Assembly: GCA_001769655.1 (NCBI GenBank) | Contig: MEPC01000002.1 | Span: forward strand, 62,001 to 126,000 | DNA: 64,000 nucleotides | From: Bacteroidetes bacterium RIFCSPLOWO2_12_FULL_37_12 | GTDB lineage: Bacteria > Bacteroidota > Bacteroidia > 2-12-FULL-37-12 | Direction of reading: 5' to 3' | Shown: piece after piece, positions 1 to 64,000 of the stretch | How the letters are laid out: the number at the start of each line of letters is the position of its first letter | Numbering within the stretch: the first letter of the stretch is position 1 | Position numbers and translations under genes: made by a program | Notes under the pieces: model-generated | Database searches by the model: none | The model's input: only the letters and a program-made list of their open reading frames with translations | Told to the model about the DNA's origin: nothing

Positions 1-378
1 AATTTCGAGGGCTTTTCCCAAACTGGTTCTCGCCGCATTTGTGGTTCTTACATTTGCTTTAGTTGCCGCTTTCATTCCTATATAACCGGCTAAAATGGAA
101 CAACCAGCCCCGCAAACAAATGAAAGAGCTACTAATGGGGATGAAATATTACTATCGGCTGAAACTGCTAATAAAATACTTACGCAAACGACAAAAACGG
201 ATAAAATTTTATACTCAGCTTTTAAAAAAGCCAGAGCACCTTCTGCTATATGCTCTGAAATTTTTTTCATTTTATCGGTACCGGCATCAAGATTAGATAT
301 CCAGCGTGAACGCCATACGACAAATAGCAAAGCTATTATGCCGAAGAATGGTAGAATGTATATAATATTTTGTGCCAT
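1..378 (-). CDS. hppA: Membrane-bound pyrophosphatase, N-terminal part (partial)
   Basis: Reading the minus strand from the ATG at 378 gives 126 residues with no stop before the window edge, so the gene continues to the left. The protein begins with a hydrophobic segment (residues 3-22) followed by NLDAGTDKMKKISEHIAEGA and later GYIGMKAATKANVRTTNAAR, which are the conserved opening of H+/Na+-translocating pyrophosphatases. The family couples pyrophosphate hydrolysis to cation pumping across the cytoplasmic membrane; the catalytic loops lie outside the window, so ion specificity cannot be judged. A TAAGTTTG box sits 22 bp upstream. Three further hydrophobic stretches are visible before the cut. 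Confidence 0.93.
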   Translation of the reverse strand, partial: MAQNIIYILPFFGIIALLFVVWRSRWISNLDAGTDKMKKISEHIAEGALAFLKAEYKILSVFVVCVSILLAVSADSNISSPLVALSFVCGAGCSILAGYIGMKAATKANVRTTNAARTSLGKALEI

Positions 379-400
379 GTTTATGTTATTTTTGGGGACG

Positions 401-408
401 CAAACTTA
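401..408 (-). promoter_or_regulatory. Candidate -7 box for the pyrophosphatase gene
   Basis: The minus strand reads TAAGTTTG, matching the Bacteroidota -7 consensus TAnnTTTG, 22 bp before the start codon. No TTTG was found at the expected -33 distance, so support is partial. Confidence 0.4.
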
Positions 409-510
409 CATGAAATTTTTTGAATTACATATTTACGTGATAAAAATTGTATCGGTGTATGGGTGTGCCGGAGTGTCGGAGTGAATAAACTGCATAATAC
501 CAGTATAAAC

Positions 511-1806
511 ATGAATTCTTATCAGGAAGCAGAAGAATTTCTTTTTAAACAACTCCCGATGTTTCACCGGATAGGTGGAGCCGCGTATAAAAATAATCTT
601 GATAACATAAAGAAACTTTCAGAATTTTTAGATAATCCCGAAAAAAAATTCAAGTCCATTCATGTAGCGGGAACCAACGGAAAAGGAAGCACTTGCCATT
701 TTCTAGCCAGCATTTTTCAGACAGCTGGATATAAAACGGGTTTATTTACATCACCGCATTTAAAATCATTCAGAGAAAGAATAAAAATTAATGGGATTCC
801 TATTGAAGAATCAGAAGTAGTAGAATTTGTTAATTTGTGTAAGTCAAATTTAGAAATACTCAAACCCTCTTTTTTCGAAATGACGACCGCATTGGCATTT
901 GATTATTTTGCAAAAAGCAAAGTGGACATTGCCATTATTGAAACTGGAATGGGAGGGCGGTTGGATTCCACTAATATAATCACTCCAATACTATCTGTTA
1001 TTACAAGTATTTCAATGGATCATACAGAATTTTTGGGAGACACACTGAAAAAAATTGCGAATGAAAAATCAGGAATAATCAAACAGGGTGTACCCGTTGT
1101 CATTTCGGTTTGTCAGAAAGAAACAGATGATGTGTTCAGTAGTGTAGCCGCTGAGAAGCATTGTGATATTTATTTTGCAGAAAAAAATTACAAAGTGGAA
1201 GCAGTGAGGGACGCTGAAGATGGGGTGATTGTTTATTTTTCAGTCAGAAAATTACCGGTATCACCTTTTACTTTTATTGAGACCCCTTTAACAGGAATTT
1301 ACCAGTCAAAAAACATTCCCGGTGTTTTGAAATCAGTTGAAATACTCAGCAAAATGGGTTTTTTTCTGAATAAGAGAGATGTTGAAAATGGATTTGCGCA
1401 AGTAATTAAAAATACTGCTTTTATGGGAAGATGGTACATGTTGCAAGAAAATCCATTAATAGTATGTGACGTGGCACACAACGAAGACGGAATAAATCAT
1501 TTAATGAATCAGGTTTCATTAATGAAGTTTACTAAATTGATTATTGTTTTAGGAATGGTAAAAGAAAAAGAAAGTCAAAAGATTTTGAAACTATTGCGTA
1601 AAGATGCGTTTTATATTTTTTGTGAAGCAAGTATTCCCCGTGCCAAGCCGGCAGAAGAGCTTGCCGAAGAAGCCAGAAGAGAAGGATTAAACGGCATTGT
1701 CGAAAAAAAACCTTCAGATGCTCTGAAATTAGCTAAAAGCAAAGCCGGCAGTGGTGATTTTATTTTGATAACCGGAAGCACCTTTGTGGTAGGGGAGGTG
1801 ATTTAA
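511..1806 (+). CDS. folC: Bifunctional folylpolyglutamate/dihydrofolate synthase
   Basis: This 431-residue Mur-ligase-fold enzyme adds glutamate to dihydropteroate (dihydrofolate synthase) and extends the glutamate tail of folates in the cytoplasm. The ATP P-loop GTNGKGS is at residues 54-60, the family HIGGAAYK-like segment precedes it (RIGGAAYKNNLDNI), and the SMDHTEFLGDT and EKSGIIKQG motifs of the central domain follow; VCDVAHNEDG marks the C-terminal domain. An in-frame ATG exists at 463, but it lies in a degenerate GTGT-rich repeat and adds 16 residues unlike the family, so I start at 511. It stands alone, divergent from the pyrophosphatase gene and convergent with the epimerase gene. 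Confidence 0.93.
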   Translation: MNSYQEAEEFLFKQLPMFHRIGGAAYKNNLDNIKKLSEFLDNPEKKFKSIHVAGTNGKGSTCHFLASIFQTAGYKTGLFTSPHLKSFRERIKINGIPIEESEVVEFVNLCKSNLEILKPSFFEMTTALAFDYFAKSKVDIAIIETGMGGRLDSTNIITPILSVITSISMDHTEFLGDTLKKIANEKSGIIKQGVPVVISVCQKETDDVFSSVAAEKHCDIYFAEKNYKVEAVRDAEDGVIVYFSVRKLPVSPFTFIETPLTGIYQSKNIPGVLKSVEILSKMGFFLNKRDVENGFAQVIKNTAFMGRWYMLQENPLIVCDVAHNEDGINHLMNQVSLMKFTKLIIVLGMVKEKESQKILKLLRKDAFYIFCEASIPRAKPAEELAEEARREGLNGIVEKKPSDALKLAKSKAGSGDFILITGSTFVVGEVI

Positions 1807-1894
1807 ACCTTTTACATTTTTCATTTTTTGTTAAGTGTTATATGTTTTTTTCTAAACCCTGAAATGTTTTGGTATAAAATCCAGTTTGGATATT

Positions 1895-2821
1895 TTAAAT
1901 CCTTCCTTTTGCTTTCTTTAAAATTCTAATTAGTGCGGTATCCAGGGTTGGATATTTATATTGATAGCCGGATTGCAAAATTCTTTCAGGTTTCACGCGG
2001 ATGCTATCCAATAAAATCTGTGACATCTCTCCGAACATTAAACGGAAAACGAATTTTGGAATTTTTGGCATGATCAGTGGTTTTTCCATAAAATACGCAA
2101 GCATACTTGTAAATTCATGATTGGTAACCGGCGCCGGTGCCACTGCATTATAAATTCCGCTCATAGTAGAATCTTCCATTGCCTTAATAACAATGTTGCA
2201 TAAATCATCAATATGAATCCAAGATATAAATTGTGAACCGGAACCAATAGGAGCTCCCAGCCAGTATTTTATAGGTTTTGCCATTTTAAAAAATGCCCCT
2301 CCACGTCCCGATAAAACAACGCCTATTCTTAACATAACAGTGCGAATGCCAAGTTCGTCCTGAATTCTTTTTACAGATGCCTCCCAATTTGAACAAAGTT
2401 CGGGAAGAAATCCATTACCCACCCCGCTATTTTCATCCAGCCAATCATCACCGTGGTCACCATAAATTCCCACAGCAGAAGCGGAAATCACCGCTTTTAT
2501 GTTTTGCCCATGAGCTTTAAGTTTTGTGTAAAGAATTTCGGAACTATCAAGCCGGCTTTCCACCAACAATCTTTTTTGGGTTTCAGACCATCGTTTCTCG
2601 CCGATATTTGCACCGGCAAGATGAACAATGTATTGTGTATTTTCAAAAGTGGATTTTTCAATTTCAGGCGCTTTCAGTTTCCACTGATAAACGCTCACAC
2701 CTTGTTTTTGATAACTACTTTTCCGGCTAAGGTAAGAAACGGAATAACTTTTATCCGCTAAAACTTTTGTAAGTTTTGAACCTACCAACCCTGTTCCGCC
2801 GGTGATTAAAACGTTGCGCAT
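1895..2821 (-). CDS. TIGR01777-type NAD(P)-dependent epimerase
   Basis: 308 residues. The nucleotide-binding glycine motif GGTGLVGS is at residues 8-15 and the SDR region ASAVGIYGD lies near residue 115. The last third carries the DUF1731-like ending (KFVFRLMFGEMSQILLDSIR, then a FPTLDTAL-like YPTLDTAL). This is the YfcH/SulA-like epimerase family, widespread and of poorly defined substrate; one proposed eukaryotic relative is SDR39U1. It is the last gene of the minus-strand block and is separated from the nitrilase gene by about 220 bp of TATACCCC-type repeats, so co-transcription is uncertain. Confidence 0.9.
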   Translation of the reverse strand: MRNVLITGGTGLVGSKLTKVLADKSYSVSYLSRKSSYQKQGVSVYQWKLKAPEIEKSTFENTQYIVHLAGANIGEKRWSETQKRLLVESRLDSSEILYTKLKAHGQNIKAVISASAVGIYGDHGDDWLDENSGVGNGFLPELCSNWEASVKRIQDELGIRTVMLRIGVVLSGRGGAFFKMAKPIKYWLGAPIGSGSQFISWIHIDDLCNIVIKAMEDSTMSGIYNAVAPAPVTNHEFTSMLAYFMEKPLIMPKIPKFVFRLMFGEMSQILLDSIRVKPERILQSGYQYKYPTLDTALIRILKKAKGRI

Positions 2822-2828
2822 ATACTAA

Positions 2829-2970
2829 AAGAAAAAGGGTATAAGGAAATAATGGAATAATGGAATAAGGGAAAAAGGGTATAGGGGTATAAGGGTATAA
2901 GGGTATAAGGGAAAATTGAAGTACAAATATTTTTCCCATATACCTTTATACCCCTATACCTTTATACCTG
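2829..2970. repeat. TATACCCC-type repeat island forming a long inverted repeat
   Basis: One arm is made of GGTATAAGG/GGGGTATA units (about 2834-2912), the other of TATACCTTTATACCCC units (about 2937-2970), with an A/T-rich loop between them. Transcribed on either strand it could fold as a long hairpin. Related islands lie near 24919, 39155-39344 and 57367. It fills the gap between the nitrilase and epimerase genes. Confidence 0.75.
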
Positions 2971-3045
2971 TTAATATCCGCAAACTCATTCTGCATGAAT
3001 AAAATAATGTGAATTACATTCCTGCGCCGCTAAATTAATATAAAT

Positions 3046-3831
3046 TTAACGTATGTCAAAATTATCAGCATCCCTGAATGCAGGAAAGGTATTTCTATAA
3101 CCCGTAATAAAGTTTTTATCAAGAGTTATAGTTTTTATAATTTCCTCGTGAGATGAATGAAATAATTCCTCTCCTTTAGGGTCCACTAACATGCTGTCTC
3201 CGGAATAATATATTTTGTTTCCATCTTCTCCTACTCTGTTGACGCCAATAACGTAACATTGATTTTCAACGGCTCTTGCCTGTAGCAACAATTTCCAATG
3301 AGAAGAACGTTTTTCAGGCCAGTTGGCTATAAATATCAGTAAATCGTATTTTTCTTTATTTCTGCACCAAACCGGAAAACGCAAATCATAACATATCAGT
3401 GGGCAAATTTTCCAGCCATTGAGTGTCACGGAAAGTTTTTCTTTTCCTGGAGTATATGTTTTCTCTTCTTTTGCCATTCTGAATAGATGTCTTTTATTGT
3501 ATGATTTAATTTTTCCATTGGGAGTTACCCACTGCAGGCGGTTATAATAGTTAGTATCTTCTTTTACAATGTGACTTCCGGTTAGGGTGGCGTTTAATTT
3601 TTTTGAATGTTCTTTTAGAAATGAAACTGTTTTACCCTGTTGCGATTCCCCAAGTAATTTTGCGTTCATTGTAAATCCTGTGCTAAACATTTCAGGTAGA
3701 ATAACGAGGTCGGTGGAATTTTTTGGAATAGTTCCAAGGAGTTGATTAAATCGATGGAGATTGGCATTTATGTCTTCCCAAACAAGTGAGGTTTGAATCA
3801 GTGTGACTTTCAGAAGGGGAGAGGTGGGCAT
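3046..3831 (-). CDS. Omega-amidase-type nitrilase (YafV/Nit2 family)
   Basis: 261 residues, a single carbon-nitrogen hydrolase domain. The catalytic triad is visible as E47 (LPEMFSTGF), K113 (YNKRHLF) and C147 (PLICYDLRFP). The TGF and KRHLF contexts match the YafV/Nit2 omega-amidase branch, which hydrolyses alpha-ketoglutaramate and alpha-ketosuccinamate, the products left when glutamine or asparagine donates its amino group. The gene immediately upstream on the same strand encodes a methionine-type aminotransferase, the expected partner, so a role in methionine salvage (with the amidase pulling the transamination forward) is a good inference. A cluster of palindromes separates the two genes. 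Confidence 0.9.
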   Translation of the reverse strand: MPTSPLLKVTLIQTSLVWEDINANLHRFNQLLGTIPKNSTDLVILPEMFSTGFTMNAKLLGESQQGKTVSFLKEHSKKLNATLTGSHIVKEDTNYYNRLQWVTPNGKIKSYNKRHLFRMAKEEKTYTPGKEKLSVTLNGWKICPLICYDLRFPVWCRNKEKYDLLIFIANWPEKRSSHWKLLLQARAVENQCYVIGVNRVGEDGNKIYYSGDSMLVDPKGEELFHSSHEEIIKTITLDKNFITGYRNTFPAFRDADNFDIR

Positions 3832-3851
3832 GTAGTAAAAAAATGATTAAA

Positions 3852-3971
3852 AGTGCCGTCGGCACGACTCATTTATGATTCGTTCCTACGGAACTCAATA
3901 TTATGTAGCCAGACGTTGTAACAACGGACTGAAGTCAGTTGTTACAATAGGATTAGTTCCTAAGGAACTCA
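3852..3971. repeat. Cluster of four short palindromes between nitrilase and aminotransferase genes
   Basis: In order: GTGCCGTCGGCAC (about 3853), GTTCCTACGGAAC (about 3882), TTGTAACAAC paired with GTTGTTACAA (about 3916 and 3938), and GTTCCTAAGGAAC (about 3956). Each could fold as a hairpin in the transcript. They look like REP-type intergenic elements and may act as terminators or stabilise mRNA. Confidence 0.7.
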
Positions 3972-4057
3972 AATGCAAAGATATATCCTTTCTAATATTA
4001 TTTGTAACACTTCAAGATAAGAATTAGCCATGAAAATTTTTCAAAATAACAACAACG

Positions 4058-5221
4058 CTATATCCCCCGGATCCTTTCCGCCGCCTTCTCTAGTGTCACC
4101 GCCTCTTTTGCAAAACAAAACCTCAGCATTTTGTAATCTGCCTTATCATGATAAAAAACAGAAACAGGTACCGAGGCAACACCGTAGTCCTTTGTGATAC
4201 GCATGGCAAAGTCAGTATCTTTTTCGTCTGTCAAACCATCAAAAGAAAGTAATTGAAAATAAGTTCCTTTGGCAGGTATAAATTTAAATTTTGAGTCATT
4301 AATCAATTTTACAAACAAGTCCCTTTTCTCTTCATAAAATTTGTGGAGACACAGGTAATTGTTTTTTTCTTCAATAAAATCATTCAACGCCCACTGGATA
4401 GGAGTATTGGTACAAAAAGTAATAAACTGATGAACTTTTCTGAATTCAACAGTTAGCTCTTTAGGTGCCAGGCAATATCCAATTTTCCAACCGGTTGTAT
4501 GATACGTTTTTCCAAACGAGAAAACCACAAAACTGCGCGCTCTTAACTCTGGATATTTACAAACGCTTTCATGCGGATGATTATCAAAAATAATGTGTTC
4601 ATAGACCTCATCACTCAAAATAAAAATGTTTTTATTTTCAGTAATTTTAATCAGTTGGAAAATATCTTCTTTTGAAAAAACTGTGCCGGTAGGATTATGA
4701 GGTGAATTTAAAATAATTAATTTTGTATTGGAAGTAATAACACGTTGGACTTGTTCCCAATCAATTTTATATAGCGGTGGCTTCAGACCAACATAAACAG
4801 GAATGCCACCGGAAAGTTGAATGGCTGGGATATATGAATCATAAGCCGGCTCCAGCACAATCACTTCATCGCCTTTATGCACTACTGCAGTAATGGCAGT
4901 ATATAATGCCTGCGTGCCACCGGCGGTAATCGTAATTTCATCTGCGGGATTATAAGTGGCACCATATAATTCATTTGTTTTAACAGCTATTTTTTCTCTA
5001 AGCGGAAGTAATCCTTGCATGGGAGCATATTGGTTCTTTCCCATGAGCATATACTTATTTACCAATGAAATTAATTTTTCAGAACAATTAAAATCCGGAA
5101 AACCCTGTGACAGGTTGATGGCACTATGCTGGTTTGCAAGTTCCGACATGACAGTAAATATAGTGGTGCCTGCGTGAGGTAGTTTGGAAGAAATAGGAGG
5201 GAAGGTTTTAATTGGGTGCAT
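4058..5221 (-). CDS. Methionine-type aminotransferase (class I/II PLP enzyme)
   Basis: 387 residues of fold-type I aminotransferase. Visible motifs: SQGFPDF near residue 38, NSPHNPTGT (172-180), SDEVYEHI (203-210) and the PLP-binding lysine K238 in SFGKTYHTTGW. The LSQGFPDF and GKTYHTTGWK context is typical of the YbdL/kynurenine-aminotransferase-like group, which uses glutamine with 2-oxo-4-methylthiobutanoate or aromatic oxo acids. The omega-amidase gene follows downstream on the same strand, supporting a glutamine-dependent transamination route such as the last step of methionine salvage. The TonB-like gene lies 10 bp upstream, so it is probably transcribed with it. Confidence 0.9.
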   Translation of the reverse strand: MHPIKTFPPISSKLPHAGTTIFTVMSELANQHSAINLSQGFPDFNCSEKLISLVNKYMLMGKNQYAPMQGLLPLREKIAVKTNELYGATYNPADEITITAGGTQALYTAITAVVHKGDEVIVLEPAYDSYIPAIQLSGGIPVYVGLKPPLYKIDWEQVQRVITSNTKLIILNSPHNPTGTVFSKEDIFQLIKITENKNIFILSDEVYEHIIFDNHPHESVCKYPELRARSFVVFSFGKTYHTTGWKIGYCLAPKELTVEFRKVHQFITFCTNTPIQWALNDFIEEKNNYLCLHKFYEEKRDLFVKLINDSKFKFIPAKGTYFQLLSFDGLTDEKDTDFAMRITKDYGVASVPVSVFYHDKADYKMLRFCFAKEAVTLEKAAERIRGI

Positions 5222-5231
5222 GGACTACGGA

Positions 5232-5621
5232 CTAAAACCTGAACGGTACATCAATACTTCTTTTTTCCGGTGCATATCCCGGGTTAAATTTAAGCAGTTT
5301 CACAATCCTTACTGCTTCTTCCCCACAGCCAAGCCCCAGATTTTGCAAGACCTTTACATCGCTTGTAGTTCCGTCAATGTTAACATTATAACTCACTTTA
5401 ACCACTCCCTTTAAACGGTTTGCTCTTGCCTTAGGAGGATACACAAGATTTCGTTTAAAAAACGCCTGCAAGGAATCGTTTCCGCCGGGATAAGAGAACG
5501 GCTCTTCGGGTTTGGAAATTGGTGTTTCCACTTTGTTGCTGTCTGTATTTTGAGATTCAGCATAGTAGGAATTTATTCCAAAGGTTAGAAAGGTAATAAT
5601 TGCAAAACGGAATAATTTCAT
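5232..5621 (-). CDS. Short TonB C-terminal-domain protein
   Basis: 129 residues with a hydrophobic N-terminus (1-22) ending in a likely signal cleavage region, then a low-complexity linker and a TonB C-terminal-like domain from about residue 50: YPPKARANRLKGVVKVSYNV, SDVKVLQNLGLGCGEEAVRI and a final VPFRF strand. TonB proteins transfer energy to outer-membrane receptors, but this one has no visible proline-rich spacer or matching ExbB/ExbD neighbour, so it may be a periplasmic domain protein of other function. A near-perfect Bacteroidota promoter precedes it. Confidence 0.82.
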   Translation of the reverse strand: MKLFRFAIITFLTFGINSYYAESQNTDSNKVETPISKPEEPFSYPGGNDSLQAFFKRNLVYPPKARANRLKGVVKVSYNVNIDGTTSDVKVLQNLGLGCGEEAVRIVKLLKFNPGYAPEKRSIDVPFRF

Positions 5622-5690
5622 GGTTGCAAGCGTGCAAATTTTTTTTTTCTTTTGTGAATAATATTTCTACAATTACCTTAATTGATAGTA

Positions 5691-5722
5691 CAAAGATACA
5701 AATTTTTTAATATACGAACAAA
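5691..5722 (-). promoter_or_regulatory. Promoter of Bacteroidota type (TTTG / TATCTTTG)
   Basis: On the minus strand TTTG (5722-5719) is followed after 20 bp by TATCTTTG (5698-5691), matching the -33/-7 consensus of the Bacteroidota primary sigma factor. It lies about 70 bp before the TonB-like gene and is the best promoter match in the window. Confidence 0.7.
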
Positions 5723-5743
5723 CTCAAATTTCCAAACCCCCTC

Positions 5744-8700
5744 TCAAAACAGCGCACTCACCTGAAATCTCCCAATATGCACCGGTGGAGCTCCCTCGGA
5801 TTTACGTCCCTCGTACTGCATGGAAAGATTTAGTCCGTTTAATATTTTTTGGTTTACCGATAATTCCCACTTCATATTATTCCCCGGTTGAAACCCTTCC
5901 AACATTTCATACGAAGAGGAAGTATTAAGTTCTCCAGTGTAGTTATAACGAACCCAGTTAATTTTTCCTTCTATGGCTTGTGATAAAACTTTTGAATACC
6001 TGAACTCTACTCCTGGTTCATGAGAAGTGGCTGTTTGTTTTATGCCGCTTGTAAACGTATTCTTTTTATCTTTGAATGTGTATAACAGGGAAATTCGCAA
6101 AAATTCTTCAATGGGAAATTCCATTCCTTCTTCAACGGAAAGACCCTTTATCAAATAATTTCTTCCTGTAAGATATTCAGAAATACTTTGTTTTTCGGAA
6201 ATTTTTACTGTTAGACGGTTATTGATAAAAGTAGCAGGAATCAACCTGTTCGAAAACATCCATTCCTTGCTTTTTCTTTCATCCATTCCATTCAACGACC
6301 AGATTTTTGAGATAGCGCCATTGATTCCGGCATCTAATCCCCATACCGGAGAATACCTGTTAAAACTTAATAAATTGTGAAAATTTTCATTCGTGCTGAG
6401 CAAAACGGTATCCGATGGAAATTTATAAAACGGATTGAATCGGGCGACGAAAGAAGGGTCGGTTCCTTTTCTTTCCCTTCGAAAAGAGCCGGTATTATTG
6501 AATTTAGATAAAAAGTTTTTCAACCCAGTGCCACTCCTCCAGTTTCCGGGAGGATTGATGGTAAGTCCGCTGTTTATAAGATTGGTATATACTTTCTGAT
6601 ATTCATTTGTGGGAAGAAAAATCTTAATATAATTTGCTTCTGAAGAAAATGCGGAAATTTCAAATTCATCTAATTCTTTTATGGAATTATTGTTACGGTC
6701 AGCAAGATAAATATGAGTGCCTTGCCCCATAGGGACTTCAATAAATCCGTATTCTTTTCGTAACTCTTGTCCTGTGCTTGTATTATATAACAAATCCGGG
6801 ATAAGCACTCCTTTCATTAGACGTCCATTCCATCCTAATTGTGCTAAAATATTTTCTGTAATGGGTTTATTCATTGATGAATCAGGAATTCTGGAAACAT
6901 AATAGGTTCCCATCAAATCAAACGTATGATTTTCCCCTGCCTTTGCCTTCATGTTGCCACTGAATGTCTCCGACTGGTCATGAAGGTTATATTTCCCAAT
7001 AACCGGAATAAAATTATCACGCATTAAGTATGCTCCCCTGTAATTTATTTTTAACGTATCTGAATTGGTGATATACGCTCCTTTCTCAATAAATTTTTTC
7101 GATAAAGAAATAAGAGAATCATTTTTTTCTGGTAAATGAATAAAATTGTTGTCAAAACGATAGTTGACTCCCGGAGTAAAAAACGGATATTCCCATTTCA
7201 GGTCACCAAATAATCTCTGCCAGTTGTTAGCGCGGTTTAGTTGTTTGTTGTTTAAATCAAAGACCTCACCGGTGACACTCACTCTTTTATATTGTGGATT
7301 CAGGTTAATTCTTTGTTGAATGGCATCAATCTCTGTTCCTTTATTTCTTTTTGAAAATGTGTAAAAAATTCCCTTTCCTTTTTTCCCGGTTAATCCGGTG
7401 CCACCTTCTATAAGATTATCCGTCGAAGGGATTATTGTTGAAGTAGAACCCCAGTCCCTTTCAAATTCCACTGCATCGAAGCGGTCAATGGAATTGAAAT
7501 TTTTACCTGTATGCCGAAACTTTAAGCGTAGTGGCACAGCTAAAAGAGGAGATGCACCATGCTTAGAGCCGACTGATGTGGTTACCTTCTCACCATCAAT
7601 GTAATGAGAATTTGTATCGCTTTTCCAAATTGAAATTCCTGTATTTACGTATTCTATGTTAAAAGCATTATCATTATCGTCTTCCGAATTTTTTTCTGAA
7701 AACCGGTTTTTATCTTTTTCGCTATAAGCAAACTCGCCGGATACATTCTGTTTTTCTGTCAACTGATAATTCATTCCTACCGTGGTCATGGCTGAACGCA
7801 CCGGGGGAATTAGAAGTACTACCGGCTCATAGTTACCAGAAGGGATACCACCAACGGGTTTTACCCATTTAAAAACTTTTCCATTGGCAAGTGTACGCAC
7901 TTGTATATAATTTCCACCGTTCACACCCATTTCCGAAAATTTAAGCTGGTATTTTGCAGAGTCCTTATTTACGGAGTAATAGAAAATCGTATAAATATTT
8001 CCCTCTGTAGTTTGGGTATCTTTTTGTGCATAAAGTATTTTATCTTCTGAAAATGCCACTGTATCAATAGCAGGAATTATCGCATTTTTCAAACTGTCAC
8101 CTGCATCCATCAATTTTCTGATTTCATAATCCTTCAAGGTTTGATTCACGGGTTGGTCAGGATTATCGCGTTCATCAAAATGCTGGACACTGTAACTAAA
8201 ACGATTCAGGTTTTGTTCGTGAGCAACAGAAAATAACGAGCGGGAATAATTTTTGTCGGAATATTCAAAGTCCACTGTTACCCTGCTGTATTGTGTGATG
8301 ATCACCCTGTTTGTAAATGTAATTTCCGATTGGTTATAATCTACAGTATAATCCCTGTCGTAACCCCGTTCAAGTAATTTCCCATCAAGCCAGACCTTCT
8401 CGGAACCGGAAAGTACGATGATAAATTTTTCGTTATTGGCTCCAAACAAACGATAAGGACCCTGAACGCCGTCAATCACCTGGAGGGCTTGCGATGTAAA
8501 TCTTCCTTTGGCTAATCCTCCTCCTGCCGAAGTAAAGATTTTATGTTTTTCATTTTTCAGAGAATCCCATTCTATAATACCTCCCTTGCTTTTTTTCCGG
8601 TATTGAAGAAATCCATTTCCGCGATTTTCAGAATAAATGTCACCGGCTGTAAGTTTTAAACCGTTTGTATGGGATAGTTCAATAAAAATTCTGTCAAATT

Positions 8701-9337
8701 CCTGAATTTGCTGTGTATTTCCTTCCGGTTGTATGGGAATATTTTCGTCGGTAATGGATGCCTTAATTTTCATAGCAGGATTGAGATTACCATCTAATTG
8801 AAGATTAAAAGATGAATTTACAAATACATCCTGATTATTGCCTAAAGAAATTCCACGGGAAAGATTCCCGCTTTTATTAATTCCCGGAGTAGAAAACAAT
8901 TCGGTTCGTTCGTCCCGTGTGCCTGTAGCCCATGGATTATAATAATATCCCTCCGCATTTATAAGTCCAGGATCTTTATGAAGAACTTTATGGGACAGTT
9001 GAAAAGGGAAAACCCGGTAGCAAATTTGGATGGAGTCAGTGATTATGTGTAGCATAGTATCCGTTGCTTCTCCCTGTTGAAAATGGGAGGGGACAGAGAA
9101 TATAATTTTTAATGAATTCGAATTTATATCCTGCTGAACTATAAAATCTTTATTTTCAATTTTATTGTAAATCAGAATGGAATTGGGAGCAATGGTCAAT
9201 GTGTCTGTGATAATCAACGTGTCACTGACAGGGTAAAATTTACAACGGAGCAGGTTTTGTGAAATAACTTGTGACACAGAAGTGACACTAATTAATGATG
9301 TAAATAAAATAAAATAATGCGTTGGATTTAATCTCAC
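5744..9337 (-). CDS. Large secreted or outer-membrane beta-rich protein, function unknown
   Basis: 1197 residues. A signal-peptide-like N-terminus (about 1-27) is followed by an extracellular-type sequence rich in Asn, Ser, Thr and aromatic residues. Segments such as SGNLSRGISLGNNQDVFVNS, NPAMKIKASITDENIPIQPEG and EFDRIFIEL (residues about 155-222) are patterns I associate with a large uncharacterised Bacteroidota protein group. The C-terminal half alternates short beta strands ending in aromatic residues, and the last residues (HIGRFQVSALF) look like a terminal barrel strand, so an outer-membrane barrel is possible. It lies 26 bp downstream of the histidine kinase gene on the same strand. 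I do not know its function. Confidence 0.78.
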   Translation of the reverse strand: MRLNPTHYFILFTSLISVTSVSQVISQNLLRCKFYPVSDTLIITDTLTIAPNSILIYNKIENKDFIVQQDINSNSLKIIFSVPSHFQQGEATDTMLHIITDSIQICYRVFPFQLSHKVLHKDPGLINAEGYYYNPWATGTRDERTELFSTPGINKSGNLSRGISLGNNQDVFVNSSFNLQLDGNLNPAMKIKASITDENIPIQPEGNTQQIQEFDRIFIELSHTNGLKLTAGDIYSENRGNGFLQYRKKSKGGIIEWDSLKNEKHKIFTSAGGGLAKGRFTSQALQVIDGVQGPYRLFGANNEKFIIVLSGSEKVWLDGKLLERGYDRDYTVDYNQSEITFTNRVIITQYSRVTVDFEYSDKNYSRSLFSVAHEQNLNRFSYSVQHFDERDNPDQPVNQTLKDYEIRKLMDAGDSLKNAIIPAIDTVAFSEDKILYAQKDTQTTEGNIYTIFYYSVNKDSAKYQLKFSEMGVNGGNYIQVRTLANGKVFKWVKPVGGIPSGNYEPVVLLIPPVRSAMTTVGMNYQLTEKQNVSGEFAYSEKDKNRFSEKNSEDDNDNAFNIEYVNTGISIWKSDTNSHYIDGEKVTTSVGSKHGASPLLAVPLRLKFRHTGKNFNSIDRFDAVEFERDWGSTSTIIPSTDNLIEGGTGLTGKKGKGIFYTFSKRNKGTEIDAIQQRINLNPQYKRVSVTGEVFDLNNKQLNRANNWQRLFGDLKWEYPFFTPGVNYRFDNNFIHLPEKNDSLISLSKKFIEKGAYITNSDTLKINYRGAYLMRDNFIPVIGKYNLHDQSETFSGNMKAKAGENHTFDLMGTYYVSRIPDSSMNKPITENILAQLGWNGRLMKGVLIPDLLYNTSTGQELRKEYGFIEVPMGQGTHIYLADRNNNSIKELDEFEISAFSSEANYIKIFLPTNEYQKVYTNLINSGLTINPPGNWRSGTGLKNFLSKFNNTGSFRRERKGTDPSFVARFNPFYKFPSDTVLLSTNENFHNLLSFNRYSPVWGLDAGINGAISKIWSLNGMDERKSKEWMFSNRLIPATFINNRLTVKISEKQSISEYLTGRNYLIKGLSVEEGMEFPIEEFLRISLLYTFKDKKNTFTSGIKQTATSHEPGVEFRYSKVLSQAIEGKINWVRYNYTGELNTSSSYEMLEGFQPGNNMKWELSVNQKILNGLNLSMQYEGRKSEGAPPVHIGRFQVSALF

Positions 9338-9363
9338 GATTTATTTTTTATCATGAACTTTTA

Positions 9364-12300
9364 TTATTCAACAAATGTAATCCTAAACACCGTCCCCTTT
9401 CCCACTTCTGTTTCAAATTCAATTTTCCCACCCATATTTTCAATAATATTTTTACATAACGCAAGGCCGATACCGGCGCCGGTTTTTTTGGTAGTAAACC
9501 CGCGTTCAAAAGCATGCAATTTTGTTTCATTATCCATACCCCTGCCATTATCTTTAATCTGAATATATTTTTTTCCATCCCTGTTGTATAGGTTAATTTC
9601 AATGATAGGAAAAATATTTTCTTCAACAGATTGAATGGAATTAATCAATAGATTTGAAAAGACACTCATCAGTTCTTTTGGGTCGGCTGATATATCAAAT
9701 TCAGATATCAGCTGAGAGTTCCTCTCAATATTTATTTTAATATCCGCTTGTCTGGAATTAATAAATACAGATGACTGTTCGGTAATTATTTTTTCCAGGT
9801 TTACATTTTGAATATCACGCGAAGGCAAACGGGCAATTTTGGAAAAAGAGGATGCTATTTCATTGATAATATCAATCTGGGTTAGTAAGGTTGTAATTGC
9901 CTTATTGGTCATTTTTAAGACATCCGGATGATTTTCTTTTATAGCCCGTTCAAGAAGTTGAAGATTAAGACGCATGGGAGTAAGCGGATTTTTTATTTCA
10001 TGCGCCACTTTTTGCGCTACCTCTTTCCAGGCGAGTTCCCTTTCATTTTGCGATAGTTTTTGTTTGCTTTCTTCCAGCTTTTCAAGCATGGAATTATATT
10101 GATTTACTAAGATTCCAATTTCGTCTGCACTCTTCCAGGTCAACGGTTTGTTTTGTTTAGTCAAACTTATTTCCTGTAGCCCACCGGTTAATAATTTCAA
10201 TGGGATTACCAATGAACCGGAAAAAATATTTCCGAAGATGATCAAAAGAATAAAGACAGGTACGTAAATAATAAGAATGGTTGAAATGACAGAGGCAAGT
10301 TCCTTGTTTATTTCTTCATCCGATGCAAAATAAGGAATATACACGATACCTGAAAACTGATTTGTACTGCGGGATTTTAATTTTATATAAATACCGGAAA
10401 AATGCAATTTTCCAACCGATTCATCCGTGAAAATTTTATTTTTTATTTGTGTCTGAAATGCTCCAAATACTACAGGATTCACATACTCAGGTTTAAAATG
10501 TAGTTGATACAGTAATGGCTGTGTGGTGGCGGTTAAAAAGCCATTCCGGGAAAACAGGTTTATATCTAACCCTGAAATTTGACGGTATTCCTTCAATTTT
10601 TCGTTTAATTTTTCAGATTCCTCCGATCCCTTTGTATAATTTTCTATGAAATCCGGTAAGTGTAAGGTCATATTTTCAGTTATCGAGCTTATTTTGTCTA
10701 AGTATTCTGACTTGTGAGAATAAAATGTTATTAGGACAGAAGATACTAAAACTATCAACAAAGGAAAAAAGGATGCAATTAATAAATATAGCTGAATCTT
10801 GAATGAAAAAGAGCGTGCTGACTGATCCGGAAATAAATAAGAAGTAATGCGTTTTATGTTAAAAACCGTTGAAAATAAAAAATACAATCCTGTTAAAATT
10901 ATTCCAGGAAAAATAAAATAAAAAGAGAAAACTGCCATTAAATCAGAAATGGAAATTCGTTTTGCGGAAAGAACCAGAAAATTGTTTTTTTCGATTTTTT
11001 GGAAAAAATAAATATTTTCACCATGTACCATTTCCGTTTCTTCTGAAATTTTATTGTTCAGTGATTTCATTTCACTTTGAATAAATGAAACATCCATATT
11101 ACCGGTTGAATAAATCAGCGTGTCACTTTCAATGATGGCATAATCAAATTTCTGTTGAATTAAATTAACATCCTGTTTTTCATCATAAAACAAACGGGGC
11201 ATAATGCTGGTCTGAGTGCCTCTGTTCAGCCGGAAGTTTAATAAAATGTAACCGATAGGCATGTTTTTATCAGGGTAGGGCCAGAGAATGCTGTCTTCTG
11301 AAGTAATGGCAAGGAAATAACGGTAAGCTCTTATATTGTTCTGCTCTTTTAGAAGGGAAGGTGATAAATATAGTCCGGCATATTCGGTTTGATTCCAATC
11401 TTTTTTGGTGTTCTCAAACTCTTCAAAATAATTTTCCGGAGAATTAATCCTGCAACGGTTTCCATTTTGCCGGTAAACCCTTACATCCACTTCGTATTTA
11501 TCAAAGTTCCGGTTAAGATGAAAATTTTTGATTTTATCAATTATAAAATCTTCCTGAATAGCCGGACGGGAAAGTTTACTTTGAATGGAAGGATCGTTTA
11601 TAATTTTTTCACCCGCCTGATGGATGTAATATTCGCTGAGAAAATCATTTTTGCTGAGTAGATTTCCGGCATAATTTGTTTTCTGTATGCTCAGGAGTTT
11701 TTTATATCCGAGTGACACTGATAGTGTATGTAAAAAAGCGGTGATGATCAAAAAGGAGAAAATTAACCAAATTTTATTTTTTGCAATAAAGCTCATTGCA
11801 GGATGTGTATGACTTACGAAAGTTAAAATTTTTAGAAAAAGTGTCAGGATGAAGAAAGCTGTAAATGCCTCTAATAGCAAGGCAAAAAGGATTAAATAGT
11901 TAATAGTTAATTCTTCATGGAATCGGAATGAAGTCAGCGGTTGCAGATATATTTCTTCAATGAGTAAGAAATAAAACAAACAGAAACCGGCTAAGGTTGC
12001 GAGCAAATAAATTAAAATAAAACGGGGAACAGATAAAATCCAGGTTGAAATCAAAACAAATAAATACCAGATTACCGGACAAAGTAAAATGAGAGTGACG
12101 ATAAGATCTCCCAACGAAGGAATTAGGGACGATATCGCAAAATTAGCAGGGTTAAATAACTCCCATTCGGTTTGTGCAAATGGAAAATTTAAAAAAAGCA
12201 TGGCAAACCGGATAAGCAGAAAAACTATCAGAAGAATAAAAATTTTAAACAAATTTACGTACGGGTTACCGGAGTTATTTTTATACAATAGAAGAATAAG

Positions 12301-12960
12301 TGAAAAACAAAACCCCACTCCAGACATTAATAACAGGAAGATGGAAAAATGATTCAAAGCTAAATCCTTAGGGTTATTATTTGCCTGGATATAAAACAAC
12401 GTCTGTTTTTTGAATGAAATTGGAATGGAACGATAACCATTGTTTTCAGTATTCAAAGTAGAAATACCGGAAATCCCGGAGGGGAAAAAATTTTCATCCA
12501 GGTGAGTTTTTACATAGTTGTTCTGTATGGAATAAGCAAATTTCAGATATTTATAAAGACAGACATAAAAATTTTTTTCGTTGAATTCTATTTTTTGTGT
12601 AAGGTACAGAATCGTTCCATTTTCCTGATCATTCATAATTAATGAATCGGTAAATTTTGTACAGCGAAAAGGGAAAGAAGTAGTTGGGTCGTTCCAGAAA
12701 ACCGGTGATTTATTCTCATCGAATATATAACAGGAAACCGGTAGATTAAGATTTAAAAAATCTGAAAACTCAGGGTTCTTAACCGAAAGAAATTTATTTA
12801 TTTTCCCGTGCGCATCACTAAACTGAACCGTAAGTGCATCCATGTTCTTCTGAACTACACGCACCAATTCATTTATATCGGGCTTTTTGTTTTTAGAAAA
12901 GATGCCCAGCAATAAAGCAATCAACAGGCAAAGAATGGAAAAACGTAGCAGTTGTTTCAA
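9364..12960 (-). CDS. Large NtrY-like sensor histidine kinase
   Basis: 1198 residues. A membrane anchor at 1-20 is followed by an extracytoplasmic region, a block of about six or seven hydrophobic segments (about 205-420), a second extracytoplasmic stretch, further membrane segments near 690, 750 and 900, then HAMP, HisKA and HATPase domains. The phospho-acceptor is H987 in VAHEIKNPLTPMRLNLQLLE, the N box is NLLINSIQSVEEN, and G boxes are DNGRGM and TKKTGAGIGLALCKN. The HEIKNPLTP context is typical of NtrY-type kinases. No response regulator lies beside it. It is expected to be transcribed after nnr, with a palindrome in the gap. Confidence 0.9.
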   Translation of the reverse strand: MKQLLRFSILCLLIALLLGIFSKNKKPDINELVRVVQKNMDALTVQFSDAHGKINKFLSVKNPEFSDFLNLNLPVSCYIFDENKSPVFWNDPTTSFPFRCTKFTDSLIMNDQENGTILYLTQKIEFNEKNFYVCLYKYLKFAYSIQNNYVKTHLDENFFPSGISGISTLNTENNGYRSIPISFKKQTLFYIQANNNPKDLALNHFSIFLLLMSGVGFCFSLILLLYKNNSGNPYVNLFKIFILLIVFLLIRFAMLFLNFPFAQTEWELFNPANFAISSLIPSLGDLIVTLILLCPVIWYLFVLISTWILSVPRFILIYLLATLAGFCLFYFLLIEEIYLQPLTSFRFHEELTINYLILFALLLEAFTAFFILTLFLKILTFVSHTHPAMSFIAKNKIWLIFSFLIITAFLHTLSVSLGYKKLLSIQKTNYAGNLLSKNDFLSEYYIHQAGEKIINDPSIQSKLSRPAIQEDFIIDKIKNFHLNRNFDKYEVDVRVYRQNGNRCRINSPENYFEEFENTKKDWNQTEYAGLYLSPSLLKEQNNIRAYRYFLAITSEDSILWPYPDKNMPIGYILLNFRLNRGTQTSIMPRLFYDEKQDVNLIQQKFDYAIIESDTLIYSTGNMDVSFIQSEMKSLNNKISEETEMVHGENIYFFQKIEKNNFLVLSAKRISISDLMAVFSFYFIFPGIILTGLYFLFSTVFNIKRITSYLFPDQSARSFSFKIQLYLLIASFFPLLIVLVSSVLITFYSHKSEYLDKISSITENMTLHLPDFIENYTKGSEESEKLNEKLKEYRQISGLDINLFSRNGFLTATTQPLLYQLHFKPEYVNPVVFGAFQTQIKNKIFTDESVGKLHFSGIYIKLKSRSTNQFSGIVYIPYFASDEEINKELASVISTILIIYVPVFILLIIFGNIFSGSLVIPLKLLTGGLQEISLTKQNKPLTWKSADEIGILVNQYNSMLEKLEESKQKLSQNERELAWKEVAQKVAHEIKNPLTPMRLNLQLLERAIKENHPDVLKMTNKAITTLLTQIDIINEIASSFSKIARLPSRDIQNVNLEKIITEQSSVFINSRQADIKINIERNSQLISEFDISADPKELMSVFSNLLINSIQSVEENIFPIIEINLYNRDGKKYIQIKDNGRGMDNETKLHAFERGFTTKKTGAGIGLALCKNIIENMGGKIEFETEVGKGTVFRITFVE

Positions 12961-12975
12961 GATATGAATGATTTT

Positions 12976-13005
12976 TGTGGAAAAACGGTGTACCGTGTTT
13001 CTACG
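12976..13005. repeat. 30-bp palindrome, family copy 1
   Basis: An imperfect palindrome centred on GGTGTACC, related to the family whose left arm is TGTAGCGACACGGTG followed by its reverse complement. It sits between the histidine kinase gene and nnr, and the nnr stop codon (13003-13001) falls within it. Confidence 0.7.
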
Positions 13006-14521
13006 TTAAGTTTCTAATCCTTTCAAATGCATTCCCCAGATTTTCAATTAAATCCCCCGCAATCAAACTTTCTTCTGAATTTTTCTGCGCCGAAATATCT
13101 CCCGCCAAACCATGTAAATAAACGCCAAGTTTTGCCGCCTCTTCGGGTAAATATCCTTGCGCAAGAAGTCCTGTAATAATTCCAAGCAGTACATCCCCGC
13201 TACCTGCAGTTGCCATTCCCGGGTTTCCAGTTGAATTAAACCAAACCTTCCCATTTTTTGTACAAATAGCTGTATAACAACCTTTTAAGACAATTATACA
13301 CTTTAACTCATTTGATTTTTTTACAGCCAGTTTAAGTCGCTCAAAACTGTCGGCTGATTTTCCAAACAATCGGACAAATTCTCCGGGATGTGGGGTGAGA
13401 ATGGAATTTGAAGGTATAAGTTTGAATAATTTTTTGTGTTTTGCAATCATGTTCAACGCATCTGCATCCAGAGCTAATGGTACGTTAACTTTTTTGAAAA
13501 TTTGAGCCAGGACTTTTTGAGTTATTTTTTGTGTTCCCAATCCGGGACCAATTCCATAAGCGTCATAATTTTTACCCAAAGGTAAAGTAGAAATAAAGTT
13601 CTGACTTTGAGAGGACTCAGTCATCGCTTCAGGTAATACCGATTGTAAAATGGAATATCCGCATTTAGGAGAATGTATAGTTAATAAACCGGCTCCTGCT
13701 CTCAAACACGCTTTGCCTGAAAGCACTACGGCTCCCATTTTCCCATAACTTCCGGCAACTAAGCATGCATGACCATAATTTCCTTTATGGGAAAACTTTG
13801 TCCGGGGTTTGAATATTCTATTTGCATCCTCATCGGTAAAAAAATGATAATCCGTTTTGCAGGCATTTATAAATGTCTTATTTAATCCTATGGGTAAAAT
13901 AAAAAATTTTCCTACCCGTTTCTCATTTTCCGGAAATAAAAAAGAAAATTTTGGTAACTCAAAAGTGAAAGTATAATCCGCTTCTATTACACCTTCTCCT
14001 CCGGTGAGTTCATCACACAATAATCCGGAAGGAATGTCAACCGAAACCACTGTTGCCGGGGAATTATTTATTGATTTGATAATTTTTTTAAAAAAACCTT
14101 TTACTGGACGATTTATTCCCGTTCCAAATAACGCATCAATTATAATGTCACTTTCCTTTATTTCAGGAAATGGAATAGTTTCACTGAGCCGGAATAAAAT
14201 GGATTTATCCAATTCATTCAGACGTTTCAGATTTAGTTGAAAATCAGAACTACTACTTTTGACTTCACTTATATTTTCACATACAAAGGTCTTTACATTA
14301 TAGCCGTGTTTAAAAAGCATTCTGCTAATGGCAAGTCCATCTCCGCCATTATTACCGGTCCCGCAAAAAACCAAAATATTTCTCTTTTCAGGGAACAAAC
14401 GGATAAATTTCTCAGCAAAAGCACGTGACGCTCTTTCCATCAAGTCAATAGAAGAAATGGGTTCGTTTTCAATGGTACAGCGGTCTGCCTCTCTTAGTTT
14501 GCCAGCGTTTAATAGTTGCAT
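13001..14521 (-). CDS. nnr: Bifunctional NAD(P)H-hydrate epimerase / ADP-dependent dehydratase
   Basis: 506 residues that repair hydrated NAD(P)H. The N-terminal YjeF epimerase half has ENEPISSIDLMERAS near the start and CGTGNNGGDGLAISRML; the C-terminal ribokinase-like half has GNYGHACLVAGSYGKMGA, LTPHPGEFVRLF and GMATAGSGDVLLGIITGLL, with the conserved GSGD. Both halves are complete, so it is a full-length fusion as in E. coli. An ATG at 14560 would add 13 residues, but family members start with a sequence like MQLLNAGKLREAD, so I use 14521. It heads the minus-strand block and is divergent from eno. Confidence 0.94.
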   Translation of the reverse strand: MQLLNAGKLREADRCTIENEPISSIDLMERASRAFAEKFIRLFPEKRNILVFCGTGNNGGDGLAISRMLFKHGYNVKTFVCENISEVKSSSSDFQLNLKRLNELDKSILFRLSETIPFPEIKESDIIIDALFGTGINRPVKGFFKKIIKSINNSPATVVSVDIPSGLLCDELTGGEGVIEADYTFTFELPKFSFLFPENEKRVGKFFILPIGLNKTFINACKTDYHFFTDEDANRIFKPRTKFSHKGNYGHACLVAGSYGKMGAVVLSGKACLRAGAGLLTIHSPKCGYSILQSVLPEAMTESSQSQNFISTLPLGKNYDAYGIGPGLGTQKITQKVLAQIFKKVNVPLALDADALNMIAKHKKLFKLIPSNSILTPHPGEFVRLFGKSADSFERLKLAVKKSNELKCIIVLKGCYTAICTKNGKVWFNSTGNPGMATAGSGDVLLGIITGLLAQGYLPEEAAKLGVYLHGLAGDISAQKNSEESLIAGDLIENLGNAFERIRNLT

Positions 14522-14628
14522 GTTGATAAAATGAGTGTAAATTTCTGAAAAATCTTTCACAATTTTCTTACATTCGTTCTTTTGAACAATAGCAAAAAAT
14601 TATATGCGTTTATTCCAAATTTTTCATT

Positions 14629-14636
14629 TACCTTTG
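14629..14636 (+). promoter_or_regulatory. Candidate -7 box for eno
   Basis: TACCTTTG matches TAnnTTTG. It is about 230 bp before the eno start, leaving a long leader that would contain the inverted repeat at 14719-14831. No good TTTG was found at -33. Confidence 0.35.
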
Positions 14637-14718
14637 CTATCCAAATTCTGAAATAAGTTTGAAAGAATGATTATTGATATTTAATAAAAAGTACCTGCAC
14701 AGTATTGTAAAAAAATAC

Positions 14719-14831
14719 TATACCACAGAGGCACAAAGGGCACAAAGAAACACAGAGATGATAATTCAAAATGTTTTTTTCTAATAATTTTTCTCTATGT
14801 AACTTAGTGTTCTCTGTGTCTCTGTGGTTAA
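14719..14831. repeat. Long inverted repeat of CACAGAG-type words
   Basis: The left arm (about 14721-14756) contains ACCACAGAGGCACAAAG and AAACACAGAG; the right arm (about 14803-14831) contains GTTCTCTGTGTCTCTGTGGT. The arms are complementary and enclose about 50 bp of A/T-rich DNA. Similar words recur as interspersed intergenic repeats in many environmental bacteria; no transposase is linked to it. Confidence 0.75.
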
Positions 14832-14855
14832 TAGTAACAATCAAAAAATTCCTAA

Positions 14856-16193
<1,338 letters not shown>

Positions 16194-16214
16194 TGATTGC
16201 ACGATAAGTCTGTG

Positions 16215-16306
16215 TTTTAAAAGATTCTCCCGCAGATAACGCAGATTTTCGCAGATAATTAATTTCATAATCTGCGTTTATCTGCGCAATCTGCTGGAAA
16301 TATTGA
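16215..16306. repeat. Inverted repeat of CGCAGAT words after eno
   Basis: The left arm has CGCAGATAACGCAGATTTT and CGCAGATAATTA; the right arm has TAATCTGCGTTTATCTGCG and AATCTGC. It can fold into an A/T-looped hairpin and may terminate or stabilise the eno transcript. Same general class as the elements at 14719, 19058 and 54046. Confidence 0.7.
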
Positions 16307-16342
16307 CTTTACGTACAGATAGTAATTAGAAATTCTCCCATC

Positions 16343-16636
16343 ATGTCCAAAAAAATCCCCCGCTGGCTTAAAAATTTCTATTTTCTCTTTGGTTTCGGAT
16401 TTATCATCTGGTTGCTCTTTTTCGATTCCAGCGATTTTTTGACCGTTTGGCAAAATCGCAGGAGATTAAAAGAACTGGAAAAGGAAAAGGAATATTATCT
16501 CGAAAAAATTGAAGAAGTGAAAAAAGAGACCCTTTCGCTCGGTAGTGACACTGCCATGCTTGAAAAATTTGCCCGCGAAAAATACCTGATGAAGAAAGAC
16601 AATGAAGATATATTCATCATTGATGATAAAAAATAA
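16343..16636 (+). CDS. FtsB/DivIC-family septum protein
   Basis: 97 residues: a short basic N-terminus, one transmembrane helix (about 12-28, NFYFLFGFGFIIWLLFF), then a coiled coil rich in Glu/Lys/Leu (about 40-70) and a FAREKYLMKKDNEDIFII-like end, which is the classical FtsB/DivIC layout. Such proteins join FtsL and FtsQ in the divisome and recruit septal peptidoglycan synthesis. Position directly after eno is common in many bacteria. Only 2 bp separate it from the glycosyltransferase gene. The AGTGACACT motif occurs here at 16544. Confidence 0.88.
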   Translation: MSKKIPRWLKNFYFLFGFGFIIWLLFFDSSDFLTVWQNRRRLKELEKEKEYYLEKIEEVKKETLSLGSDTAMLEKFAREKYLMKKDNEDIFIIDDKK

Positions 16637-16638
16637 TT

Positions 16639-17760
16639 ATGCAATTCAGCAGTCCTTCAGGAATTATTTTATGTATTTTTTTTACTTCTGTTTTGCTTCA
16701 GTTTTTCTGTCTTTTTTTTGTTTTTCTGCCACTCACATGGCATAAAACAAAAACACATCAGAATCCAATCCCTTTTCCGGTCAGCATCATTATTTGCGTT
16801 CATAATGAACTTGACTATTTGAAATCCCTTTTGAATTCTTTGCTGAGTCAAAAACACCCGCAATTTGAAATTGTTATTGTGAATGACCGCTCGGACCAGG
16901 AAACCTATGAGTTTTTATATTTTTTTAAGAAGGATCAGCCGGGAATAAAAGTAGTGACCATAGACCGGAACCCAGAAAAATTTTCCCCTAAAAAATATGC
17001 ACTTTTTCTAGGCATAAAAGCCGCCACCTACGAACATTTGCTTTTTACCGATGCCGATTGTAGTCCTTCCGGTGATGATTGGCTACTGCATATACAATCG
17101 GCATATACAGAAAAGAAACAGTTGGTATTAGGATTTTCACCGGTTAAAAGTTACCATGGATTTTTAAATAAATTTATTCGTTTTGAAACGTTGATTACCG
17201 CTCTTCAATACATGGGTTTTGCTAAATTAGGAATGCCTTATATGGGCGTAGGAAGGAATTTATCTTACACGAAATCCCTTTTTCTGAAAGGTCATGGATT
17301 TGTAAATCATATTCATCTGCTCGGTGGTGATGACGATTTGTTTGTAAACGAAAACGGAAAAGGAAGTAATACAGCTATTGTACTCAGTCCGGAGTCACAG
17401 GTTTTTACAGAACCCAAAAAAAAATTCAATGATTGGTTTATTCAAAAAAGTAGGCATCTCTCTGTGGGTTCTCATTATAGTTTTGCGAATAAGCTGAAAG
17501 CCGTTTTTTACCCCTTTTCCAGTATAATAACACTCATTTCAGGGTTGATTTTATTATCGGTTTCTTACTATCCTCAGTGGGTATTAATTATCTTATCCGT
17601 AAGGTATTTAACCTTTATGGTTATAGCCGGTTTAATAATCCGGCGGTTAAAAAATAACACTCATTGGTTTTTAGTACCTTTGTTTGATTTTATATATGTT
17701 TTTTATTATTTAACAATGGGAATTTTTGTTTTAAGAACACGGAATCAAAAATGGAAGTAG
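16639..17760 (+). CDS. Membrane-associated family 2 glycosyltransferase
   Basis: 373 residues. An N-terminal hydrophobic segment (about 8-30) leads into a GT2 GT-A domain: PVSIIICVHNELDYLKSLLN, VIVNDRSDQ and the metal-binding region LFTDADCSPSGDDW, then LGGDDDLFVN. Two or three hydrophobic helices follow at the C-terminus (about 290-365). The product is unknown; a role in cell-surface glycan or lipid glycosylation is an inference from the class. It overlaps the sigma-factor gene by 10 bp, so the two are probably co-translated. Confidence 0.88.
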   Translation: MQFSSPSGIILCIFFTSVLLQFFCLFFVFLPLTWHKTKTHQNPIPFPVSIIICVHNELDYLKSLLNSLLSQKHPQFEIVIVNDRSDQETYEFLYFFKKDQPGIKVVTIDRNPEKFSPKKYALFLGIKAATYEHLLFTDADCSPSGDDWLLHIQSAYTEKKQLVLGFSPVKSYHGFLNKFIRFETLITALQYMGFAKLGMPYMGVGRNLSYTKSLFLKGHGFVNHIHLLGGDDDLFVNENGKGSNTAIVLSPESQVFTEPKKKFNDWFIQKSRHLSVGSHYSFANKLKAVFYPFSSIITLISGLILLSVSYYPQWVLIILSVRYLTFMVIAGLIIRRLKNNTHWFLVPLFDFIYVFYYLTMGIFVLRTRNQKWK

Positions 17761-18359
17761 CTAAAGAATTTTCACAAAAAGCAAAAGAGGATTTTAAACT
17801 CATTGAAAAAGCGTTGAAAGAGAAAGATGAGAAGGCGTATGAGTCATTAATGAAACGCTATCAAAAATCCGTTTATTTCATGCTTTTGAAAATGGTAAAT
17901 AATCCGGATGATGCCGAGGATCTAACCATTGAAGCATTCGCTAAGGCATTCCGCAATCTTGCCCGTTTTAATCCTGAGTTTGCATTTTCTACCTGGCTTT
18001 TTAAAATTGCCACCAATAACTGCATTGACTTTATCCGGCGAAGAAAGATGCGTACCCTAAGCATAGATAATCCTTACCACGATGAAGATGGGGATATTAT
18101 TCCTATGGATATACGTGATTCGGGGCTGAATCCTCAGGAAGTTACTATTAAAAATCAGAAGGCAGAAATTATGCAAAACCTCGTGAAAGATTTACCTCCA
18201 AAATATAAACGATTGGTTGAATTAAGGTATTTTAATGAATATTCTTATGAAGAAATTGCCGACATTCTGAAAGCACCCTTAGGTACCGTAAAGGCACAAC
18301 TTCACAGAGCTAGAGAATTATTAGGAAACATGTTACCGTATGATAGAGAGAATATTTGA
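17751..18359 (+). CDS. ECF-type RNA polymerase sigma factor
   Basis: 202 residues with region 2 (about 25-95: KRYQKSVYFMLLKMVNNPDD, FAKAFRNLARFNPEFAFSTW, NNCIDFIRRRKMR) and region 4 (about 140-195: LPPKYKRLVELRYFNEYSYE, EIADILKAPLGTVKAQLHRA). The length and two-domain layout fit an ECF sigma-70 member. No anti-sigma gene with a transmembrane helix follows, which is unusual for ECF factors but common for the housekeeping-like SigW/RpoE group of Bacteroidota. The gene overlaps the preceding glycosyltransferase by 10 bp and the next gene starts 2 bp after its stop. Confidence 0.92.
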   Translation: MEVAKEFSQKAKEDFKLIEKALKEKDEKAYESLMKRYQKSVYFMLLKMVNNPDDAEDLTIEAFAKAFRNLARFNPEFAFSTWLFKIATNNCIDFIRRRKMRTLSIDNPYHDEDGDIIPMDIRDSGLNPQEVTIKNQKAEIMQNLVKDLPPKYKRLVELRYFNEYSYEEIADILKAPLGTVKAQLHRARELLGNMLPYDRENI

Positions 18360-18360
18360 G

Positions 18361-18990
18361 ATGTCTAGTATGAATTCAAAACTACTACTTTCCTATTTTC
18401 CTGCAATTACTGCATTACAATTAGAAAAATTAGAGCAATATCATTTTCATCTTTCTGAATGGAATAAAAAAATAAATCTGATTTCGGAGAACGATCTGTC
18501 TGATTTCACACTAAAACATTTGCTCCCGTCTTTATCCGTTTTGAAATGTATGAAATTGCATGATGGAATGAATGTGCTGGATGTTGGAACGGGAGGAGGA
18601 TTACCCGGAATTCCTCTTGCCATAATGCTAAATCAGTTGAATTTTATGTTGATTGATTCAACCGGAAAGAAAGTAAATGCTGTCACAGATATTGCGGAGA
18701 AGTTGAATTTAAAAAATGTCAAAGTTCTCAAAAGGAGAGGAGAGGATCTTACCGGAAAATTTCATCTTATTCTTACCCGAGCGGCATTGAAAATTAATGA
18801 TAGCATTGTTTGGTTGAGAAAATTGGTAGATAATGAGGGAAGTTCTTTTTTTAAAAGCAGAATCATTTATTTCAAGGGCGGCAATCTGAATGATGAATTA
18901 AAAAATATAAAATACAGGTTTAAAATTTTGCATTTAAGTAACTATTATCAGGAAGATTATTTTAATGAGAAAATGCTCGTTTGTTTTTAA
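18361..18990 (+). CDS. rsmG: 16S rRNA (guanine-527-N7)-methyltransferase
   Basis: 209 residues. The SAM-binding motif VLDVGTGGGLPGIPLAI, LNLKNVKVLKRRGED and the LTRAAL region match RsmG, and the N-terminal half has the expected FHLSEWNKKINLIS helix. Three in-frame ATGs are possible (18340, 18361, 18370); 18340 lies inside the sigma-factor gene, so I prefer 18361, which directly follows its stop, without excluding 18370. The family methylates G527 in 16S rRNA and loss gives low-level streptomycin resistance. Confidence 0.92.
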   Translation: MSSMNSKLLLSYFPAITALQLEKLEQYHFHLSEWNKKINLISENDLSDFTLKHLLPSLSVLKCMKLHDGMNVLDVGTGGGLPGIPLAIMLNQLNFMLIDSTGKKVNAVTDIAEKLNLKNVKVLKRRGEDLTGKFHLILTRAALKINDSIVWLRKLVDNEGSSFFKSRIIYFKGGNLNDELKNIKYRFKILHLSNYYQEDYFNEKMLVCF

Positions 18991-19057
18991 TTCACTTAAA
19001 AATGAACGGCGAAGCAATTCTCAAAACTATGATTACAATTCAGGTGCAAAAAAAATT

Positions 19058-19133
19058 GAGCCACGGATTGCACCGATTGTTTTTTTAAAATAATAACCTT
19101 TTCCATTTTTTTTATCCGTGTAATCAGTGGCAA
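19058..19133. repeat. Inverted repeat between convergent genes
   Basis: The left arm GCCACGGATTGCACCGATTG and the right arm ATCCGTGTAATCAGTGGC are complementary apart from mismatches and enclose a T-rich loop. It lies between the ends of rsmG and the small unknown gene and may act as a bidirectional terminator. A close relative is at 54046-54117. Confidence 0.72.
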
Positions 19134-19167
19134 AGAAAAAATCCAACTGCACAGTTTCTAATGTCCT

Positions 19168-19617
19168 TTAAAATAATTTCTTCATCTCAGCCCAAAGATT
19201 CTTTTTATTCATTGCATTAGTCATAATGGCGGATAAATCTTCTGATAATAAATAATTAGCGCCTTCATGATAAACCGTTTGGAAGTATGAACTCAACCCC
19301 TCTATTTTCAGTTCGCCGGGTGTCACTCCAAATAATAATATATTGGGAGAATTTTCAGGGTTGCTTGATTCTTTTACACGATTCCTGAATAAAGCTAAAT
19401 CCTTAAAAAAAACGGATTTGATTTTTTCAGGAGCCCCCGGGATGGAACTTTTTAGTTTTCCGAGAAATTCATTTATTTCCGAGTTTTCTTTGAGTCCCAA
19501 TTCTTCTTTCACTCCTATCAACCATTTCAATTTGGTATCTTGTTTTGAATTTTTATTTTTGGTTTTATCTGATGTATAAATAGTAGAAGTCAAAAAGTAC
19601 GGGAGATATTGATTCAT
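19168..19617 (-). CDS. Small protein of unknown function
   Basis: 149 residues, charged and probably soluble, with no signal peptide or membrane segment. Between the lysine-rich region (residues 17-32) and the end are GVKEELGLKENSEINEFL and ILLFGVTPGELKIEGLSSYF, which look like a real globular protein. I do not recognise the family. It is convergent with rsmG and divergent from the beta-propeller gene, so it is probably transcribed alone. Codon use is similar to its neighbours. Confidence 0.6.
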   Translation of the reverse strand: MNQYLPYFLTSTIYTSDKTKNKNSKQDTKLKWLIGVKEELGLKENSEINEFLGKLKSSIPGAPEKIKSVFFKDLALFRNRVKESSNPENSPNILLFGVTPGELKIEGLSSYFQTVYHEGANYLLSEDLSAIMTNAMNKKNLWAEMKKLF

Positions 19618-19686
19618 AGCGCTATTAATTACCGGACAATTATATGAATAATTTAAGGTAAAGTACTTTTTTTTACTTTTTTTTTG

Positions 19687-19694
19687 TAACTTTG
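19687..19694 (+). promoter_or_regulatory. Candidate -7 box for the beta-propeller gene
   Basis: TAACTTTG followed by CA, a very typical Bacteroidota -7 element preceded by a T-rich run. It lies about 120 bp before the start at 19817, implying a leader of roughly 115 nt. Confidence 0.5.
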
Positions 19695-19816
19695 CAACGT
19701 GCTAAAAATATGACAAAAGTCAATTTAAAACACCTCATTATTAAGTAGTTATGTATATTCCAAAATTTCTTAAAATAAATTTGGAGTTTGTTTTTTAATG
19801 CCTTATCTTTACCCTG

Positions 19817-21214
19817 ATGAAGAAGTCCTCAAAATTTATCAAATTCCTGTTGCTGACGTTTTTTGGTTTGCTCAGTGAAAGTGAACTGCTTTTTTCGCAA
19901 GCCGTTCGTCAGGAATGGGCAATAAAATATAATGGTAAAACCAATAAAGAAGACATATGTACCGGAATTGCAGTGGACGATGATGGTTCTGTATATATAA
20001 CAGGTTATTCAAATATCAGCGGTTCGGATCTCGATTATCTAACTATAAAATATACTTCAGAAGGCAAACAAAAATGGTTAAAATCTTATGGCACACCAAA
20101 AACTGTTTGGGGAGTGAGCATGGATCAGGCACAGGCAATTACTATTGATAAAAATGGTTTTATTTATGTCACCGGCTGGAGTTCCGGGAACGTGAGAACT
20201 GATTATGCCACTATTAAATATAATAATGCAGGAAAACAACAATGGGTTACTCCCTATACTGGCAAATCAAATATTATGGACGAGGCATATTGGATCGCGG
20301 TAGATGAAAACGGAAATGTGTATGTTACAGGACATAGCTACGGTGATCTACCAACTTCCAAAGACCTTATGACGACCGTTAAATATAATACACTTGGCAA
20401 GCAGAAATGGATATTTAATTTCGATGAGAAATCTGATATAATTTCGCAACCACAATTTGTCAGGATTGATAAAAAAGGAAATGTATATATAGTAGGCGGT
20501 AGTGCAAATTTTGATGGAAGTGGTGAGTTTGATTATACCATTATCAAACTTGACTCATTAGGAAAAATGAAATGGCGTCAGACGTATGATGGACCAGGAA
20601 ACGCACATGATATGGCTGAGAGCGTTGCGATTGATGACAACGGTAATGTATATGTGACCGGGGTAAGCACTACTCAAAAGAAAAAAGGTAAAGAGGTCTT
20701 TGCGACAATTAAATATAATGAAGAGGGTAATAAAGAATGGGAAACCTTCTACGGTGGTCCGAATGAAAAGGCGCAAGCATCGGCAAACAGGATAGGAGTT
20801 GATGAAACAGGAAATGTGTACGTGGGAGGGAGTTTGCGATTATCAAGCCGTTCCGAAAATATTGCCGTTGTTAAATACGATAATAAGGGTACTCAACAAT
20901 GGGTTACCATTTATTCTGGACCAGAAAATTATGATAAAATAAATGACATGGTGGTTTCTAAAAAGGGTAACGTATATATAGTGGGGAGCAGTGAAGGCGC
21001 CGGAACGGACAATGATATTATCACCATCCGTTACGATGTCGCTGGTAATAAAACATGGGAGGAAAGGTTTAATGGTCCTAAAGATAAAAACGATTATGGT
21101 GTAGCAATTTGCCTTGATAAAAATGAGAATGTCTATGTTACCGGTGTCATTAAAGCCAAAAAAGGGAAAGATGACATTATCACTATCAAATACTCTCAGA
21201 ATCTACCGAAATAA
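19817..21214 (+). CDS. Secreted SBBP-type beta-propeller protein
   Basis: 465 residues. A signal peptide (about 1-27, ending FSQA) precedes about seven repeats of roughly 55 residues, each with a pattern like G.VYVTGYS..., DY.TIKYN..GK.QW. These are SBBP (seven-bladed beta-propeller) repeats, so a seven-bladed propeller is likely. No type IX sorting tail or transmembrane segment is visible at the C-terminus (ITIKYSQNLPK), so it may be periplasmic or exported. Ligand unknown. It is transcribed toward aroE and ends 8 bp before the aroE stop. Confidence 0.85.
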   Translation: MKKSSKFIKFLLLTFFGLLSESELLFSQAVRQEWAIKYNGKTNKEDICTGIAVDDDGSVYITGYSNISGSDLDYLTIKYTSEGKQKWLKSYGTPKTVWGVSMDQAQAITIDKNGFIYVTGWSSGNVRTDYATIKYNNAGKQQWVTPYTGKSNIMDEAYWIAVDENGNVYVTGHSYGDLPTSKDLMTTVKYNTLGKQKWIFNFDEKSDIISQPQFVRIDKKGNVYIVGGSANFDGSGEFDYTIIKLDSLGKMKWRQTYDGPGNAHDMAESVAIDDNGNVYVTGVSTTQKKKGKEVFATIKYNEEGNKEWETFYGGPNEKAQASANRIGVDETGNVYVGGSLRLSSRSENIAVVKYDNKGTQQWVTIYSGPENYDKINDMVVSKKGNVYIVGSSEGAGTDNDIITIRYDVAGNKTWEERFNGPKDKNDYGVAICLDKNENVYVTGVIKAKKGKDDIITIKYSQNLPK

Positions 21215-21222
21215 AATAGTTT

Positions 21223-22005
21223 TTAAACTCCCCAAATCTCACCTGCTTTTTCTGCCTGAAAAATCAGCATCTCAAAACCGTTTTTAATTTTAGCGCCTTG
21301 CAAGGAAGCGTTTTTCAGAAATATTGTTTCTTCAGGATTGTAGATTAAATCAAATACATAATGTTTTTCAGAAATAAAATGATACGGTATTTCAGGTGTC
21401 ACGTTTATTTCAGGAAACATTCCTACAGGAGTGGTATTGATAATAAGTTGGGTTTTAGCAATATTTTCTTTGTTCAATTCACTGTAATTAAGAATTTTTC
21501 TTGAGGATGGTTTTCTGGAAACAAAGTTAAACGGAATGCCAAGCCGGGAAAGTGAATATCCAACAGCTTTTGCTGAACCACCGGTGCCGAGTATTAATGC
21601 GTTAATTCTCTTTTTCCTATACATATTTTTAGTTTCCAAGTCAATTAAATTTTTCAGGAAACGAACTAAGGATTTTTCAAATCCTAACCAGTCAGTATTA
21701 TAACCAATTAACCGGACAATTTTTCCTTTTCTTTCTATTTTCACTGTATTTACCGCACCTATTTTTTTAGCGTCAGATTCGATGTGATGCAAATAGTTGA
21801 TAATAGTTGTTTTATGAGGAACTGTGACATTAAAGCCGGCAAGATTTTTTTCTTTTTTAATTAAATCAATCAGGGTTGCCAATGATTTTAATGGAAACAA
21901 ATTATAATTATAATTTTTCAATCCTAGCACAGAAAACCGGGCGTTAAAATAAGTACCGGAAAAAGAATGGGAAACGGGGAAGCCGATGAGACCGAAGGTT
22001 TTCAA
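21223..22005 (-). CDS. aroE: Shikimate dehydrogenase
   Basis: 260 residues. The N-terminus GLIGFPVSHSFSGTYFNARF, the catalytic lysine in NVTVPHKT, the NADP-binding GTGGSAKAVGYSLSRLG and NTTPVGMFP are diagnostic. It reduces 3-dehydroshikimate to shikimate in aromatic amino acid synthesis. It overlaps the dedA-like gene by 4 bp (ATGA), so it is translated from the same messenger as the dedA- and comA-like genes upstream. Confidence 0.95.
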   Translation of the reverse strand: MKTFGLIGFPVSHSFSGTYFNARFSVLGLKNYNYNLFPLKSLATLIDLIKKEKNLAGFNVTVPHKTTIINYLHHIESDAKKIGAVNTVKIERKGKIVRLIGYNTDWLGFEKSLVRFLKNLIDLETKNMYRKKRINALILGTGGSAKAVGYSLSRLGIPFNFVSRKPSSRKILNYSELNKENIAKTQLIINTTPVGMFPEINVTPEIPYHFISEKHYVFDLIYNPEETIFLKNASLQGAKIKNGFEMLIFQAEKAGEIWGV

Positions 22006-22640
22006 TTTTTTTTGAATTTACTTCTGATAAATTCAATGATTCCCGGTAAGATGGATAAAAAGATAATGGCAAAAATCACTAACGTAAAATTACTTTTCAC
22101 CAAAGGTATTTCTCCGAAAAAGTATCCTAATAATAGAAAAGAAACTACCCATGCAAATCCACCAAGCAGGTTGAATACTATAAATCTTCCGTAATTCATG
22201 GTACCTATTCCGGCTACAAATGGAGCAAAGGTGCGGATGATGGGAATAAAGCGTGCATAAATTATAGTTTTGCCGCCGTGTTTTTCATAAAATGATTGAG
22301 TGCGCAGTAGGTATTCTTTTTTTAAATATTTATAATTTTTTTCAAAAACCCGTGGTCCGAAAAAATGACCAATAGAGTAGTTTACAGTGTCACCGAGGAC
22401 GGCGGCAACAAATAAAAGTAAAATTAAAGTCATCAGGTTTAAAGAACCTAACGCACAGAAAGTTCCGGCGGCAAATAATAATGAATCTCCGGGAAGCAAG
22501 GGCATAATAACTAATCCGGTTTCAACAAAAATTATCAGAAACAATATCAAATAAGTACTGGTACCATATTGAATGATTATTTCGTGGAGGTGTTTGTCAA
22601 GATGGAGAAAGAGGTCAATAAATTGAGTGATGTAGTGCAT
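22002..22640 (-). CDS. DedA-family membrane protein
   Basis: 212 residues with several hydrophobic segments. The DedA/VTT signatures are visible as FVETGLVIMPLLPGDSLLF and the YARFIPIIRTFAPFVAGIG region, and GHFFGPRVFEKNYKYLKKE between them. DedA proteins are proposed lipid flippases for undecaprenyl phosphate or phosphatidylethanolamine. It overlaps the comA-like gene by one base (TAATG) and aroE by four. Confidence 0.92.
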   Translation of the reverse strand: MHYITQFIDLFLHLDKHLHEIIIQYGTSTYLILFLIIFVETGLVIMPLLPGDSLLFAAGTFCALGSLNLMTLILLLFVAAVLGDTVNYSIGHFFGPRVFEKNYKYLKKEYLLRTQSFYEKHGGKTIIYARFIPIIRTFAPFVAGIGTMNYGRFIVFNLLGGFAWVVSFLLLGYFFGEIPLVKSNFTLVIFAIIFLSILPGIIEFIRSKFKKN

Positions 22641-23446
22641 TATTTATTATTATTTCCTTTATGTGAGTCAACAACGATTTCTTTTGCGGTTCTGGAAAAA
22701 TGATGAAAGGTGTCATTTCTTAGTCCGAGACGCAACGTTTCAAGAGGTATAACTTCGTTAGGTGGAATATTTCCCAGATTTGCGTTAGAACCCAATTGTT
22801 TTATAAACCAGCTTTGTTGTGATTTCAAAGGGGCTTCCCAAATAATGGATTCATGAGGAACTTTGGTTAGTATTTCATCTACCAATCCGGTACGAACTTC
22901 ATGATTTGATTCAAAGACACCCACATTTCCACCTTCACGCGCTTCTGCAATCACTTTCCATGCTCCGGCTGTGATTTCTTTTTCCATTAATTCTATCCAT
23001 TTATAGGGGGGAATATTTACATTGGCATCTTTGGAACCCACTTCAGAAACCACAATTACCTTTTTAGAAAGGGTTTTTATATATTCACATTTCTTTTTAT
23101 GGTCTAATTTAATGGAACCATCAGAAACCTCAGAAAGTTTTAATTCATATTTATCAATCAAAGAGAGATACTTATCAAATTGTCCGTGTGAAATAAAAAT
23201 TTCAAATAAAGTTCCACCGAAACATACATTCATTCCTGCAGAGTGATACACAGAAAGTTTTTCTTCCAATGAGGGAGTAAGAACAGCTGTAGCCCATCCT
23301 AATTTAATAATGTCTGTGTAATTTTTGGAAACGGAAATAAAATCTTCCGCCTCACGCACGCTTAATCCTTTATCCATTACAACAGTTAAACCGTTTTTCC
23401 TTGGTTTGGAGGTTCTTTCAGGTAAATCGGGGATTGTAAAATTCAT
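22640..23446 (-). CDS. comA: Phosphosulfolactate synthase (ComA family)
   Basis: 268 residues, a TIM-barrel PSL synthase. Conserved-looking segments include TVVMDKGLSVREAEDFI, IIKLGWATAVLTP, VCFGGTLFEIF, EVSDGSIKL, EVGSKDANV and IAEAREGGNVGVFE. The family adds sulfite to phosphoenolpyruvate to give phosphosulfolactate, known from coenzyme M synthesis in methanogens and also used for sulfolactate in some bacteria. Here no methanogenesis genes are present; a role in sulfonate or sulfonolipid precursor supply is possible but is inference. It is the first gene of the comA-dedA-aroE overlapping group. Confidence 0.88.
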   Translation of the reverse strand: MNFTIPDLPERTSKPRKNGLTVVMDKGLSVREAEDFISVSKNYTDIIKLGWATAVLTPSLEEKLSVYHSAGMNVCFGGTLFEIFISHGQFDKYLSLIDKYELKLSEVSDGSIKLDHKKKCEYIKTLSKKVIVVSEVGSKDANVNIPPYKWIELMEKEITAGAWKVIAEAREGGNVGVFESNHEVRTGLVDEILTKVPHESIIWEAPLKSQQSWFIKQLGSNANLGNIPPNEVIPLETLRLGLRNDTFHHFSRTAKEIVVDSHKGNNNK

Positions 23447-23488
23447 AGAGGTTGGGTTTAATAGTGTGAAATATTGAAAATTGTCTGA

Positions 23489-24889
23489 TTAATACTTCTC
23501 CATAAACTTCACAATCTCCTTATGGTTTGTAATTTTTATAAAATCCTTTTTAAATGATTTAGGAAGTGTAGGATTAAGTTCAAATGCTTTTCTGAGAAAC
23601 CGTAATGCTCTTTTAATTTTATTTTGTGATAATAAATAAATAGCAAGGCGATAATTTACATCAGCATCAGAAGGTAATTGAGCAACGGCGACTTTTAAAA
23701 TTTGAGCCGCTTCTTCACAAAAACCCAGTTCGTAAACGACCCCTGACCAGTCGAGCCAGATATACTTGTAATTTGGAAACAGGGTAGCGGCTTCCTGATA
23801 AAGATGTATAGTACGCAATAAATGTCCTGTTTTAAACTCAAGTTCAGCCAGCGTAAGCCAATAGTCAGGATTCTTTTCTTCAAGGGCTAATGCCTTTTTA
23901 AGCGCATGCTTTGCTTCCTTAAAATTTTTAACGGCATCATACGAAAGGGCAAGTCCAAACCATGCTTCAGACATTTTGTTATTCATTTCAAGAGCATTCG
24001 TAAAAAACCTTTTTGCGTTTTCCCATTTTTTAATTTTAAAATTACACTCGCCTATGCAACAAAGTGTTTCAGGAGAAGGACCCTCATATTCCATGGTGCT
24101 AAAAAACAGGGGAAGCGCTTTTTCATAGTCACCCATTTCAATATACGTATTACCCATATTAAAATATGCGGACGAAAAGTCCTTTTTTATCAAGACAGCA
24201 TATTCAGTAGCATCTAACGCATCCTGAAAGCGATGCAATTTGCTATACACAATTCCAAGGTTATACCACGCAATATGAGAGTAGGGCTGGTAGTCAATAA
24301 ATTTTTCATACAAGCGGGCACTTTTTTCTCCATGACCTATAACATCATAGCAAAAAGCAAGGTCATAGATTGCATCTTCGTGTTCGGGATCTTTTTCCAG
24401 ACATTTTTCATAGAAAAAAACTGCCTTTTCATAATCTTCAATGTTCTGATAAACCTCTCCCTTCTGATAATAGATTTCTTCCGGATATTCTGAAAGTTCC
24501 AATGCTTTGTCTAACCAGAAAATCGCTTCCTGATGTTTTCCTTTTTCTACACAATTGGAAGCCCGCAAACAAAAAATTTCCTCATTGGAAGGGTCAAGTT
24601 TTTGAGCAACATCGAGAATACTCATGGCTTCCACATTTCTTGATAAATCCATTAAGATTTGTGCTTTTTTAATAAGTAATTCAGAAGTAGCCGGGTAAAG
24701 CTTGACCGCATGATTTGTAATATCCAGCGCTTTTTCCAATTTCCCGTTTTGTATGTAATGAGAAATTAAGGATTCACAGGCAGAGAAATCAATGAGTGAT
24801 TTCGGATTATTTTCGAAAAGCTTTTCATAATAGCGGATGTCCTCGTTACCTTCTTCAAAGTGTTCTTCATTGAAGTTTTGGTTGTTCAT
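23489..24889 (-). CDS. Tetratricopeptide repeat protein
   Basis: 466 residues made almost wholly of TPR motifs (about eleven 34-residue units, for example AIFWLDKALELSEYPEEIYY, ALDATEYAVLIKKDFSSAYF and ALPLFFSTMEYEG). No signal peptide or membrane segment is seen, so it is probably cytoplasmic and acts as a binding scaffold. It begins at 24889, just after a TATACCCC island. The neighbouring comA-like gene starts 42 bp downstream, and co-transcription is plausible. Partner unknown. Confidence 0.9.
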   Translation of the reverse strand: MNNQNFNEEHFEEGNEDIRYYEKLFENNPKSLIDFSACESLISHYIQNGKLEKALDITNHAVKLYPATSELLIKKAQILMDLSRNVEAMSILDVAQKLDPSNEEIFCLRASNCVEKGKHQEAIFWLDKALELSEYPEEIYYQKGEVYQNIEDYEKAVFFYEKCLEKDPEHEDAIYDLAFCYDVIGHGEKSARLYEKFIDYQPYSHIAWYNLGIVYSKLHRFQDALDATEYAVLIKKDFSSAYFNMGNTYIEMGDYEKALPLFFSTMEYEGPSPETLCCIGECNFKIKKWENAKRFFTNALEMNNKMSEAWFGLALSYDAVKNFKEAKHALKKALALEEKNPDYWLTLAELEFKTGHLLRTIHLYQEAATLFPNYKYIWLDWSGVVYELGFCEEAAQILKVAVAQLPSDADVNYRLAIYLLSQNKIKRALRFLRKAFELNPTLPKSFKKDFIKITNHKEIVKFMEKY

Positions 24890-24918
24890 TTTAATGTTTG
24901 GTTTATGATAATGAATTT

Positions 24919-24972
24919 AAATACCTTTATACCCCTATACCCCTATACCCCTATACCTTCATACCTCTGCAC
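24919..24972. repeat. Short TATACCCC island
   Basis: About five units of TATACCCC or TATACCTT between the start of the TPR gene (minus) and glyS (plus). Unlike the other islands it shows only one arm, so no hairpin is evident. Confidence 0.7.
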
Positions 24973-25098
24973 CTACGTATTGTGTATAACTAAAATTTTA
25001 TGTAAGCTTGTATCGGCTTATATGTGGGGATAAAAATAGTATTATCCTTCAAATAAACCACGAAAATACATAAAAAATTTATCCCAAACTTATCAACC

Positions 25099-26574
25099 AT
25101 GTCTAATACAGAGGACTTATTCAAAAAAATTGTATCTCATAGCAAGGAATTTGGCTTTATTTTTCAATCCAGCGAGATTTATGACGAAGGTCTTGCTTCC
25201 GTTTACGATTATGGTCAATTAGGTGCGGAATTAAAGAAAAATCTTCAGAATTATTGGTGGAGAGCCATGACTCAGCTCCATGAAAATGTAACGGGCATTG
25301 ATGCGGCTATTCTCATGCATCCTAAAACATGGAAAGCATCCGGGCATGTGGATAGTTTTAACGACCCGTTGATTGACAACAAGGACTCAAAAAAACGATA
25401 TCGTGCAGATGTATTGCTAGAGGATCAGATTGCGCGTTATCAAAAAAAAGGAAAAGACCGGAATGCCGAAGAATTGAGAGTTGCTTTAGCAGATTGTTTA
25501 AATAATAATGATTTAAACGGTTTACAGCAATTGATTATAGACCATGAAATTGCCTGCCCGTTTTCAGGTACAAGAAACTGGACAGATGTGAGACAATTTA
25601 ATCTTATGTTTTCTACTCAGATGAGTGCCACTGCTGATTCAGGAGCGGGTGAATTATATCTCCGCCCTGAAACCGCTCAGGGAATATTTGTAAATTTTCT
25701 GAACGTTCAAAAAACAGGAGGCATGCGGATTCCCTTCGGGATTGCACAGATTGGAAAGGCATTTCGCAATGAAATTGTGGCACGTCAATTTTTATTCCGT
25801 ATGAGAGAATTTGAGCAGATGGAAATGCAGTTTTTTGTACGAAAAGGGGAGGAGATGAAATGGTTTGAATATTGGAAAAATCAGCGAATGAATTGGATAA
25901 AATCACTGGGAATTCCTGAAGAAAAATTACGTTGGAAAAAACATGATAAGTTAGCTCATTATGCAAACGCCGCTGAAGATATTGAATACGAATTTCCTTT
26001 CGGTTTTAAAGAAATTGAAGGAATTCATTCAAGAACTGATTTTGATTTGAGTCGTCATCAGGAATTTTCAGGGAAAAAGATTCAATATTTTGATAATGAG
26101 ATAAATCAAAATTATGTTCCTTATGTCGTTGAAACTTCGGCAGGATCTGACAGAATTTTTTTTATGCTTTTATGTAATTCATACAAGGAAGAGAAAGTGG
26201 TGGATGGAGAAAAAGAAAAAATTAGAAAATATTTACGGCTCCATCCGGCGCTGGCGCCCGTGAAGGCGGCAATTTTTCCGCTTGTAAATAAAGATGGGTT
26301 ACCGGAAACCGGTAGAAAGATAATGGATGAATTAAAATATGAATTCCGTGTTTTTTATGATGAGCGGGATTCTATCGGGAAGCGATACGCAAAGCAGGAT
26401 CTGGCAGGCACGCCTTTTTGTTTTACAGTGGATCATCAAACCCTACAGGATGAAACTGTTACGGTACGTCATAGAGACGATACACGGCAGGAAAGGTTAA
26501 AGATAGGAACGCTTGCTGATTTTTTGAGGGAGAAGGTTGAAATAAAAGGATTGTTGAAAAGTTTGAATGTGTAG
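25099..26574 (+). CDS. glyS: Glycyl-tRNA synthetase, alpha2 (single-chain) type
   Basis: 491 residues. Class II motifs are visible: an early GLASVYDYGQLGAELK, motif 2 FRNEI followed by REFEQMEMQFF, and motif 3 region in the HPALAPVKAAIFPLVNK and GTPFCFTVDHQT segment that forms the anticodon-binding domain. This is the eukaryote/archaea-like homodimeric GlyRS used by Bacteroidota, not the alpha2beta2 type. The gene stands alone; a palindrome (26577-26605) follows its stop. Confidence 0.96.
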   Translation: MSNTEDLFKKIVSHSKEFGFIFQSSEIYDEGLASVYDYGQLGAELKKNLQNYWWRAMTQLHENVTGIDAAILMHPKTWKASGHVDSFNDPLIDNKDSKKRYRADVLLEDQIARYQKKGKDRNAEELRVALADCLNNNDLNGLQQLIIDHEIACPFSGTRNWTDVRQFNLMFSTQMSATADSGAGELYLRPETAQGIFVNFLNVQKTGGMRIPFGIAQIGKAFRNEIVARQFLFRMREFEQMEMQFFVRKGEEMKWFEYWKNQRMNWIKSLGIPEEKLRWKKHDKLAHYANAAEDIEYEFPFGFKEIEGIHSRTDFDLSRHQEFSGKKIQYFDNEINQNYVPYVVETSAGSDRIFFMLLCNSYKEEKVVDGEKEKIRKYLRLHPALAPVKAAIFPLVNKDGLPETGRKIMDELKYEFRVFYDERDSIGKRYAKQDLAGTPFCFTVDHQTLQDETVTVRHRDDTRQERLKIGTLADFLREKVEIKGLLKSLNV

Positions 26575-26576
26575 GG

Positions 26577-26605
26577 TGTAGCGACACGGTGCACTGTGTC
26601 GCGTT
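26577..26605. repeat. 30-bp palindrome, family copy 2
   Basis: Left arm TGTAGCGACACGGTGCA and right arm pairing to TGTGTCGCGTT. It starts 3 bp after the glyS stop and lies between convergent glyS and tdk, so it could serve as a terminator for both. Confidence 0.72.
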
Positions 26606-26632
26606 GAAATAATTACATTTTTCCGTCGCTCA

Positions 26633-27238
26633 TCACAAAATCCCTTTATCCGGTGATTTTTCCTCCATGCCTTGTAAAAAGCAAGTTCTGCAACGTGGTT
26701 CATACACATCTTTTTCTCCCAATAAAACCTGTTTGGTCATAGTAGATTTACGGTATGAAAAAACAGCAATATTTCCACAACATTGACAGATTGCATGGAC
26801 TTTTGTTACATATTCGGCAAGAGAAAGAAGTTGCGGCATGGGACCAAATGGTTTACCAAGATAATCCATATCAAGACCTGCGATAATTACACGGACTCCT
26901 TCATTGGCGAGTCGTTCACATATCAAAGGTAAATCCATATCAAAAAATTGTGCCTCATCTATTCCTACCACTTCACTTTCAACACCGGTTTCGTAAATAT
27001 CTCTTGAATTTACAACCGGTTTTGATAAAATGGCGTTTTCATCATGACTTACAATTTTTTCAGTATCATAACGGATATCAACCGCCGGCTTAAATAGCTC
27101 GACTTTTTGGTTGGCTATTCTGGCTCTCTTAATCCTGCGGATTAATTCTTCTGTTTTACCGGAAAACATGGAGCCGCAGATGACTTCAATCCAACCGGTT
27201 TTGGCATTGGATTTTCGGATGTGGGGTTCGATGAACAT
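26633..27238 (-). CDS. tdk: Thymidine kinase
   Basis: 201 residues, type II thymidine kinase. The P-loop GSMFSGKTEELIRRIKRA is at about 22-39, the catalytic region GIDEAQFFD follows, and the lasso/zinc region has CQCCGNIAVFSYRK and EPRCRTCF with four cysteines. It phosphorylates thymidine in DNA precursor salvage. Transcribed alone and divergent from the unknown gene at 27361. Confidence 0.97.
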   Translation of the reverse strand: MFIEPHIRKSNAKTGWIEVICGSMFSGKTEELIRRIKRARIANQKVELFKPAVDIRYDTEKIVSHDENAILSKPVVNSRDIYETGVESEVVGIDEAQFFDMDLPLICERLANEGVRVIIAGLDMDYLGKPFGPMPQLLSLAEYVTKVHAICQCCGNIAVFSYRKSTMTKQVLLGEKDVYEPRCRTCFLQGMEEKSPDKGIL

Positions 27239-27360
27239 GGGTGGTTTGTTGATTAGAGAGGGATATAAATATAGTTTTTAGTGGTGTAATTAAACAATAT
27301 ATGGATAAGAACCGTTGAAAGTTCAAAAATTTTTCTGAAATTTGTCCAACTAAAAAAATC

Positions 27361-28428
27361 ATGCCTCAAACAACTATTAACCGATCCCAATTGCAGGATT
27401 ATTCCTTAAAAGTTTCAGAAATCTTACTCAAAAAATTTCCCAAAGATAAGGAATACATTACAGGTGAAGAAATAAAATCATTTTGTCCTGTAAAACAAAT
27501 TAATTTTTTTATTTTCAACGTAATTTTTCTCGATTGGAATGAAGGGATTAATACCCATAAATCCAAATGGTTTAGCTATGAGCCGGTGGAAGTTCAAACG
27601 GCATTAAATAATTTAATGAACGTGCTTTCTCATCATATCCAAATCAAGAAAAATGATTTTGATGTCCTGTTGAAAAAATCGGTTGCAGATACGCTTGAGT
27701 TACTTTTTTATCCAATAGATTTTCTGTTAAACTTTATTCAGAAAAATAATTTTTCTACTCAGGAATTAGTGCATCAACTTAGGTTTATCCATATTCATAA
27801 GGACTCAATAAATAGTTGGATTGATAAAATCAGAAAAAACTCAAAAAATGAGCAACAAGTTACCAGAGCAGAAGCTAAAGTGTTTTTGGAATCGGTTTTT
27901 GAAAATAATCTTGTAGCGCATGAGGAATTAGTGTTAAAATATCTTGAACCATTGTCGCAAATCTGTCCAATAAATTTTATTTCATCTGTGAAAGAGCCGG
28001 AAGAAAAGATTTTAGCTTTTCAAAAAGAAAACAATGTCTTGGATAACGAAGGAAACAAAACTGAAACGAAGGTGTCTCAATCTCTGAATGAAAAATTTAG
28101 AAGTTCAACCACCACTTTGAATGAGACGCTAAAAGGGATTAACGAAGGATCAGCACTGAATGATAAAATCAGATTAAGTAAAATTCAGGATATAAGTTCA
28201 GCAATTTCGATTAATCAGAAATTTATATTTGTTAAGGAATTTTTTGGAGGTAAAACAGATATCTATGAAGAATTGCTTGATAAAATGAATAATTGTCATG
28301 ATTTTGAAAGTGCAAAGAAATTATTTATAGAAACATGTTTTACCGGAGGTGATTTCCTGGAAAAGTCGGAACAAAAAAACGTAAAGGAAATGATAGAACT
28401 GTTAGAAAGAAGATTTACCTCAAAATAA
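27361..28428 (+). CDS. Unknown protein, possible Bacteroidota-specific family
   Basis: 355 residues. Probably soluble: no signal peptide, and only moderate hydrophobicity (FFIFNVIFLDWNEG near residue 55). The middle (about 215-270) is rich in Asn, Lys, Glu and Thr and looks like a linker. The C-terminal part (KFIFVKEFFGGKTDIYEELL) looks helical. I do not recognise a family. Its last 14 bp overlap the 3' end of rodA on the other strand. It is likely real because the frame is long and codon use is normal. Confidence 0.75.
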   Translation: MPQTTINRSQLQDYSLKVSEILLKKFPKDKEYITGEEIKSFCPVKQINFFIFNVIFLDWNEGINTHKSKWFSYEPVEVQTALNNLMNVLSHHIQIKKNDFDVLLKKSVADTLELLFYPIDFLLNFIQKNNFSTQELVHQLRFIHIHKDSINSWIDKIRKNSKNEQQVTRAEAKVFLESVFENNLVAHEELVLKYLEPLSQICPINFISSVKEPEEKILAFQKENNVLDNEGNKTETKVSQSLNEKFRSSTTTLNETLKGINEGSALNDKIRLSKIQDISSAISINQKFIFVKEFFGGKTDIYEELLDKMNNCHDFESAKKLFIETCFTGGDFLEKSEQKNVKEMIELLERRFTSK

Positions 28429-29683
28429 ATCCCTGGTACGCATCTAATTTCAGCATTATAAAAAACAACATCGTAAATCCTACCAACGATGAACCTCCGT
28501 AACTGATAAAAGGCAATGGAATTCCAATCACAGGCGCAAGACCAAGCGTCATTGCTATGTTTATGGCAAAATGAAAAAATAATACCGACAGCACGCAATA
28601 GGCATATATCCTGCTGAATGCGCTTTTTTGCCTTTCAGCAATTAGGATAATGCGGATAAACAATGCCACAAATAAACCAATGATGATTATCGAACCGGTA
28701 AATCCTTTTTCTTCGGCGATAGTGCAAAAAATAAAATCGGTGCTTTGTTCCGGCACAAAATCAAACTTGGTTTGGGTACCTTCCAGAAATCCTTTTCCAA
28801 GAAAACCGCCGGAACCAATGGCAATTTTTGACTGAGTGACATTCCAGCCCATTCCCAGCGGGTCTGCATTAGGATTAACTAATGTTTCGAGCCGGCGGAT
28901 TTGATGTGGTTTCAACACATGATGAAGTAAATAATTTTCTGACAGTACAATTCCCATGGAAATTATTCCTGCAGTTATGATAAATATAAGTGCGTTTTTA
29001 TTTTTTCGCAAAAGAATTCCAATTATAAAAGTGATCACTCCTAAGCCCGCTAATAAATAATAAATGTTCAACATCAAGGTAAGTCCAAATAAAATGATAA
29101 ATAAAAAAGCGAATAAAAGAATATTGCCAGACATTCCTTCACGGTAAAATACAAACACGAAAGCGGCAAACACCAATGCTGAGCCGGTCTCGCCCCCTCC
29201 GATAATCAGCAAAGCTGGAATTCCGATTAATGAGAACAATATAATCTGGGATTTCATTAATCCGATTTTTGTGTCATATTTACTTAAATATCTTGCAATG
29301 GTTAATGAAGTAGTAATTTTTGCTAACTCGAGGGGTTGAAAACGGAAACCAAAAACGGTTATCCATGAATGAGAACCCCGTATTTCTGTTCCAAAAAAAA
29401 TCACTAATACTAAAATTACAAGCGTTAAAATATAAAGCAGATAAGCTAATGAATCAAAAAGTTTGTAATCAACGGTTATGATGGGAATAATAATCAACCA
29501 GGAAACGAGCATCCATAAAAATTGCCGCCCGCTGTTAGTTTGAATGTCAAAAATTGATTTGCCGGTTTCCATATCATAAACCGAAGCATATATACTTAGC
29601 CAACCTGAAACGACAAGCGCCATGTAAAAAATTACGGCTAACCAATCAATGGTGCCGACTTTTATAGTTGAGTGTTTTGACAT
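28415..29683 (-). CDS. rodA: Rod-shape SEDS protein RodA
   Basis: 422 residues, a polytopic SEDS glycosyltransferase (about ten hydrophobic segments) that polymerises lipid II for cell-wall elongation. The PHQIRRLETLVNPNADPLGM and SKIAIGSGGFLGKGFLEGTQ-like segments and the final GLAPVIGIPLPFISYGGSS are diagnostic. An upstream ATG at 29728 is possible, but the start at 29683 shares a TAATG with the mrdA stop, which I take as the coupled start. It is the last gene of the mre operon and converges with the unknown gene by a 14-bp overlap. Confidence 0.95.
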   Translation of the reverse strand: MSKHSTIKVGTIDWLAVIFYMALVVSGWLSIYASVYDMETGKSIFDIQTNSGRQFLWMLVSWLIIIPIITVDYKLFDSLAYLLYILTLVILVLVIFFGTEIRGSHSWITVFGFRFQPLELAKITTSLTIARYLSKYDTKIGLMKSQIILFSLIGIPALLIIGGGETGSALVFAAFVFVFYREGMSGNILLFAFLFIILFGLTLMLNIYYLLAGLGVITFIIGILLRKNKNALIFIITAGIISMGIVLSENYLLHHVLKPHQIRRLETLVNPNADPLGMGWNVTQSKIAIGSGGFLGKGFLEGTQTKFDFVPEQSTDFIFCTIAEEKGFTGSIIIIGLFVALFIRIILIAERQKSAFSRIYAYCVLSVLFFHFAINIAMTLGLAPVIGIPLPFISYGGSSLVGFTMLFFIMLKLDAYQGFILR

Positions 29684-31497
29684 TATTTTTTTAACAAATC
29701 TGCCTTCAGAATATACTCCTCTATCCACCCCCTGCTTATTGTATCGGTAAGATATTTTTCTACCATTAAGCTCGCCAAAGGGGCGGCCCAGGTGCCACCA
29801 AATCCCGAATTTTCAATGATTGCCGCCACAGCTATTTTAGGATTATCTTTTGGCGCAAATCCGATAAAAATAGAATGATCTTTTCCATGTGGATTTTGTG
29901 CGGTGCCGGTTTTTCCGCAAATCTCAATGTCCTTAATCTTAGCCATGGTGGCAGTTCCATCATCTACTGCGCGTTTCATTCCGTTAATTAAAGTAATAAA
30001 ATGAATGGAGTCAAAATCGGAATAATTTTTCTGACGGTATTTGCTTTTGATTTGATCGCTATGACTTATTCTTTTAACAAAATGAGGGATATAATAAAAT
30101 CCTCTATTGGCAATGATGGAAGCAAAATTCGCTAACTGAAGAGGTGTACATAGAATTTCACCTTGACCTATTGCCAAAGAAATGACCGTTGTCCATTTCC
30201 ATTTTCCAGCTCCAAAATATTTATTATAATAAGAAGTGGGTGGGATAAAGCCACCCTTTTCGTTGGGTAAATCTGTATTAAGAATATTTCCAAAACCTAA
30301 ACTTGTAACATGATTTCGCCAGGACGAATAAGTCATTTCAATATTTTTATATTTATTATTTTCAAGGATGTATCTGAAAACATAACAATAATAGGAGTTA
30401 CAGGAATATTGAATGGATTGTTCCAGATTTAAAGGAGAAGAGTGAGGGTGACACCCAACGCTTAAAGAAGCAATATTATAAGCGCCATCACAGGAAAATG
30501 AAGTTTGGTTATTGATTAATTTTTCCTGAAGAGCAATTAGATGGTTTACAATTTTAAAAACTGAACCTGGGGGATACTGTGCCATAATAGAACGATTGAA
30601 TAACGGTTTGAGTGTATCCATGGAAAGTTTTTTGTAATTTGTGCTGAAACCCTTACCCGTTAGTTCAACCGGATTATAGGTTGGCGATGAAACGAAAGCA
30701 AGAACTTCACCGCTGGATGGCTCTATGCAAACAATGGCACCGGTTTTATTAACCATTAATTGTTCTCCATATTTCTGCAAAGATGATTTCAGCGTGGAGG
30801 TCAAATCCAATCCGGAGATAGAAACTGTGTCATATAAGCCCTCTTTAAAAGCGCCCATTTCAGCGCCTCTTACATTCACCATAACATGCCTGACACCTCG
30901 CATCCCTTTTAACAATGACTCATAACTTTCTTCCAACCCGCTTATTCCAATGTAATCGCCCATGCGATACTCACCTCCAATTTTTTTCAATTTTTTTTTA
31001 CTTATTTCTCCGGTATATCCAAAAACATGAGCGCCTGAAAGTGAAGGGTAATCCCTAATCGTTCTTGGCTGTACATAAAATCCTGGAAATTCTATGAGAA
31101 ATTCCTGCAAGCGACCATACATTGAATTTGATAGCTGGCTTTCAAATACAGAAGGAATATAGGCGGAAAATTTTTTGCAAATTTTATATCGTTTTATAAA
31201 TTCCTCTATGGGTAGATTCAGTAATTGACAAAATTTTAACGTATCAATTTTTTTAACCTGATGAGGTACCAACATTAAATCGTAGATGGGGGCATTGCAT
31301 ACTACTATTTCGCTATCCCGGTCAAAAATTAATCCCCTCGAAGGATAGGCGGTCACACGCCGGATAATATTACCTTCGGCTGATGCCTTGTAGCTTGAAT
31401 CTATAAGCTGAAGATAAAACAACCGTGCAACGAAAATAATGGCGGTTGCTAAAATAATAAGCCGGATAATGATTACGCGGTTGGAATTAAAATTCAT
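29683..31497 (-). CDS. mrdA: Penicillin-binding protein 2 (elongasome transpeptidase)
   Basis: 604 residues: a single N-terminal membrane anchor (about 8-30), a pedestal domain and a transpeptidase domain. The active-site serine is S312 in the SxxK tetrad YPPGSVFK (K315); SCN lies in YSCNSYYC and the KTGTAQNPHG box is near residue 535. It crosslinks peptidoglycan with RodA during lateral growth. Coupled by TGATG to mreD and TAATG to rodA, so the operon order mreD-mrdA-rodA is standard. Confidence 0.95.
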   Translation of the reverse strand: MNFNSNRVIIIRLIILATAIIFVARLFYLQLIDSSYKASAEGNIIRRVTAYPSRGLIFDRDSEIVVCNAPIYDLMLVPHQVKKIDTLKFCQLLNLPIEEFIKRYKICKKFSAYIPSVFESQLSNSMYGRLQEFLIEFPGFYVQPRTIRDYPSLSGAHVFGYTGEISKKKLKKIGGEYRMGDYIGISGLEESYESLLKGMRGVRHVMVNVRGAEMGAFKEGLYDTVSISGLDLTSTLKSSLQKYGEQLMVNKTGAIVCIEPSSGEVLAFVSSPTYNPVELTGKGFSTNYKKLSMDTLKPLFNRSIMAQYPPGSVFKIVNHLIALQEKLINNQTSFSCDGAYNIASLSVGCHPHSSPLNLEQSIQYSCNSYYCYVFRYILENNKYKNIEMTYSSWRNHVTSLGFGNILNTDLPNEKGGFIPPTSYYNKYFGAGKWKWTTVISLAIGQGEILCTPLQLANFASIIANRGFYYIPHFVKRISHSDQIKSKYRQKNYSDFDSIHFITLINGMKRAVDDGTATMAKIKDIEICGKTGTAQNPHGKDHSIFIGFAPKDNPKIAVAAIIENSGFGGTWAAPLASLMVEKYLTDTISRGWIEEYILKADLLKK

Positions 31498-32018
31498 CAG
31501 ATTTTTTTATATTCAGTGTCCTTAAATATAAAGTGCAGTGAAAAAATTAAAAATAATGTTAAAAATGAGCTTAACAGGATTTTCAATAAAGTAACCCAAA
31601 AATTCTGAAAACTGAATATTTCTAAGAAAAAAAGTGTACTATGATGAATAAAAATAATAAAGATTGAATATTTGAAAAACCAGGTAAAACCCATGTATTG
31701 AATATCAATTTTAGTGTCGTCGTCATACCCCCCTCGAGGCATTAGAAAAGAAAGAACAAAAGGTCTTACAAGCATCATAAACAGGCAAGATGCAGAATGT
31801 AATCCCAGGCTATTGGAAAAAATGTCAATAATAAATCCAGTAATAAATGCAAGAAGCAATAGAAACGGTTTTGACAAGGATACTGGCAATTTCAACAAGA
31901 ATAAAATATAGATAAATCCGAAGGCATATCCGAAAATACTAAATTTAGACACAAGGAAGATTTGCAATAAAATGCATGCAATAAACCGTAGAATATGTTC
32001 ATTAATATATGATTTCAT
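31497..32018 (-). CDS. mreD: Rod-shape protein MreD
   Basis: 173 residues with about five transmembrane segments and almost no soluble domain. Sequence conservation of this family is low; the call rests on the membrane layout, length and its place between mreC (4-bp overlap) and mrdA (one-base overlap, TGATG). MreD helps link the MreB filaments to the wall synthesis enzymes. Confidence 0.9.
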   Translation of the reverse strand: MKSYINEHILRFIACILLQIFLVSKFSIFGYAFGFIYILFLLKLPVSLSKPFLLLLAFITGFIIDIFSNSLGLHSASCLFMMLVRPFVLSFLMPRGGYDDDTKIDIQYMGFTWFFKYSIFIIFIHHSTLFFLEIFSFQNFWVTLLKILLSSFLTLFLIFSLHFIFKDTEYKKI

Positions 32019-32854
32019 TTTTTGCTTACACTTTCAGTAGGTTGTTCCAGCGCCTGTTGTTCCTCCGAAGTTTTATTTTGCATAATATAAACATAACGGA
32101 TTTTGCTAAAATCAGCATGTAGTTTTATTTTGAGAGTAAAAAAATTTTCACCCGGGTTTAACTTTTTCTCTTCAATTTTTCCAATAGGTATATTTGCTGG
32201 AAATATAGAGGAATAATCAGAGGAAACAACACTATCACCCAACGTAATTACAATATGTTTGGGTATATATTTTAAAATTGCATGTGATGGATCAATACCA
32301 TCCCATGTTAACGTTCCGGCGGTATTATTTTTTTTTATTTTTACTGAAAATAATGATTTTGTATTTAAAAGAGATACTGCCACTGAGTAATTTTCCGATA
32401 CCCGGCTGATAATGCCAATTACAGCATTTTGAGTAATAACCCCCATACCGGGTTTTATTCCGTTCTTAATTCCTTTATTGAGAGTAATAAAATTTTCAGG
32501 TTGATATACCGTATTGTTAACGACCAATGCAGTGTATATGTCATATTGATTTTCATTTACTGCATGTTTCAAAAAAGGGAATGAGATGGAGTCATGTTTG
32601 TCATCGGAAAAATGTGAAATCATAAGACGTGAATTTTCATTCATTAAACTGTCATTAACATTTTTTAGATTAAGATAGTAGGAAACAGAAGAAGAAAATT
32701 CATGAACTCGTCCGGAGATTTCTGTGAAAAAATTAAAAAATTTCCCACTTTGATATGGATTTTTGGTGAATAACATCCATAAACTGATTATTTCAAGGAA
32801 AAGAAAAAGCAGAAAAGAACGGTATCTGTTTAGAAGCAGAAAAAAATTATGCAT
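32015..32854 (-). CDS. mreC: Rod-shape protein MreC
   Basis: 279 residues: one transmembrane helix (about 12-30), a coiled coil (about 55-85) and a two-beta-barrel periplasmic domain, with NFITLNKGIKNGIKPGMGVI and VVSSDYSSIFPANIPIGKI as the expected MreC segments. It links MreB to PBP2 outside the membrane. It begins 4 bp after the mreB stop and overlaps mreD by 4 bp. Confidence 0.94.
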   Translation of the reverse strand: MHNFFLLLNRYRSFLLFLFLEIISLWMLFTKNPYQSGKFFNFFTEISGRVHEFSSSVSYYLNLKNVNDSLMNENSRLMISHFSDDKHDSISFPFLKHAVNENQYDIYTALVVNNTVYQPENFITLNKGIKNGIKPGMGVITQNAVIGIISRVSENYSVAVSLLNTKSLFSVKIKKNNTAGTLTWDGIDPSHAILKYIPKHIVITLGDSVVSSDYSSIFPANIPIGKIEEKKLNPGENFFTLKIKLHADFSKIRYVYIMQNKTSEEQQALEQPTESVSKK

Positions 32855-32858
32855 AATT

Positions 32859-33884
32859 CTATGTCATCAGTATTCCTCTGAATGTTTCGATATTTTTCAG
32901 GACAATACCGGTGCCTCTGACGACAGCTCTCAACGGGTCATCTGCCACATAAACTTTCACTTTTGCTTTGGCGGAAATTCTTTTATCAAGTCCTCTTAAT
33001 AAGGCACCGCCGCCAGTTAAATGTATTCCGTTTTTCAAAATGTCACCGGAAAGTTCAGGGGGGGTTAGTTCCAGTGCTTTCAGAACAGCATCTTCAATTT
33101 TGGAAATGGTTTTATCAATTGCCTGAGCGATTTCAGAATAACCAACCGATACAACTTTAGGAATTCCTGTCATAAGGTCGCGTCCCATAATTTCAATGTC
33201 TTCGGGTGGATTTTCAAGTTCTGAGAGGGAAGAACCCACTTCAATTTTTATTTTTTCGGCGCTTCGTTCACCGATTAACAAATTATGCTGACGGCGCATG
33301 TAGTCAAGAACGTCATTATTCAGGTGATCTCCAGCTGTTCGGATTGATTCATTGCAAACAATACCGGCTAAAGCAATTACGGCAATCTCCGTAGTGCCAC
33401 CCCCAATGTCAACTATCATGTTACCGTTAGGTTCTTCGACATCAATACCTATTCCTATAGCCGCCGCCATGGGTTCATGAATCATATAAACTTCTTTAGC
33501 GCCTGCATGTTCTGCAGAGTCCTTTACTGCCCTTTTTTCCACTTCCGTTATTCCGGATGGAATACAAATTACCATACGTAAAGAAGGAGTAAAAAATCTT
33601 CTGCCGGGATGAATCATTTTTATCATTTCCCTGATCATGTGTTCAGCGACTGTAAAATCAGCTATAACACCGTCTTTCAAGGGTCTTACCGTTTTAATAT
33701 TAGGATGCGTCTTCTCGTGCATTTGCATTGCCTTTTTTCCAACAGCCAATACTTTCCCATTGGTGCGGTCTAATGCCACTATGGAGGGTTCCTCAACCAC
33801 AATTTTATCATTACAAATTATTAATGTGTTTGCCGTGCCAAGGTCTATGGCAATTTCAGAAGTGAAGAAATCGAAGAAGCCCAT
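32859..33884 (-). CDS. mreB: Actin-like rod-shape protein MreB
   Basis: 341 residues. The actin-fold signatures are visible: IDLGTANTLI (phosphate 1), NMIVDIGGGTTEIAVIAL (phosphate 2) and LTGGGALLRGLDKRI (adenosine). It forms membrane-bound filaments guiding lateral wall synthesis. It leads mreBCD-mrdA-rodA. Upstream on the minus strand are a TATTTTTG box (33978-33971) and a TTGGAAT/ATTCCAA hairpin. Confidence 0.97.
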   Translation of the reverse strand: MGFFDFFTSEIAIDLGTANTLIICNDKIVVEEPSIVALDRTNGKVLAVGKKAMQMHEKTHPNIKTVRPLKDGVIADFTVAEHMIREMIKMIHPGRRFFTPSLRMVICIPSGITEVEKRAVKDSAEHAGAKEVYMIHEPMAAAIGIGIDVEEPNGNMIVDIGGGTTEIAVIALAGIVCNESIRTAGDHLNNDVLDYMRRQHNLLIGERSAEKIKIEVGSSLSELENPPEDIEIMGRDLMTGIPKVVSVGYSEIAQAIDKTISKIEDAVLKALELTPPELSGDILKNGIHLTGGGALLRGLDKRISAKAKVKVYVADDPLRAVVRGTGIVLKNIETFRGILMT

Positions 33885-33892
33885 TTTTTATA

Positions 33893-33961
33893 TTGGAATG
33901 TTGGAAAGTTGGAATATTGGGTTGGCGCGCACATTATTCCAACATTCCATTATTCCATTTT
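33893..33961. repeat. Inverted repeat of TTGGAAT words upstream of mreB
   Basis: The left arm TTGGAATGTTGG plus AGTTGGAATATTGG and the right arm ATTCCAACATTCC plus ATTATTCCATT are complementary across a GGTTGGCGCGCAC loop. It is inside the expected 5' leader of the mre operon and would fold in the mRNA. Confidence 0.75.
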
Positions 33962-33970
33962 AAACAAGTG

Positions 33971-33978
33971 CAAAAATA
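33971..33978 (-). promoter_or_regulatory. Candidate -7 box of the mre operon
   Basis: The minus strand reads TATTTTTG, fitting TAnnTTTG, about 87 bp before mreB. No clear -33 element was found. Confidence 0.3.
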
Positions 33979-34058
33979 TAGTAAGTTTTAAAGGTATGTT
34001 AAATAGAAAATAATAAGTTATCACCAAGTTATTAACAATTACATTTTTAATGATATAC

Positions 34059-35195
34059 TTAACGTGGAAAATGTTCAAACTCATTCACCAGATCATACAC
34101 CTCCGAAGGATGTTCACCACGTTTTAATCCTCTTATTTTTCCTAAGCGGACAATCACAACATTTTTTTCAGGAATACAAATTATATACTGACCTAGTATG
34201 CCTCTTGCATAGTAGAAATTATGAACGGAATCGCTTACTAACCACCAGTGCATACCATAATAATCTACGGGGTTACTGTTCTGGTCTTTAATTAAACAGG
34301 GTGATAATGTCTTATGAACAAATGATGAATCAAGTAATTGCGCCCCCTTCCAGGTTCCGTTATGAAGATACAGCATACCTATGCGTGCAAGATCACGGGC
34401 TGTAGCTGAAAAACAACAAAATCCTTTTTCTTTACCCCCTTCATGATCCAAACTCCATAAAGCAGTTTTTTCAGCACCTATGGGGTTCCACAGTTTTTCC
34501 TGTGCATACTCACTTATTTTTTTTCCTGTAATCGATTCGAGTACAAAGGTTAACATCTGAGTGTCACAGCTTTTATAATAAAACAGGTTTCCGGGATTTT
34601 CTTTCATTTCCAATCCAGAAACAAGTTTCCATAAATCAAAACCATAATACGCTTCTGTGGTGACACTAAATGGATCCATATACGATTCATCCCATTCCAA
34701 ACCGGAGCTCATGGTGAGTAAATCCCTGATGCGTATGTTTCCTTTAGGCGTATGTTGAAATGACGGTAGAAATGTACCGATTGTCATGTCAAGATTATCT
34801 ATTAATTTCTCTTTCAATGCGATCCCTGTAAGAATGCAAACAATGCTTTTAGTCATGGAAAATGAATTGGAAATTGTATTTTTATCAAAATCCTCCCAAT
34901 ATTTCTCATAAACGAAAGTGTCATTATGCACAACTACCAATGCGGTGGTTTTTAGTGACACAAGTAATTTTTCAAGTTCGGGAGAGATGTTAATTGATTT
35001 TATTTCAGAGTTAGAAGGAATAGGAGAGGGGTTGAGCGATTTTAGTTCTCTATTATGAAAAATTTCATAATCATCAATATCAGCAAAATTATGATAAAGT
35101 GCAGGATACAGAAATAATTTACCGCTCAGTAGAATCCAGAGATTTGGAATTAAAAGGATGAGAAACAGGATAAGAAGAAGTTTGTTTTTTTTCAT
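34059..35195 (-). CDS. Serine beta-lactamase-family hydrolase, membrane-anchored
   Basis: 378 residues. A hydrophobic N-terminus (about 5-30) serves as signal or anchor, followed by a class C-like beta-lactamase domain. The nucleophile is S113 in SMTK (113-116); the second motif YKS is 207-209 in LFYYKSCDTQ; TMSSGLEWDE precedes it. Such proteins are often esterases or D-aminopeptidase-like enzymes rather than antibiotic-resistance enzymes; substrate unknown. It starts 12 bp downstream of the large propeller/barrel gene, on the same strand, so co-transcription is likely. Confidence 0.9.
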   Translation of the reverse strand: MKKNKLLLILFLILLIPNLWILLSGKLFLYPALYHNFADIDDYEIFHNRELKSLNPSPIPSNSEIKSINISPELEKLLVSLKTTALVVVHNDTFVYEKYWEDFDKNTISNSFSMTKSIVCILTGIALKEKLIDNLDMTIGTFLPSFQHTPKGNIRIRDLLTMSSGLEWDESYMDPFSVTTEAYYGFDLWKLVSGLEMKENPGNLFYYKSCDTQMLTFVLESITGKKISEYAQEKLWNPIGAEKTALWSLDHEGGKEKGFCCFSATARDLARIGMLYLHNGTWKGAQLLDSSFVHKTLSPCLIKDQNSNPVDYYGMHWWLVSDSVHNFYYARGILGQYIICIPEKNVVIVRLGKIRGLKRGEHPSEVYDLVNEFEHFPR

Positions 35196-35207
35196 TATCT
35201 ACAAGCT

Positions 35208-38200
35208 CTAAAAATCCATACCCATGGAGAGATGAAATTTTGGTTCGCGTTTTAGTTGTGAATCAATGCCCCAGGCAACATCTAATTTAAGATAGTACCC
35301 AAAAAATAACGAACGTATTCCGAACCCATAACCCATAGCCACGGGCGCTTTACGTGTAATCATAACAACGGTAACGGGATTTCCGGTAACAGCGCCCAGG
35401 GTATCCCGCTGATAAATTTGTTCTTCAGAAAAAGGATTTAAGCTCCCGCTCCAGGCAGTGCCTACGTCTGTAAAACCTGTAATCTGAAGATTGTATAAAA
35501 AGCTGGAAGAAATGGGTCCATTATAGAGATACCTGGCAATGGGGACTCTTAGTTCAAAATTACCCATCATATATTTGTCGCCGTTTCTGAAATTATAATT
35601 GAAGCCCCGGAAATTTGTTACATAACCGGCAAGCGGGTAGGGGAGTACATACGGGTTATTGTCAAATTGAGGAATCACCCAACTGTCAACGCCTCCAATC
35701 AGATAATTAGTGGCATCCCTCCCCCCTGAAAAACCAAAAGTTCCTCTGGAAGCAAGTGTCACTAAACGATGAACCGGTAAATAATGCCGGTAATCAAAAT
35801 AAAAAAAGTAAAGTTTTATGTCCCTGAAATAGGTCTTAAGCCCCGTTTTATAACGTACCCCCTCCGGTAAATTAATGCCACGGTTCAGAATGTTATCACA
35901 AACAAATTCTGTAAAAAGTCCACCGGTATAAAAACGGGCTGTGTCTCTGGCATCTAATTGCAAAGGGTCATTTATTGAAAACAAAGAAAAATGCGGACCT
36001 GCTTTGATGCTTTTTGAACGGCTAAACGGATAAGAAACATAACCGGAAATATCATAATGATCTACGTTCCTCAGATAATTTTGAAATTCATACCCAATGG
36101 AAACCTTTTCATATTGTAACACGAAATCAGGTTTTTTTACGAGATAAGAATATTTAATTGAATAAGAAGTATTTCTTGCATTAGGAAGTAACAATAAATA
36201 TGCTTCCAGACGATGATTTTCAAAGAAATCCATTAAATCAACTCCAACAATACCATGAACCCCGTGATAAGGTGAAAAATTTATTCCAGTTACAAATTTT
36301 GCCAGGTTGAAGCGCAAACCGTAAGGATAGGGCTCAGAAATTTTCAGATTTGATTCGTTAATTAGGGTGTCTGGCTTTTTGGAAGAAAGAAGGTTAGGAG
36401 CTTTAAAATTATCAGCAGGAATGTTCCAGGTCATATTCTGATCATTATTCTTATTAGTTGAAGCAGTGGAATCCGATTCGAAACGGTAATCATAAATATT
36501 TATTGAACTTTTAGCAGTATCCTCCTGCGGTTTATTCTTAGGATCATTTGAAGATGAGATAGGAGAATTTCTTATAGTGTCACTACGAAAAGTTACGGAA
36601 GTATCCTGTACGTTAGTAGATAATCGTTCATTTTCTTCTTCAATAGCCCTGCTCTTTAGTAAAGATTGTCTTAAGGTTTGTATATCCAAAAACTCAGTAG
36701 TATGAGTGAAATTTTTCCAATAAAATAATTTGTTTTTTCCACGATGATTCATGATGGTAATCAACGAACCGGAATCGGCATTAAAATCGAAGGATTTAAT
36801 ACCGGTATCAAATTGTGTCATCTTATTATTTTCACCTGTTTCAGAATTTAAACGGTAAAGTGACTCAATTCCGTTTTCGTCGCTGATATAAATAATTTCT
36901 GAATCAGCGCCCTGAATTGGATTTTTTTCGTGACCTTGAGTTTGTGTAAGCCGTTTTAACTTAATATCCCATTTTACTTTTTCAGCGGAATATAAATCAT
37001 ATACATTTTCAATCATGTCATAATCAGCACGAACGTATTTACCGGTATAATCACGCCGGTTCGAAACAAAAATAATTGTTTTACTGCCTTTTAGAAAAAA
37101 TGGATCCAGGTCATCAAAAGAATCATCGGTAATCTGGGTCAGGCGTTGATTCTTAAATGTATATACGAAAATATCCGTTTTCCCATTCATTACAGCGCTT
37201 ACAACTATGGAACCACCATCTTGGGAATAGTTAAATGAATTAATGTTGGTAAACAAAGGGAAATTAATTTGTATTTTCTCTTTTGTTTCCATGTTAATAA
37301 TGAAAAGAGAAACTTTTCCTTTTGTAAGATTCATGACAGCCAGTTTTTTTCCAGTTGGATTCCATGAAATTAATGGGATATTGAAATTAATTTCCTGAAT
37401 TTCAGTAAAATCACCACCCCGTAAAATTGTCTTACGTTTACGGGTTTCAAGATTCATTATAACCACTTTGTATTTACCATTATAATTTACAGTATAGGCA
37501 ACCGAATTTCCATCGGGATTTAATTTTAGATGGTTATAAAGTTTATTTCTCCGGTTTCTTTTAATAATTAATAATGAATCATCCGGCATTACATAATTGT
37601 TTATGGAATGTTGGTATGCCTGTTCGTAATACGTTATCCATTTCTTCAGAAACGCATCAAAACTAATTCCCAGCGAAGTGGAAATGGCTGATTCAACATT
37701 TCTGGTAAGCCGGGTCAGATTAAGAATATTACTGATTGAATTAACCCCATATTCTTCCACAATATAATTCCAGATAGCTTGTCCTGTAAACATCGCTTCA
37801 TTTTTTGAAAAATTTGATGCTTTTTTGAAACGATTGCTGACCACAGCGGCTCTCATGAAATCGTCCATATCTGAAGACCATCCTACACTAAGGTAAGCAT
37901 ATAATCCTTCGGTGTACCATTCGGGCAAATTCAATAAATAGGCGTTCTGTAGAATTTCCTGGAAGGATCCCCCGTACATCATTTCATTGAGCAGAACTTC
38001 AGAAAGGCGGGTAGTAAGCGTATGTTCAAAACTGATATAACTACCGTCAAAAGGGATTGATAATTTGTTTTTTACCAGACGGGTTTCGCCTCCGTTCAGT
38101 GTGATTTCCTGGCTGAGTCCAATATTGCTTTGCTCCATGTCGTAGGTAGAATTATAAACTAATATTTCAATCTTGTTTTCAGGTGCGTAACCCATCAGTG

Positions 38201-38432
38201 AAGTTAGGCGGGGAAATTCTCTTTCCGAATGGATAATAGCATGTTTTGCAACGGCATTACCCCCTTTGTAAAAATAAACATCAAAATTCTGGCTCCGTTG
38301 GTAAAGCCAGATAAATCCCTTTTGTTGTACCCTGTTACGGCCAAATGTAGTTTGTGAATTCTGGGAATAAGCCGACGGTAGAATCAGATAAAAGCATAGA
38401 GCAAACCCGGCAAAAAACGATTTAAAGGTCAT
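35208..38432 (-). CDS. Large outer-membrane protein: peptidase-MA-like, propeller and barrel regions
   Basis: 1074 residues. A signal peptide (about 1-24, ending AYSQ) is followed by a region resembling peptidase-MA-type proteins (GYAPENKIEILVYNS, then LPEWYTEGLYAYL, about 70-190), but the expected HExxH is missing: the position reads FEHTLTTRLSE. Next come PD40/TolB-like propeller repeats (about 270-560: NPDGNSVAYTVNYNGKYKVV, ISWNPTGKKLAVMN), a Ser/Asn/Lys linker, and a C-terminal barrel (about 690 to the end, final strand FHLSMGMDF) like the BamA/surface-antigen fold. I start at 38432; an ATG at 38444 would add four residues. Function unknown. Confidence 0.85.
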   Translation of the reverse strand: MTFKSFFAGFALCFYLILPSAYSQNSQTTFGRNRVQQKGFIWLYQRSQNFDVYFYKGGNAVAKHAIIHSEREFPRLTSLMGYAPENKIEILVYNSTYDMEQSNIGLSQEITLNGGETRLVKNKLSIPFDGSYISFEHTLTTRLSEVLLNEMMYGGSFQEILQNAYLLNLPEWYTEGLYAYLSVGWSSDMDDFMRAAVVSNRFKKASNFSKNEAMFTGQAIWNYIVEEYGVNSISNILNLTRLTRNVESAISTSLGISFDAFLKKWITYYEQAYQHSINNYVMPDDSLLIIKRNRRNKLYNHLKLNPDGNSVAYTVNYNGKYKVVIMNLETRKRKTILRGGDFTEIQEINFNIPLISWNPTGKKLAVMNLTKGKVSLFIINMETKEKIQINFPLFTNINSFNYSQDGGSIVVSAVMNGKTDIFVYTFKNQRLTQITDDSFDDLDPFFLKGSKTIIFVSNRRDYTGKYVRADYDMIENVYDLYSAEKVKWDIKLKRLTQTQGHEKNPIQGADSEIIYISDENGIESLYRLNSETGENNKMTQFDTGIKSFDFNADSGSLITIMNHRGKNKLFYWKNFTHTTEFLDIQTLRQSLLKSRAIEEENERLSTNVQDTSVTFRSDTIRNSPISSSNDPKNKPQEDTAKSSINIYDYRFESDSTASTNKNNDQNMTWNIPADNFKAPNLLSSKKPDTLINESNLKISEPYPYGLRFNLAKFVTGINFSPYHGVHGIVGVDLMDFFENHRLEAYLLLLPNARNTSYSIKYSYLVKKPDFVLQYEKVSIGYEFQNYLRNVDHYDISGYVSYPFSRSKSIKAGPHFSLFSINDPLQLDARDTARFYTGGLFTEFVCDNILNRGINLPEGVRYKTGLKTYFRDIKLYFFYFDYRHYLPVHRLVTLASRGTFGFSGGRDATNYLIGGVDSWVIPQFDNNPYVLPYPLAGYVTNFRGFNYNFRNGDKYMMGNFELRVPIARYLYNGPISSSFLYNLQITGFTDVGTAWSGSLNPFSEEQIYQRDTLGAVTGNPVTVVMITRKAPVAMGYGFGIRSLFFGYYLKLDVAWGIDSQLKREPKFHLSMGMDF

Positions 38433-38510
38433 AATATATAACAAATTTACATTAAAATATTGATTTACGCAAAAAAGTGATATTTACCATAGAAACATTA
38501 GATTTGTAAC

Positions 38511-39152
38511 ATGATTCACATACAACCATTTACATTCAACCCTTTTTCGGAAAACACATATATATTATATGAAGAAACGGGCGAATGTGCCATTATTGAC
38601 CCTGGTGTTTACGAGCCCTTTGAAGAAAAAGAAATAGTTGATTTCATACAATCTAAAAAACTGATTCCAAAATTATTGCTTAACACGCATTGTCATATTG
38701 ATCATGTACTTGGAAATTCGTTTGTATCCGGTAAATTTAAACTTGCATTAGCAATTCCGGAATTAGAATTACCTGTTCTCAAAGCAGTAAATTCGTATAA
38801 GAATGAATGGGGTTTTTTTAAGTATAAAGAATGTACCCCTCAAATTTTTATTAAGGAGGGAGATGTTTTTCATCTTGGGAAAAATAATTTTAAGACAATT
38901 TTTACACCCGGACATTCACCCGGTCATGTTGCTTTTTATTTAGAAAATCAAAAAATATGTATTGGTGGTGATGTATTATTTCGTGAAAGTATAGGTAGAA
39001 CGGACCTTCCGGGGGGCGACTATGATACGTTAATCAGTAGTATTAAAAATAAATTATTTCCTCTGGGGGATGATGTAAAGGTTTTCCCCGGGCATGGTCC
39101 TGAAACAACAATTGGTTATGAGAAGAAATTCAATCCGTTTGTAAAGGAATAA
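38511..39152 (+). CDS. Metallo-beta-lactamase-fold hydrolase, glyoxalase II-like
   Basis: 213 residues. The metal-binding motif THCHIDH is at 59-65 (H60, H62, D64, H65), then FTPGHSPGHVAF, GGDVLFRESIGRTDLPGGDY and FPGHGPETTIG supply further ligands. The short length and RTDLPGGD place it with the YcbL/GloB2-like hydroxyacylglutathione hydrolase-like group, which hydrolyses thioesters. Neighbours give no pathway. The start codon is only 4 bp after a TAGATTTG sequence, too near to be its promoter. Confidence 0.92.
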   Translation: MIHIQPFTFNPFSENTYILYEETGECAIIDPGVYEPFEEKEIVDFIQSKKLIPKLLLNTHCHIDHVLGNSFVSGKFKLALAIPELELPVLKAVNSYKNEWGFFKYKECTPQIFIKEGDVFHLGKNNFKTIFTPGHSPGHVAFYLENQKICIGGDVLFRESIGRTDLPGGDYDTLISSIKNKLFPLGDDVKVFPGHGPETTIGYEKKFNPFVKE

Positions 39153-39154
39153 GG

Positions 39155-39344
39155 GTATGGGGTATAAGGGTATAAAGGTGTAGCCCCCTATACCTTTATA
39201 CCCCTATACCCCTATACCCCTATACCCCTATACCCCTATATCCCTATACCCCTATACCCCTATACCCCTATACCCCTATACCCCTATACCCCTATACCCC
39301 TATATCCCTATATCCCTATATCCCTATACCCCTATACCCTTCAA
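39155..39344. repeat. Octanucleotide tandem array (TATACCCC)n with inverted leader
   Basis: A short opposite-orientation arm (GGTATGGGGTATAAGGGTAT, about 39155-39175) is followed from about 39189 by some 19 near-identical 8-bp units TATACCCC, a few with TATATCCC. The array ends 6 bp before the TRAP permease start at 39351. The unit length is 8, so changes in copy number would alter promoter or leader spacing. It is the longest island of this family here. Confidence 0.9.
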
Positions 39345-39350
39345 CATCCA

Positions 39351-40607
39351 ATGGAAACCGTCTTAATCGTTTTATTATTAATTTCTCTTTTATTTATCGG
39401 TGCCCGGCTTTTTGTTATTATCGGAGCAGTGACACTGCTGTTGTTTTTTATGTATTGTGATTTACCCATGTTTTCGCTGATAAAAAGCATGTTCGACATG
39501 TTGAATAAGTCGGCATTTCTTGCCATTCCGCTCTATGTTTTTGCCGGTGCCATCATGGCAAAAGGGGAAATAGCACGCAGATTAGTGGAATTGGCACTCG
39601 CATTGGTGGGATGGATGAGGGGTGGGCTTGCCGTGGCGAGTGTTGCGGCTTGTATGCTGTTTGCTTCTATTTCAGGATCTTCTCCGGTAACGTTGATTAC
39701 CATTGGTTCAATTATGTATCCCGCCATGCAAAAACGAAATTACCCGGACCATTTATCCATCGGGGTGATTTCAGTTGCCGGTTCACTTGGCATCCTGATA
39801 CCTCCTAGCATTCCCATGATTATTTTTTCCATTGTCACAGGCGCAAATATTAATCAACTTTTCTTAGCAGGAATTATACCGGGTGTAATTACCGGCATAT
39901 TGTTGATGGGGGTTTCCGTTTTATTGGGATTAAGATTTCAATCAGAGGTAGTTCCTTTCTCTTCCACTCAATTATGGGTGAAATTCAAAAGAGGGCTACC
40001 GGCGCTTTTTATGCCATTGCTTGTGCTTGGTGGAATATATAGCGGAATTTATACAGTGACAGAAGCCGCGGCTGTGGCGGCTGTTTACGCGCTGGTGATG
40101 GAATATTTTGTTTTTAAGGAAATGAAAGTTAAAGATATAGTAAATACATTGTACGATTCGGTAATAATTCTTGGAATTATTTTCATCATCATAGCCATGG
40201 CAACAGCATTCAATTTTTTTCTTACCGTTGAGGATGTGCCAATGCTTCTTGTAGATTTTCTTCAGTCATTTGTTACAAACAGAGTTCAATTTCTATTAAT
40301 CACTATTCTTCTATTATTGATAGTTGGTTTATTTATGGACATTATTTCTGCAATATTAATTTTAGCGCCTTTACTATTACCAACTGCTCTTGCATTTGAT
40401 GTTGACCCGGTTCAGCTTGGACTTATTTTTATTGTAGGATTAGAAATTGGTTATTTGACACCACCCATAGGCATCAATCTTTTTGTGGCAAGCGCATTAT
40501 TTAATAAGCCATTTGGTAAAGTAGTGAGCGCTTCGCTGATATTTACTTTTTGCCTATTGATTACTTTATTTCTCGTAGCTTTTTTCCCACAATTTGCGAA
40601 AATTTGA
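39351..40607 (+). CDS. TRAP transporter large permease (DctM type)
   Basis: 418 residues with about 12 hydrophobic segments, the normal DctM length. Family signatures include FAGAIMAKGEIARRLVELA, ASISGSSPVTLITIGSIMYP, SVAGSLGILIPPSIPMIIFS and GLEIGYLTPPIGINLFVAS. In TRAP systems this subunit carries the Na+-coupled substrate and works with a periplasmic binding protein (DctP) and a small membrane subunit (DctQ). Neither is next to it here: upstream is an MBL hydrolase and downstream a histidine kinase on the other strand. It could use unlinked partners. A palindrome follows the stop. Confidence 0.92.
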   Translation: METVLIVLLLISLLFIGARLFVIIGAVTLLLFFMYCDLPMFSLIKSMFDMLNKSAFLAIPLYVFAGAIMAKGEIARRLVELALALVGWMRGGLAVASVAACMLFASISGSSPVTLITIGSIMYPAMQKRNYPDHLSIGVISVAGSLGILIPPSIPMIIFSIVTGANINQLFLAGIIPGVITGILLMGVSVLLGLRFQSEVVPFSSTQLWVKFKRGLPALFMPLLVLGGIYSGIYTVTEAAAVAAVYALVMEYFVFKEMKVKDIVNTLYDSVIILGIIFIIIAMATAFNFFLTVEDVPMLLVDFLQSFVTNRVQFLLITILLLLIVGLFMDIISAILILAPLLLPTALAFDVDPVQLGLIFIVGLEIGYLTPPIGINLFVASALFNKPFGKVVSASLIFTFCLLITLFLVAFFPQFAKI

Positions 40608-40634
40608 GCAACACGATGCGCCGTGTCACTACAC
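40606..40634. repeat. 30-bp palindrome, family copy 3
   Basis: The imperfect palindrome GAGCAACACGATGCG followed by CCGTGTCACTACAC overlaps the TRAP permease stop (40605-40607) and lies before the end of the convergent histidine kinase gene. Probably a bidirectional terminator-like hairpin. Confidence 0.7.
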
Positions 40635-42014
40635 TCATATTTCACCATTCCTTGGTAAGGAAATAGTCACTACACTACCTCTCTTGGGAATGCTTTTTAT
40701 TATCAACTTTCCCTTATGTAATTTTACAACTGTATTTACCAAAGCCAAACCCACACCATGCCCAGGTATATATCTGGTTTTTGCAGAACGGTAAAATGGC
40801 TCTAAAATTTTTGTAATTTCATCTTCTTCAATACCCATACCAGAATCAATAATTGACAGTTTCATTGATTCTCTATCCGGATTCATTTCAATAGTTACCG
40901 GTTGATCAACCGGGGAATATTTAGCCGCATTATCCAGCACGTTCATGCATGCTTTTGATAATAGTTCTGCGTTTCCATTAATATTGAATAAATCATCTTC
41001 TTCGTTATGAGATGAAATTTTAAATTCTATTTTTCTCTCGGGATATCTATCTTTAAAACTTTTAGTGACATCATAAATTAATTCATCAAACGGTATCGTT
41101 CGGAAAGGTATTTTAGAGGTCTCATACGTAGCTTGTGACAGTAAAAGAAGATTAGTAATCAGGCGGGTTATATTATTTATTTCATCCAGGGTAGATGTTA
41201 ATGTTTTTATGTATTCTTGCTCTGTTCTGGAGTTCATTAGACAAACTTGCAATTCACTTTTAATGACCGCTAATGGGGTTTTCATTTCATGAGATGCATT
41301 TGCCACAAAACTCTTATGGTTTTCTATTGAATATTCTAAACGGTCTAACAGCTTGTTTATTGTTTTGGTTAGTCGTGCAAGTTCGTCATGACTTTTTCCT
41401 TCTTGTATCCGAAGATTTATGTTTTCGCCTGAAATATTTTCAGCGGTATTGGTGATTTTTATAACAGGTTTCAATGCTTGGCTTGCAAAAAACCATCCTA
41501 AACCAAATACTGAAATAACTGAGAAACAGAAACCAAACAACAGGACTTGTTTCAGGTGAGTGATTTTTTTATACCCATAAACATCAATCGCCGATGCCAC
41601 TGCCACAAACGGGGTTCCTGTTTCGTCTGTAAAATAAATACCAACAGTTTGCCGTAAACCATTATGTACTTCATACTTTCCTGATTGCCTTACCTTGTCA
41701 ATAAAAGAGATGTCAGCTTTGAATTTAATGCTGTCTTTTATAAAAACGGATTCATTGTTGGAATTATAAATTCTTAATACCTCTTCCGTAAATGTATTCA
41801 GAAAGTTTAATCGAGTTGGTTTAATCAGTAGATTTTGGCTTGAGTCAGATACAAGGAATACTTTGACGATACTTCTGGCTCTTGCATCTAATCGCCGGTA
41901 GTAATCTTCTTCCCGGAATTCACTGGAAAACAAATAAACATAAATTGAGAATGTGGCAAGCAATAAGGTCACAAGACCTGTAAATTGCAAACTTATTTTA
42001 GTTTTAATATTCAT
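40635..42014 (-). CDS. Sensor histidine kinase
   Basis: 459 residues: transmembrane helix (about 8-28), an extracytoplasmic domain (about 30-155), a second helix (about 160-180), HAMP (ITNTAENISGENINLRIQEG region), HisKA with the phospho-acceptor in FVANASHEMKTPLAVIKSEL, and HATPase with NVLDNAAKYSP, DSGMGIEEDE and GHGVGLALVNT. This is a standard OmpR-linked kinase. The response regulator gene precedes it by 6 bp. The stimulus is unknown. Confidence 0.95.
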   Translation of the reverse strand: MNIKTKISLQFTGLVTLLLATFSIYVYLFSSEFREEDYYRRLDARARSIVKVFLVSDSSQNLLIKPTRLNFLNTFTEEVLRIYNSNNESVFIKDSIKFKADISFIDKVRQSGKYEVHNGLRQTVGIYFTDETGTPFVAVASAIDVYGYKKITHLKQVLLFGFCFSVISVFGLGWFFASQALKPVIKITNTAENISGENINLRIQEGKSHDELARLTKTINKLLDRLEYSIENHKSFVANASHEMKTPLAVIKSELQVCLMNSRTEQEYIKTLTSTLDEINNITRLITNLLLLSQATYETSKIPFRTIPFDELIYDVTKSFKDRYPERKIEFKISSHNEEDDLFNINGNAELLSKACMNVLDNAAKYSPVDQPVTIEMNPDRESMKLSIIDSGMGIEEDEITKILEPFYRSAKTRYIPGHGVGLALVNTVVKLHKGKLIIKSIPKRGSVVTISLPRNGEI

Positions 42015-42020
42015 CAGGGC

Positions 42021-42701
42021 TTAGATCTCTTCTTTTACCACATACCCCATTCCAACCATGGTGTGAATTAATTTTTTATTAAAGTTTTTATCCACTTTTT
42101 TCCTGAGAAAGTTGATGTAAACATCAATTATATTGCTATCAGTATCAAAAGGCACTTCCCAAATTCTATCGGCAATATCATCACGGGATATTACTTTATT
42201 TTTATTTCTCATCAAATATTCGAGTAATGAAAATTCTTTTGCCGTCAAATTTATGTTTTGATTATCTCTGGTAACTCTTTTTGCCGATGTATCCATTTTC
42301 AAATCTGAAATTTCAAGAAGCGAATTGGTGGAAATTTCATGGTTTCTGCGAATTAATGCTCTCACCCTGGCGAGCAGTTCTTTAAATTCAAATGGTTTCA
42401 CAAGATAATCATCAGCGCCGGATTCAAGCCCAGTAACTTTGTCATCCAGGGAGCTGAGAGCGGTCAGCAACAAGATAGGAATCCGTTGATTTTTTTTTCG
42501 GATGGATTTACATACCTCAAGCCCCGATTTACCGGGTAGAAGTATGTCGAGAATAATTAAATCAAAATTACTTGAGTTAATTAATCTGTCTGCTTCCATT
42601 CCATCATAAGCAATTTGAACTGTGAATCCTTGTTCTTTTAAACCTTTTTCTACAAAGGAAGCAAGTTTTCGTTCATCTTCAACTAAAAGTATTTTAAGCA
42701 T
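42021..42701 (-). CDS. OmpR-family response regulator
   Basis: 226 residues. The receiver domain (1-120) has the acidic pair EDE at 8-10, phosphorylation site D52 in LIILDILLPGKSG and lysine in DYLVKPFEFKELLARV; the C-terminal winged helix (about 130-226) contains LTAKEFSLLEYLMRNKNKVI and VYINFLRKKVDK. The pair with the downstream kinase forms a two-component system. The upstream region is shared divergently with the glycogen debranching enzyme gene, which it might regulate, though this is only positional. Confidence 0.96.
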   Translation of the reverse strand: MLKILLVEDERKLASFVEKGLKEQGFTVQIAYDGMEADRLINSSNFDLIILDILLPGKSGLEVCKSIRKKNQRIPILLLTALSSLDDKVTGLESGADDYLVKPFEFKELLARVRALIRRNHEISTNSLLEISDLKMDTSAKRVTRDNQNINLTAKEFSLLEYLMRNKNKVISRDDIADRIWEVPFDTDSNIIDVYINFLRKKVDKNFNKKLIHTMVGMGYVVKEEI

Positions 42702-42774
42702 GCTAGTGGTTATTAAAAGTTAATTAAATTGTGGGATTAAAGATATGAATTTTTTATAATACTCAAAAATTCAT

Positions 42775-42782
42775 ATTTTTGG
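42775..42782 (+). promoter_or_regulatory. Candidate -7 box of the glycogen cluster
   Basis: TATTTTTG fits TAnnTTTG, 28 bp before the debranching enzyme start. No TTTG is visible at -33. Confidence 0.35.
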
Positions 42783-42809
42783 CTGAAATATAAGCACACG
42801 GATTCAAAA

Positions 42810-44762
42810 ATGCCTTACACAGATCCTTTTATCAGGTTCGATAAAACCCAATTAATAAATCTTGAGTACTCCCTCTCAAAAGAATATATTCGCGCAAATT
42901 CTACAGGTGCCTATTGTTCTTCCACTATAATAAACTGCAACACCAGAAAATATCATGGGCTTTTGGTTGCAGAACAACCGCAATTTGATAACGATAAACA
43001 TGTTTTCATCTCTACTATTGACGAAACCATTATTGTAGAAAATCAACCGTTTGACCTTGGTATTCATAAATATCCGGGTATCTACTACCCAAAGGGACAT
43101 AAATATCTTGAGGATTTTGAAACAGAACCCATTTCTTTTCTTGTTTACAAAATAGGAAATGCCCTAATCATTAAAAAAATTCTGTTGGCACAGAACGAAG
43201 ACCAGGTTTATATCACGTATCAGTTAAAGGAAGGACCTTCTTCTGTCAGAATGCAACTACATCCCTTTTTGGCTTTTAGAAATTATCACAAACTCAGTAA
43301 AGCAAATAATTATGTGACGCATCACTTTACTCCCATTAAGAATGGAATAAAACTGAGAATGTATACCGGCTATTCTGAACTTTATATGCAGTTCTCCAAA
43401 ACTCCGGAATACACTCCTCATCCCGAATGGTACTATAACATTGAATATATTGAAGAAAAAGTACGCGGGTATGAATTTCTGGAGGATCTTTACGTACCTG
43501 GTTTTTTTGAACTACTATTAAAAAAAAATGAAATACTTGCTTTTTCTGCTTCCTTAAAAGAAGGAAGTCCTGCGCGGTTTTTAAGTTCTTTTAAGAATGA
43601 AATTAAAAAGAGAATTTCCAGGACTGATTTAAAAACTTGTTTGCAAAATGCCTCTCAACAGTTTATTATATCTAAAGACGAAAAAACCAAAGTAATAGCA
43701 GGGTATCATTGGTTTGGTACCTGGGGAAGAGATACTTTTATTTCACTACCGGGTCTTACCCTGATAAATAGTGACACTAAAAAATGTATGCAAGTGCTCG
43801 ATACCCTCTGTCAGGATTTAAAGGGTCCCTTGTTTCCTAATACGGGTATTGGGTTACAAGCGGCATGCAATTCTGTGGATGCTCCCCTGTGGTTTTTCTG
43901 GACCTTGCAAAAGCTCTCCGGGAAACTTAATAATTCCTCTATTATCTGGAAAAAATATGGTTCTGTTATGAAAAATATTCTAATGGGTTATCGTCAGGGA
44001 ACACAGTTCAATATTAAAATGATGGAGAACGGGCTTATTTATTCCGGCATTAATGGCATGGCACTTACCTGGATGGACGCGGTTGTCGAAGGAAAACCGG
44101 TGACACCGCGTACAGGATTTCAGGTGGAAATAAATGCGCTATGGTATAATGCTATATGTTTTTGTCTGGCATTAGCTGAAAAAAATAACGACAATGAGTT
44201 TATGGGTGCATGGAAAGAGTTGGTTACAAAAATAAAAACAGAATTTATTAACTTTTTCTGGAGCGATGAAAAAAAATATCTTGCCGATTATGGGGAAGGT
44301 AATTTCAGGGATTTTTCTGTAAGACCAAATCAACTATTTGCAGTGTCACTACCTTATATTATGCTGGAAGATGAGAAGTCATCTTTAGTATTGGAAAAAG
44401 TTAAAAACGAATTATTAACTCTGCGTGGATTGCGCTCGTTGGCTCCCAAAAATAAATTATATATTGGTGTTTATTCAGGTGACCAGACAAGCCGCGATAA
44501 GGCATACCATCAGGGAACGGTCTGGCCCTGGCTGTTAGGTCATTTCACGGAAGCATATCTGAAAATTCATGGCGCTTCAGCTATTCCATTTTTAACAGGA
44601 ATATTTGAGGGATTTTCTGAAGAAATGAAAAATGCCGGAGTTGGAACCGTTTCAGAAATATACGAAGGAGATCCGCCTCACCGTGCTGTTGGAGCAATCT
44701 CTCAGGCATGGAGTGTGGCGGAGTTACTGCGGATGAAAGAGATGATTGATAATTTTAAATGA
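42810..44762 (+). CDS. Glycogen debranching enzyme (amylo-alpha-1,6-glucosidase)
   Basis: 650 residues with the bacterial GDE N-terminal domain (about 15-235; RANSTGAYCSSTIINCNTRK then YHGLLVA) and the alpha/alpha-toroid amylo-alpha-1,6-glucosidase domain (about 280-640), including WFGTWGRDTFISLPGL, TGFQVEINALWYNA, FSVRPNQLFAVSLP and YHQGTVWPWLLGHFTEAYLK. It removes alpha-1,6 branches in glycogen. It is first in the plus-strand glycogen cluster, followed by GT4, GH57 and GT3-GT35 genes. The motif AGTGACACT occurs at 43770 and its complement at 44342. Confidence 0.94.
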   Translation: MPYTDPFIRFDKTQLINLEYSLSKEYIRANSTGAYCSSTIINCNTRKYHGLLVAEQPQFDNDKHVFISTIDETIIVENQPFDLGIHKYPGIYYPKGHKYLEDFETEPISFLVYKIGNALIIKKILLAQNEDQVYITYQLKEGPSSVRMQLHPFLAFRNYHKLSKANNYVTHHFTPIKNGIKLRMYTGYSELYMQFSKTPEYTPHPEWYYNIEYIEEKVRGYEFLEDLYVPGFFELLLKKNEILAFSASLKEGSPARFLSSFKNEIKKRISRTDLKTCLQNASQQFIISKDEKTKVIAGYHWFGTWGRDTFISLPGLTLINSDTKKCMQVLDTLCQDLKGPLFPNTGIGLQAACNSVDAPLWFFWTLQKLSGKLNNSSIIWKKYGSVMKNILMGYRQGTQFNIKMMENGLIYSGINGMALTWMDAVVEGKPVTPRTGFQVEINALWYNAICFCLALAEKNNDNEFMGAWKELVTKIKTEFINFFWSDEKKYLADYGEGNFRDFSVRPNQLFAVSLPYIMLEDEKSSLVLEKVKNELLTLRGLRSLAPKNKLYIGVYSGDQTSRDKAYHQGTVWPWLLGHFTEAYLKIHGASAIPFLTGIFEGFSEEMKNAGVGTVSEIYEGDPPHRAVGAISQAWSVAELLRMKEMIDNFK

Positions 44763-44771
44763 TGTCTTTTT

Positions 44772-44801
44772 TGTAGAGACACGGTGCACCTTGTCTCTAC
44801 A
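44772..44801. repeat. 30-bp palindrome, family copy 4
   Basis: TGTAGAGACACGGTGCA and its near-complement CCTTGTCTCTACA form a strong hairpin, located 10 bp after the debranching enzyme stop and 17 bp before the GT4 start, so inside the transcript of the glycogen cluster. Confidence 0.75.
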
Positions 44802-44817
44802 GTCCCAAATAAAAACC

Positions 44818-46110
44818 ATGCCACTAACCACACTCATGTTCGGTTGGGAATTCCCACCACATATTTCCGGCGGTCTCGGAACTGCCTGCGAGGGACTTAC
44901 TCGTGGGTTAAACAAACATGGGGTAAAAGTAATTTTTGTAGTACCAAGAACGTTCGGTGATGAAGATGCTTCAACCATAAATCTGATAAATGCGAGTGAT
45001 CTACGAATAGATATTCGTGAATCTCAATATCACGAACATTGGAAAAATATGAGTGTGATTTCTGTGGGCTCCAGTTTGGTACCCTATCTGTCACCGCAGG
45101 AATTTTACCGGCTTACTACTAAATCAGAACATGATTTTACCGATATTGATGAATCGGTTTTTTCAGAGCAATTTACTTTTTCCGGAACTTACGGAAAAGA
45201 TTTGATGAAAGAAGTAGCACGTTATGCCCTTGTAGCATCAAAAATTGCCTTGCATAATGATTTTGATGTCATTCATGCACATGATTGGCTAACTTTTCCT
45301 GCAGGCATTGCCGCAAAAAAAATTAAAAAAAAACCCCTGGTGGTGCATATACATGCCACTGAATTTGATCGTTCTGGAGAAAATATTAATCAGGATGTTT
45401 ATAATATTGAAAGAAACGGAATGGAATCAGCAGACACTGTTATTACTGTCAGTAATTTTACGAGAGATATTGTCATTGAACGATACGGTATTGATCCTGC
45501 AAAAATCATCACCGTTCATAATGCAGTTATTCCCAAAGAATATACGGATGAAAAATATAATAAAAAGGTCAATGAAAAAATAGTGACATTTTTAGGAAGA
45601 GTTACATTTCAGAAAGGTCCGGAATATTTTATTGAAGCGGCAAGTAAAGTTCTGCAAAAAGATAATCAGGTACGGTTTGTAATGGCTGGAGGGGGAGATA
45701 TGTTATACAGGATGATTCGAAGAGCCGCCCGGTTAAAAATTACTACAAAATTTCATTTCACAGGGTTCCTTCATAAAGGAGAAGTAGATGAAATGTTTGC
45801 CATGAGTGATGTTTATGTGATGCCATCCGTTTCTGAACCCTTTGGTATTTCACCGCTGGAAGCAATGCGCTCCGGTGTTCCTGTAATTATTTCCAAGCAA
45901 TCCGGAGTCAGCGAAATTCTCCATTATGCCCTGAAAGTGGATTTCTGGGATATTGATGCAATTTCAGATTGTATTTACGGGTTACTGCATTATCCCGCCT
46001 TATCCAAAATGTTTTCACGTTATGGCAAACAAGAAGTTGATAAATTAAAATGGGAAAATGCCGCATTAAAGGTTAAAAACGTATATTTGAATGTGATTAA
46101 TGGACATTAG
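44818..46110 (+). CDS. Family 4 glycosyltransferase of the glycogen cluster
   Basis: 430 residues, GT-B fold. The N-terminal half starts FGWEFPPHISGGLGTACEGL, like glycogen/starch synthases, and the C-terminal half has FLGRVTFQKGPEYFIEAASK and the sugar-nucleotide site EPFGISPLEAMRSGVPVI. Together with debranching and GH57 genes the likely role is alpha-glucan synthesis or elongation. The start at 44818 is chosen over an ATG at 44746 because the latter runs through the palindrome and the end of the previous gene. Confidence 0.9.
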   Translation: MPLTTLMFGWEFPPHISGGLGTACEGLTRGLNKHGVKVIFVVPRTFGDEDASTINLINASDLRIDIRESQYHEHWKNMSVISVGSSLVPYLSPQEFYRLTTKSEHDFTDIDESVFSEQFTFSGTYGKDLMKEVARYALVASKIALHNDFDVIHAHDWLTFPAGIAAKKIKKKPLVVHIHATEFDRSGENINQDVYNIERNGMESADTVITVSNFTRDIVIERYGIDPAKIITVHNAVIPKEYTDEKYNKKVNEKIVTFLGRVTFQKGPEYFIEAASKVLQKDNQVRFVMAGGGDMLYRMIRRAARLKITTKFHFTGFLHKGEVDEMFAMSDVYVMPSVSEPFGISPLEAMRSGVPVIISKQSGVSEILHYALKVDFWDIDAISDCIYGLLHYPALSKMFSRYGKQEVDKLKWENAALKVKNVYLNVINGH

Positions 46111-46132
46111 AAATTTCTTTTGTATATCATGG

Positions 46133-46213
46133 TGTAGCGGCACGATGCACCGTGCCGCTGTAAATTTGATTTTATAATTATTTTTGTACATCACGGTGCA
46201 GCGTGTCGCTGTA
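46133..46213. repeat. Two 30-bp palindromes, family copies 5 and 6
   Basis: Copy 5 (46133-46162) has left arm TGTAGCGGCACGATGCA and its near-perfect complement; copy 6 (46185-46213) reads TGTACATCACGGTGCA followed by GCGTGTCGCTGTA. Both are in the 146-bp gap between the GT4 and GH57 genes. Side by side they could form two hairpins. Confidence 0.72.
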
Positions 46214-46256
46214 TTTTGATATTAGAATTCGTGTCGTGTAATATTTTTTTTCATTT

Positions 46257-47552
46257 ATGAAAGCCATCTGTTTTTATTTTCAGGTTCACCAGCCCTTCCG
46301 GTTGCGAACCTACCGTTTTTTTGAAATCGGAGGGAGTCATCATTATTTTGATGATTATGCCAATCGTTCGATTATGCGAAAGGTGGCTGATAAATGCTAT
46401 TTGCCAGCCAATAAACTGATGCTCGATTTAATAAAAGAATATGGAACCCGTTTCAAAATCGCATATTCTTTATCGGGAGTAGTTATTGACCAATTTGAGC
46501 AATATGCTCCCGATGTGCTGGAAAGTTTTCGTAAGCTGGCTCAAACCGGCTGTGTTGAATTTCTTGCTGAAACCTATTCACATTCTCTTTCCGCTCTCAA
46601 AAGCCGTGAGGAATTTTTCCGTCAGGTGGAGTTACAAAAACAAAAAGTTAAAGAACATTTTAATGTATCACCCACATGCTTCCGTAATACCGAATTGATT
46701 TATTCCGATAAAATCGGAGAATTGGTTCACTCCTTAGGATTTAAAGCCATGTTAACCGAAGGGGCAAAACATATCTTGGGTTGGAGAAGTCCGAATTTTC
46801 TTTATTGCAATGCCATTCAACCAAAACTAAAGTTATTATTGAAAAATTATCAGTTAAGCGATGACATTGCCTTCCGTTTTTCCCATAGGGGATGGGGAGA
46901 GTGGCCCTTGACAACTGAAAAATATATTCAATGGATCAATTCAATATCTCATAAAGAAGAGGTTATCAACCTTTTTATGGATTACGAAACTTTCGGAGAA
47001 CATCAGTGGGCAGAAACGGGAATTTTTGATTTTATGCGTATGCTTCCCAAAATGGTGTATGGTCACACGCCATTTACGTTCATGACTCCTTCTGAAGTCA
47101 GTTCTCATTTTCAACCCGTAGCTTCCATTCATGTGCCTACCCCGATATCCTGGGCAGATGAAGAAAGAGACCTCACTGCCTGGCTGGGAAATGAACTTCA
47201 GGATGAAGCGTTTAACAAACTGTATGAATTGGAAGCAAAAGTTAAAAATTGCAGTGACACTCAAATTCAGAGAGATTGGAAATATTTGCAAACCAGCGAC
47301 CATTTTTATTACATGTGCACGAAGTTCTTTTCCGACGGAGATGTCCATAAATATTTTAATCCCTATAATACTCCTTACGAAGCATTTATTAATTACATGA
47401 ACGTGCTTTCGGATTTTATTATCCGGGTTGACAAGAATTATTCAGACGCAGCTCCTGCAGAACCCCTTGCTGTAAAGAAACAAAAAATTCAAAAGGGTAA
47501 AAAAATTAGTGCCACTAAAAAGAGAGCTTCAAAAAAAATTCAAAAGGGATGA
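46257..47552 (+). CDS. Family 57 glycoside hydrolase (alpha-amylase type)
   Basis: 431 residues. GH57 motifs: motif 1 HQPFRL at 11-16, AETYSHS at 104-110, motif 3 CFRNTELIYSD with candidate nucleophile E146, and motif 4 LFMDYETFGEH with candidate acid/base D242. The family cleaves or transfers alpha-1,4 or alpha-1,6 glucan bonds. The last 25 residues are a Lys-rich tail (KKQKIQKGKK, ATKKRASKKIQKG) unusual for the family. It lies between GT4 and the GT3-GT35 fusion gene in the glycogen cluster, but substrate and mode are unproven. Confidence 0.92.
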   Translation: MKAICFYFQVHQPFRLRTYRFFEIGGSHHYFDDYANRSIMRKVADKCYLPANKLMLDLIKEYGTRFKIAYSLSGVVIDQFEQYAPDVLESFRKLAQTGCVEFLAETYSHSLSALKSREEFFRQVELQKQKVKEHFNVSPTCFRNTELIYSDKIGELVHSLGFKAMLTEGAKHILGWRSPNFLYCNAIQPKLKLLLKNYQLSDDIAFRFSHRGWGEWPLTTEKYIQWINSISHKEEVINLFMDYETFGEHQWAETGIFDFMRMLPKMVYGHTPFTFMTPSEVSSHFQPVASIHVPTPISWADEERDLTAWLGNELQDEAFNKLYELEAKVKNCSDTQIQRDWKYLQTSDHFYYMCTKFFSDGDVHKYFNPYNTPYEAFINYMNVLSDFIIRVDKNYSDAAPAEPLAVKKQKIQKGKKISATKKRASKKIQKG

Positions 47553-47609
47553 TTTATTACTGCACAGCACATAAATATTTTCCCCTTAAAAAAAATAACA
47601 CATAACATA

Positions 47610-47640
47610 AAACACAAAACACAAAACACAAAACACAACA
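47610..47640. repeat. Heptanucleotide repeat (AAAACAC)4 before the synthase-phosphorylase gene
   Basis: Four consecutive 7-bp AAAACAC units with A/C-rich flanks, about 55 bp before the start at 47693. Such a repeat could vary in copy number; no promoter was identified around it. Confidence 0.6.
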
Positions 47641-47692
47641 TACAAAATTTTTAAGTGTTTTCAGACCAAGTCATTGACCTTAATAAATCCCC

Positions 47693-50600
47693 ATGCCCAC
47701 CCCCTCCTCCCAAATCCCGGACTACCTGTTTGAAGTAAGCTGGGAAGTATGCAATAAAGTTGGAGGCATACACACCGTTGTTAGCACAAAATCAGTATGC
47801 CTCGGCGCCGAGTTTGGAAACCGACATTTATTGATCGGTCCGGATATCTGGAAAGAAACCGATAGAAACCCGGAATTTATCGAAGATAAAATGCTGTTCC
47901 GCTCATGGAAAGAATCTCTCGCTGACAAGCCATTTAAAATCAGAACGGGAAGATGGAACATCCCATCAAAACCACTTGTGATTTTGATTGACTTTACTCC
48001 TTTATATTCTAAAAAGGATGAAGTTTTTACAAAACTCTATGAAAAATACGGACTTGATTCCTTAAGCGGTCAGTGGGATTATATTGAACCGGCGTTGTTT
48101 GGCTATGCCGCAGGAATGGCAATAGAGAGTTTTTACTATTTTCATTTATCATATCTGGATAAAACCGTGGCACATTTTCATGAATGGATGACAGGCGCAG
48201 GTATTTTATATTTGAAAGAACAGATACCACAAATTGCCACTTTGTTTACTACCCATGCTACTGCTACAGGAAGAGCTATAGCCGGTAATCATTTACCATT
48301 GTATGCTCAATTGGAAGAATATAAAGGAGACCTGTGTGCCCATAATTTTAATATTGTTTCAAAACATTCACTCGAGAAATTGTCTGCCATAAATTGCGAT
48401 TGTTTTACTACGGTTTCAGAAATTACCGCCCGGGAATGTAAATTTCTGTTGGAAAAAACAGCAGATGTAATTACCCCAAATGGATTTGATATTTCCTGGG
48501 TGCCTGATCGAAAGGAATTACCGGTTAAAAAAAACAATGCACGAAAAAAACTAATTTCTGTTTTTCGCGCTTTGTTGAAACAGGAAATTTCAGAAAACGA
48601 TTTTCTGATTGCATCCTCCGGCAGGTATGAATTCAGAAATAAAGGGCTGGATGTTTTTTTAAAATCATTGGCTTTGTTAAATAAAGAGGATGCATTAAAA
48701 AGAAAAATTATTGCATTTTTTCTTATTCCCGCCGCTCATTCAGGTCCACGGGAGGAAATTATATCCGGAGAAAATCAAAACGGTTTTTCTAAATTTGAAC
48801 AAGCTATTTTAACTCATAAATTACTTAACAGTGACACTGATCAAATTCTTAAATTATCGCAAGAACTTGGTTTGGTTAACGATAGCAACAGCAATGTCAG
48901 GATTGTTTTTGTTCCCGTTTATCTTAATGGAAATGATGGGATATTCAATATGAATTATTACGAATTGTTAATGGGTTTCGACCAAACTGTATTTGCTTCT
49001 TATTATGAACCATGGGGATATACACCTCAGGAAAGCATCGCCTTTGGGATTCCCACTATTACTACCACACTCTCAGGGTATGGTGCATGGTATAATTCGA
49101 ATTTTTCCGAAAACGAAAAACCTGTATATGTATTGGAAAGGGGAGAAGGGGAGGAGGAATCGTTTGTAGCGTCATTAGCGGAACGGATAAAAGAAAATAT
49201 GTTAAAATCCCAGGAAGAAATAAATTCTACCCGCGAAGCCGCTTTTAACGTTAGCAAAGCGACTCAGTGGAAAATATTAATTTCACAATATAAACAAGCA
49301 TTTAGTTTAGCGTTAGATAAAGTAAATAAACGTATAGAACATGTTAAACAAATCAGGAAACCTGAGTTTCATAATTCATCCCGGAACGATGTAGGTCATC
49401 TTATTAACAAACCACAATGGAAACGTATGCTGGTAAAAAGTCAATTGCCTGCAGAGTTGGAAATACTTAAAAAACTTGCAAATAATTTATGGTGGTCATG
49501 GGATTATGAGGCAAACCTGCTTTTTGAATCCATTGATAAAGAGACATGGGAAAGATACCATCACAATCCTATTGCATTATTGGAGGATTTACCTTTTTCA
49601 AAATACAAAGAATTACTTGACAATGAAAATTTTTTAACTAAGTTAAATAAAGTCAGCATCCGTTTTGAGAAATATATGTCTGATAAGAAAAACCAATTGG
49701 GTCCTAAAACAGCATATTTCTGCATGGAATATGGTTTGAATTCCATAATTCGTCTTTATTCGGGTGGCTTGGGTGTTTTGGCTGGAGATTATCTGAAAGA
49801 GGCATCTGATTATAACCTGGATTTAACAGCGGTTGGACTTCTATACCGTTCAGGTTATTTCAAACAATCCTTTTCGATCCATGGCGATCAGCTTGCGTCG
49901 TACAAAAATCAAAAATTTTCTTTTTTGCCTCTTACTCCGGTTAGAGATAAAGATGGAAACTGGATTAAAGTGACACTCGCACTTCCGGGGCGTAATTTAT
50001 ATGCGAAAGCATGGAAAATAGATGTTGGCAGAATTAAATTATATCTGTTGGATACCGATATAGAAGAAAATAGTGTCACTGACCGCATGACCACTCATGT
50101 CTTGTATGGTGGAAATGAAGAAAACCGGTTGAAGCAGGAAATTTTATTAGGTTTTGGCGGAATGCGTTTATTACGTTTATTGAAGGAAAACCCAGAAGTA
50201 TTTCATTGCAACGAGGGTCATTCCGCATTTATAGGATTAGAACGCTTAAGAGAACTTATCCAGGATAAGAATCTTTCTTTTTCTGAAGCAACGGAAGTGG
50301 TTCGTTCCGGCAACCTCTTTACCACACACACTCCTGTGGAAGCGGGACATGATAAATTTTCAGAGGACTTGATGAGAATATATTTTTCAAATTTTGAAAC
50401 CATTTTCAATATTTCATGGACACAATTTATGAGCTTGGGCAGGATCCATGAAAATGACACAACGGAAAAATTTTCCATGAGTTGTCTGGCGTTACGTTTA
50501 TCCAGCGAAATAAATGCGGTAAGCAAAATTCATGAAGTAGTGACACGAAAAATATTTAACCCGGTTTGGGATGGGTTTGATGAAAAGGAATTGAATATTG

Positions 50601-51949
50601 GTTCTGTAACAAACGGAGTGCATTTTGCCACCTGGTGTTCCTGGGAATGGCAGAAATTATTCAGGAAAACATTTTCCAAAGGATTTTATAAAAATCCAGC
50701 AAATAAAAATTATTGGAGTGCCATTCAAAGTGTGCCTGATTCAGAAATTTGGGACATCCGCTTGAATCTTAAAAAACAAATGCTTGAGAAAATAAAAGAG
50801 AGGATAAGAATAAATCTTACAAACCGCCATGAGAATCCCCAAAAAATTATTAATATTCTCTCTACGCTAAGTGAGAGCGCCTTAACGGTAGGATTTGCCC
50901 GCCGTTTTGCTACGTATAAAAGAGCGCATTTATTATTTAATAATCAGGAACGGCTAAAGTCCATTGTAAATAATCCTACCAAACCCGTGCAATTCATTTT
51001 TGCAGGCAAGGCGCATCCTAACGACCAAGCTGGTCAGGATATTATCAAACATATAATTGCCTTATCACTTCAGCCGGAATTTCAGGGTAAAATTATATTC
51101 GTCGAAAACTATAACATGGAAATAGCGGCTCAACTTGTACAGGGAGTTGACCTCTGGTTGAATACTCCCACTCGCCCCATGGAGGCATCCGGAACCAGCG
51201 GCATGAAAGCGGCTATGAATGGTATTATGAATTTCAGCGTATTGGACGGATGGTGGGATGAAGCATATCATGAAAATAATGGGTGGTGTTTGCCAAAGGA
51301 ATCAACCTATCAGGATCATAATTTACAAAATGAATTGGACGCCGAAACATTGTACAGAATTTTCGAAAACGAAATTATTACTGAATATTTTGAACGAAAC
51401 AAGTCAGGAATACCTGTAAAATGGATTAAAAGAATTAAAAACACTTTTAACGATATACCGCATAAATTTACAACCCGGAGAATGATAGAGGAATATCATA
51501 AAAGATATTACGAGTCCTTGGGAAATAAATCAGAGAAACTCAAGGAAAAACAATTTTTTCGTGCTAAAAAACTTGCCGATTGGAAGCGAAAAGTGCTGTT
51601 AAGCTGGGAATCCATCGAGGTTAAAAATATGGATGTGTATGACACGTTTAATAGTCCCATACCCTTAGGAGAAAATTTTACGGCAAAAATATTAGTTGAC
51701 CTCAAAGATCTTTCACCTCAGGATATTAGCATGGAAGTGGTTTTTATTCAAAGGGATGAAAACTCGGGGGAGAAAAAGATTTTCTTTACAGGAGAACTGA
51801 ATAAAAATATTGTAAGCAAGCACGAGGTCTTGTATGAGTGTGCTATTCCCGCTACCAAATCGGGGGTATATGAATACGGTTTTCGCATTTTTCCGGTTCA
51901 CCCGGAATTATCACACAGGATGGATTTTGGCTTGGTGCGGTGGGTGTGA
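47693..51949 (+). CDS. Glycogen synthase (GT3) fused to alpha-glucan phosphorylase (GT35)
   Basis: 1418 residues. The N-terminal half (about 1-560) is a eukaryote-like glycogen synthase: LFEVSWEVCNKVGGIHTVVS at the start, AHFHEWMTGAG, and the E-x7-E pair E439/E447 in EPWGYTPQE. After a linker come the DUF3417-like region (about 590-680, KKLANNLWWSWDYE) and a phosphorylase domain (about 690-1300) with GGLGVLAGDYLKEASDYN, CNEGHSAFI, RIHENDTTEKFSMSCLALRL and the PLP lysine K1172 in EASGTSGMKAAMNG. A C-terminal region (about 1310-1418) follows. One polypeptide thus carries glycogen-building and glycogen-degrading halves. It ends the glycogen cluster; the tRNA gene follows on the other strand. Confidence 0.93.
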   Translation: MPTPSSQIPDYLFEVSWEVCNKVGGIHTVVSTKSVCLGAEFGNRHLLIGPDIWKETDRNPEFIEDKMLFRSWKESLADKPFKIRTGRWNIPSKPLVILIDFTPLYSKKDEVFTKLYEKYGLDSLSGQWDYIEPALFGYAAGMAIESFYYFHLSYLDKTVAHFHEWMTGAGILYLKEQIPQIATLFTTHATATGRAIAGNHLPLYAQLEEYKGDLCAHNFNIVSKHSLEKLSAINCDCFTTVSEITARECKFLLEKTADVITPNGFDISWVPDRKELPVKKNNARKKLISVFRALLKQEISENDFLIASSGRYEFRNKGLDVFLKSLALLNKEDALKRKIIAFFLIPAAHSGPREEIISGENQNGFSKFEQAILTHKLLNSDTDQILKLSQELGLVNDSNSNVRIVFVPVYLNGNDGIFNMNYYELLMGFDQTVFASYYEPWGYTPQESIAFGIPTITTTLSGYGAWYNSNFSENEKPVYVLERGEGEEESFVASLAERIKENMLKSQEEINSTREAAFNVSKATQWKILISQYKQAFSLALDKVNKRIEHVKQIRKPEFHNSSRNDVGHLINKPQWKRMLVKSQLPAELEILKKLANNLWWSWDYEANLLFESIDKETWERYHHNPIALLEDLPFSKYKELLDNENFLTKLNKVSIRFEKYMSDKKNQLGPKTAYFCMEYGLNSIIRLYSGGLGVLAGDYLKEASDYNLDLTAVGLLYRSGYFKQSFSIHGDQLASYKNQKFSFLPLTPVRDKDGNWIKVTLALPGRNLYAKAWKIDVGRIKLYLLDTDIEENSVTDRMTTHVLYGGNEENRLKQEILLGFGGMRLLRLLKENPEVFHCNEGHSAFIGLERLRELIQDKNLSFSEATEVVRSGNLFTTHTPVEAGHDKFSEDLMRIYFSNFETIFNISWTQFMSLGRIHENDTTEKFSMSCLALRLSSEINAVSKIHEVVTRKIFNPVWDGFDEKELNIGSVTNGVHFATWCSWEWQKLFRKTFSKGFYKNPANKNYWSAIQSVPDSEIWDIRLNLKKQMLEKIKERIRINLTNRHENPQKIINILSTLSESALTVGFARRFATYKRAHLLFNNQERLKSIVNNPTKPVQFIFAGKAHPNDQAGQDIIKHIIALSLQPEFQGKIIFVENYNMEIAAQLVQGVDLWLNTPTRPMEASGTSGMKAAMNGIMNFSVLDGWWDEAYHENNGWCLPKESTYQDHNLQNELDAETLYRIFENEIITEYFERNKSGIPVKWIKRIKNTFNDIPHKFTTRRMIEEYHKRYYESLGNKSEKLKEKQFFRAKKLADWKRKVLLSWESIEVKNMDVYDTFNSPIPLGENFTAKILVDLKDLSPQDISMEVVFIQRDENSGEKKIFFTGELNKNIVSKHEVLYECAIPATKSGVYEYGFRIFPVHPELSHRMDFGLVRWV

Positions 51950-51989
51950 GTATAATTGCCAGACGCAGGTTTTCGTAAAGTAATGTAGG

Positions 51990-52028
51990 AAGTGGCAGTT
52001 GCAGTGGCAGTAGCAGTAGCAGTGGCAG
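51990..52028. repeat. Six-bp repeat abutting the tRNA gene
   Basis: Seven units of CAGTGG, CAGTTG or CAGTAG, ending directly at the 3' end of the tRNA. The sequence could be read as an expansion of the CCA-free tRNA border; no function is evident. Confidence 0.7.
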
Positions 52029-52100
52029 TAGCCCCGAGAGGAATCGAACCTCCATTTAAAGTTTAGGAAACTTCCGTTCTATCCATTGAACTACAGGGCC
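52029..52100 (-). tRNA. tRNA-Arg (anticodon CCU)
   Basis: On the minus strand the gene starts GGCCCTG and ends CGGGGCT plus discriminator A, forming a 7-bp acceptor stem with two G-U pairs. The D arm is GTTC/GAAC, the anticodon arm GAAGT-TTCCTAA-ACTTT with CCT at its centre, and the T arm GGAGG-TTCGATT-CCTCT. Length is 72 nt and the 3' CCA is not encoded. Reads AGG codons. Confidence 0.95.
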
Positions 52101-52215
52101 TTTAAATTTTCATGAAATATACTTTCGAACAAGTGATGTTCGATAAAACATCTCAAAAATAGTGAATTGCATTGAATTAATCATTTGAAAGGAAACCGGA
52201 AAGGGCTAAACGTAA

Positions 52216-52746
52216 TTATTTTTTTTCTCCGGGAAACTGAATAGGTATATCTATGGTTTTTAGAATTGTATTATTTCCGTTTATGAAATAAATATGGTAA
52301 TTTATAGTTGTTAATATTTCTTCCTCTGAAATTCTCATATAAAAATTTTTTTCCATTCCATTCCGGCAAAGTACCGCCCCTATTCGTTCATATCTGTTAT
52401 TTAAAAGTGTGGCATCCACTACAATGCAATACGTGTTAGTAGGATTGTCTAAAACCGAAAAAAAAGAGGTGGTAATGCCATTTACATTTGCAGTCCATGT
52501 AATTTTAACAATATTCCCTTCATAAATCATTTGCAGATAAATGGTTTGCTCGGGTAATATTTTAACCGGTTCATTTTTTTTATAGAAAATGCTGGTTGAT
52601 TTATTAGTGAGTGGTTGAGCAAAGATTTTCAGGAAATGTGAGAAAAAGATAAGGTAAGACACGAGCAGAATATTCCCAATCAGGTTCAAAAACTTTCTCA
52701 GAAATAGTATAGTTCCTTTTGTCCGTATATAAGTATTTGAGCGCAT
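52216..52746 (-). CDS. Unknown secreted or membrane-anchored protein
   Basis: 176 residues. A basic N-terminus precedes a hydrophobic stretch (about 22-45, NILLVSYLIFFSHFLKIFAQ) that acts as signal or anchor, then a beta-rich domain with no known motif (LQMIYEGNIVKITWTANVNG, INYHIYFINGNNTILKTIDI). No neighbour suggests a function. The long leader-like N-terminus could indicate a later start, but no ATG nearer the hydrophobic segment looks better. Confidence 0.65.
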   Translation of the reverse strand: MRSNTYIRTKGTILFLRKFLNLIGNILLVSYLIFFSHFLKIFAQPLTNKSTSIFYKKNEPVKILPEQTIYLQMIYEGNIVKITWTANVNGITTSFFSVLDNPTNTYCIVVDATLLNNRYERIGAVLCRNGMEKNFYMRISEEEILTTINYHIYFINGNNTILKTIDIPIQFPGEKK

Positions 52747-52827
52747 AGCATTTTATTTTTTAATGCCCTACCTCATCTCTATACAATTTATTCTATCCCA
52801 TATTTTTTTAAAATATATTTATATTAT

Positions 52828-53817
52828 TTACAGTACTACAATCCTTTTTGAATACAACACATTCCCTATGGTTCCCTTCACATAGTAAACCCCATTGGAA
52901 AGACCCTTATTCAGTGTTAGTGTTGAAACATATCCCCCTTCTTTTTTGTTTATCCGTTGTTTGAAGATTTCTTCCCCCTTTTGATTTTCAACGCTAAGGT
53001 CAAAACTTCTTTTTTCCTGAGATGAAATGGCTACAAATAATTCCTGATAATTAGCGGGATTCGGAAAAGCGTCAAACAAGATACTTTCCCCGTTCCAATC
53101 TACTTCCAGCGGGTCTGAATAAAGAAATGTATTGTCTTTTTTCACTCTTTTAATGCGGTAATAATTTTTACCCAACTCATGACGAACCGGAATGGTATAT
53201 TGCCTCGGTGATTCACTGTTTCTGCTAACGTCGTGCGCTGAAACAAACTCCCATTTTCCTTCATTTCTTTTTTCAATATCGTAACGCTCCGTCTCATATT
53301 CTTTTTCTACACTCCAGTATAAATAAGGAGAATTATCACTTGACACAGCGGCGCCGAAAAGAGGGAGTACTAACCGGTTTTCAACTTGCAGATTAGCGAA
53401 TAAAGTGGCGCCGTATTCACATCTTTTTTTACCCGTTTGTTCAATCAGAAAAGTATAAGCGCCATCCGGTAATGCCTTTGCACTAATCTTATTTCCGTTT
53501 ATCATTATCGGATATTCTAAAAACCCGGCAACATTCAAATTTTTGTGCAAGGGGTCATCAATTAGATTTATTTGCCTGTCTTCACAAACCGTGCATTTCA
53601 TGTTCTCTACAGAAATAGTTACATCTTGCAACAACCCATCGGTGACTTTAAATTGATATATAAATGAGGACGAGGATTTTTTTATTTGTTTTTCATAATT
53701 CCCTCTCTGATTAAAAATATTCTTCCATAGTTGATTAATTCTGTTTTGCGAGTGAACTAATAATGGAAGAACCATTAAAAAAGGGAATATCACGGATTTG
53801 ATGCTTGTTACTTTCAT
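52828..53817 (-). CDS. Secreted protein with type IX secretion sorting tail
   Basis: 329 residues. Signal peptide (about 1-23, ending VHSQ) and a C-terminal domain ending FDAFPNPANYQELFVAISS, GVYYVKGTIGNVLYSKRIVVL-like, which fits the type A C-terminal sorting signal of the type IX secretion system. The central part is beta-rich, with a fibronectin-like ENSPYLYWSVEKEYETERYD-type region of unclear fold. Four cysteines in the N-terminal half could form disulfides. Surface-exposed or released cargo; substrate unknown. A TATATTTG box lies 36 bp upstream. Confidence 0.82.
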   Translation of the reverse strand: MKVTSIKSVIFPFLMVLPLLVHSQNRINQLWKNIFNQRGNYEKQIKKSSSSFIYQFKVTDGLLQDVTISVENMKCTVCEDRQINLIDDPLHKNLNVAGFLEYPIMINGNKISAKALPDGAYTFLIEQTGKKRCEYGATLFANLQVENRLVLPLFGAAVSSDNSPYLYWSVEKEYETERYDIEKRNEGKWEFVSAHDVSRNSESPRQYTIPVRHELGKNYYRIKRVKKDNTFLYSDPLEVDWNGESILFDAFPNPANYQELFVAISSQEKRSFDLSVENQKGEEIFKQRINKKEGGYVSTLTLNKGLSNGVYYVKGTIGNVLYSKRIVVL

Positions 53818-53852
53818 GGCTTTAAAGGTTTAGTTAAAAAGTAATTATGATA

Positions 53853-53860
53853 CAAATATA
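53853..53860 (-). promoter_or_regulatory. Candidate -7 box for the sorting-tail protein gene
   Basis: The minus strand reads TATATTTG, 36 bp before the start; no -33 TTTG at the expected distance. Confidence 0.4.
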
Positions 53861-54045
53861 AACATCAAATACCCTGTCAGGGCATTAAATTATAGGCAAA
53901 TCTTACACGTTGAAAGTGCAAATATTGAACTATTTTGTAATGGAATTATAGTAGAAATTGGGTGAAAACTCAGGAAAAAATCTTACATGGTAGAATTACT
54001 AAAAGAAATGTTTCTGTTCAGAAACAAAAATAAAAAAATAATTTT

Positions 54046-54117
54046 GCCACAGATTACACGGATTAATGTTACATAAAATCTAAAACCATTTGTAATCCGT
54101 GTAATCAGTGGCTAATT
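54046..54117. repeat. Inverted repeat of GCCACAGATTACACGG type
   Basis: The left arm GCCACAGATTACACGGATTA and right arm TAATCCGTGTAATCAGTGGC are near-complementary with an A/T loop. Same family as 19058-19133. It lies about 60 bp after the stop of the pRiA4-like gene and could terminate its transcript. Confidence 0.75.
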
Positions 54118-54176
54118 TTTTTTTTCTTTGTCAATTTACGGTTAAACTGCGTGGGTACTGAACAATAACAATGCAA

Positions 54177-54758
54177 TCAATAATCCTCTTCATCCGTAAA
54201 CTCCCCGGTTCCAACATCTTCATCAGCATCATAGAGTGGATTTTCGCTAAATTCGTCTTCTAATCCATTATTATCTAAGAGTTCGGTTTCTTCCAGAATC
54301 TTAACCTTATCCTGGCTTTTATCGGATAATTTTAATTTACCTTGCCCATTGTTCCTTTTAGGCAATGTACCAATACTTTTTATAACCAATGGATATTTTA
54401 TTTTATTTTCAGATTTATCTTTTATCATGAGAACTTCAAGCGAAAATTCCCACATATCCTGAAAATCAAAAACATAAATTAATTTCTGACCGGGTTGGTT
54501 TATAATGTCTGAAATTTTGGTCTTGCTCATCACCGGTATTTTTGTTTCATCATCGCTCATATCCAACAATGTTATTTCCTCTATTTTATTCCACTCTTCA
54601 TCACAGGTATAAAAGGAAGCCAACTGCTTGCCTTTTAAACCATAACTAGTTAGCAACAAGTTATGAAGTTGCTCAAAAGAGTTATCTGTTTTTATTTCTA
54701 CTATCCGGATGATGTCCTTCTCATCAGAATATTTTATTTTAAATTGTATAACACTCAT
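54177..54758 (-). CDS. pRiA4b ORF-3-like protein
   Basis: 193 residues. The segment LHNLLLTSYGLKGKQLASFY, TCDEEWNKIEEITLLDM and IINQPGQKLIYVFDFQDMWE are the pattern of the PRiA4_ORF3 family found on plasmids and chromosomes. The C-terminal 60 residues are Asp/Glu-rich. Family function is unknown. The gene starts 69 bp downstream of the Nramp-USP stop, on the same strand, but nothing ties it to metal transport. Confidence 0.8.
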   Translation of the reverse strand: MSVIQFKIKYSDEKDIIRIVEIKTDNSFEQLHNLLLTSYGLKGKQLASFYTCDEEWNKIEEITLLDMSDDETKIPVMSKTKISDIINQPGQKLIYVFDFQDMWEFSLEVLMIKDKSENKIKYPLVIKSIGTLPKRNNGQGKLKLSDKSQDKVKILEETELLDNNGLEDEFSENPLYDADEDVGTGEFTDEEDY

Positions 54759-54827
54759 ATAGTGGGGTTACTTATTTAAAAGTAAAATTACACAATTTTA
54801 TTAAAACAAAAAAATTTATTTATTTTT

Positions 54828-56702
54828 TTACACAATTAAGACAGGGATGTTTACCCTATGCCTTACAATATTCACTGTTTCACCAAACAGTAAATCCTTG
54901 AGTCCTTTATGTCCATGTGCACCCAAAATTAACAAATCGGCAGAATAATCTTTTGTTAAATTGGGAATTACTTTTCTCGGGTTTCCATAACCCAGAGCGG
55001 AACTTGCCGCATATCCTTTTTCTTTAAGGTTTTTAACATACAAGTCGAGATGATTCTGGTCAGAGTCGGTTTCATAATCACGCACTTCAGAACCAAAGAA
55101 CATAGCGCCTGCGGTTTCAACCACATGAATTAAAAGATATTCAGCTTCTTTACCTCCCTGTGAAATACCAAAATTAATTACCTTAGAATCAGAGGCAGAA
55201 AAATCCACTCCTAACGCAATCTTTTTGTATTTTTTTAACTCCAAATCCGGAAATTTTAATACGGGTCCGTGAGGCATAATCGTTTTTTCCAATTTTAATT
55301 TTTTAATAAATGGCTCTAAAGCAATGTATAACAGTAAAATACCCGTGCATGCAACTAAAAAATATATAATCCAGACAATGATTGAATTTATTTCAGGATT
55401 TTGGTTCAAAGCATGCATTTCACCGATCACTAATTTTACATTCAAACTTACGATTATTATTGCAGTAGTCCATGATAAAATTTTGATTGGTGAGCTAATG
55501 GCAAAAACACCCATTTTCAATTTATCACTTACAAAATGTATGAGAGGGATCACTGCGAAGCCGAGTTGCAAACTTAAAATTACCTGACTTAGAATTAACA
55601 GATTGCCTGTAGATTTTTCGCCGTAAAAATAAATTGTAAAAAAAGCAGGTAAAATGGCAAAAATCCGTGTAATGATTCTGCGTAACCAGGGTTGAATCCG
55701 GAGATTCAAATATCCTTCCATTACAATCTGACCGGCAAGCGTGCCTGTTAAGGTAGAACTTTGGCCTGCCGCTATAAGAGCAATCGCAAAACAAAAGGGG
55801 GCAAGTGTGGATCCCAACAAAGGTGCAAGTAATTTGTGAGCATCCGAAATATCAACCACTTCAAGATAGTTATTAGAATTAAAAACAGAAGCGGCTAAAA
55901 TCAAAATAGCGGCATTTACAAAAAAGGCAAGATTCAACGCAATAGTTGTATCAAAAAAATTAAAACGAATGGCTTTGCGAATGCCGGGTTCCGTACGCTC
56001 AATTTCGCGTGTTTGAACCAATGATGAATGTAAATAAAGATTATGCGGCATAACAGTGGCGCCAATTATCCCGATAGCTATGTATAATGCTTCGTGGTTT
56101 GGCAGGGATGGAATAAAACCTTTTACTAAGGGTAAAATTTCAGGTTTAGCAATTAACATTTCAATGAGAAATGCAATTCCTATCACTGCTATAAGTGCAA
56201 GTATAAATGCTTCTAATTTTCTGATTCCATAATTTTGCAATAGGAGAATAAGAAATGTATCCAGTACCGTAATGGATACTCCAATCAAAAGTGGAAGCCC
56301 GAAAAGTAGTTGAAGTCCTATTGCCATTCCCAAAATTTCTGCAAGATCAGTGGCAATAATTGCAATTTCTGCGAGTATATAAAGGAAGAAATTTATGAAA
56401 AAGGGATATTTTTCCTGCGATGCCTGAGCTAAATCTCTTCCTTGTACCAAACCCAATCTGGCGCTTAAACTTTGAAGTAATAGCGCCATCAGGTTTGACA
56501 TCAAGAGCACCCAAATCAATGTGTAACCAAACTTACTTCCACCTGCAATATCGGTTGCCCAATTGCCCGGGTCCATATAACCGACACTGACTAAGTAGGC
56601 GGGACCTAAAAAAGCCAAAAGTGTTCTCCAAAACCCTTTTTTGTTGGCTGTAGCTACGGTAGAGTGAACTTCTTCAAGTGATTTTTTTTGCGTGTATTTC
56701 AT
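54828..56702 (-). CDS. mntH: Nramp-type divalent metal transporter fused to a universal stress protein domain
   Basis: 624 residues. The N-terminal 440 residues are an Nramp/MntH transporter with about 11 helices; the metal-binding DPGN is at 44-47 and the TM6 motif MPHNLYLHS is near residue 218. From about 485 a cytoplasmic UspA domain follows: KKIALGVDFSASDSKVINFG, LLIHVVETAGA, and the ATP-type loop ILGAHGHKGLKDLLFGETV. Most Nramp proteins lack this domain. It imports Mn2+ or Fe2+ by proton symport. The MntR-like regulator is 10 bp upstream on the same strand. Confidence 0.94.
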   Translation of the reverse strand: MKYTQKKSLEEVHSTVATANKKGFWRTLLAFLGPAYLVSVGYMDPGNWATDIAGGSKFGYTLIWVLLMSNLMALLLQSLSARLGLVQGRDLAQASQEKYPFFINFFLYILAEIAIIATDLAEILGMAIGLQLLFGLPLLIGVSITVLDTFLILLLQNYGIRKLEAFILALIAVIGIAFLIEMLIAKPEILPLVKGFIPSLPNHEALYIAIGIIGATVMPHNLYLHSSLVQTREIERTEPGIRKAIRFNFFDTTIALNLAFFVNAAILILAASVFNSNNYLEVVDISDAHKLLAPLLGSTLAPFCFAIALIAAGQSSTLTGTLAGQIVMEGYLNLRIQPWLRRIITRIFAILPAFFTIYFYGEKSTGNLLILSQVILSLQLGFAVIPLIHFVSDKLKMGVFAISSPIKILSWTTAIIIVSLNVKLVIGEMHALNQNPEINSIIVWIIYFLVACTGILLLYIALEPFIKKLKLEKTIMPHGPVLKFPDLELKKYKKIALGVDFSASDSKVINFGISQGGKEAEYLLIHVVETAGAMFFGSEVRDYETDSDQNHLDLYVKNLKEKGYAASSALGYGNPRKVIPNLTKDYSADLLILGAHGHKGLKDLLFGETVNIVRHRVNIPVLIV

Positions 56703-56712
56703 TGTGAATAAT

Positions 56713-57363
56713 TCATTTTATTAACACATTCATGGCAACTTCTTTTGAGAGTGTATGTTTTTTATTTTCAATCATAATGATAATAGAAAAATCAAACTGT
56801 TCCCGTTTCAGTAATTTTACAGTTACACCTGGTTTAATTTTTATTTTACTTAAGTATTGAAGAAATTCAGGAGAATGGTTTTTCACACCCATTACAAACG
56901 CAGAATTTCCAGTTTTTAATTCATTCAACGTGATAAAACTACCCAGATGAAAATTACCGTTTTCGCCGGGAATGGGGTCTCCGTGGGGGTCAAAACGGGG
57001 GTAATCTAAAAATTTATCAAGCCGGTTTATCAGAGAGGAAGATTGAATATGCTCCAACTGTTCTGCCACCTCATGCACCTGATCCCATGTAAATCCAAGT
57101 TTTTCGACCAGGAAATATTCCCAAAGCCGGTGTTTGCGGACAATGGTAAGGGCAATTTTGTTTCCGGAAGAAGTTAGGGTGACACCCTGATATTTTTCAT
57201 ATTTAACTAAGTTCTTTTTAGCCAGTCGTTTCAACATCTCCGTTACCGAAGATGGTTTGGTTTTCATTTCATCCGCCAATTCATTCGTGGTGACCTCATT
57301 TTTCCCGAAACGGGAGATAAGGCATATTGCCTTCAGGTAGTTTTCCTCGGATAAGCTCTGCAT
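56713..57363 (-). CDS. mntR: MntR/DtxR-family metal-dependent repressor
   Basis: 216 residues: winged helix (about 1-65, TTNELADEMKTKPSSVTEML), dimerisation and metal-binding region (about 66-140, with HRLWEYFLVEKLGF and VHEVAEQLEHI giving the usual His/Glu ligands) and an SH3-like FeoA domain (about 150-216). It likely senses Mn2+ or Fe2+ and controls the Nramp-USP gene that follows after 10 bp. A TATACCCC island lies before its start. Confidence 0.93.
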   Translation of the reverse strand: MQSLSEENYLKAICLISRFGKNEVTTNELADEMKTKPSSVTEMLKRLAKKNLVKYEKYQGVTLTSSGNKIALTIVRKHRLWEYFLVEKLGFTWDQVHEVAEQLEHIQSSSLINRLDKFLDYPRFDPHGDPIPGENGNFHLGSFITLNELKTGNSAFVMGVKNHSPEFLQYLSKIKIKPGVTVKLLKREQFDFSIIIMIENKKHTLSKEVAMNVLIK

Positions 57364-57366
57364 GTG

Positions 57367-57470
57367 GGGAGAGGTATAGGGGTATAGGGGTATAGGGGCA
57401 TATAGTTAAAGAAGTGTAAAACTTCAATATTTCCTTATACCCTATACCACTATACCTTATACCCTTTTAA
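57367..57470. repeat. TATACCCC-type repeat island with two arms
   Basis: The left arm has three GGGGTATA units (57371-57395), the right arm CTTATACCCTATACC and CCTTATACCC (about 57433-57466), separated by a T/A-rich loop. It sits upstream of mntR and next to the glycosyltransferase gene end. Confidence 0.75.
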
Positions 57471-57499
57471 TTTCACAAAGGTATAAAATTTTATTTAGT

Positions 57500-58633
57500 T
57501 TAACCTAAAAAATTTAATAATTTATTTTCTTCAGTATTCCATAATGATTCCTTAACAGGACCATTGGGGTAAAATTCCTTGAAAAGCATATCCACTATTG
57601 AGTTAACTGACTCTGTTTTGAATGGAACACTAAACCCTGCCTGGTATGTTGAAACCATTAACTCCCATTGAGGGTTTTGATTAATGATTATGGGTAAACC
57701 ACAAGATAAATATTCATAAAGTTTGGAGGGAATTTTATGTTGAATGTGCGGGAATGGTTGATAGTCAATTATCCCAAAGTCAGCATTAAGTATAGCGGAG
57801 AGTATTTTGTCATGCTGAACAAACTGTTTTGATCCCAGAAATCTGATATAGGACACATTCATTAGTTGGTCCTGCAATTTTTCAAAAATTGACTCTCGGG
57901 TAACTGAACCAACAATATCCAAAGAAAGTTGAGGGTAGAGTGCATGGATTTTTTTTGTAATCTCTATTGCGGAAAAAATACCGGTGTCCTCGTCTAACGT
58001 TCCTGTAAATAAAAATTTAACCGAGTCACCATAATTTTTTTTCTTTGGAAAGTGTTGTCGTGTAATTTTTTCTTTCAACCCATTTTCCAGCCACATCTTA
58101 TTTTCAAGGACTATCCATTTTTTGTTTTTTATAAATGGAAGTTCATGTTGGTAAGATTTTTCTGCAAGGAAAAAGCCATCGAACATTTTTGAATATATCC
58201 ATTCATTTAAACGTAAAGTACAAGCTAAAATATAGTTAAGAACCGGCGGGTACCAGGTAGCGTGGATTATATTTTCAAAATAATTTTCCTGTATATCATA
58301 ATATACTTTTACTTTTCTGAATAATTTATAAAAGAAAAATATTTTTAATAATTCGGGAGTAGAAATAATGATTATTTCAGGGTTTAGCCGTATTGTTAAA
58401 AGTAAAACACTTACAGGCGCAAATAATCTTTTTAAGTTTAACCGTTTGAAATTAAATATGGGATGAAAGATAATTGGATTTGATGTGTTTGAATGTAAGC
58501 AGGAGAGGTTCTGACCTGCGAGATGGACTTCGTAGCCGGCAGTCAGAAGTGTCTTACCAAAGTGCTCATACATTCTGGGTTCGTCAGCGGGTTTGAGGAG
58601 AGAGATGAGAAGGATTTTTTTTGAAGGAGGCAT
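57500..58633 (-). CDS. Glycosyltransferase, GT-B fold
   Basis: 377 residues. N-terminal MPPSKKILLISLLKPADEPR suits a GT-B nucleotide-sugar enzyme; the C-terminal half includes KFLFTGTLDEDTGIFSAIEI and YEYLSCGLPIIINQNP, a GT4-like donor site. It may act in cell-surface polysaccharide formation. Acceptor and donor are not shown. The gene lies downstream of the sodium symporter gene on the same strand. Confidence 0.85.
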   Translation of the reverse strand: MPPSKKILLISLLKPADEPRMYEHFGKTLLTAGYEVHLAGQNLSCLHSNTSNPIIFHPIFNFKRLNLKRLFAPVSVLLLTIRLNPEIIIISTPELLKIFFFYKLFRKVKVYYDIQENYFENIIHATWYPPVLNYILACTLRLNEWIYSKMFDGFFLAEKSYQHELPFIKNKKWIVLENKMWLENGLKEKITRQHFPKKKNYGDSVKFLFTGTLDEDTGIFSAIEITKKIHALYPQLSLDIVGSVTRESIFEKLQDQLMNVSYIRFLGSKQFVQHDKILSAILNADFGIIDYQPFPHIQHKIPSKLYEYLSCGLPIIINQNPQWELMVSTYQAGFSVPFKTESVNSIVDMLFKEFYPNGPVKESLWNTEENKLLNFLG

Positions 58634-58679
58634 GAAAAATTTGAAATTAGTTTTGGAATTGAAAATAATGACATATTTC

Positions 58680-60488
58680 TTAACAGAAATCTTTGAAACT
58701 ATCTTTTTTGAATTCCTCCGCCTTCTTCATAAATATATAAAGCAATAAGCCCGAAACTATTCCGGAAACAGACCATTGCCATACTCCATTCCATTCGTGC
58801 AAGATGAGTTTACCTGTAAAGAATAATATGGAATAAGCAAATAATACCGAAGTAATCCAACATCCTGTCATCCATACTAATGTGTATTTAGTTTGATTTG
58901 TAATGCTGACACTACCATAATTTTCGCTCACAAATTTTCTCACAGGTTCCCAAAAACCATGAGGTTTAATTTTTAAATAAAAAGCTGATAAATGTTCTTT
59001 CTTCACGGGGGATGAAATATAAGTTGCAAAAATCCATGCAATCGTAGTAATTCCTACCGTAAAAAAATATCCTTCTGGAAATTCCAGATGTAAAATATAT
59101 TTTCCGGAGAAGTAAGCAAAAAAAGGAACCACCAGAGCCGTAATTTCACTCCAGGCATTTATTCTCCACCAGTACCATCTCAAAATTAATACTAATCCTA
59201 AACCGGCTCCACATTCAATAAGAAATTTCCATACATCGGTAATTGAATTTATATTCCATGTCACTACGATTGAAATCAACATCAGGAAAACTGTAATACT
59301 ACGGGAGACAGAAATTATTTTTTTTGAGTCACTTGTTTTGTTAATAAACCGGAGGTATAAATCATTTACAAGATAACTTGCTCCCCAGTTGAGTTGAGTG
59401 GAGATGGTGCTCATATAAGCCGCAAGAAAAGCCGCCAGCAAAAGTCCTTTTAGTCCCGATGGTAAAAATTCTTTCATGGTCATAATGAACCCAAGCTTCT
59501 TATCTGCTTCACCTAATTCCGGATATAAAACTAAGGTGCATAATCCTACCATTATCCAAGGCCAGGGTCTAATGCAATAATGAGCAATCTGAAAAAAAAG
59601 AGAGGAAATAAAAGAATGTCTTTCATTTTTTGTGCTTAACATCCGTTGCACAATATAGCCGCCGCCTCCCGGCTCTGCTCCCGGATACCAGCTCGCCCAC
59701 CATTGAATTCCGATAAATGCCAGAAAAGAACCTAACCCTATGCCGAGTGAATTGAACAGACCATTTTCATTAGTGACACTGTTGGAAGTAATGGTTGGAA
59801 AAAAATTTAAAGATGCAGATGGAAGTTTCTGTTTCAATCCTTCTATCCCACCAATTTTATCTGAATTGACAACGATAATTGCAAGTACGATGCAACCGGT
59901 CATGGCAAGAATAAATTGAATGACATCGGTAATGGCTACTCCCATTAATCCCGAAAGAGAAGAATATATGACAACAAACACCATAATAAAAACAGTGTAT
60001 AGCAAAGCTGTTTGAAAACTCAAATCAAAGAATACCTGAAGAATGGAAACCATTGCAATATTTACCCAACCTATTACCAATGCATTGATAAATAAACCCA
60101 GATAAACCGCTCTGAATCCTCGTAAAAAAGCGGCTGGTTTTCCAGTGTAGCGCAATTCAATTAATTCAAGTTCAGTGACTACTCCGGCTCTTCGCCAATA
60201 TCTTGCAAAAAAAAATGTAGTTAACATACCTCCCAAAAGCATGTTCCACCAAAGCCAGTTGCCTGATATTCCATTTTTAGCCACTAATTCTGTGACAGCA
60301 AGCGGGGTGTCGGCGGCAAAAGTAGTTGCAACCATAGATGTTCCGGCTATCCACCAGGGAAGATTTCTTCCGCCAAGGAAATAATCGCTTAAGGATTTGC
60401 TTGCTTGTTTGGTATATAATAGTCCAATGCCAAGTGATAAGATGAGAAAGGAAATAATGATTAACCAATCGAGAAATGAAATTGTCAT
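58680..60488 (-). CDS. Sodium:solute symporter (SSS family)
   Basis: 602 residues, about 14 hydrophobic helices. The first segment has DYFLGGRNLPWWIAGTSMVA, common in SSF members, and later WWASWYPGAEPGGGGYIVQR and AAYMSTISTQLNWGASYLVN. The family couples Na+ to sugars, amino acids or other solutes; the substrate cannot be told from the sequence. It is divergent from a small HMA gene and its 3' side is close to the glycosyltransferase gene. Confidence 0.9.
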   Translation of the reverse strand: MTISFLDWLIIISFLILSLGIGLLYTKQASKSLSDYFLGGRNLPWWIAGTSMVATTFAADTPLAVTELVAKNGISGNWLWWNMLLGGMLTTFFFARYWRRAGVVTELELIELRYTGKPAAFLRGFRAVYLGLFINALVIGWVNIAMVSILQVFFDLSFQTALLYTVFIMVFVVIYSSLSGLMGVAITDVIQFILAMTGCIVLAIIVVNSDKIGGIEGLKQKLPSASLNFFPTITSNSVTNENGLFNSLGIGLGSFLAFIGIQWWASWYPGAEPGGGGYIVQRMLSTKNERHSFISSLFFQIAHYCIRPWPWIMVGLCTLVLYPELGEADKKLGFIMTMKEFLPSGLKGLLLAAFLAAYMSTISTQLNWGASYLVNDLYLRFINKTSDSKKIISVSRSITVFLMLISIVVTWNINSITDVWKFLIECGAGLGLVLILRWYWWRINAWSEITALVVPFFAYFSGKYILHLEFPEGYFFTVGITTIAWIFATYISSPVKKEHLSAFYLKIKPHGFWEPVRKFVSENYGSVSITNQTKYTLVWMTGCWITSVLFAYSILFFTGKLILHEWNGVWQWSVSGIVSGLLLYIFMKKAEEFKKDSFKDFC

Positions 60489-60504
60489 AAAATTGTTGTA
60501 TTAT

Positions 60505-60598
60505 TGTTTCATGGTTATATTGTTACATGGTTGCATTATACACGGAAATATTGATTCTCAGTCAACAATGAAGCAATGAAACAATGAAGCAATAAAAA
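60505..60598. repeat. Inverted repeat of TTGTTTCAT/ATGAAACAA words
   Basis: TTGTTTCATGGTTATATTG and ACATGGTTGCATTA on the left can pair with CAATGAAGCAATGAAACAATG on the right. It lies between the symporter gene (minus) and the HMA gene (plus). Confidence 0.6.
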
Positions 60599-60610
60599 AA
60601 CAGATAAATA

Positions 60611-60844
60611 ATGAAAAATTTAAAATTTGATACAAATATACACTGTGAAAGTTGTGAATCAAAGGTTCGCAGTGTTTTAGAGCAAAAAAAAGGCATTATA
60701 AATCTTCATTTTGATTTGAATAGTGCAAAAAAAATTTTAAAAGTAGAATGTGAGGATTATATTAATGCTGAGGATATTGTCCTCTATGTGAAATCAGCAG
60801 GATATGAGGCAAAAGCTATTGAGAAATTTCTGGGAATTTTTTAG
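60611..60844 (+). CDS. Small heavy-metal-associated domain protein
   Basis: 77 residues, the size of one HMA domain. The metal-binding pair is C12 and C15 in NIHCESCESKV, followed by ILKVECEDYINAEDIVLYVK. Copper chaperones have this layout, but the usual Met before the first Cys is replaced by His. No P-type ATPase is adjacent. It is followed after 30 bp by the RlmI-like gene on the same strand. Confidence 0.85.
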   Translation: MKNLKFDTNIHCESCESKVRSVLEQKKGIINLHFDLNSAKKILKVECEDYINAEDIVLYVKSAGYEAKAIEKFLGIF

Positions 60845-60849
60845 AGATG

Positions 60850-60895
60850 CATAATACCCAATACCCAACGCCCAATGACAAATTCCCAATGCCCG
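60850..60895. repeat. CCCAAT-type repeat overlapping a start codon
   Basis: Degenerate units CCCAATA, CCCAACG, CCCAATG and TCCCAATG run into the first codons of the RlmI-like gene. Such CCCAATG/CAAATTCCC words recur as intergenic repeats in many genomes. Confidence 0.55.
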
Positions 60896-62068
60896 GCAAT
60901 TCATCTAAAAAAAGACCGGGAATATTCCATCAAAAACTTTCATCCGTGGATATTCTCTGGCGCCATTGATAAAATGGAAGGCAATTTACAGGAGGGTGAA
61001 CAGGTTGCAGTGTATGATAATGGGAATAATTTCCTTGGGGTTGGTCATTATTATTCCGGAAGCATTGCTATCAGGATATTTTCATTTGCCAAGGAAACTA
61101 TCAATGAAAATTTCTGGGAAAGGAAAATAAATAAAGCGCTTGAGTTAAGAAAAAATTTAGGATTTGTAAATAAATCTGAAAATACTGCATTTCGCCTGGT
61201 TCACGGTGAAGGGGATGGATTTCCAGGATTGGTGATAGACATCTATAATCAGACGGCAGTAATTCAACCCCATACTTCGGGATTCTTAAAAATGGCGGAT
61301 TTATTAGCAGAAATTTTAAAAAAAAATAAAGAGTTGAAACTCGAATCAATTTACCTTAAAAATAATAAGACGGTTACACAGGAAACAGAAATTAATTCTG
61401 GAAAATTTCTTTTTGGAAAACAAACTGAATTAATCATCAGGGAAGATAATCTTTTGTTTGAGGTGAATATTGAATCGGGGCAGAAAACCGGTTTCTATCT
61501 TGACCAGAGGATTAACCGTAAAATTTTTGGAGATTATATTCGCGATAAAAAGGTTTTGAATGTATTTTCATATACCGGTGGTTTCTCGGTTTATGCCAGT
61601 AGGGGAGGTGCTTCGATAATTCATTCTGTAGATAGTTCAAAATCATCGTTGGAAGGGATTAAAAAAAACTTTGAATTAAATAAAATAGGATGGAACGAGA
61701 ATGAAATAATACAGCAAGACGGGTTTGATTTTTTGAAAAACATGGAAAGGGATTTTTATGATGCCATTGTATTGGATCCACCTTCATTTGCAAAAAAACT
61801 GAGTGCCACTGCAAAAGCATTAGCCGGTTATCAGACCATTAATTCATTGGCAATGAAAAAAATAAAACAGGGCGGTCTTTTGTTTACTTTTTCCTGCTCA
61901 CAGGCAGTTGACACTTTTAGTTTCAGAAAAATGTTAATGAAATCAGCAATTTCGTCAGGTAGAGAGGTTAAATTTATCATGCAATTTTCACAGTCCCCTG
62001 ACCATCCTGTTTCTGCTTTTCATCCGGAAGGGGAATATCTGAAGGGTTTTTTGCTGTGGGTAGGGTAG
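60875..62068 (+). CDS. SAM-dependent rRNA methyltransferase, RlmI-like
   Basis: 397 residues: N-terminal PUA domain (about 10-80; HLKKDREYSIKNFHPWIFSG), a middle domain, and a Rossmann methyltransferase domain with VLNVFSYTGGFSVYASRGGA, DAIVLDPPSFAKK and FSCSQAVD. It fits the family that makes m5C1962 in 23S rRNA (RlmI). The first six residues come from the repeat, so the real start may lie slightly downstream. It follows the HMA gene by 30 bp. Confidence 0.88.
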   Translation: MTNSQCPAIHLKKDREYSIKNFHPWIFSGAIDKMEGNLQEGEQVAVYDNGNNFLGVGHYYSGSIAIRIFSFAKETINENFWERKINKALELRKNLGFVNKSENTAFRLVHGEGDGFPGLVIDIYNQTAVIQPHTSGFLKMADLLAEILKKNKELKLESIYLKNNKTVTQETEINSGKFLFGKQTELIIREDNLLFEVNIESGQKTGFYLDQRINRKIFGDYIRDKKVLNVFSYTGGFSVYASRGGASIIHSVDSSKSSLEGIKKNFELNKIGWNENEIIQQDGFDFLKNMERDFYDAIVLDPPSFAKKLSATAKALAGYQTINSLAMKKIKQGGLLFTFSCSQAVDTFSFRKMLMKSAISSGREVKFIMQFSQSPDHPVSAFHPEGEYLKGFLLWVG

Positions 62069-62072
62069 CTTG

Positions 62073-62107
62073 TTTGGTTTATCATGATAATAAAAATTAT
62101 ATATTTG
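62073..62107 (+). promoter_or_regulatory. Promoter that fixes the start of the small barrel gene
   Basis: TTTG (62073-62076) and TATATTTG (62100-62107) fit the -33/-7 elements, with a 23-bp gap, slightly long. The expected start of transcription is near 62113, which excludes the ATG at 62112 and favours the one at 62148. Confidence 0.55.
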
Positions 62108-62147
62108 CATTATGTTTACAAGAAGTAACTTCATAACTTATAAAACC

Positions 62148-62795
62148 ATGACAAACAAAATCCAAAAATCTGCAATTATAATTGTACTCTTCGCACTTTC
62201 ATGTTCGTTTGCACAAAGCCAAACGTATCGCAAAGGCGCCAACATCATTTCGTTGGGGAGCGGATTAGCTGTTTACTCTCTTAAACTTGCTTCCAATGAC
62301 TCCTCTACTACAGCGGCATCTTTTAGCTTTCCACTAACTTATGAATATGCATTTGCAGATAAGTTTGGTGTCGGATTTGTTGTTCAGAGAAACAATTTCA
62401 TTACAGGAGACGATTCCGCCGCAAAATCTACCACCGCCGGAGGATGGACGTTTGGACTTCAATCTACTTTTTATTTTTTACGGCGCGAAAAAGTGGATCT
62501 GCACACTGGCATTATGCTGGGTGGTAATACTTTTAATATTTCCGGAACGGATAGTAATAAAGTATCCCGGAATATTTCATATAGTGGTTTTGCATTTAAA
62601 ATTCTTGGACTGTGTCAGATTTATTTTTCAGATAAATTCGGCATGTACACCGGAATTAATATAACGAATAATGCACTCTCGTTGAATGAGTTTTTACAAG
62701 ATGGCGTAAAACAGGAAATTAAGGACGATGACGATTGGAAAGAAATCAACCTCTCAGGAGTTGAATTGATGTTGGGATTGGTGGTGAAGTTTTAA
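62148..62795 (+). CDS. Small outer-membrane beta-barrel-like protein
   Basis: 215 residues. Signal peptide (about 1-22, ending FAQSQ), then alternating beta strands: NIISLGSGLAVYSLKLA, ASFSFPLTYEYAFADKFG, GWTFGLQSTFYFL and LSGVELMLGLVVKF at the end, typical of an 8-strand barrel. The function is unknown. An ATG at 62112 is possible but lies at the predicted transcription start. Confidence 0.75.
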   Translation: MTNKIQKSAIIIVLFALSCSFAQSQTYRKGANIISLGSGLAVYSLKLASNDSSTTAASFSFPLTYEYAFADKFGVGFVVQRNNFITGDDSAAKSTTAGGWTFGLQSTFYFLRREKVDLHTGIMLGGNTFNISGTDSNKVSRNISYSGFAFKILGLCQIYFSDKFGMYTGINITNNALSLNEFLQDGVKQEIKDDDDWKEINLSGVELMLGLVVKF

Positions 62796-62799
62796 TTTC

Positions 62800-64000
62800 C
62801 TACCGCACATATACATCCACCCTTCTGTTAATCCTGCTGATTCCGGGTGTCAGCGGTTCAGCTTCCCCTTTCGATTCAGCAGTGATTCTTTCAGCAGATA
62901 GTTGATATTTTTTGAGCAGATAATTTCTTAATGCATCCGCCCTGCGCAAACCTAACTTAAGGTTAAAATCATCACTACCCGCCGGGTCGGTATTTCCTAC
63001 AATCTTAATATTAATTCCAGGATTCCATTTAATAGCTCGGGCGATAATGGCAATATTTTCATAATTCGATTCATATTTTATAGTGTCACTCCTGCTATCA
63101 AAAAATACCGGAGGAAAATAAATTGATGCGGCACCGGCAGATTGTATAGTGACACTGATTCCCCGTGAATTTACCAACGCACCGGAAATGGTGTTTGGTT
63201 CCTCATCTCTGCTGTCAGGCACTCCATCTTTGTCGGCATCAAGCGCAATGCCCCTTTCATCCACAGTGACACCCTTTTCTGTAAATGGGTCCATATCCAT
63301 GCTGTCGGGTACGCCATCGCCGTCAATATCGAGCATGGATTTGTCGCCTATCTGATTGGCGGCAATAAACTTCAATTGGTTTTCAAGATTGTTAACTTTA
63401 TTTTTCAAACTATCCATTTTATCTAATAATTGTTTGTTGGCTATATCAGGATATTCCGGTTTTCGTGACACCTCTTCATTTTCATCGGTTTCTTTTGGTT
63501 TTCCGAATTTATAAGATACCAGAATTTCATGGCTCAATCCTGAAAATTTTAATACATCACCTGCGTACAAATCATACGCATAACCAATGCTGAATTGTTT
63601 ATTTAAACGGATACCTGCATTGAAAACCATGGCAAAATCCTGCTTATAGGAAGCCGCTATCCAAGCTTTATCTACAAAGTCAAGCAACATATTTATATCA
63701 AACTGCATTCCTGCCGTAGGAGATATTCTCATAAGGAATGAGGGGGTAAATAATACCTTGCTTTCTTCTTTGTTGCCGAAAGTAAATTTAGATGAAATCA
63801 AATAATGGCGGTTCAATTGAAAATAAGTTTGCTGGTCGGGGGTGCTGAACGTGACTTTATTATTCATGAATTGTGGCACCGCGGCGCCTAATTCAAATTT
63901 GTTCAGAACTAAGTTAAAACCAAGATTGCCCTCGGGCGCTGTATTGTGAAATGATTTAGCAGTGACAAGAGGGTCGATGGTCGGAATAGTCGCCTTTGAT
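62800..64000 (-). CDS. PorP/SprF-like protein with OmpA-type C-terminus (partial)
   Basis: At least 400 codons, still open at the right window edge, so the N-terminus is missing; the apparent start at 63879 is a GTG inside the coding frame, preceded by NLGFNLVLNKFELGAA. The N-terminal part resembles the PorP/SprF membrane protein of the type IX secretion/gliding system (VPQFMNNKV, GIRLNKQFSIGYAYDLYAGD). Then follow a coiled coil (LDKMDSLKNKVNNLENQL), two thrombospondin-3-like calcium repeats (DIDGDGVPDSMDMDPF and DADKDGVPDSRDEEPN) and an OmpA domain with GNTDPAGSDDFNLKLGLRRA, ALRNYL and INRRVDVYV. It probably anchors to peptidoglycan. Confidence 0.9.
   Translation of the reverse strand, partial: SKATIPTIDPLVTAKSFHNTAPEGNLGFNLVLNKFELGAAVPQFMNNKVTFSTPDQQTYFQLNRHYLISSKFTFGNKEESKVLFTPSFLMRISPTAGMQFDINMLLDFVDKAWIAASYKQDFAMVFNAGIRLNKQFSIGYAYDLYAGDVLKFSGLSHEILVSYKFGKPKETDENEEVSRKPEYPDIANKQLLDKMDSLKNKVNNLENQLKFIAANQIGDKSMLDIDGDGVPDSMDMDPFTEKGVTVDERGIALDADKDGVPDSRDEEPNTISGALVNSRGISVTIQSAGAASIYFPPVFFDSRSDTIKYESNYENIAIIARAIKWNPGINIKIVGNTDPAGSDDFNLKLGLRRADALRNYLLKKYQLSAERITAESKGEAEPLTPGISRINRRVDVYVR

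Follow-up and report, generated by a model that had tools for sequence, protein, structure and literature searches.

The array preceding dctM

The present locus raises the question of why a long tandem array of an 8-bp unit should stand immediately before the start codon of a TRAP transporter permease gene, and whether, as was originally proposed, slippage in this array could make the expression of that gene phase variable. Within the window, that is, the whole stretch of 64,000 nucleotides that was analysed, TRF assigned 19.4 copies of CCCCTATA to positions 39185-39339 (period 8, 94% matches, score 268), in agreement with the count of about 19 made at first sight, and the unit length of 8 bp is, as had been pointed out, not a multiple of three. 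The 16-mer TATACCCCTATACCCC matches 13 times in the window and not once in 100 dinucleotide-preserving shuffles, which places the array far above chance. Its description as nearly perfect needs the reservation that the unit list, where TATACCCC predominates, also holds four TATATCCC units and one TATACCTT unit. The downstream gene, dctM, is indeed a TRAP permease, of the DctM type, and its start codon (ATG 39351) is consistent with homologues. The array does lie just before this codon, at a distance of 11 nt (array end 39339) instead of the 6 bp initially given. The features of the locus are listed below, with the strand where one applies.

38511-39152, + strand: upstream gene, metallo-beta-lactamase-fold hydrolase (PF00753, E 2.4e-25)
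39153-39183: G-rich left arm of an inverted repeat, from the sequence; predicted to form a 30-bp hairpin with the beginning of the array
39185-39339: C-rich right arm, 19.4 CCCCTATA units (TRF, unit list, fold)
39340-39350, + strand: 11-nt spacer TTCAACATCCA between the array and the dctM start codon, from the sequence
39351-40607, + strand: dctM, DctM-type TRAP transporter large permease (PF06808, E 1.6e-98)

The interval formerly taken as array, 39155-39350, therefore holds the array only in its larger part, its beginning belonging to a complementary G-rich arm, GGGTATGGGGTATAAGGGTATAAAGG, which abuts the stop codon (39150-39152) of the hydrolase gene. When positions 39150-39350 were folded as RNA, a 30-bp hairpin was predicted at 39153-39219 (-47.9 kcal/mol, z -4.2), so that the remainder of the right arm (39220-39339, approximately 15 units) has no partner in the left arm. 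Therefore, the object at the dctM locus is an inverted repeat whose right arm is greatly enlarged.

With regard to the gene context, dctM follows the hydrolase gene: dctP and dctQ are located on a separate contig (C4:89301-90862), where no array adjoins them, while in several relatives dctP, dctQ and dctM are contiguous, with dctM directly last.

A dispersed family of inverted-repeat elements

The array is not unique to this locus. In the 3.94-Mb draft genome, an exact 24-mer of the family was found 67 times against 0 for the reversed control, and a 14-mer with one mismatch allowed gave 510 matches against 1. In the 1.65 Mb sampled, which were read piecewise, 76 elements with three units or more were counted, and extrapolation from this sample gives about 180 copies per genome; since a few stretches had been picked around hits, this density is a slight overestimate. 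Other copies in the window are the following.

2820-2998: two-arm family copy with the common terminal sequences
24921-24965: one-arm (C-rich) family copy in a divergent gap
57372-57465: two-arm family copy with a AACTTCAATATTTCC loop

The elements are laid out as (GGGTATAA)n - loop - (TTATACCC)n, two-arm copies typically having about 4+4 units, and four units is the commonest arm length among them. A single G run is combined with a single C run in 37 elements, and in every one of these the G-rich arm leads, the reversed order being found in none. Moreover, distant copies have their loops in common, in subfamilies represented by GGGCGTAATTATTGTATTTCCC, by GAACTTCAATATTTCC (in both orientations) and by GGTTTAGCCCC, the last of which includes the dctM copy. 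Only approximately 8 of the 76 copies, counted by exact match of the terminal motifs, also have common termini, ATATACTAAAAGAAAAT on one side and TTTCCGCAAACTCATTCAGCATGAGTATAT on the other, with inverted ends of approximately 7 bp (ATATACT/AGTATAT), and the sequence outside the common termini is unrelated between copies. The family is thus dispersed over the genome, mainly fills short gaps between genes and keeps a fixed arm order, with an arm length that depends on the copy.

With moderate confidence, the dctM array is interpreted as the enlarged arm of a single copy of an inverted-repeat element that is non-coding, intergenic and dispersed. The copies would share common ancestors and would have spread by mobilisation or gene conversion, while the right arm at the dctM locus would later have grown to 19 units through strand slippage. 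Common loops and termini are what the spread of a common element predicts, and are not predicted by independent slippage at each site. No mobilising gene was found linked to the elements: the two Y1 transposase genes of the IS200/RAYT-like type (L104 and L105, at C38:86994-87338 and C20:127533-127877) lie kilobases away from the nearest arrays, approximately 2.4 and 6 kb, and neither stands beside one. Furthermore, no Rfam match above the gathering score was obtained, the only hits being sub-threshold look-alikes of eukaryotic miRNA and snoRNA. Other short words are also strongly over-represented in the genome sample, namely AGTGACACT/AGTGGCACT and TTTTCCGGAAAA, both of them palindrome-like.

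Placement between genes and structural potential

According to simple ORF calls, the elements of the 1.65-Mb sample are mainly intergenic, 50 of the gaps that hold them being co-directional, 14 divergent and 11 convergent, for 404, 142 and 62 gaps available, respectively. There is thus no bias towards divergent gaps, where promoters would lie (chi-square p = 0.34), nor an excess at convergent ends, and a terminator role was accordingly discarded. In the same sample, the start codons of 52 genes lie at most 60 bp from an element of the family, those of sucA, purC, ftsH, dapB, thiL and tsaC included, which argues against the switch specific to the permease that had been envisaged. Ten neighbouring genes, chosen by eye rather than randomly, were scanned, and nine could be named: 2-oxoglutarate dehydrogenase E1 (sucA), PurC, ThiL, DapB, DusB, FtsH, a threonylcarbamoyladenylate synthase (TsaC/YrdC type), arginase and the N-terminal half of a transketolase. 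These nine are mostly housekeeping or central metabolism genes, with no preferential association with surface or adaptive functions. Many housekeeping genes tolerate the element in front of them, so that what it does is probably, in the main, weak or structural, with a modest influence on read-through or on the stability of the message, and is not the on/off switching of dctM.

Another role can be conceived, in which the element would be a functional boundary, a hairpin or G-quadruplex at the gene edge kept by selection for termination, message stability or insulation. As judged from sequence, the elements are predicted to be capable of both structures: a four-run G3 motif occurs in 40 of the 76, so quadruplex formation is possible, and two-arm copies most often have about four units in each arm, as many as a quadruplex requires, which is consistent with such a role. 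Placement points in the same direction, as single-arm arrays in co-directional gaps adjoin the upstream stop codon when the G strand is sense (median 8 nt) and the downstream start codon when the C strand is sense (median 5 nt), the two differing in distance to the start with p = 0.0002; a similar placement has been reported for the repeats of Xanthomonas and Nostoc (PMC4692102). Nevertheless, the bias weakens when all orientations are pooled (24 vs 11), and its simplest explanation would be geometric, single arms presumably being what is left of two-arm elements that once occupied the whole gap. Moreover, the majority of gaps have no element, and convergent ends, as stated, show no excess. 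The search for compensatory change between arms was also negative, the arms of one copy being less complementary to each other than permuted arms of different copies; therefore, there is no sign of selection on the stem and, if anything, perfect palindromes may be lost or fail to assemble. Taken with the favourable points, these results leave selection for a boundary function rather doubtful.

Changes in array length

The shortest arrays of the family have 2 units and the longest at least 23. A direct comparison is offered by a pair of paralogous genes (C4:33296 and C4:35613), each preceded by a family array, of 52 and 45 bp, respectively, corresponding to seven and six units as counted by eye. 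Their flanks are colinear, with 84% identity upstream and 69% downstream, so that a difference of one unit goes with a flank divergence of 16-31%; short interrupted arrays do change length, therefore, but slowly relative to sequence. In long arrays slippage is plausible. As to the assembly, one family array contains a gap (a run of N) and one contig terminates in an array. The breaks of the assembly at short tandem arrays are located at the end of C4, the start of C21, the end of C38 and C38:125624-125870.

These data bear on the original prediction of a phase-variable spacer, according to which slippage would alter promoter spacing or dctM translation and thereby switch the permease. Part of it stands, since arrays of the family do change length, and the long array immediately before the start codon, together with the breaks of assemblies within arrays, is what such a device would present. 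However, a phase switch specific to the permease is unsupported, because the family is dispersed before many genes and the paralogues differ by a single unit. In fact, a slippage-driven device for turning genes off is hard to reconcile with the housekeeping neighbours, the bias to promoter gaps is absent, and the length change in the paralogue pair is slow. In addition, the only two sigma-70-like sites near the array are intragenic, one on the reverse strand within the hydrolase gene and one within dctM, and such sites are rarer there than in shuffles, in a scan that does not cover Bacteroidetes promoters. A phase-variable dctM is therefore improbable. More generally, finding a long array in front of a start codon says little in favour of phase variation when dozens of housekeeping genes have the same array.

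Other array families and other genomes

The genome also contains 7- and 8-bp arrays of other units, 146 in non-coding sequence and 27 in coding sequence, in a count where coding calls span about 90% of the sequence. Several form inverted pairs as well, with the units TTGGATG/A, AATAGAAC, GTTTCAAGTTTTAA, AACACTAAACA, ATTGTTTC and TTAAATGGTTA, and GGTTAAAT arrays are also present; examples of these other families are found in the same genome at G000:C2:51266-51405, C20:76796-76906, C42:19734-19853 and C31:12272-12323. Each inverted-pair family apparently keeps to one arm order. A rule placing the G-rich arm first in every array family was considered and is unsupported (26 vs 13, p = 0.05), the order looking specific to each family.

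It is very improbable that each array arose by purely local slippage in a genome prone to it at 7-8 bp, with no common element ancestry: the amplification of many different units, mostly in non-coding DNA, is consistent with this, but one unit sequence dominates, the arms always come in the same order (37 to 0), distant copies have loops and termini in common and the other unit families likewise show one arm order each. Some one-arm arrays could have originated in that way; the common loops and termini of the two-arm copies argue against it for these. The spread of a common element thus remains the preferred reading for the family.

The genomes available for comparison belong to the same class, none being closer. 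A 20-mer of the family was absent from all 59 same-class relatives searched, and a looser pattern run over 395 genomes of the class found three others, with two to four matches each. One of these copies (L088), from a family of the class other than that of the window, is two-armed with the G arm first. In genome G067, a TATACCCC-type array (L087) lies amid GTTTAAGG-like repeats, which suggests that mixed arrays of octamers occur in another family of this class. Small numbers of TTGGATR and AAGTTTYAAG units recur elsewhere in the class, in other families. In a viral collection, a few contigs carry the pattern, among them L109 (7520-7615), with TTATACCC repeats, and L108 (343-366), with mixed GGTATA units.

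Comparison with known systems

To our knowledge, intergenic arrays of heptamers or octamers have been reported singly in unrelated phyla, and we know of no agreed origin or function for them. REP/BIME elements and MITEs are short, dispersed, non-coding palindromic elements of intergenic gaps, and the present family resembles them in all these respects; unlike them, its arms are tandem octamers and no RAYT gene is linked to it. For the exact array unit, nothing relevant was found in the literature.

The nearest published case is that of the GGGNATC and GGGGA(C/T)T repeats known from Xanthomonas and Nostoc, described as quadruplex-forming intergenic heptamers, with approximately 185 dispersed intergenic arrays per genome in Xanthomonas (2-26 units, with a preference for four), 70-75 cases of convergent inverted repeats and a location near gene edges with metabolic neighbours; phase variation was explicitly judged unlikely there (PMC4692102). 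The family described here is likewise dispersed and mainly intergenic, with well over 100 arrays per genome (76 in 1.65 Mb), a four-unit preference and convergent inverted repeats (37 G-first pairs). It differs in its unit, GGGGTATA/GGGTATAA, which is mainly of 8 bp rather than a heptamer, in the phylum concerned, and in its conserved loops and termini, of which the available part of that report (PMC4692102) gives no description.

Cyanobacterial STRR are intergenic short tandem heptamer repeats capable of forming hairpins (PMC2670836), and thus alike in location and hairpin potential, although theirs are 7-bp units in cyanobacteria, while the units here are mainly of 8 bp and the nearest named relatives are Bacteroidia/Flavobacteriales. 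TAACTGA heptamers occur in Beggiatoaceae, Cyanobacteria and some Bacteroidetes, as many intergenic direct repeats near the start codons of genes of various kinds, some of them essential, with one inverted case alone reported in the main genome; other heptamer arrays were also noted in Bacteroidetes, and arrays break assemblies (PMC4679880). The present family shares with them the intergenic location near starts of diverse genes and the assembly breaks in arrays, but its unit is different and its repeats are inverted rather than direct; TAACTGA direct repeats were absent from the 1.65-Mb sample. Although it works like the heptamer repeats, the family has a different unit and is therefore assigned to none of these systems.

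Tentatively, several independent "tandem-arm hairpin" families in some Bacteroidia might have spread as mobile non-coding DNA of a class of its own, defined by arms of 7- or 8-bp repeats, a fixed order and conserved loops and ends, arm length being secondary; the heptamer arrays seen in Xanthomonas, Nostoc and Beggiatoaceae would then represent this class in other phyla. An octamer family with an extrapolated number of about 180 copies, conserved loops and ends, and several families of like design beside it makes the spread of such arrays testable.
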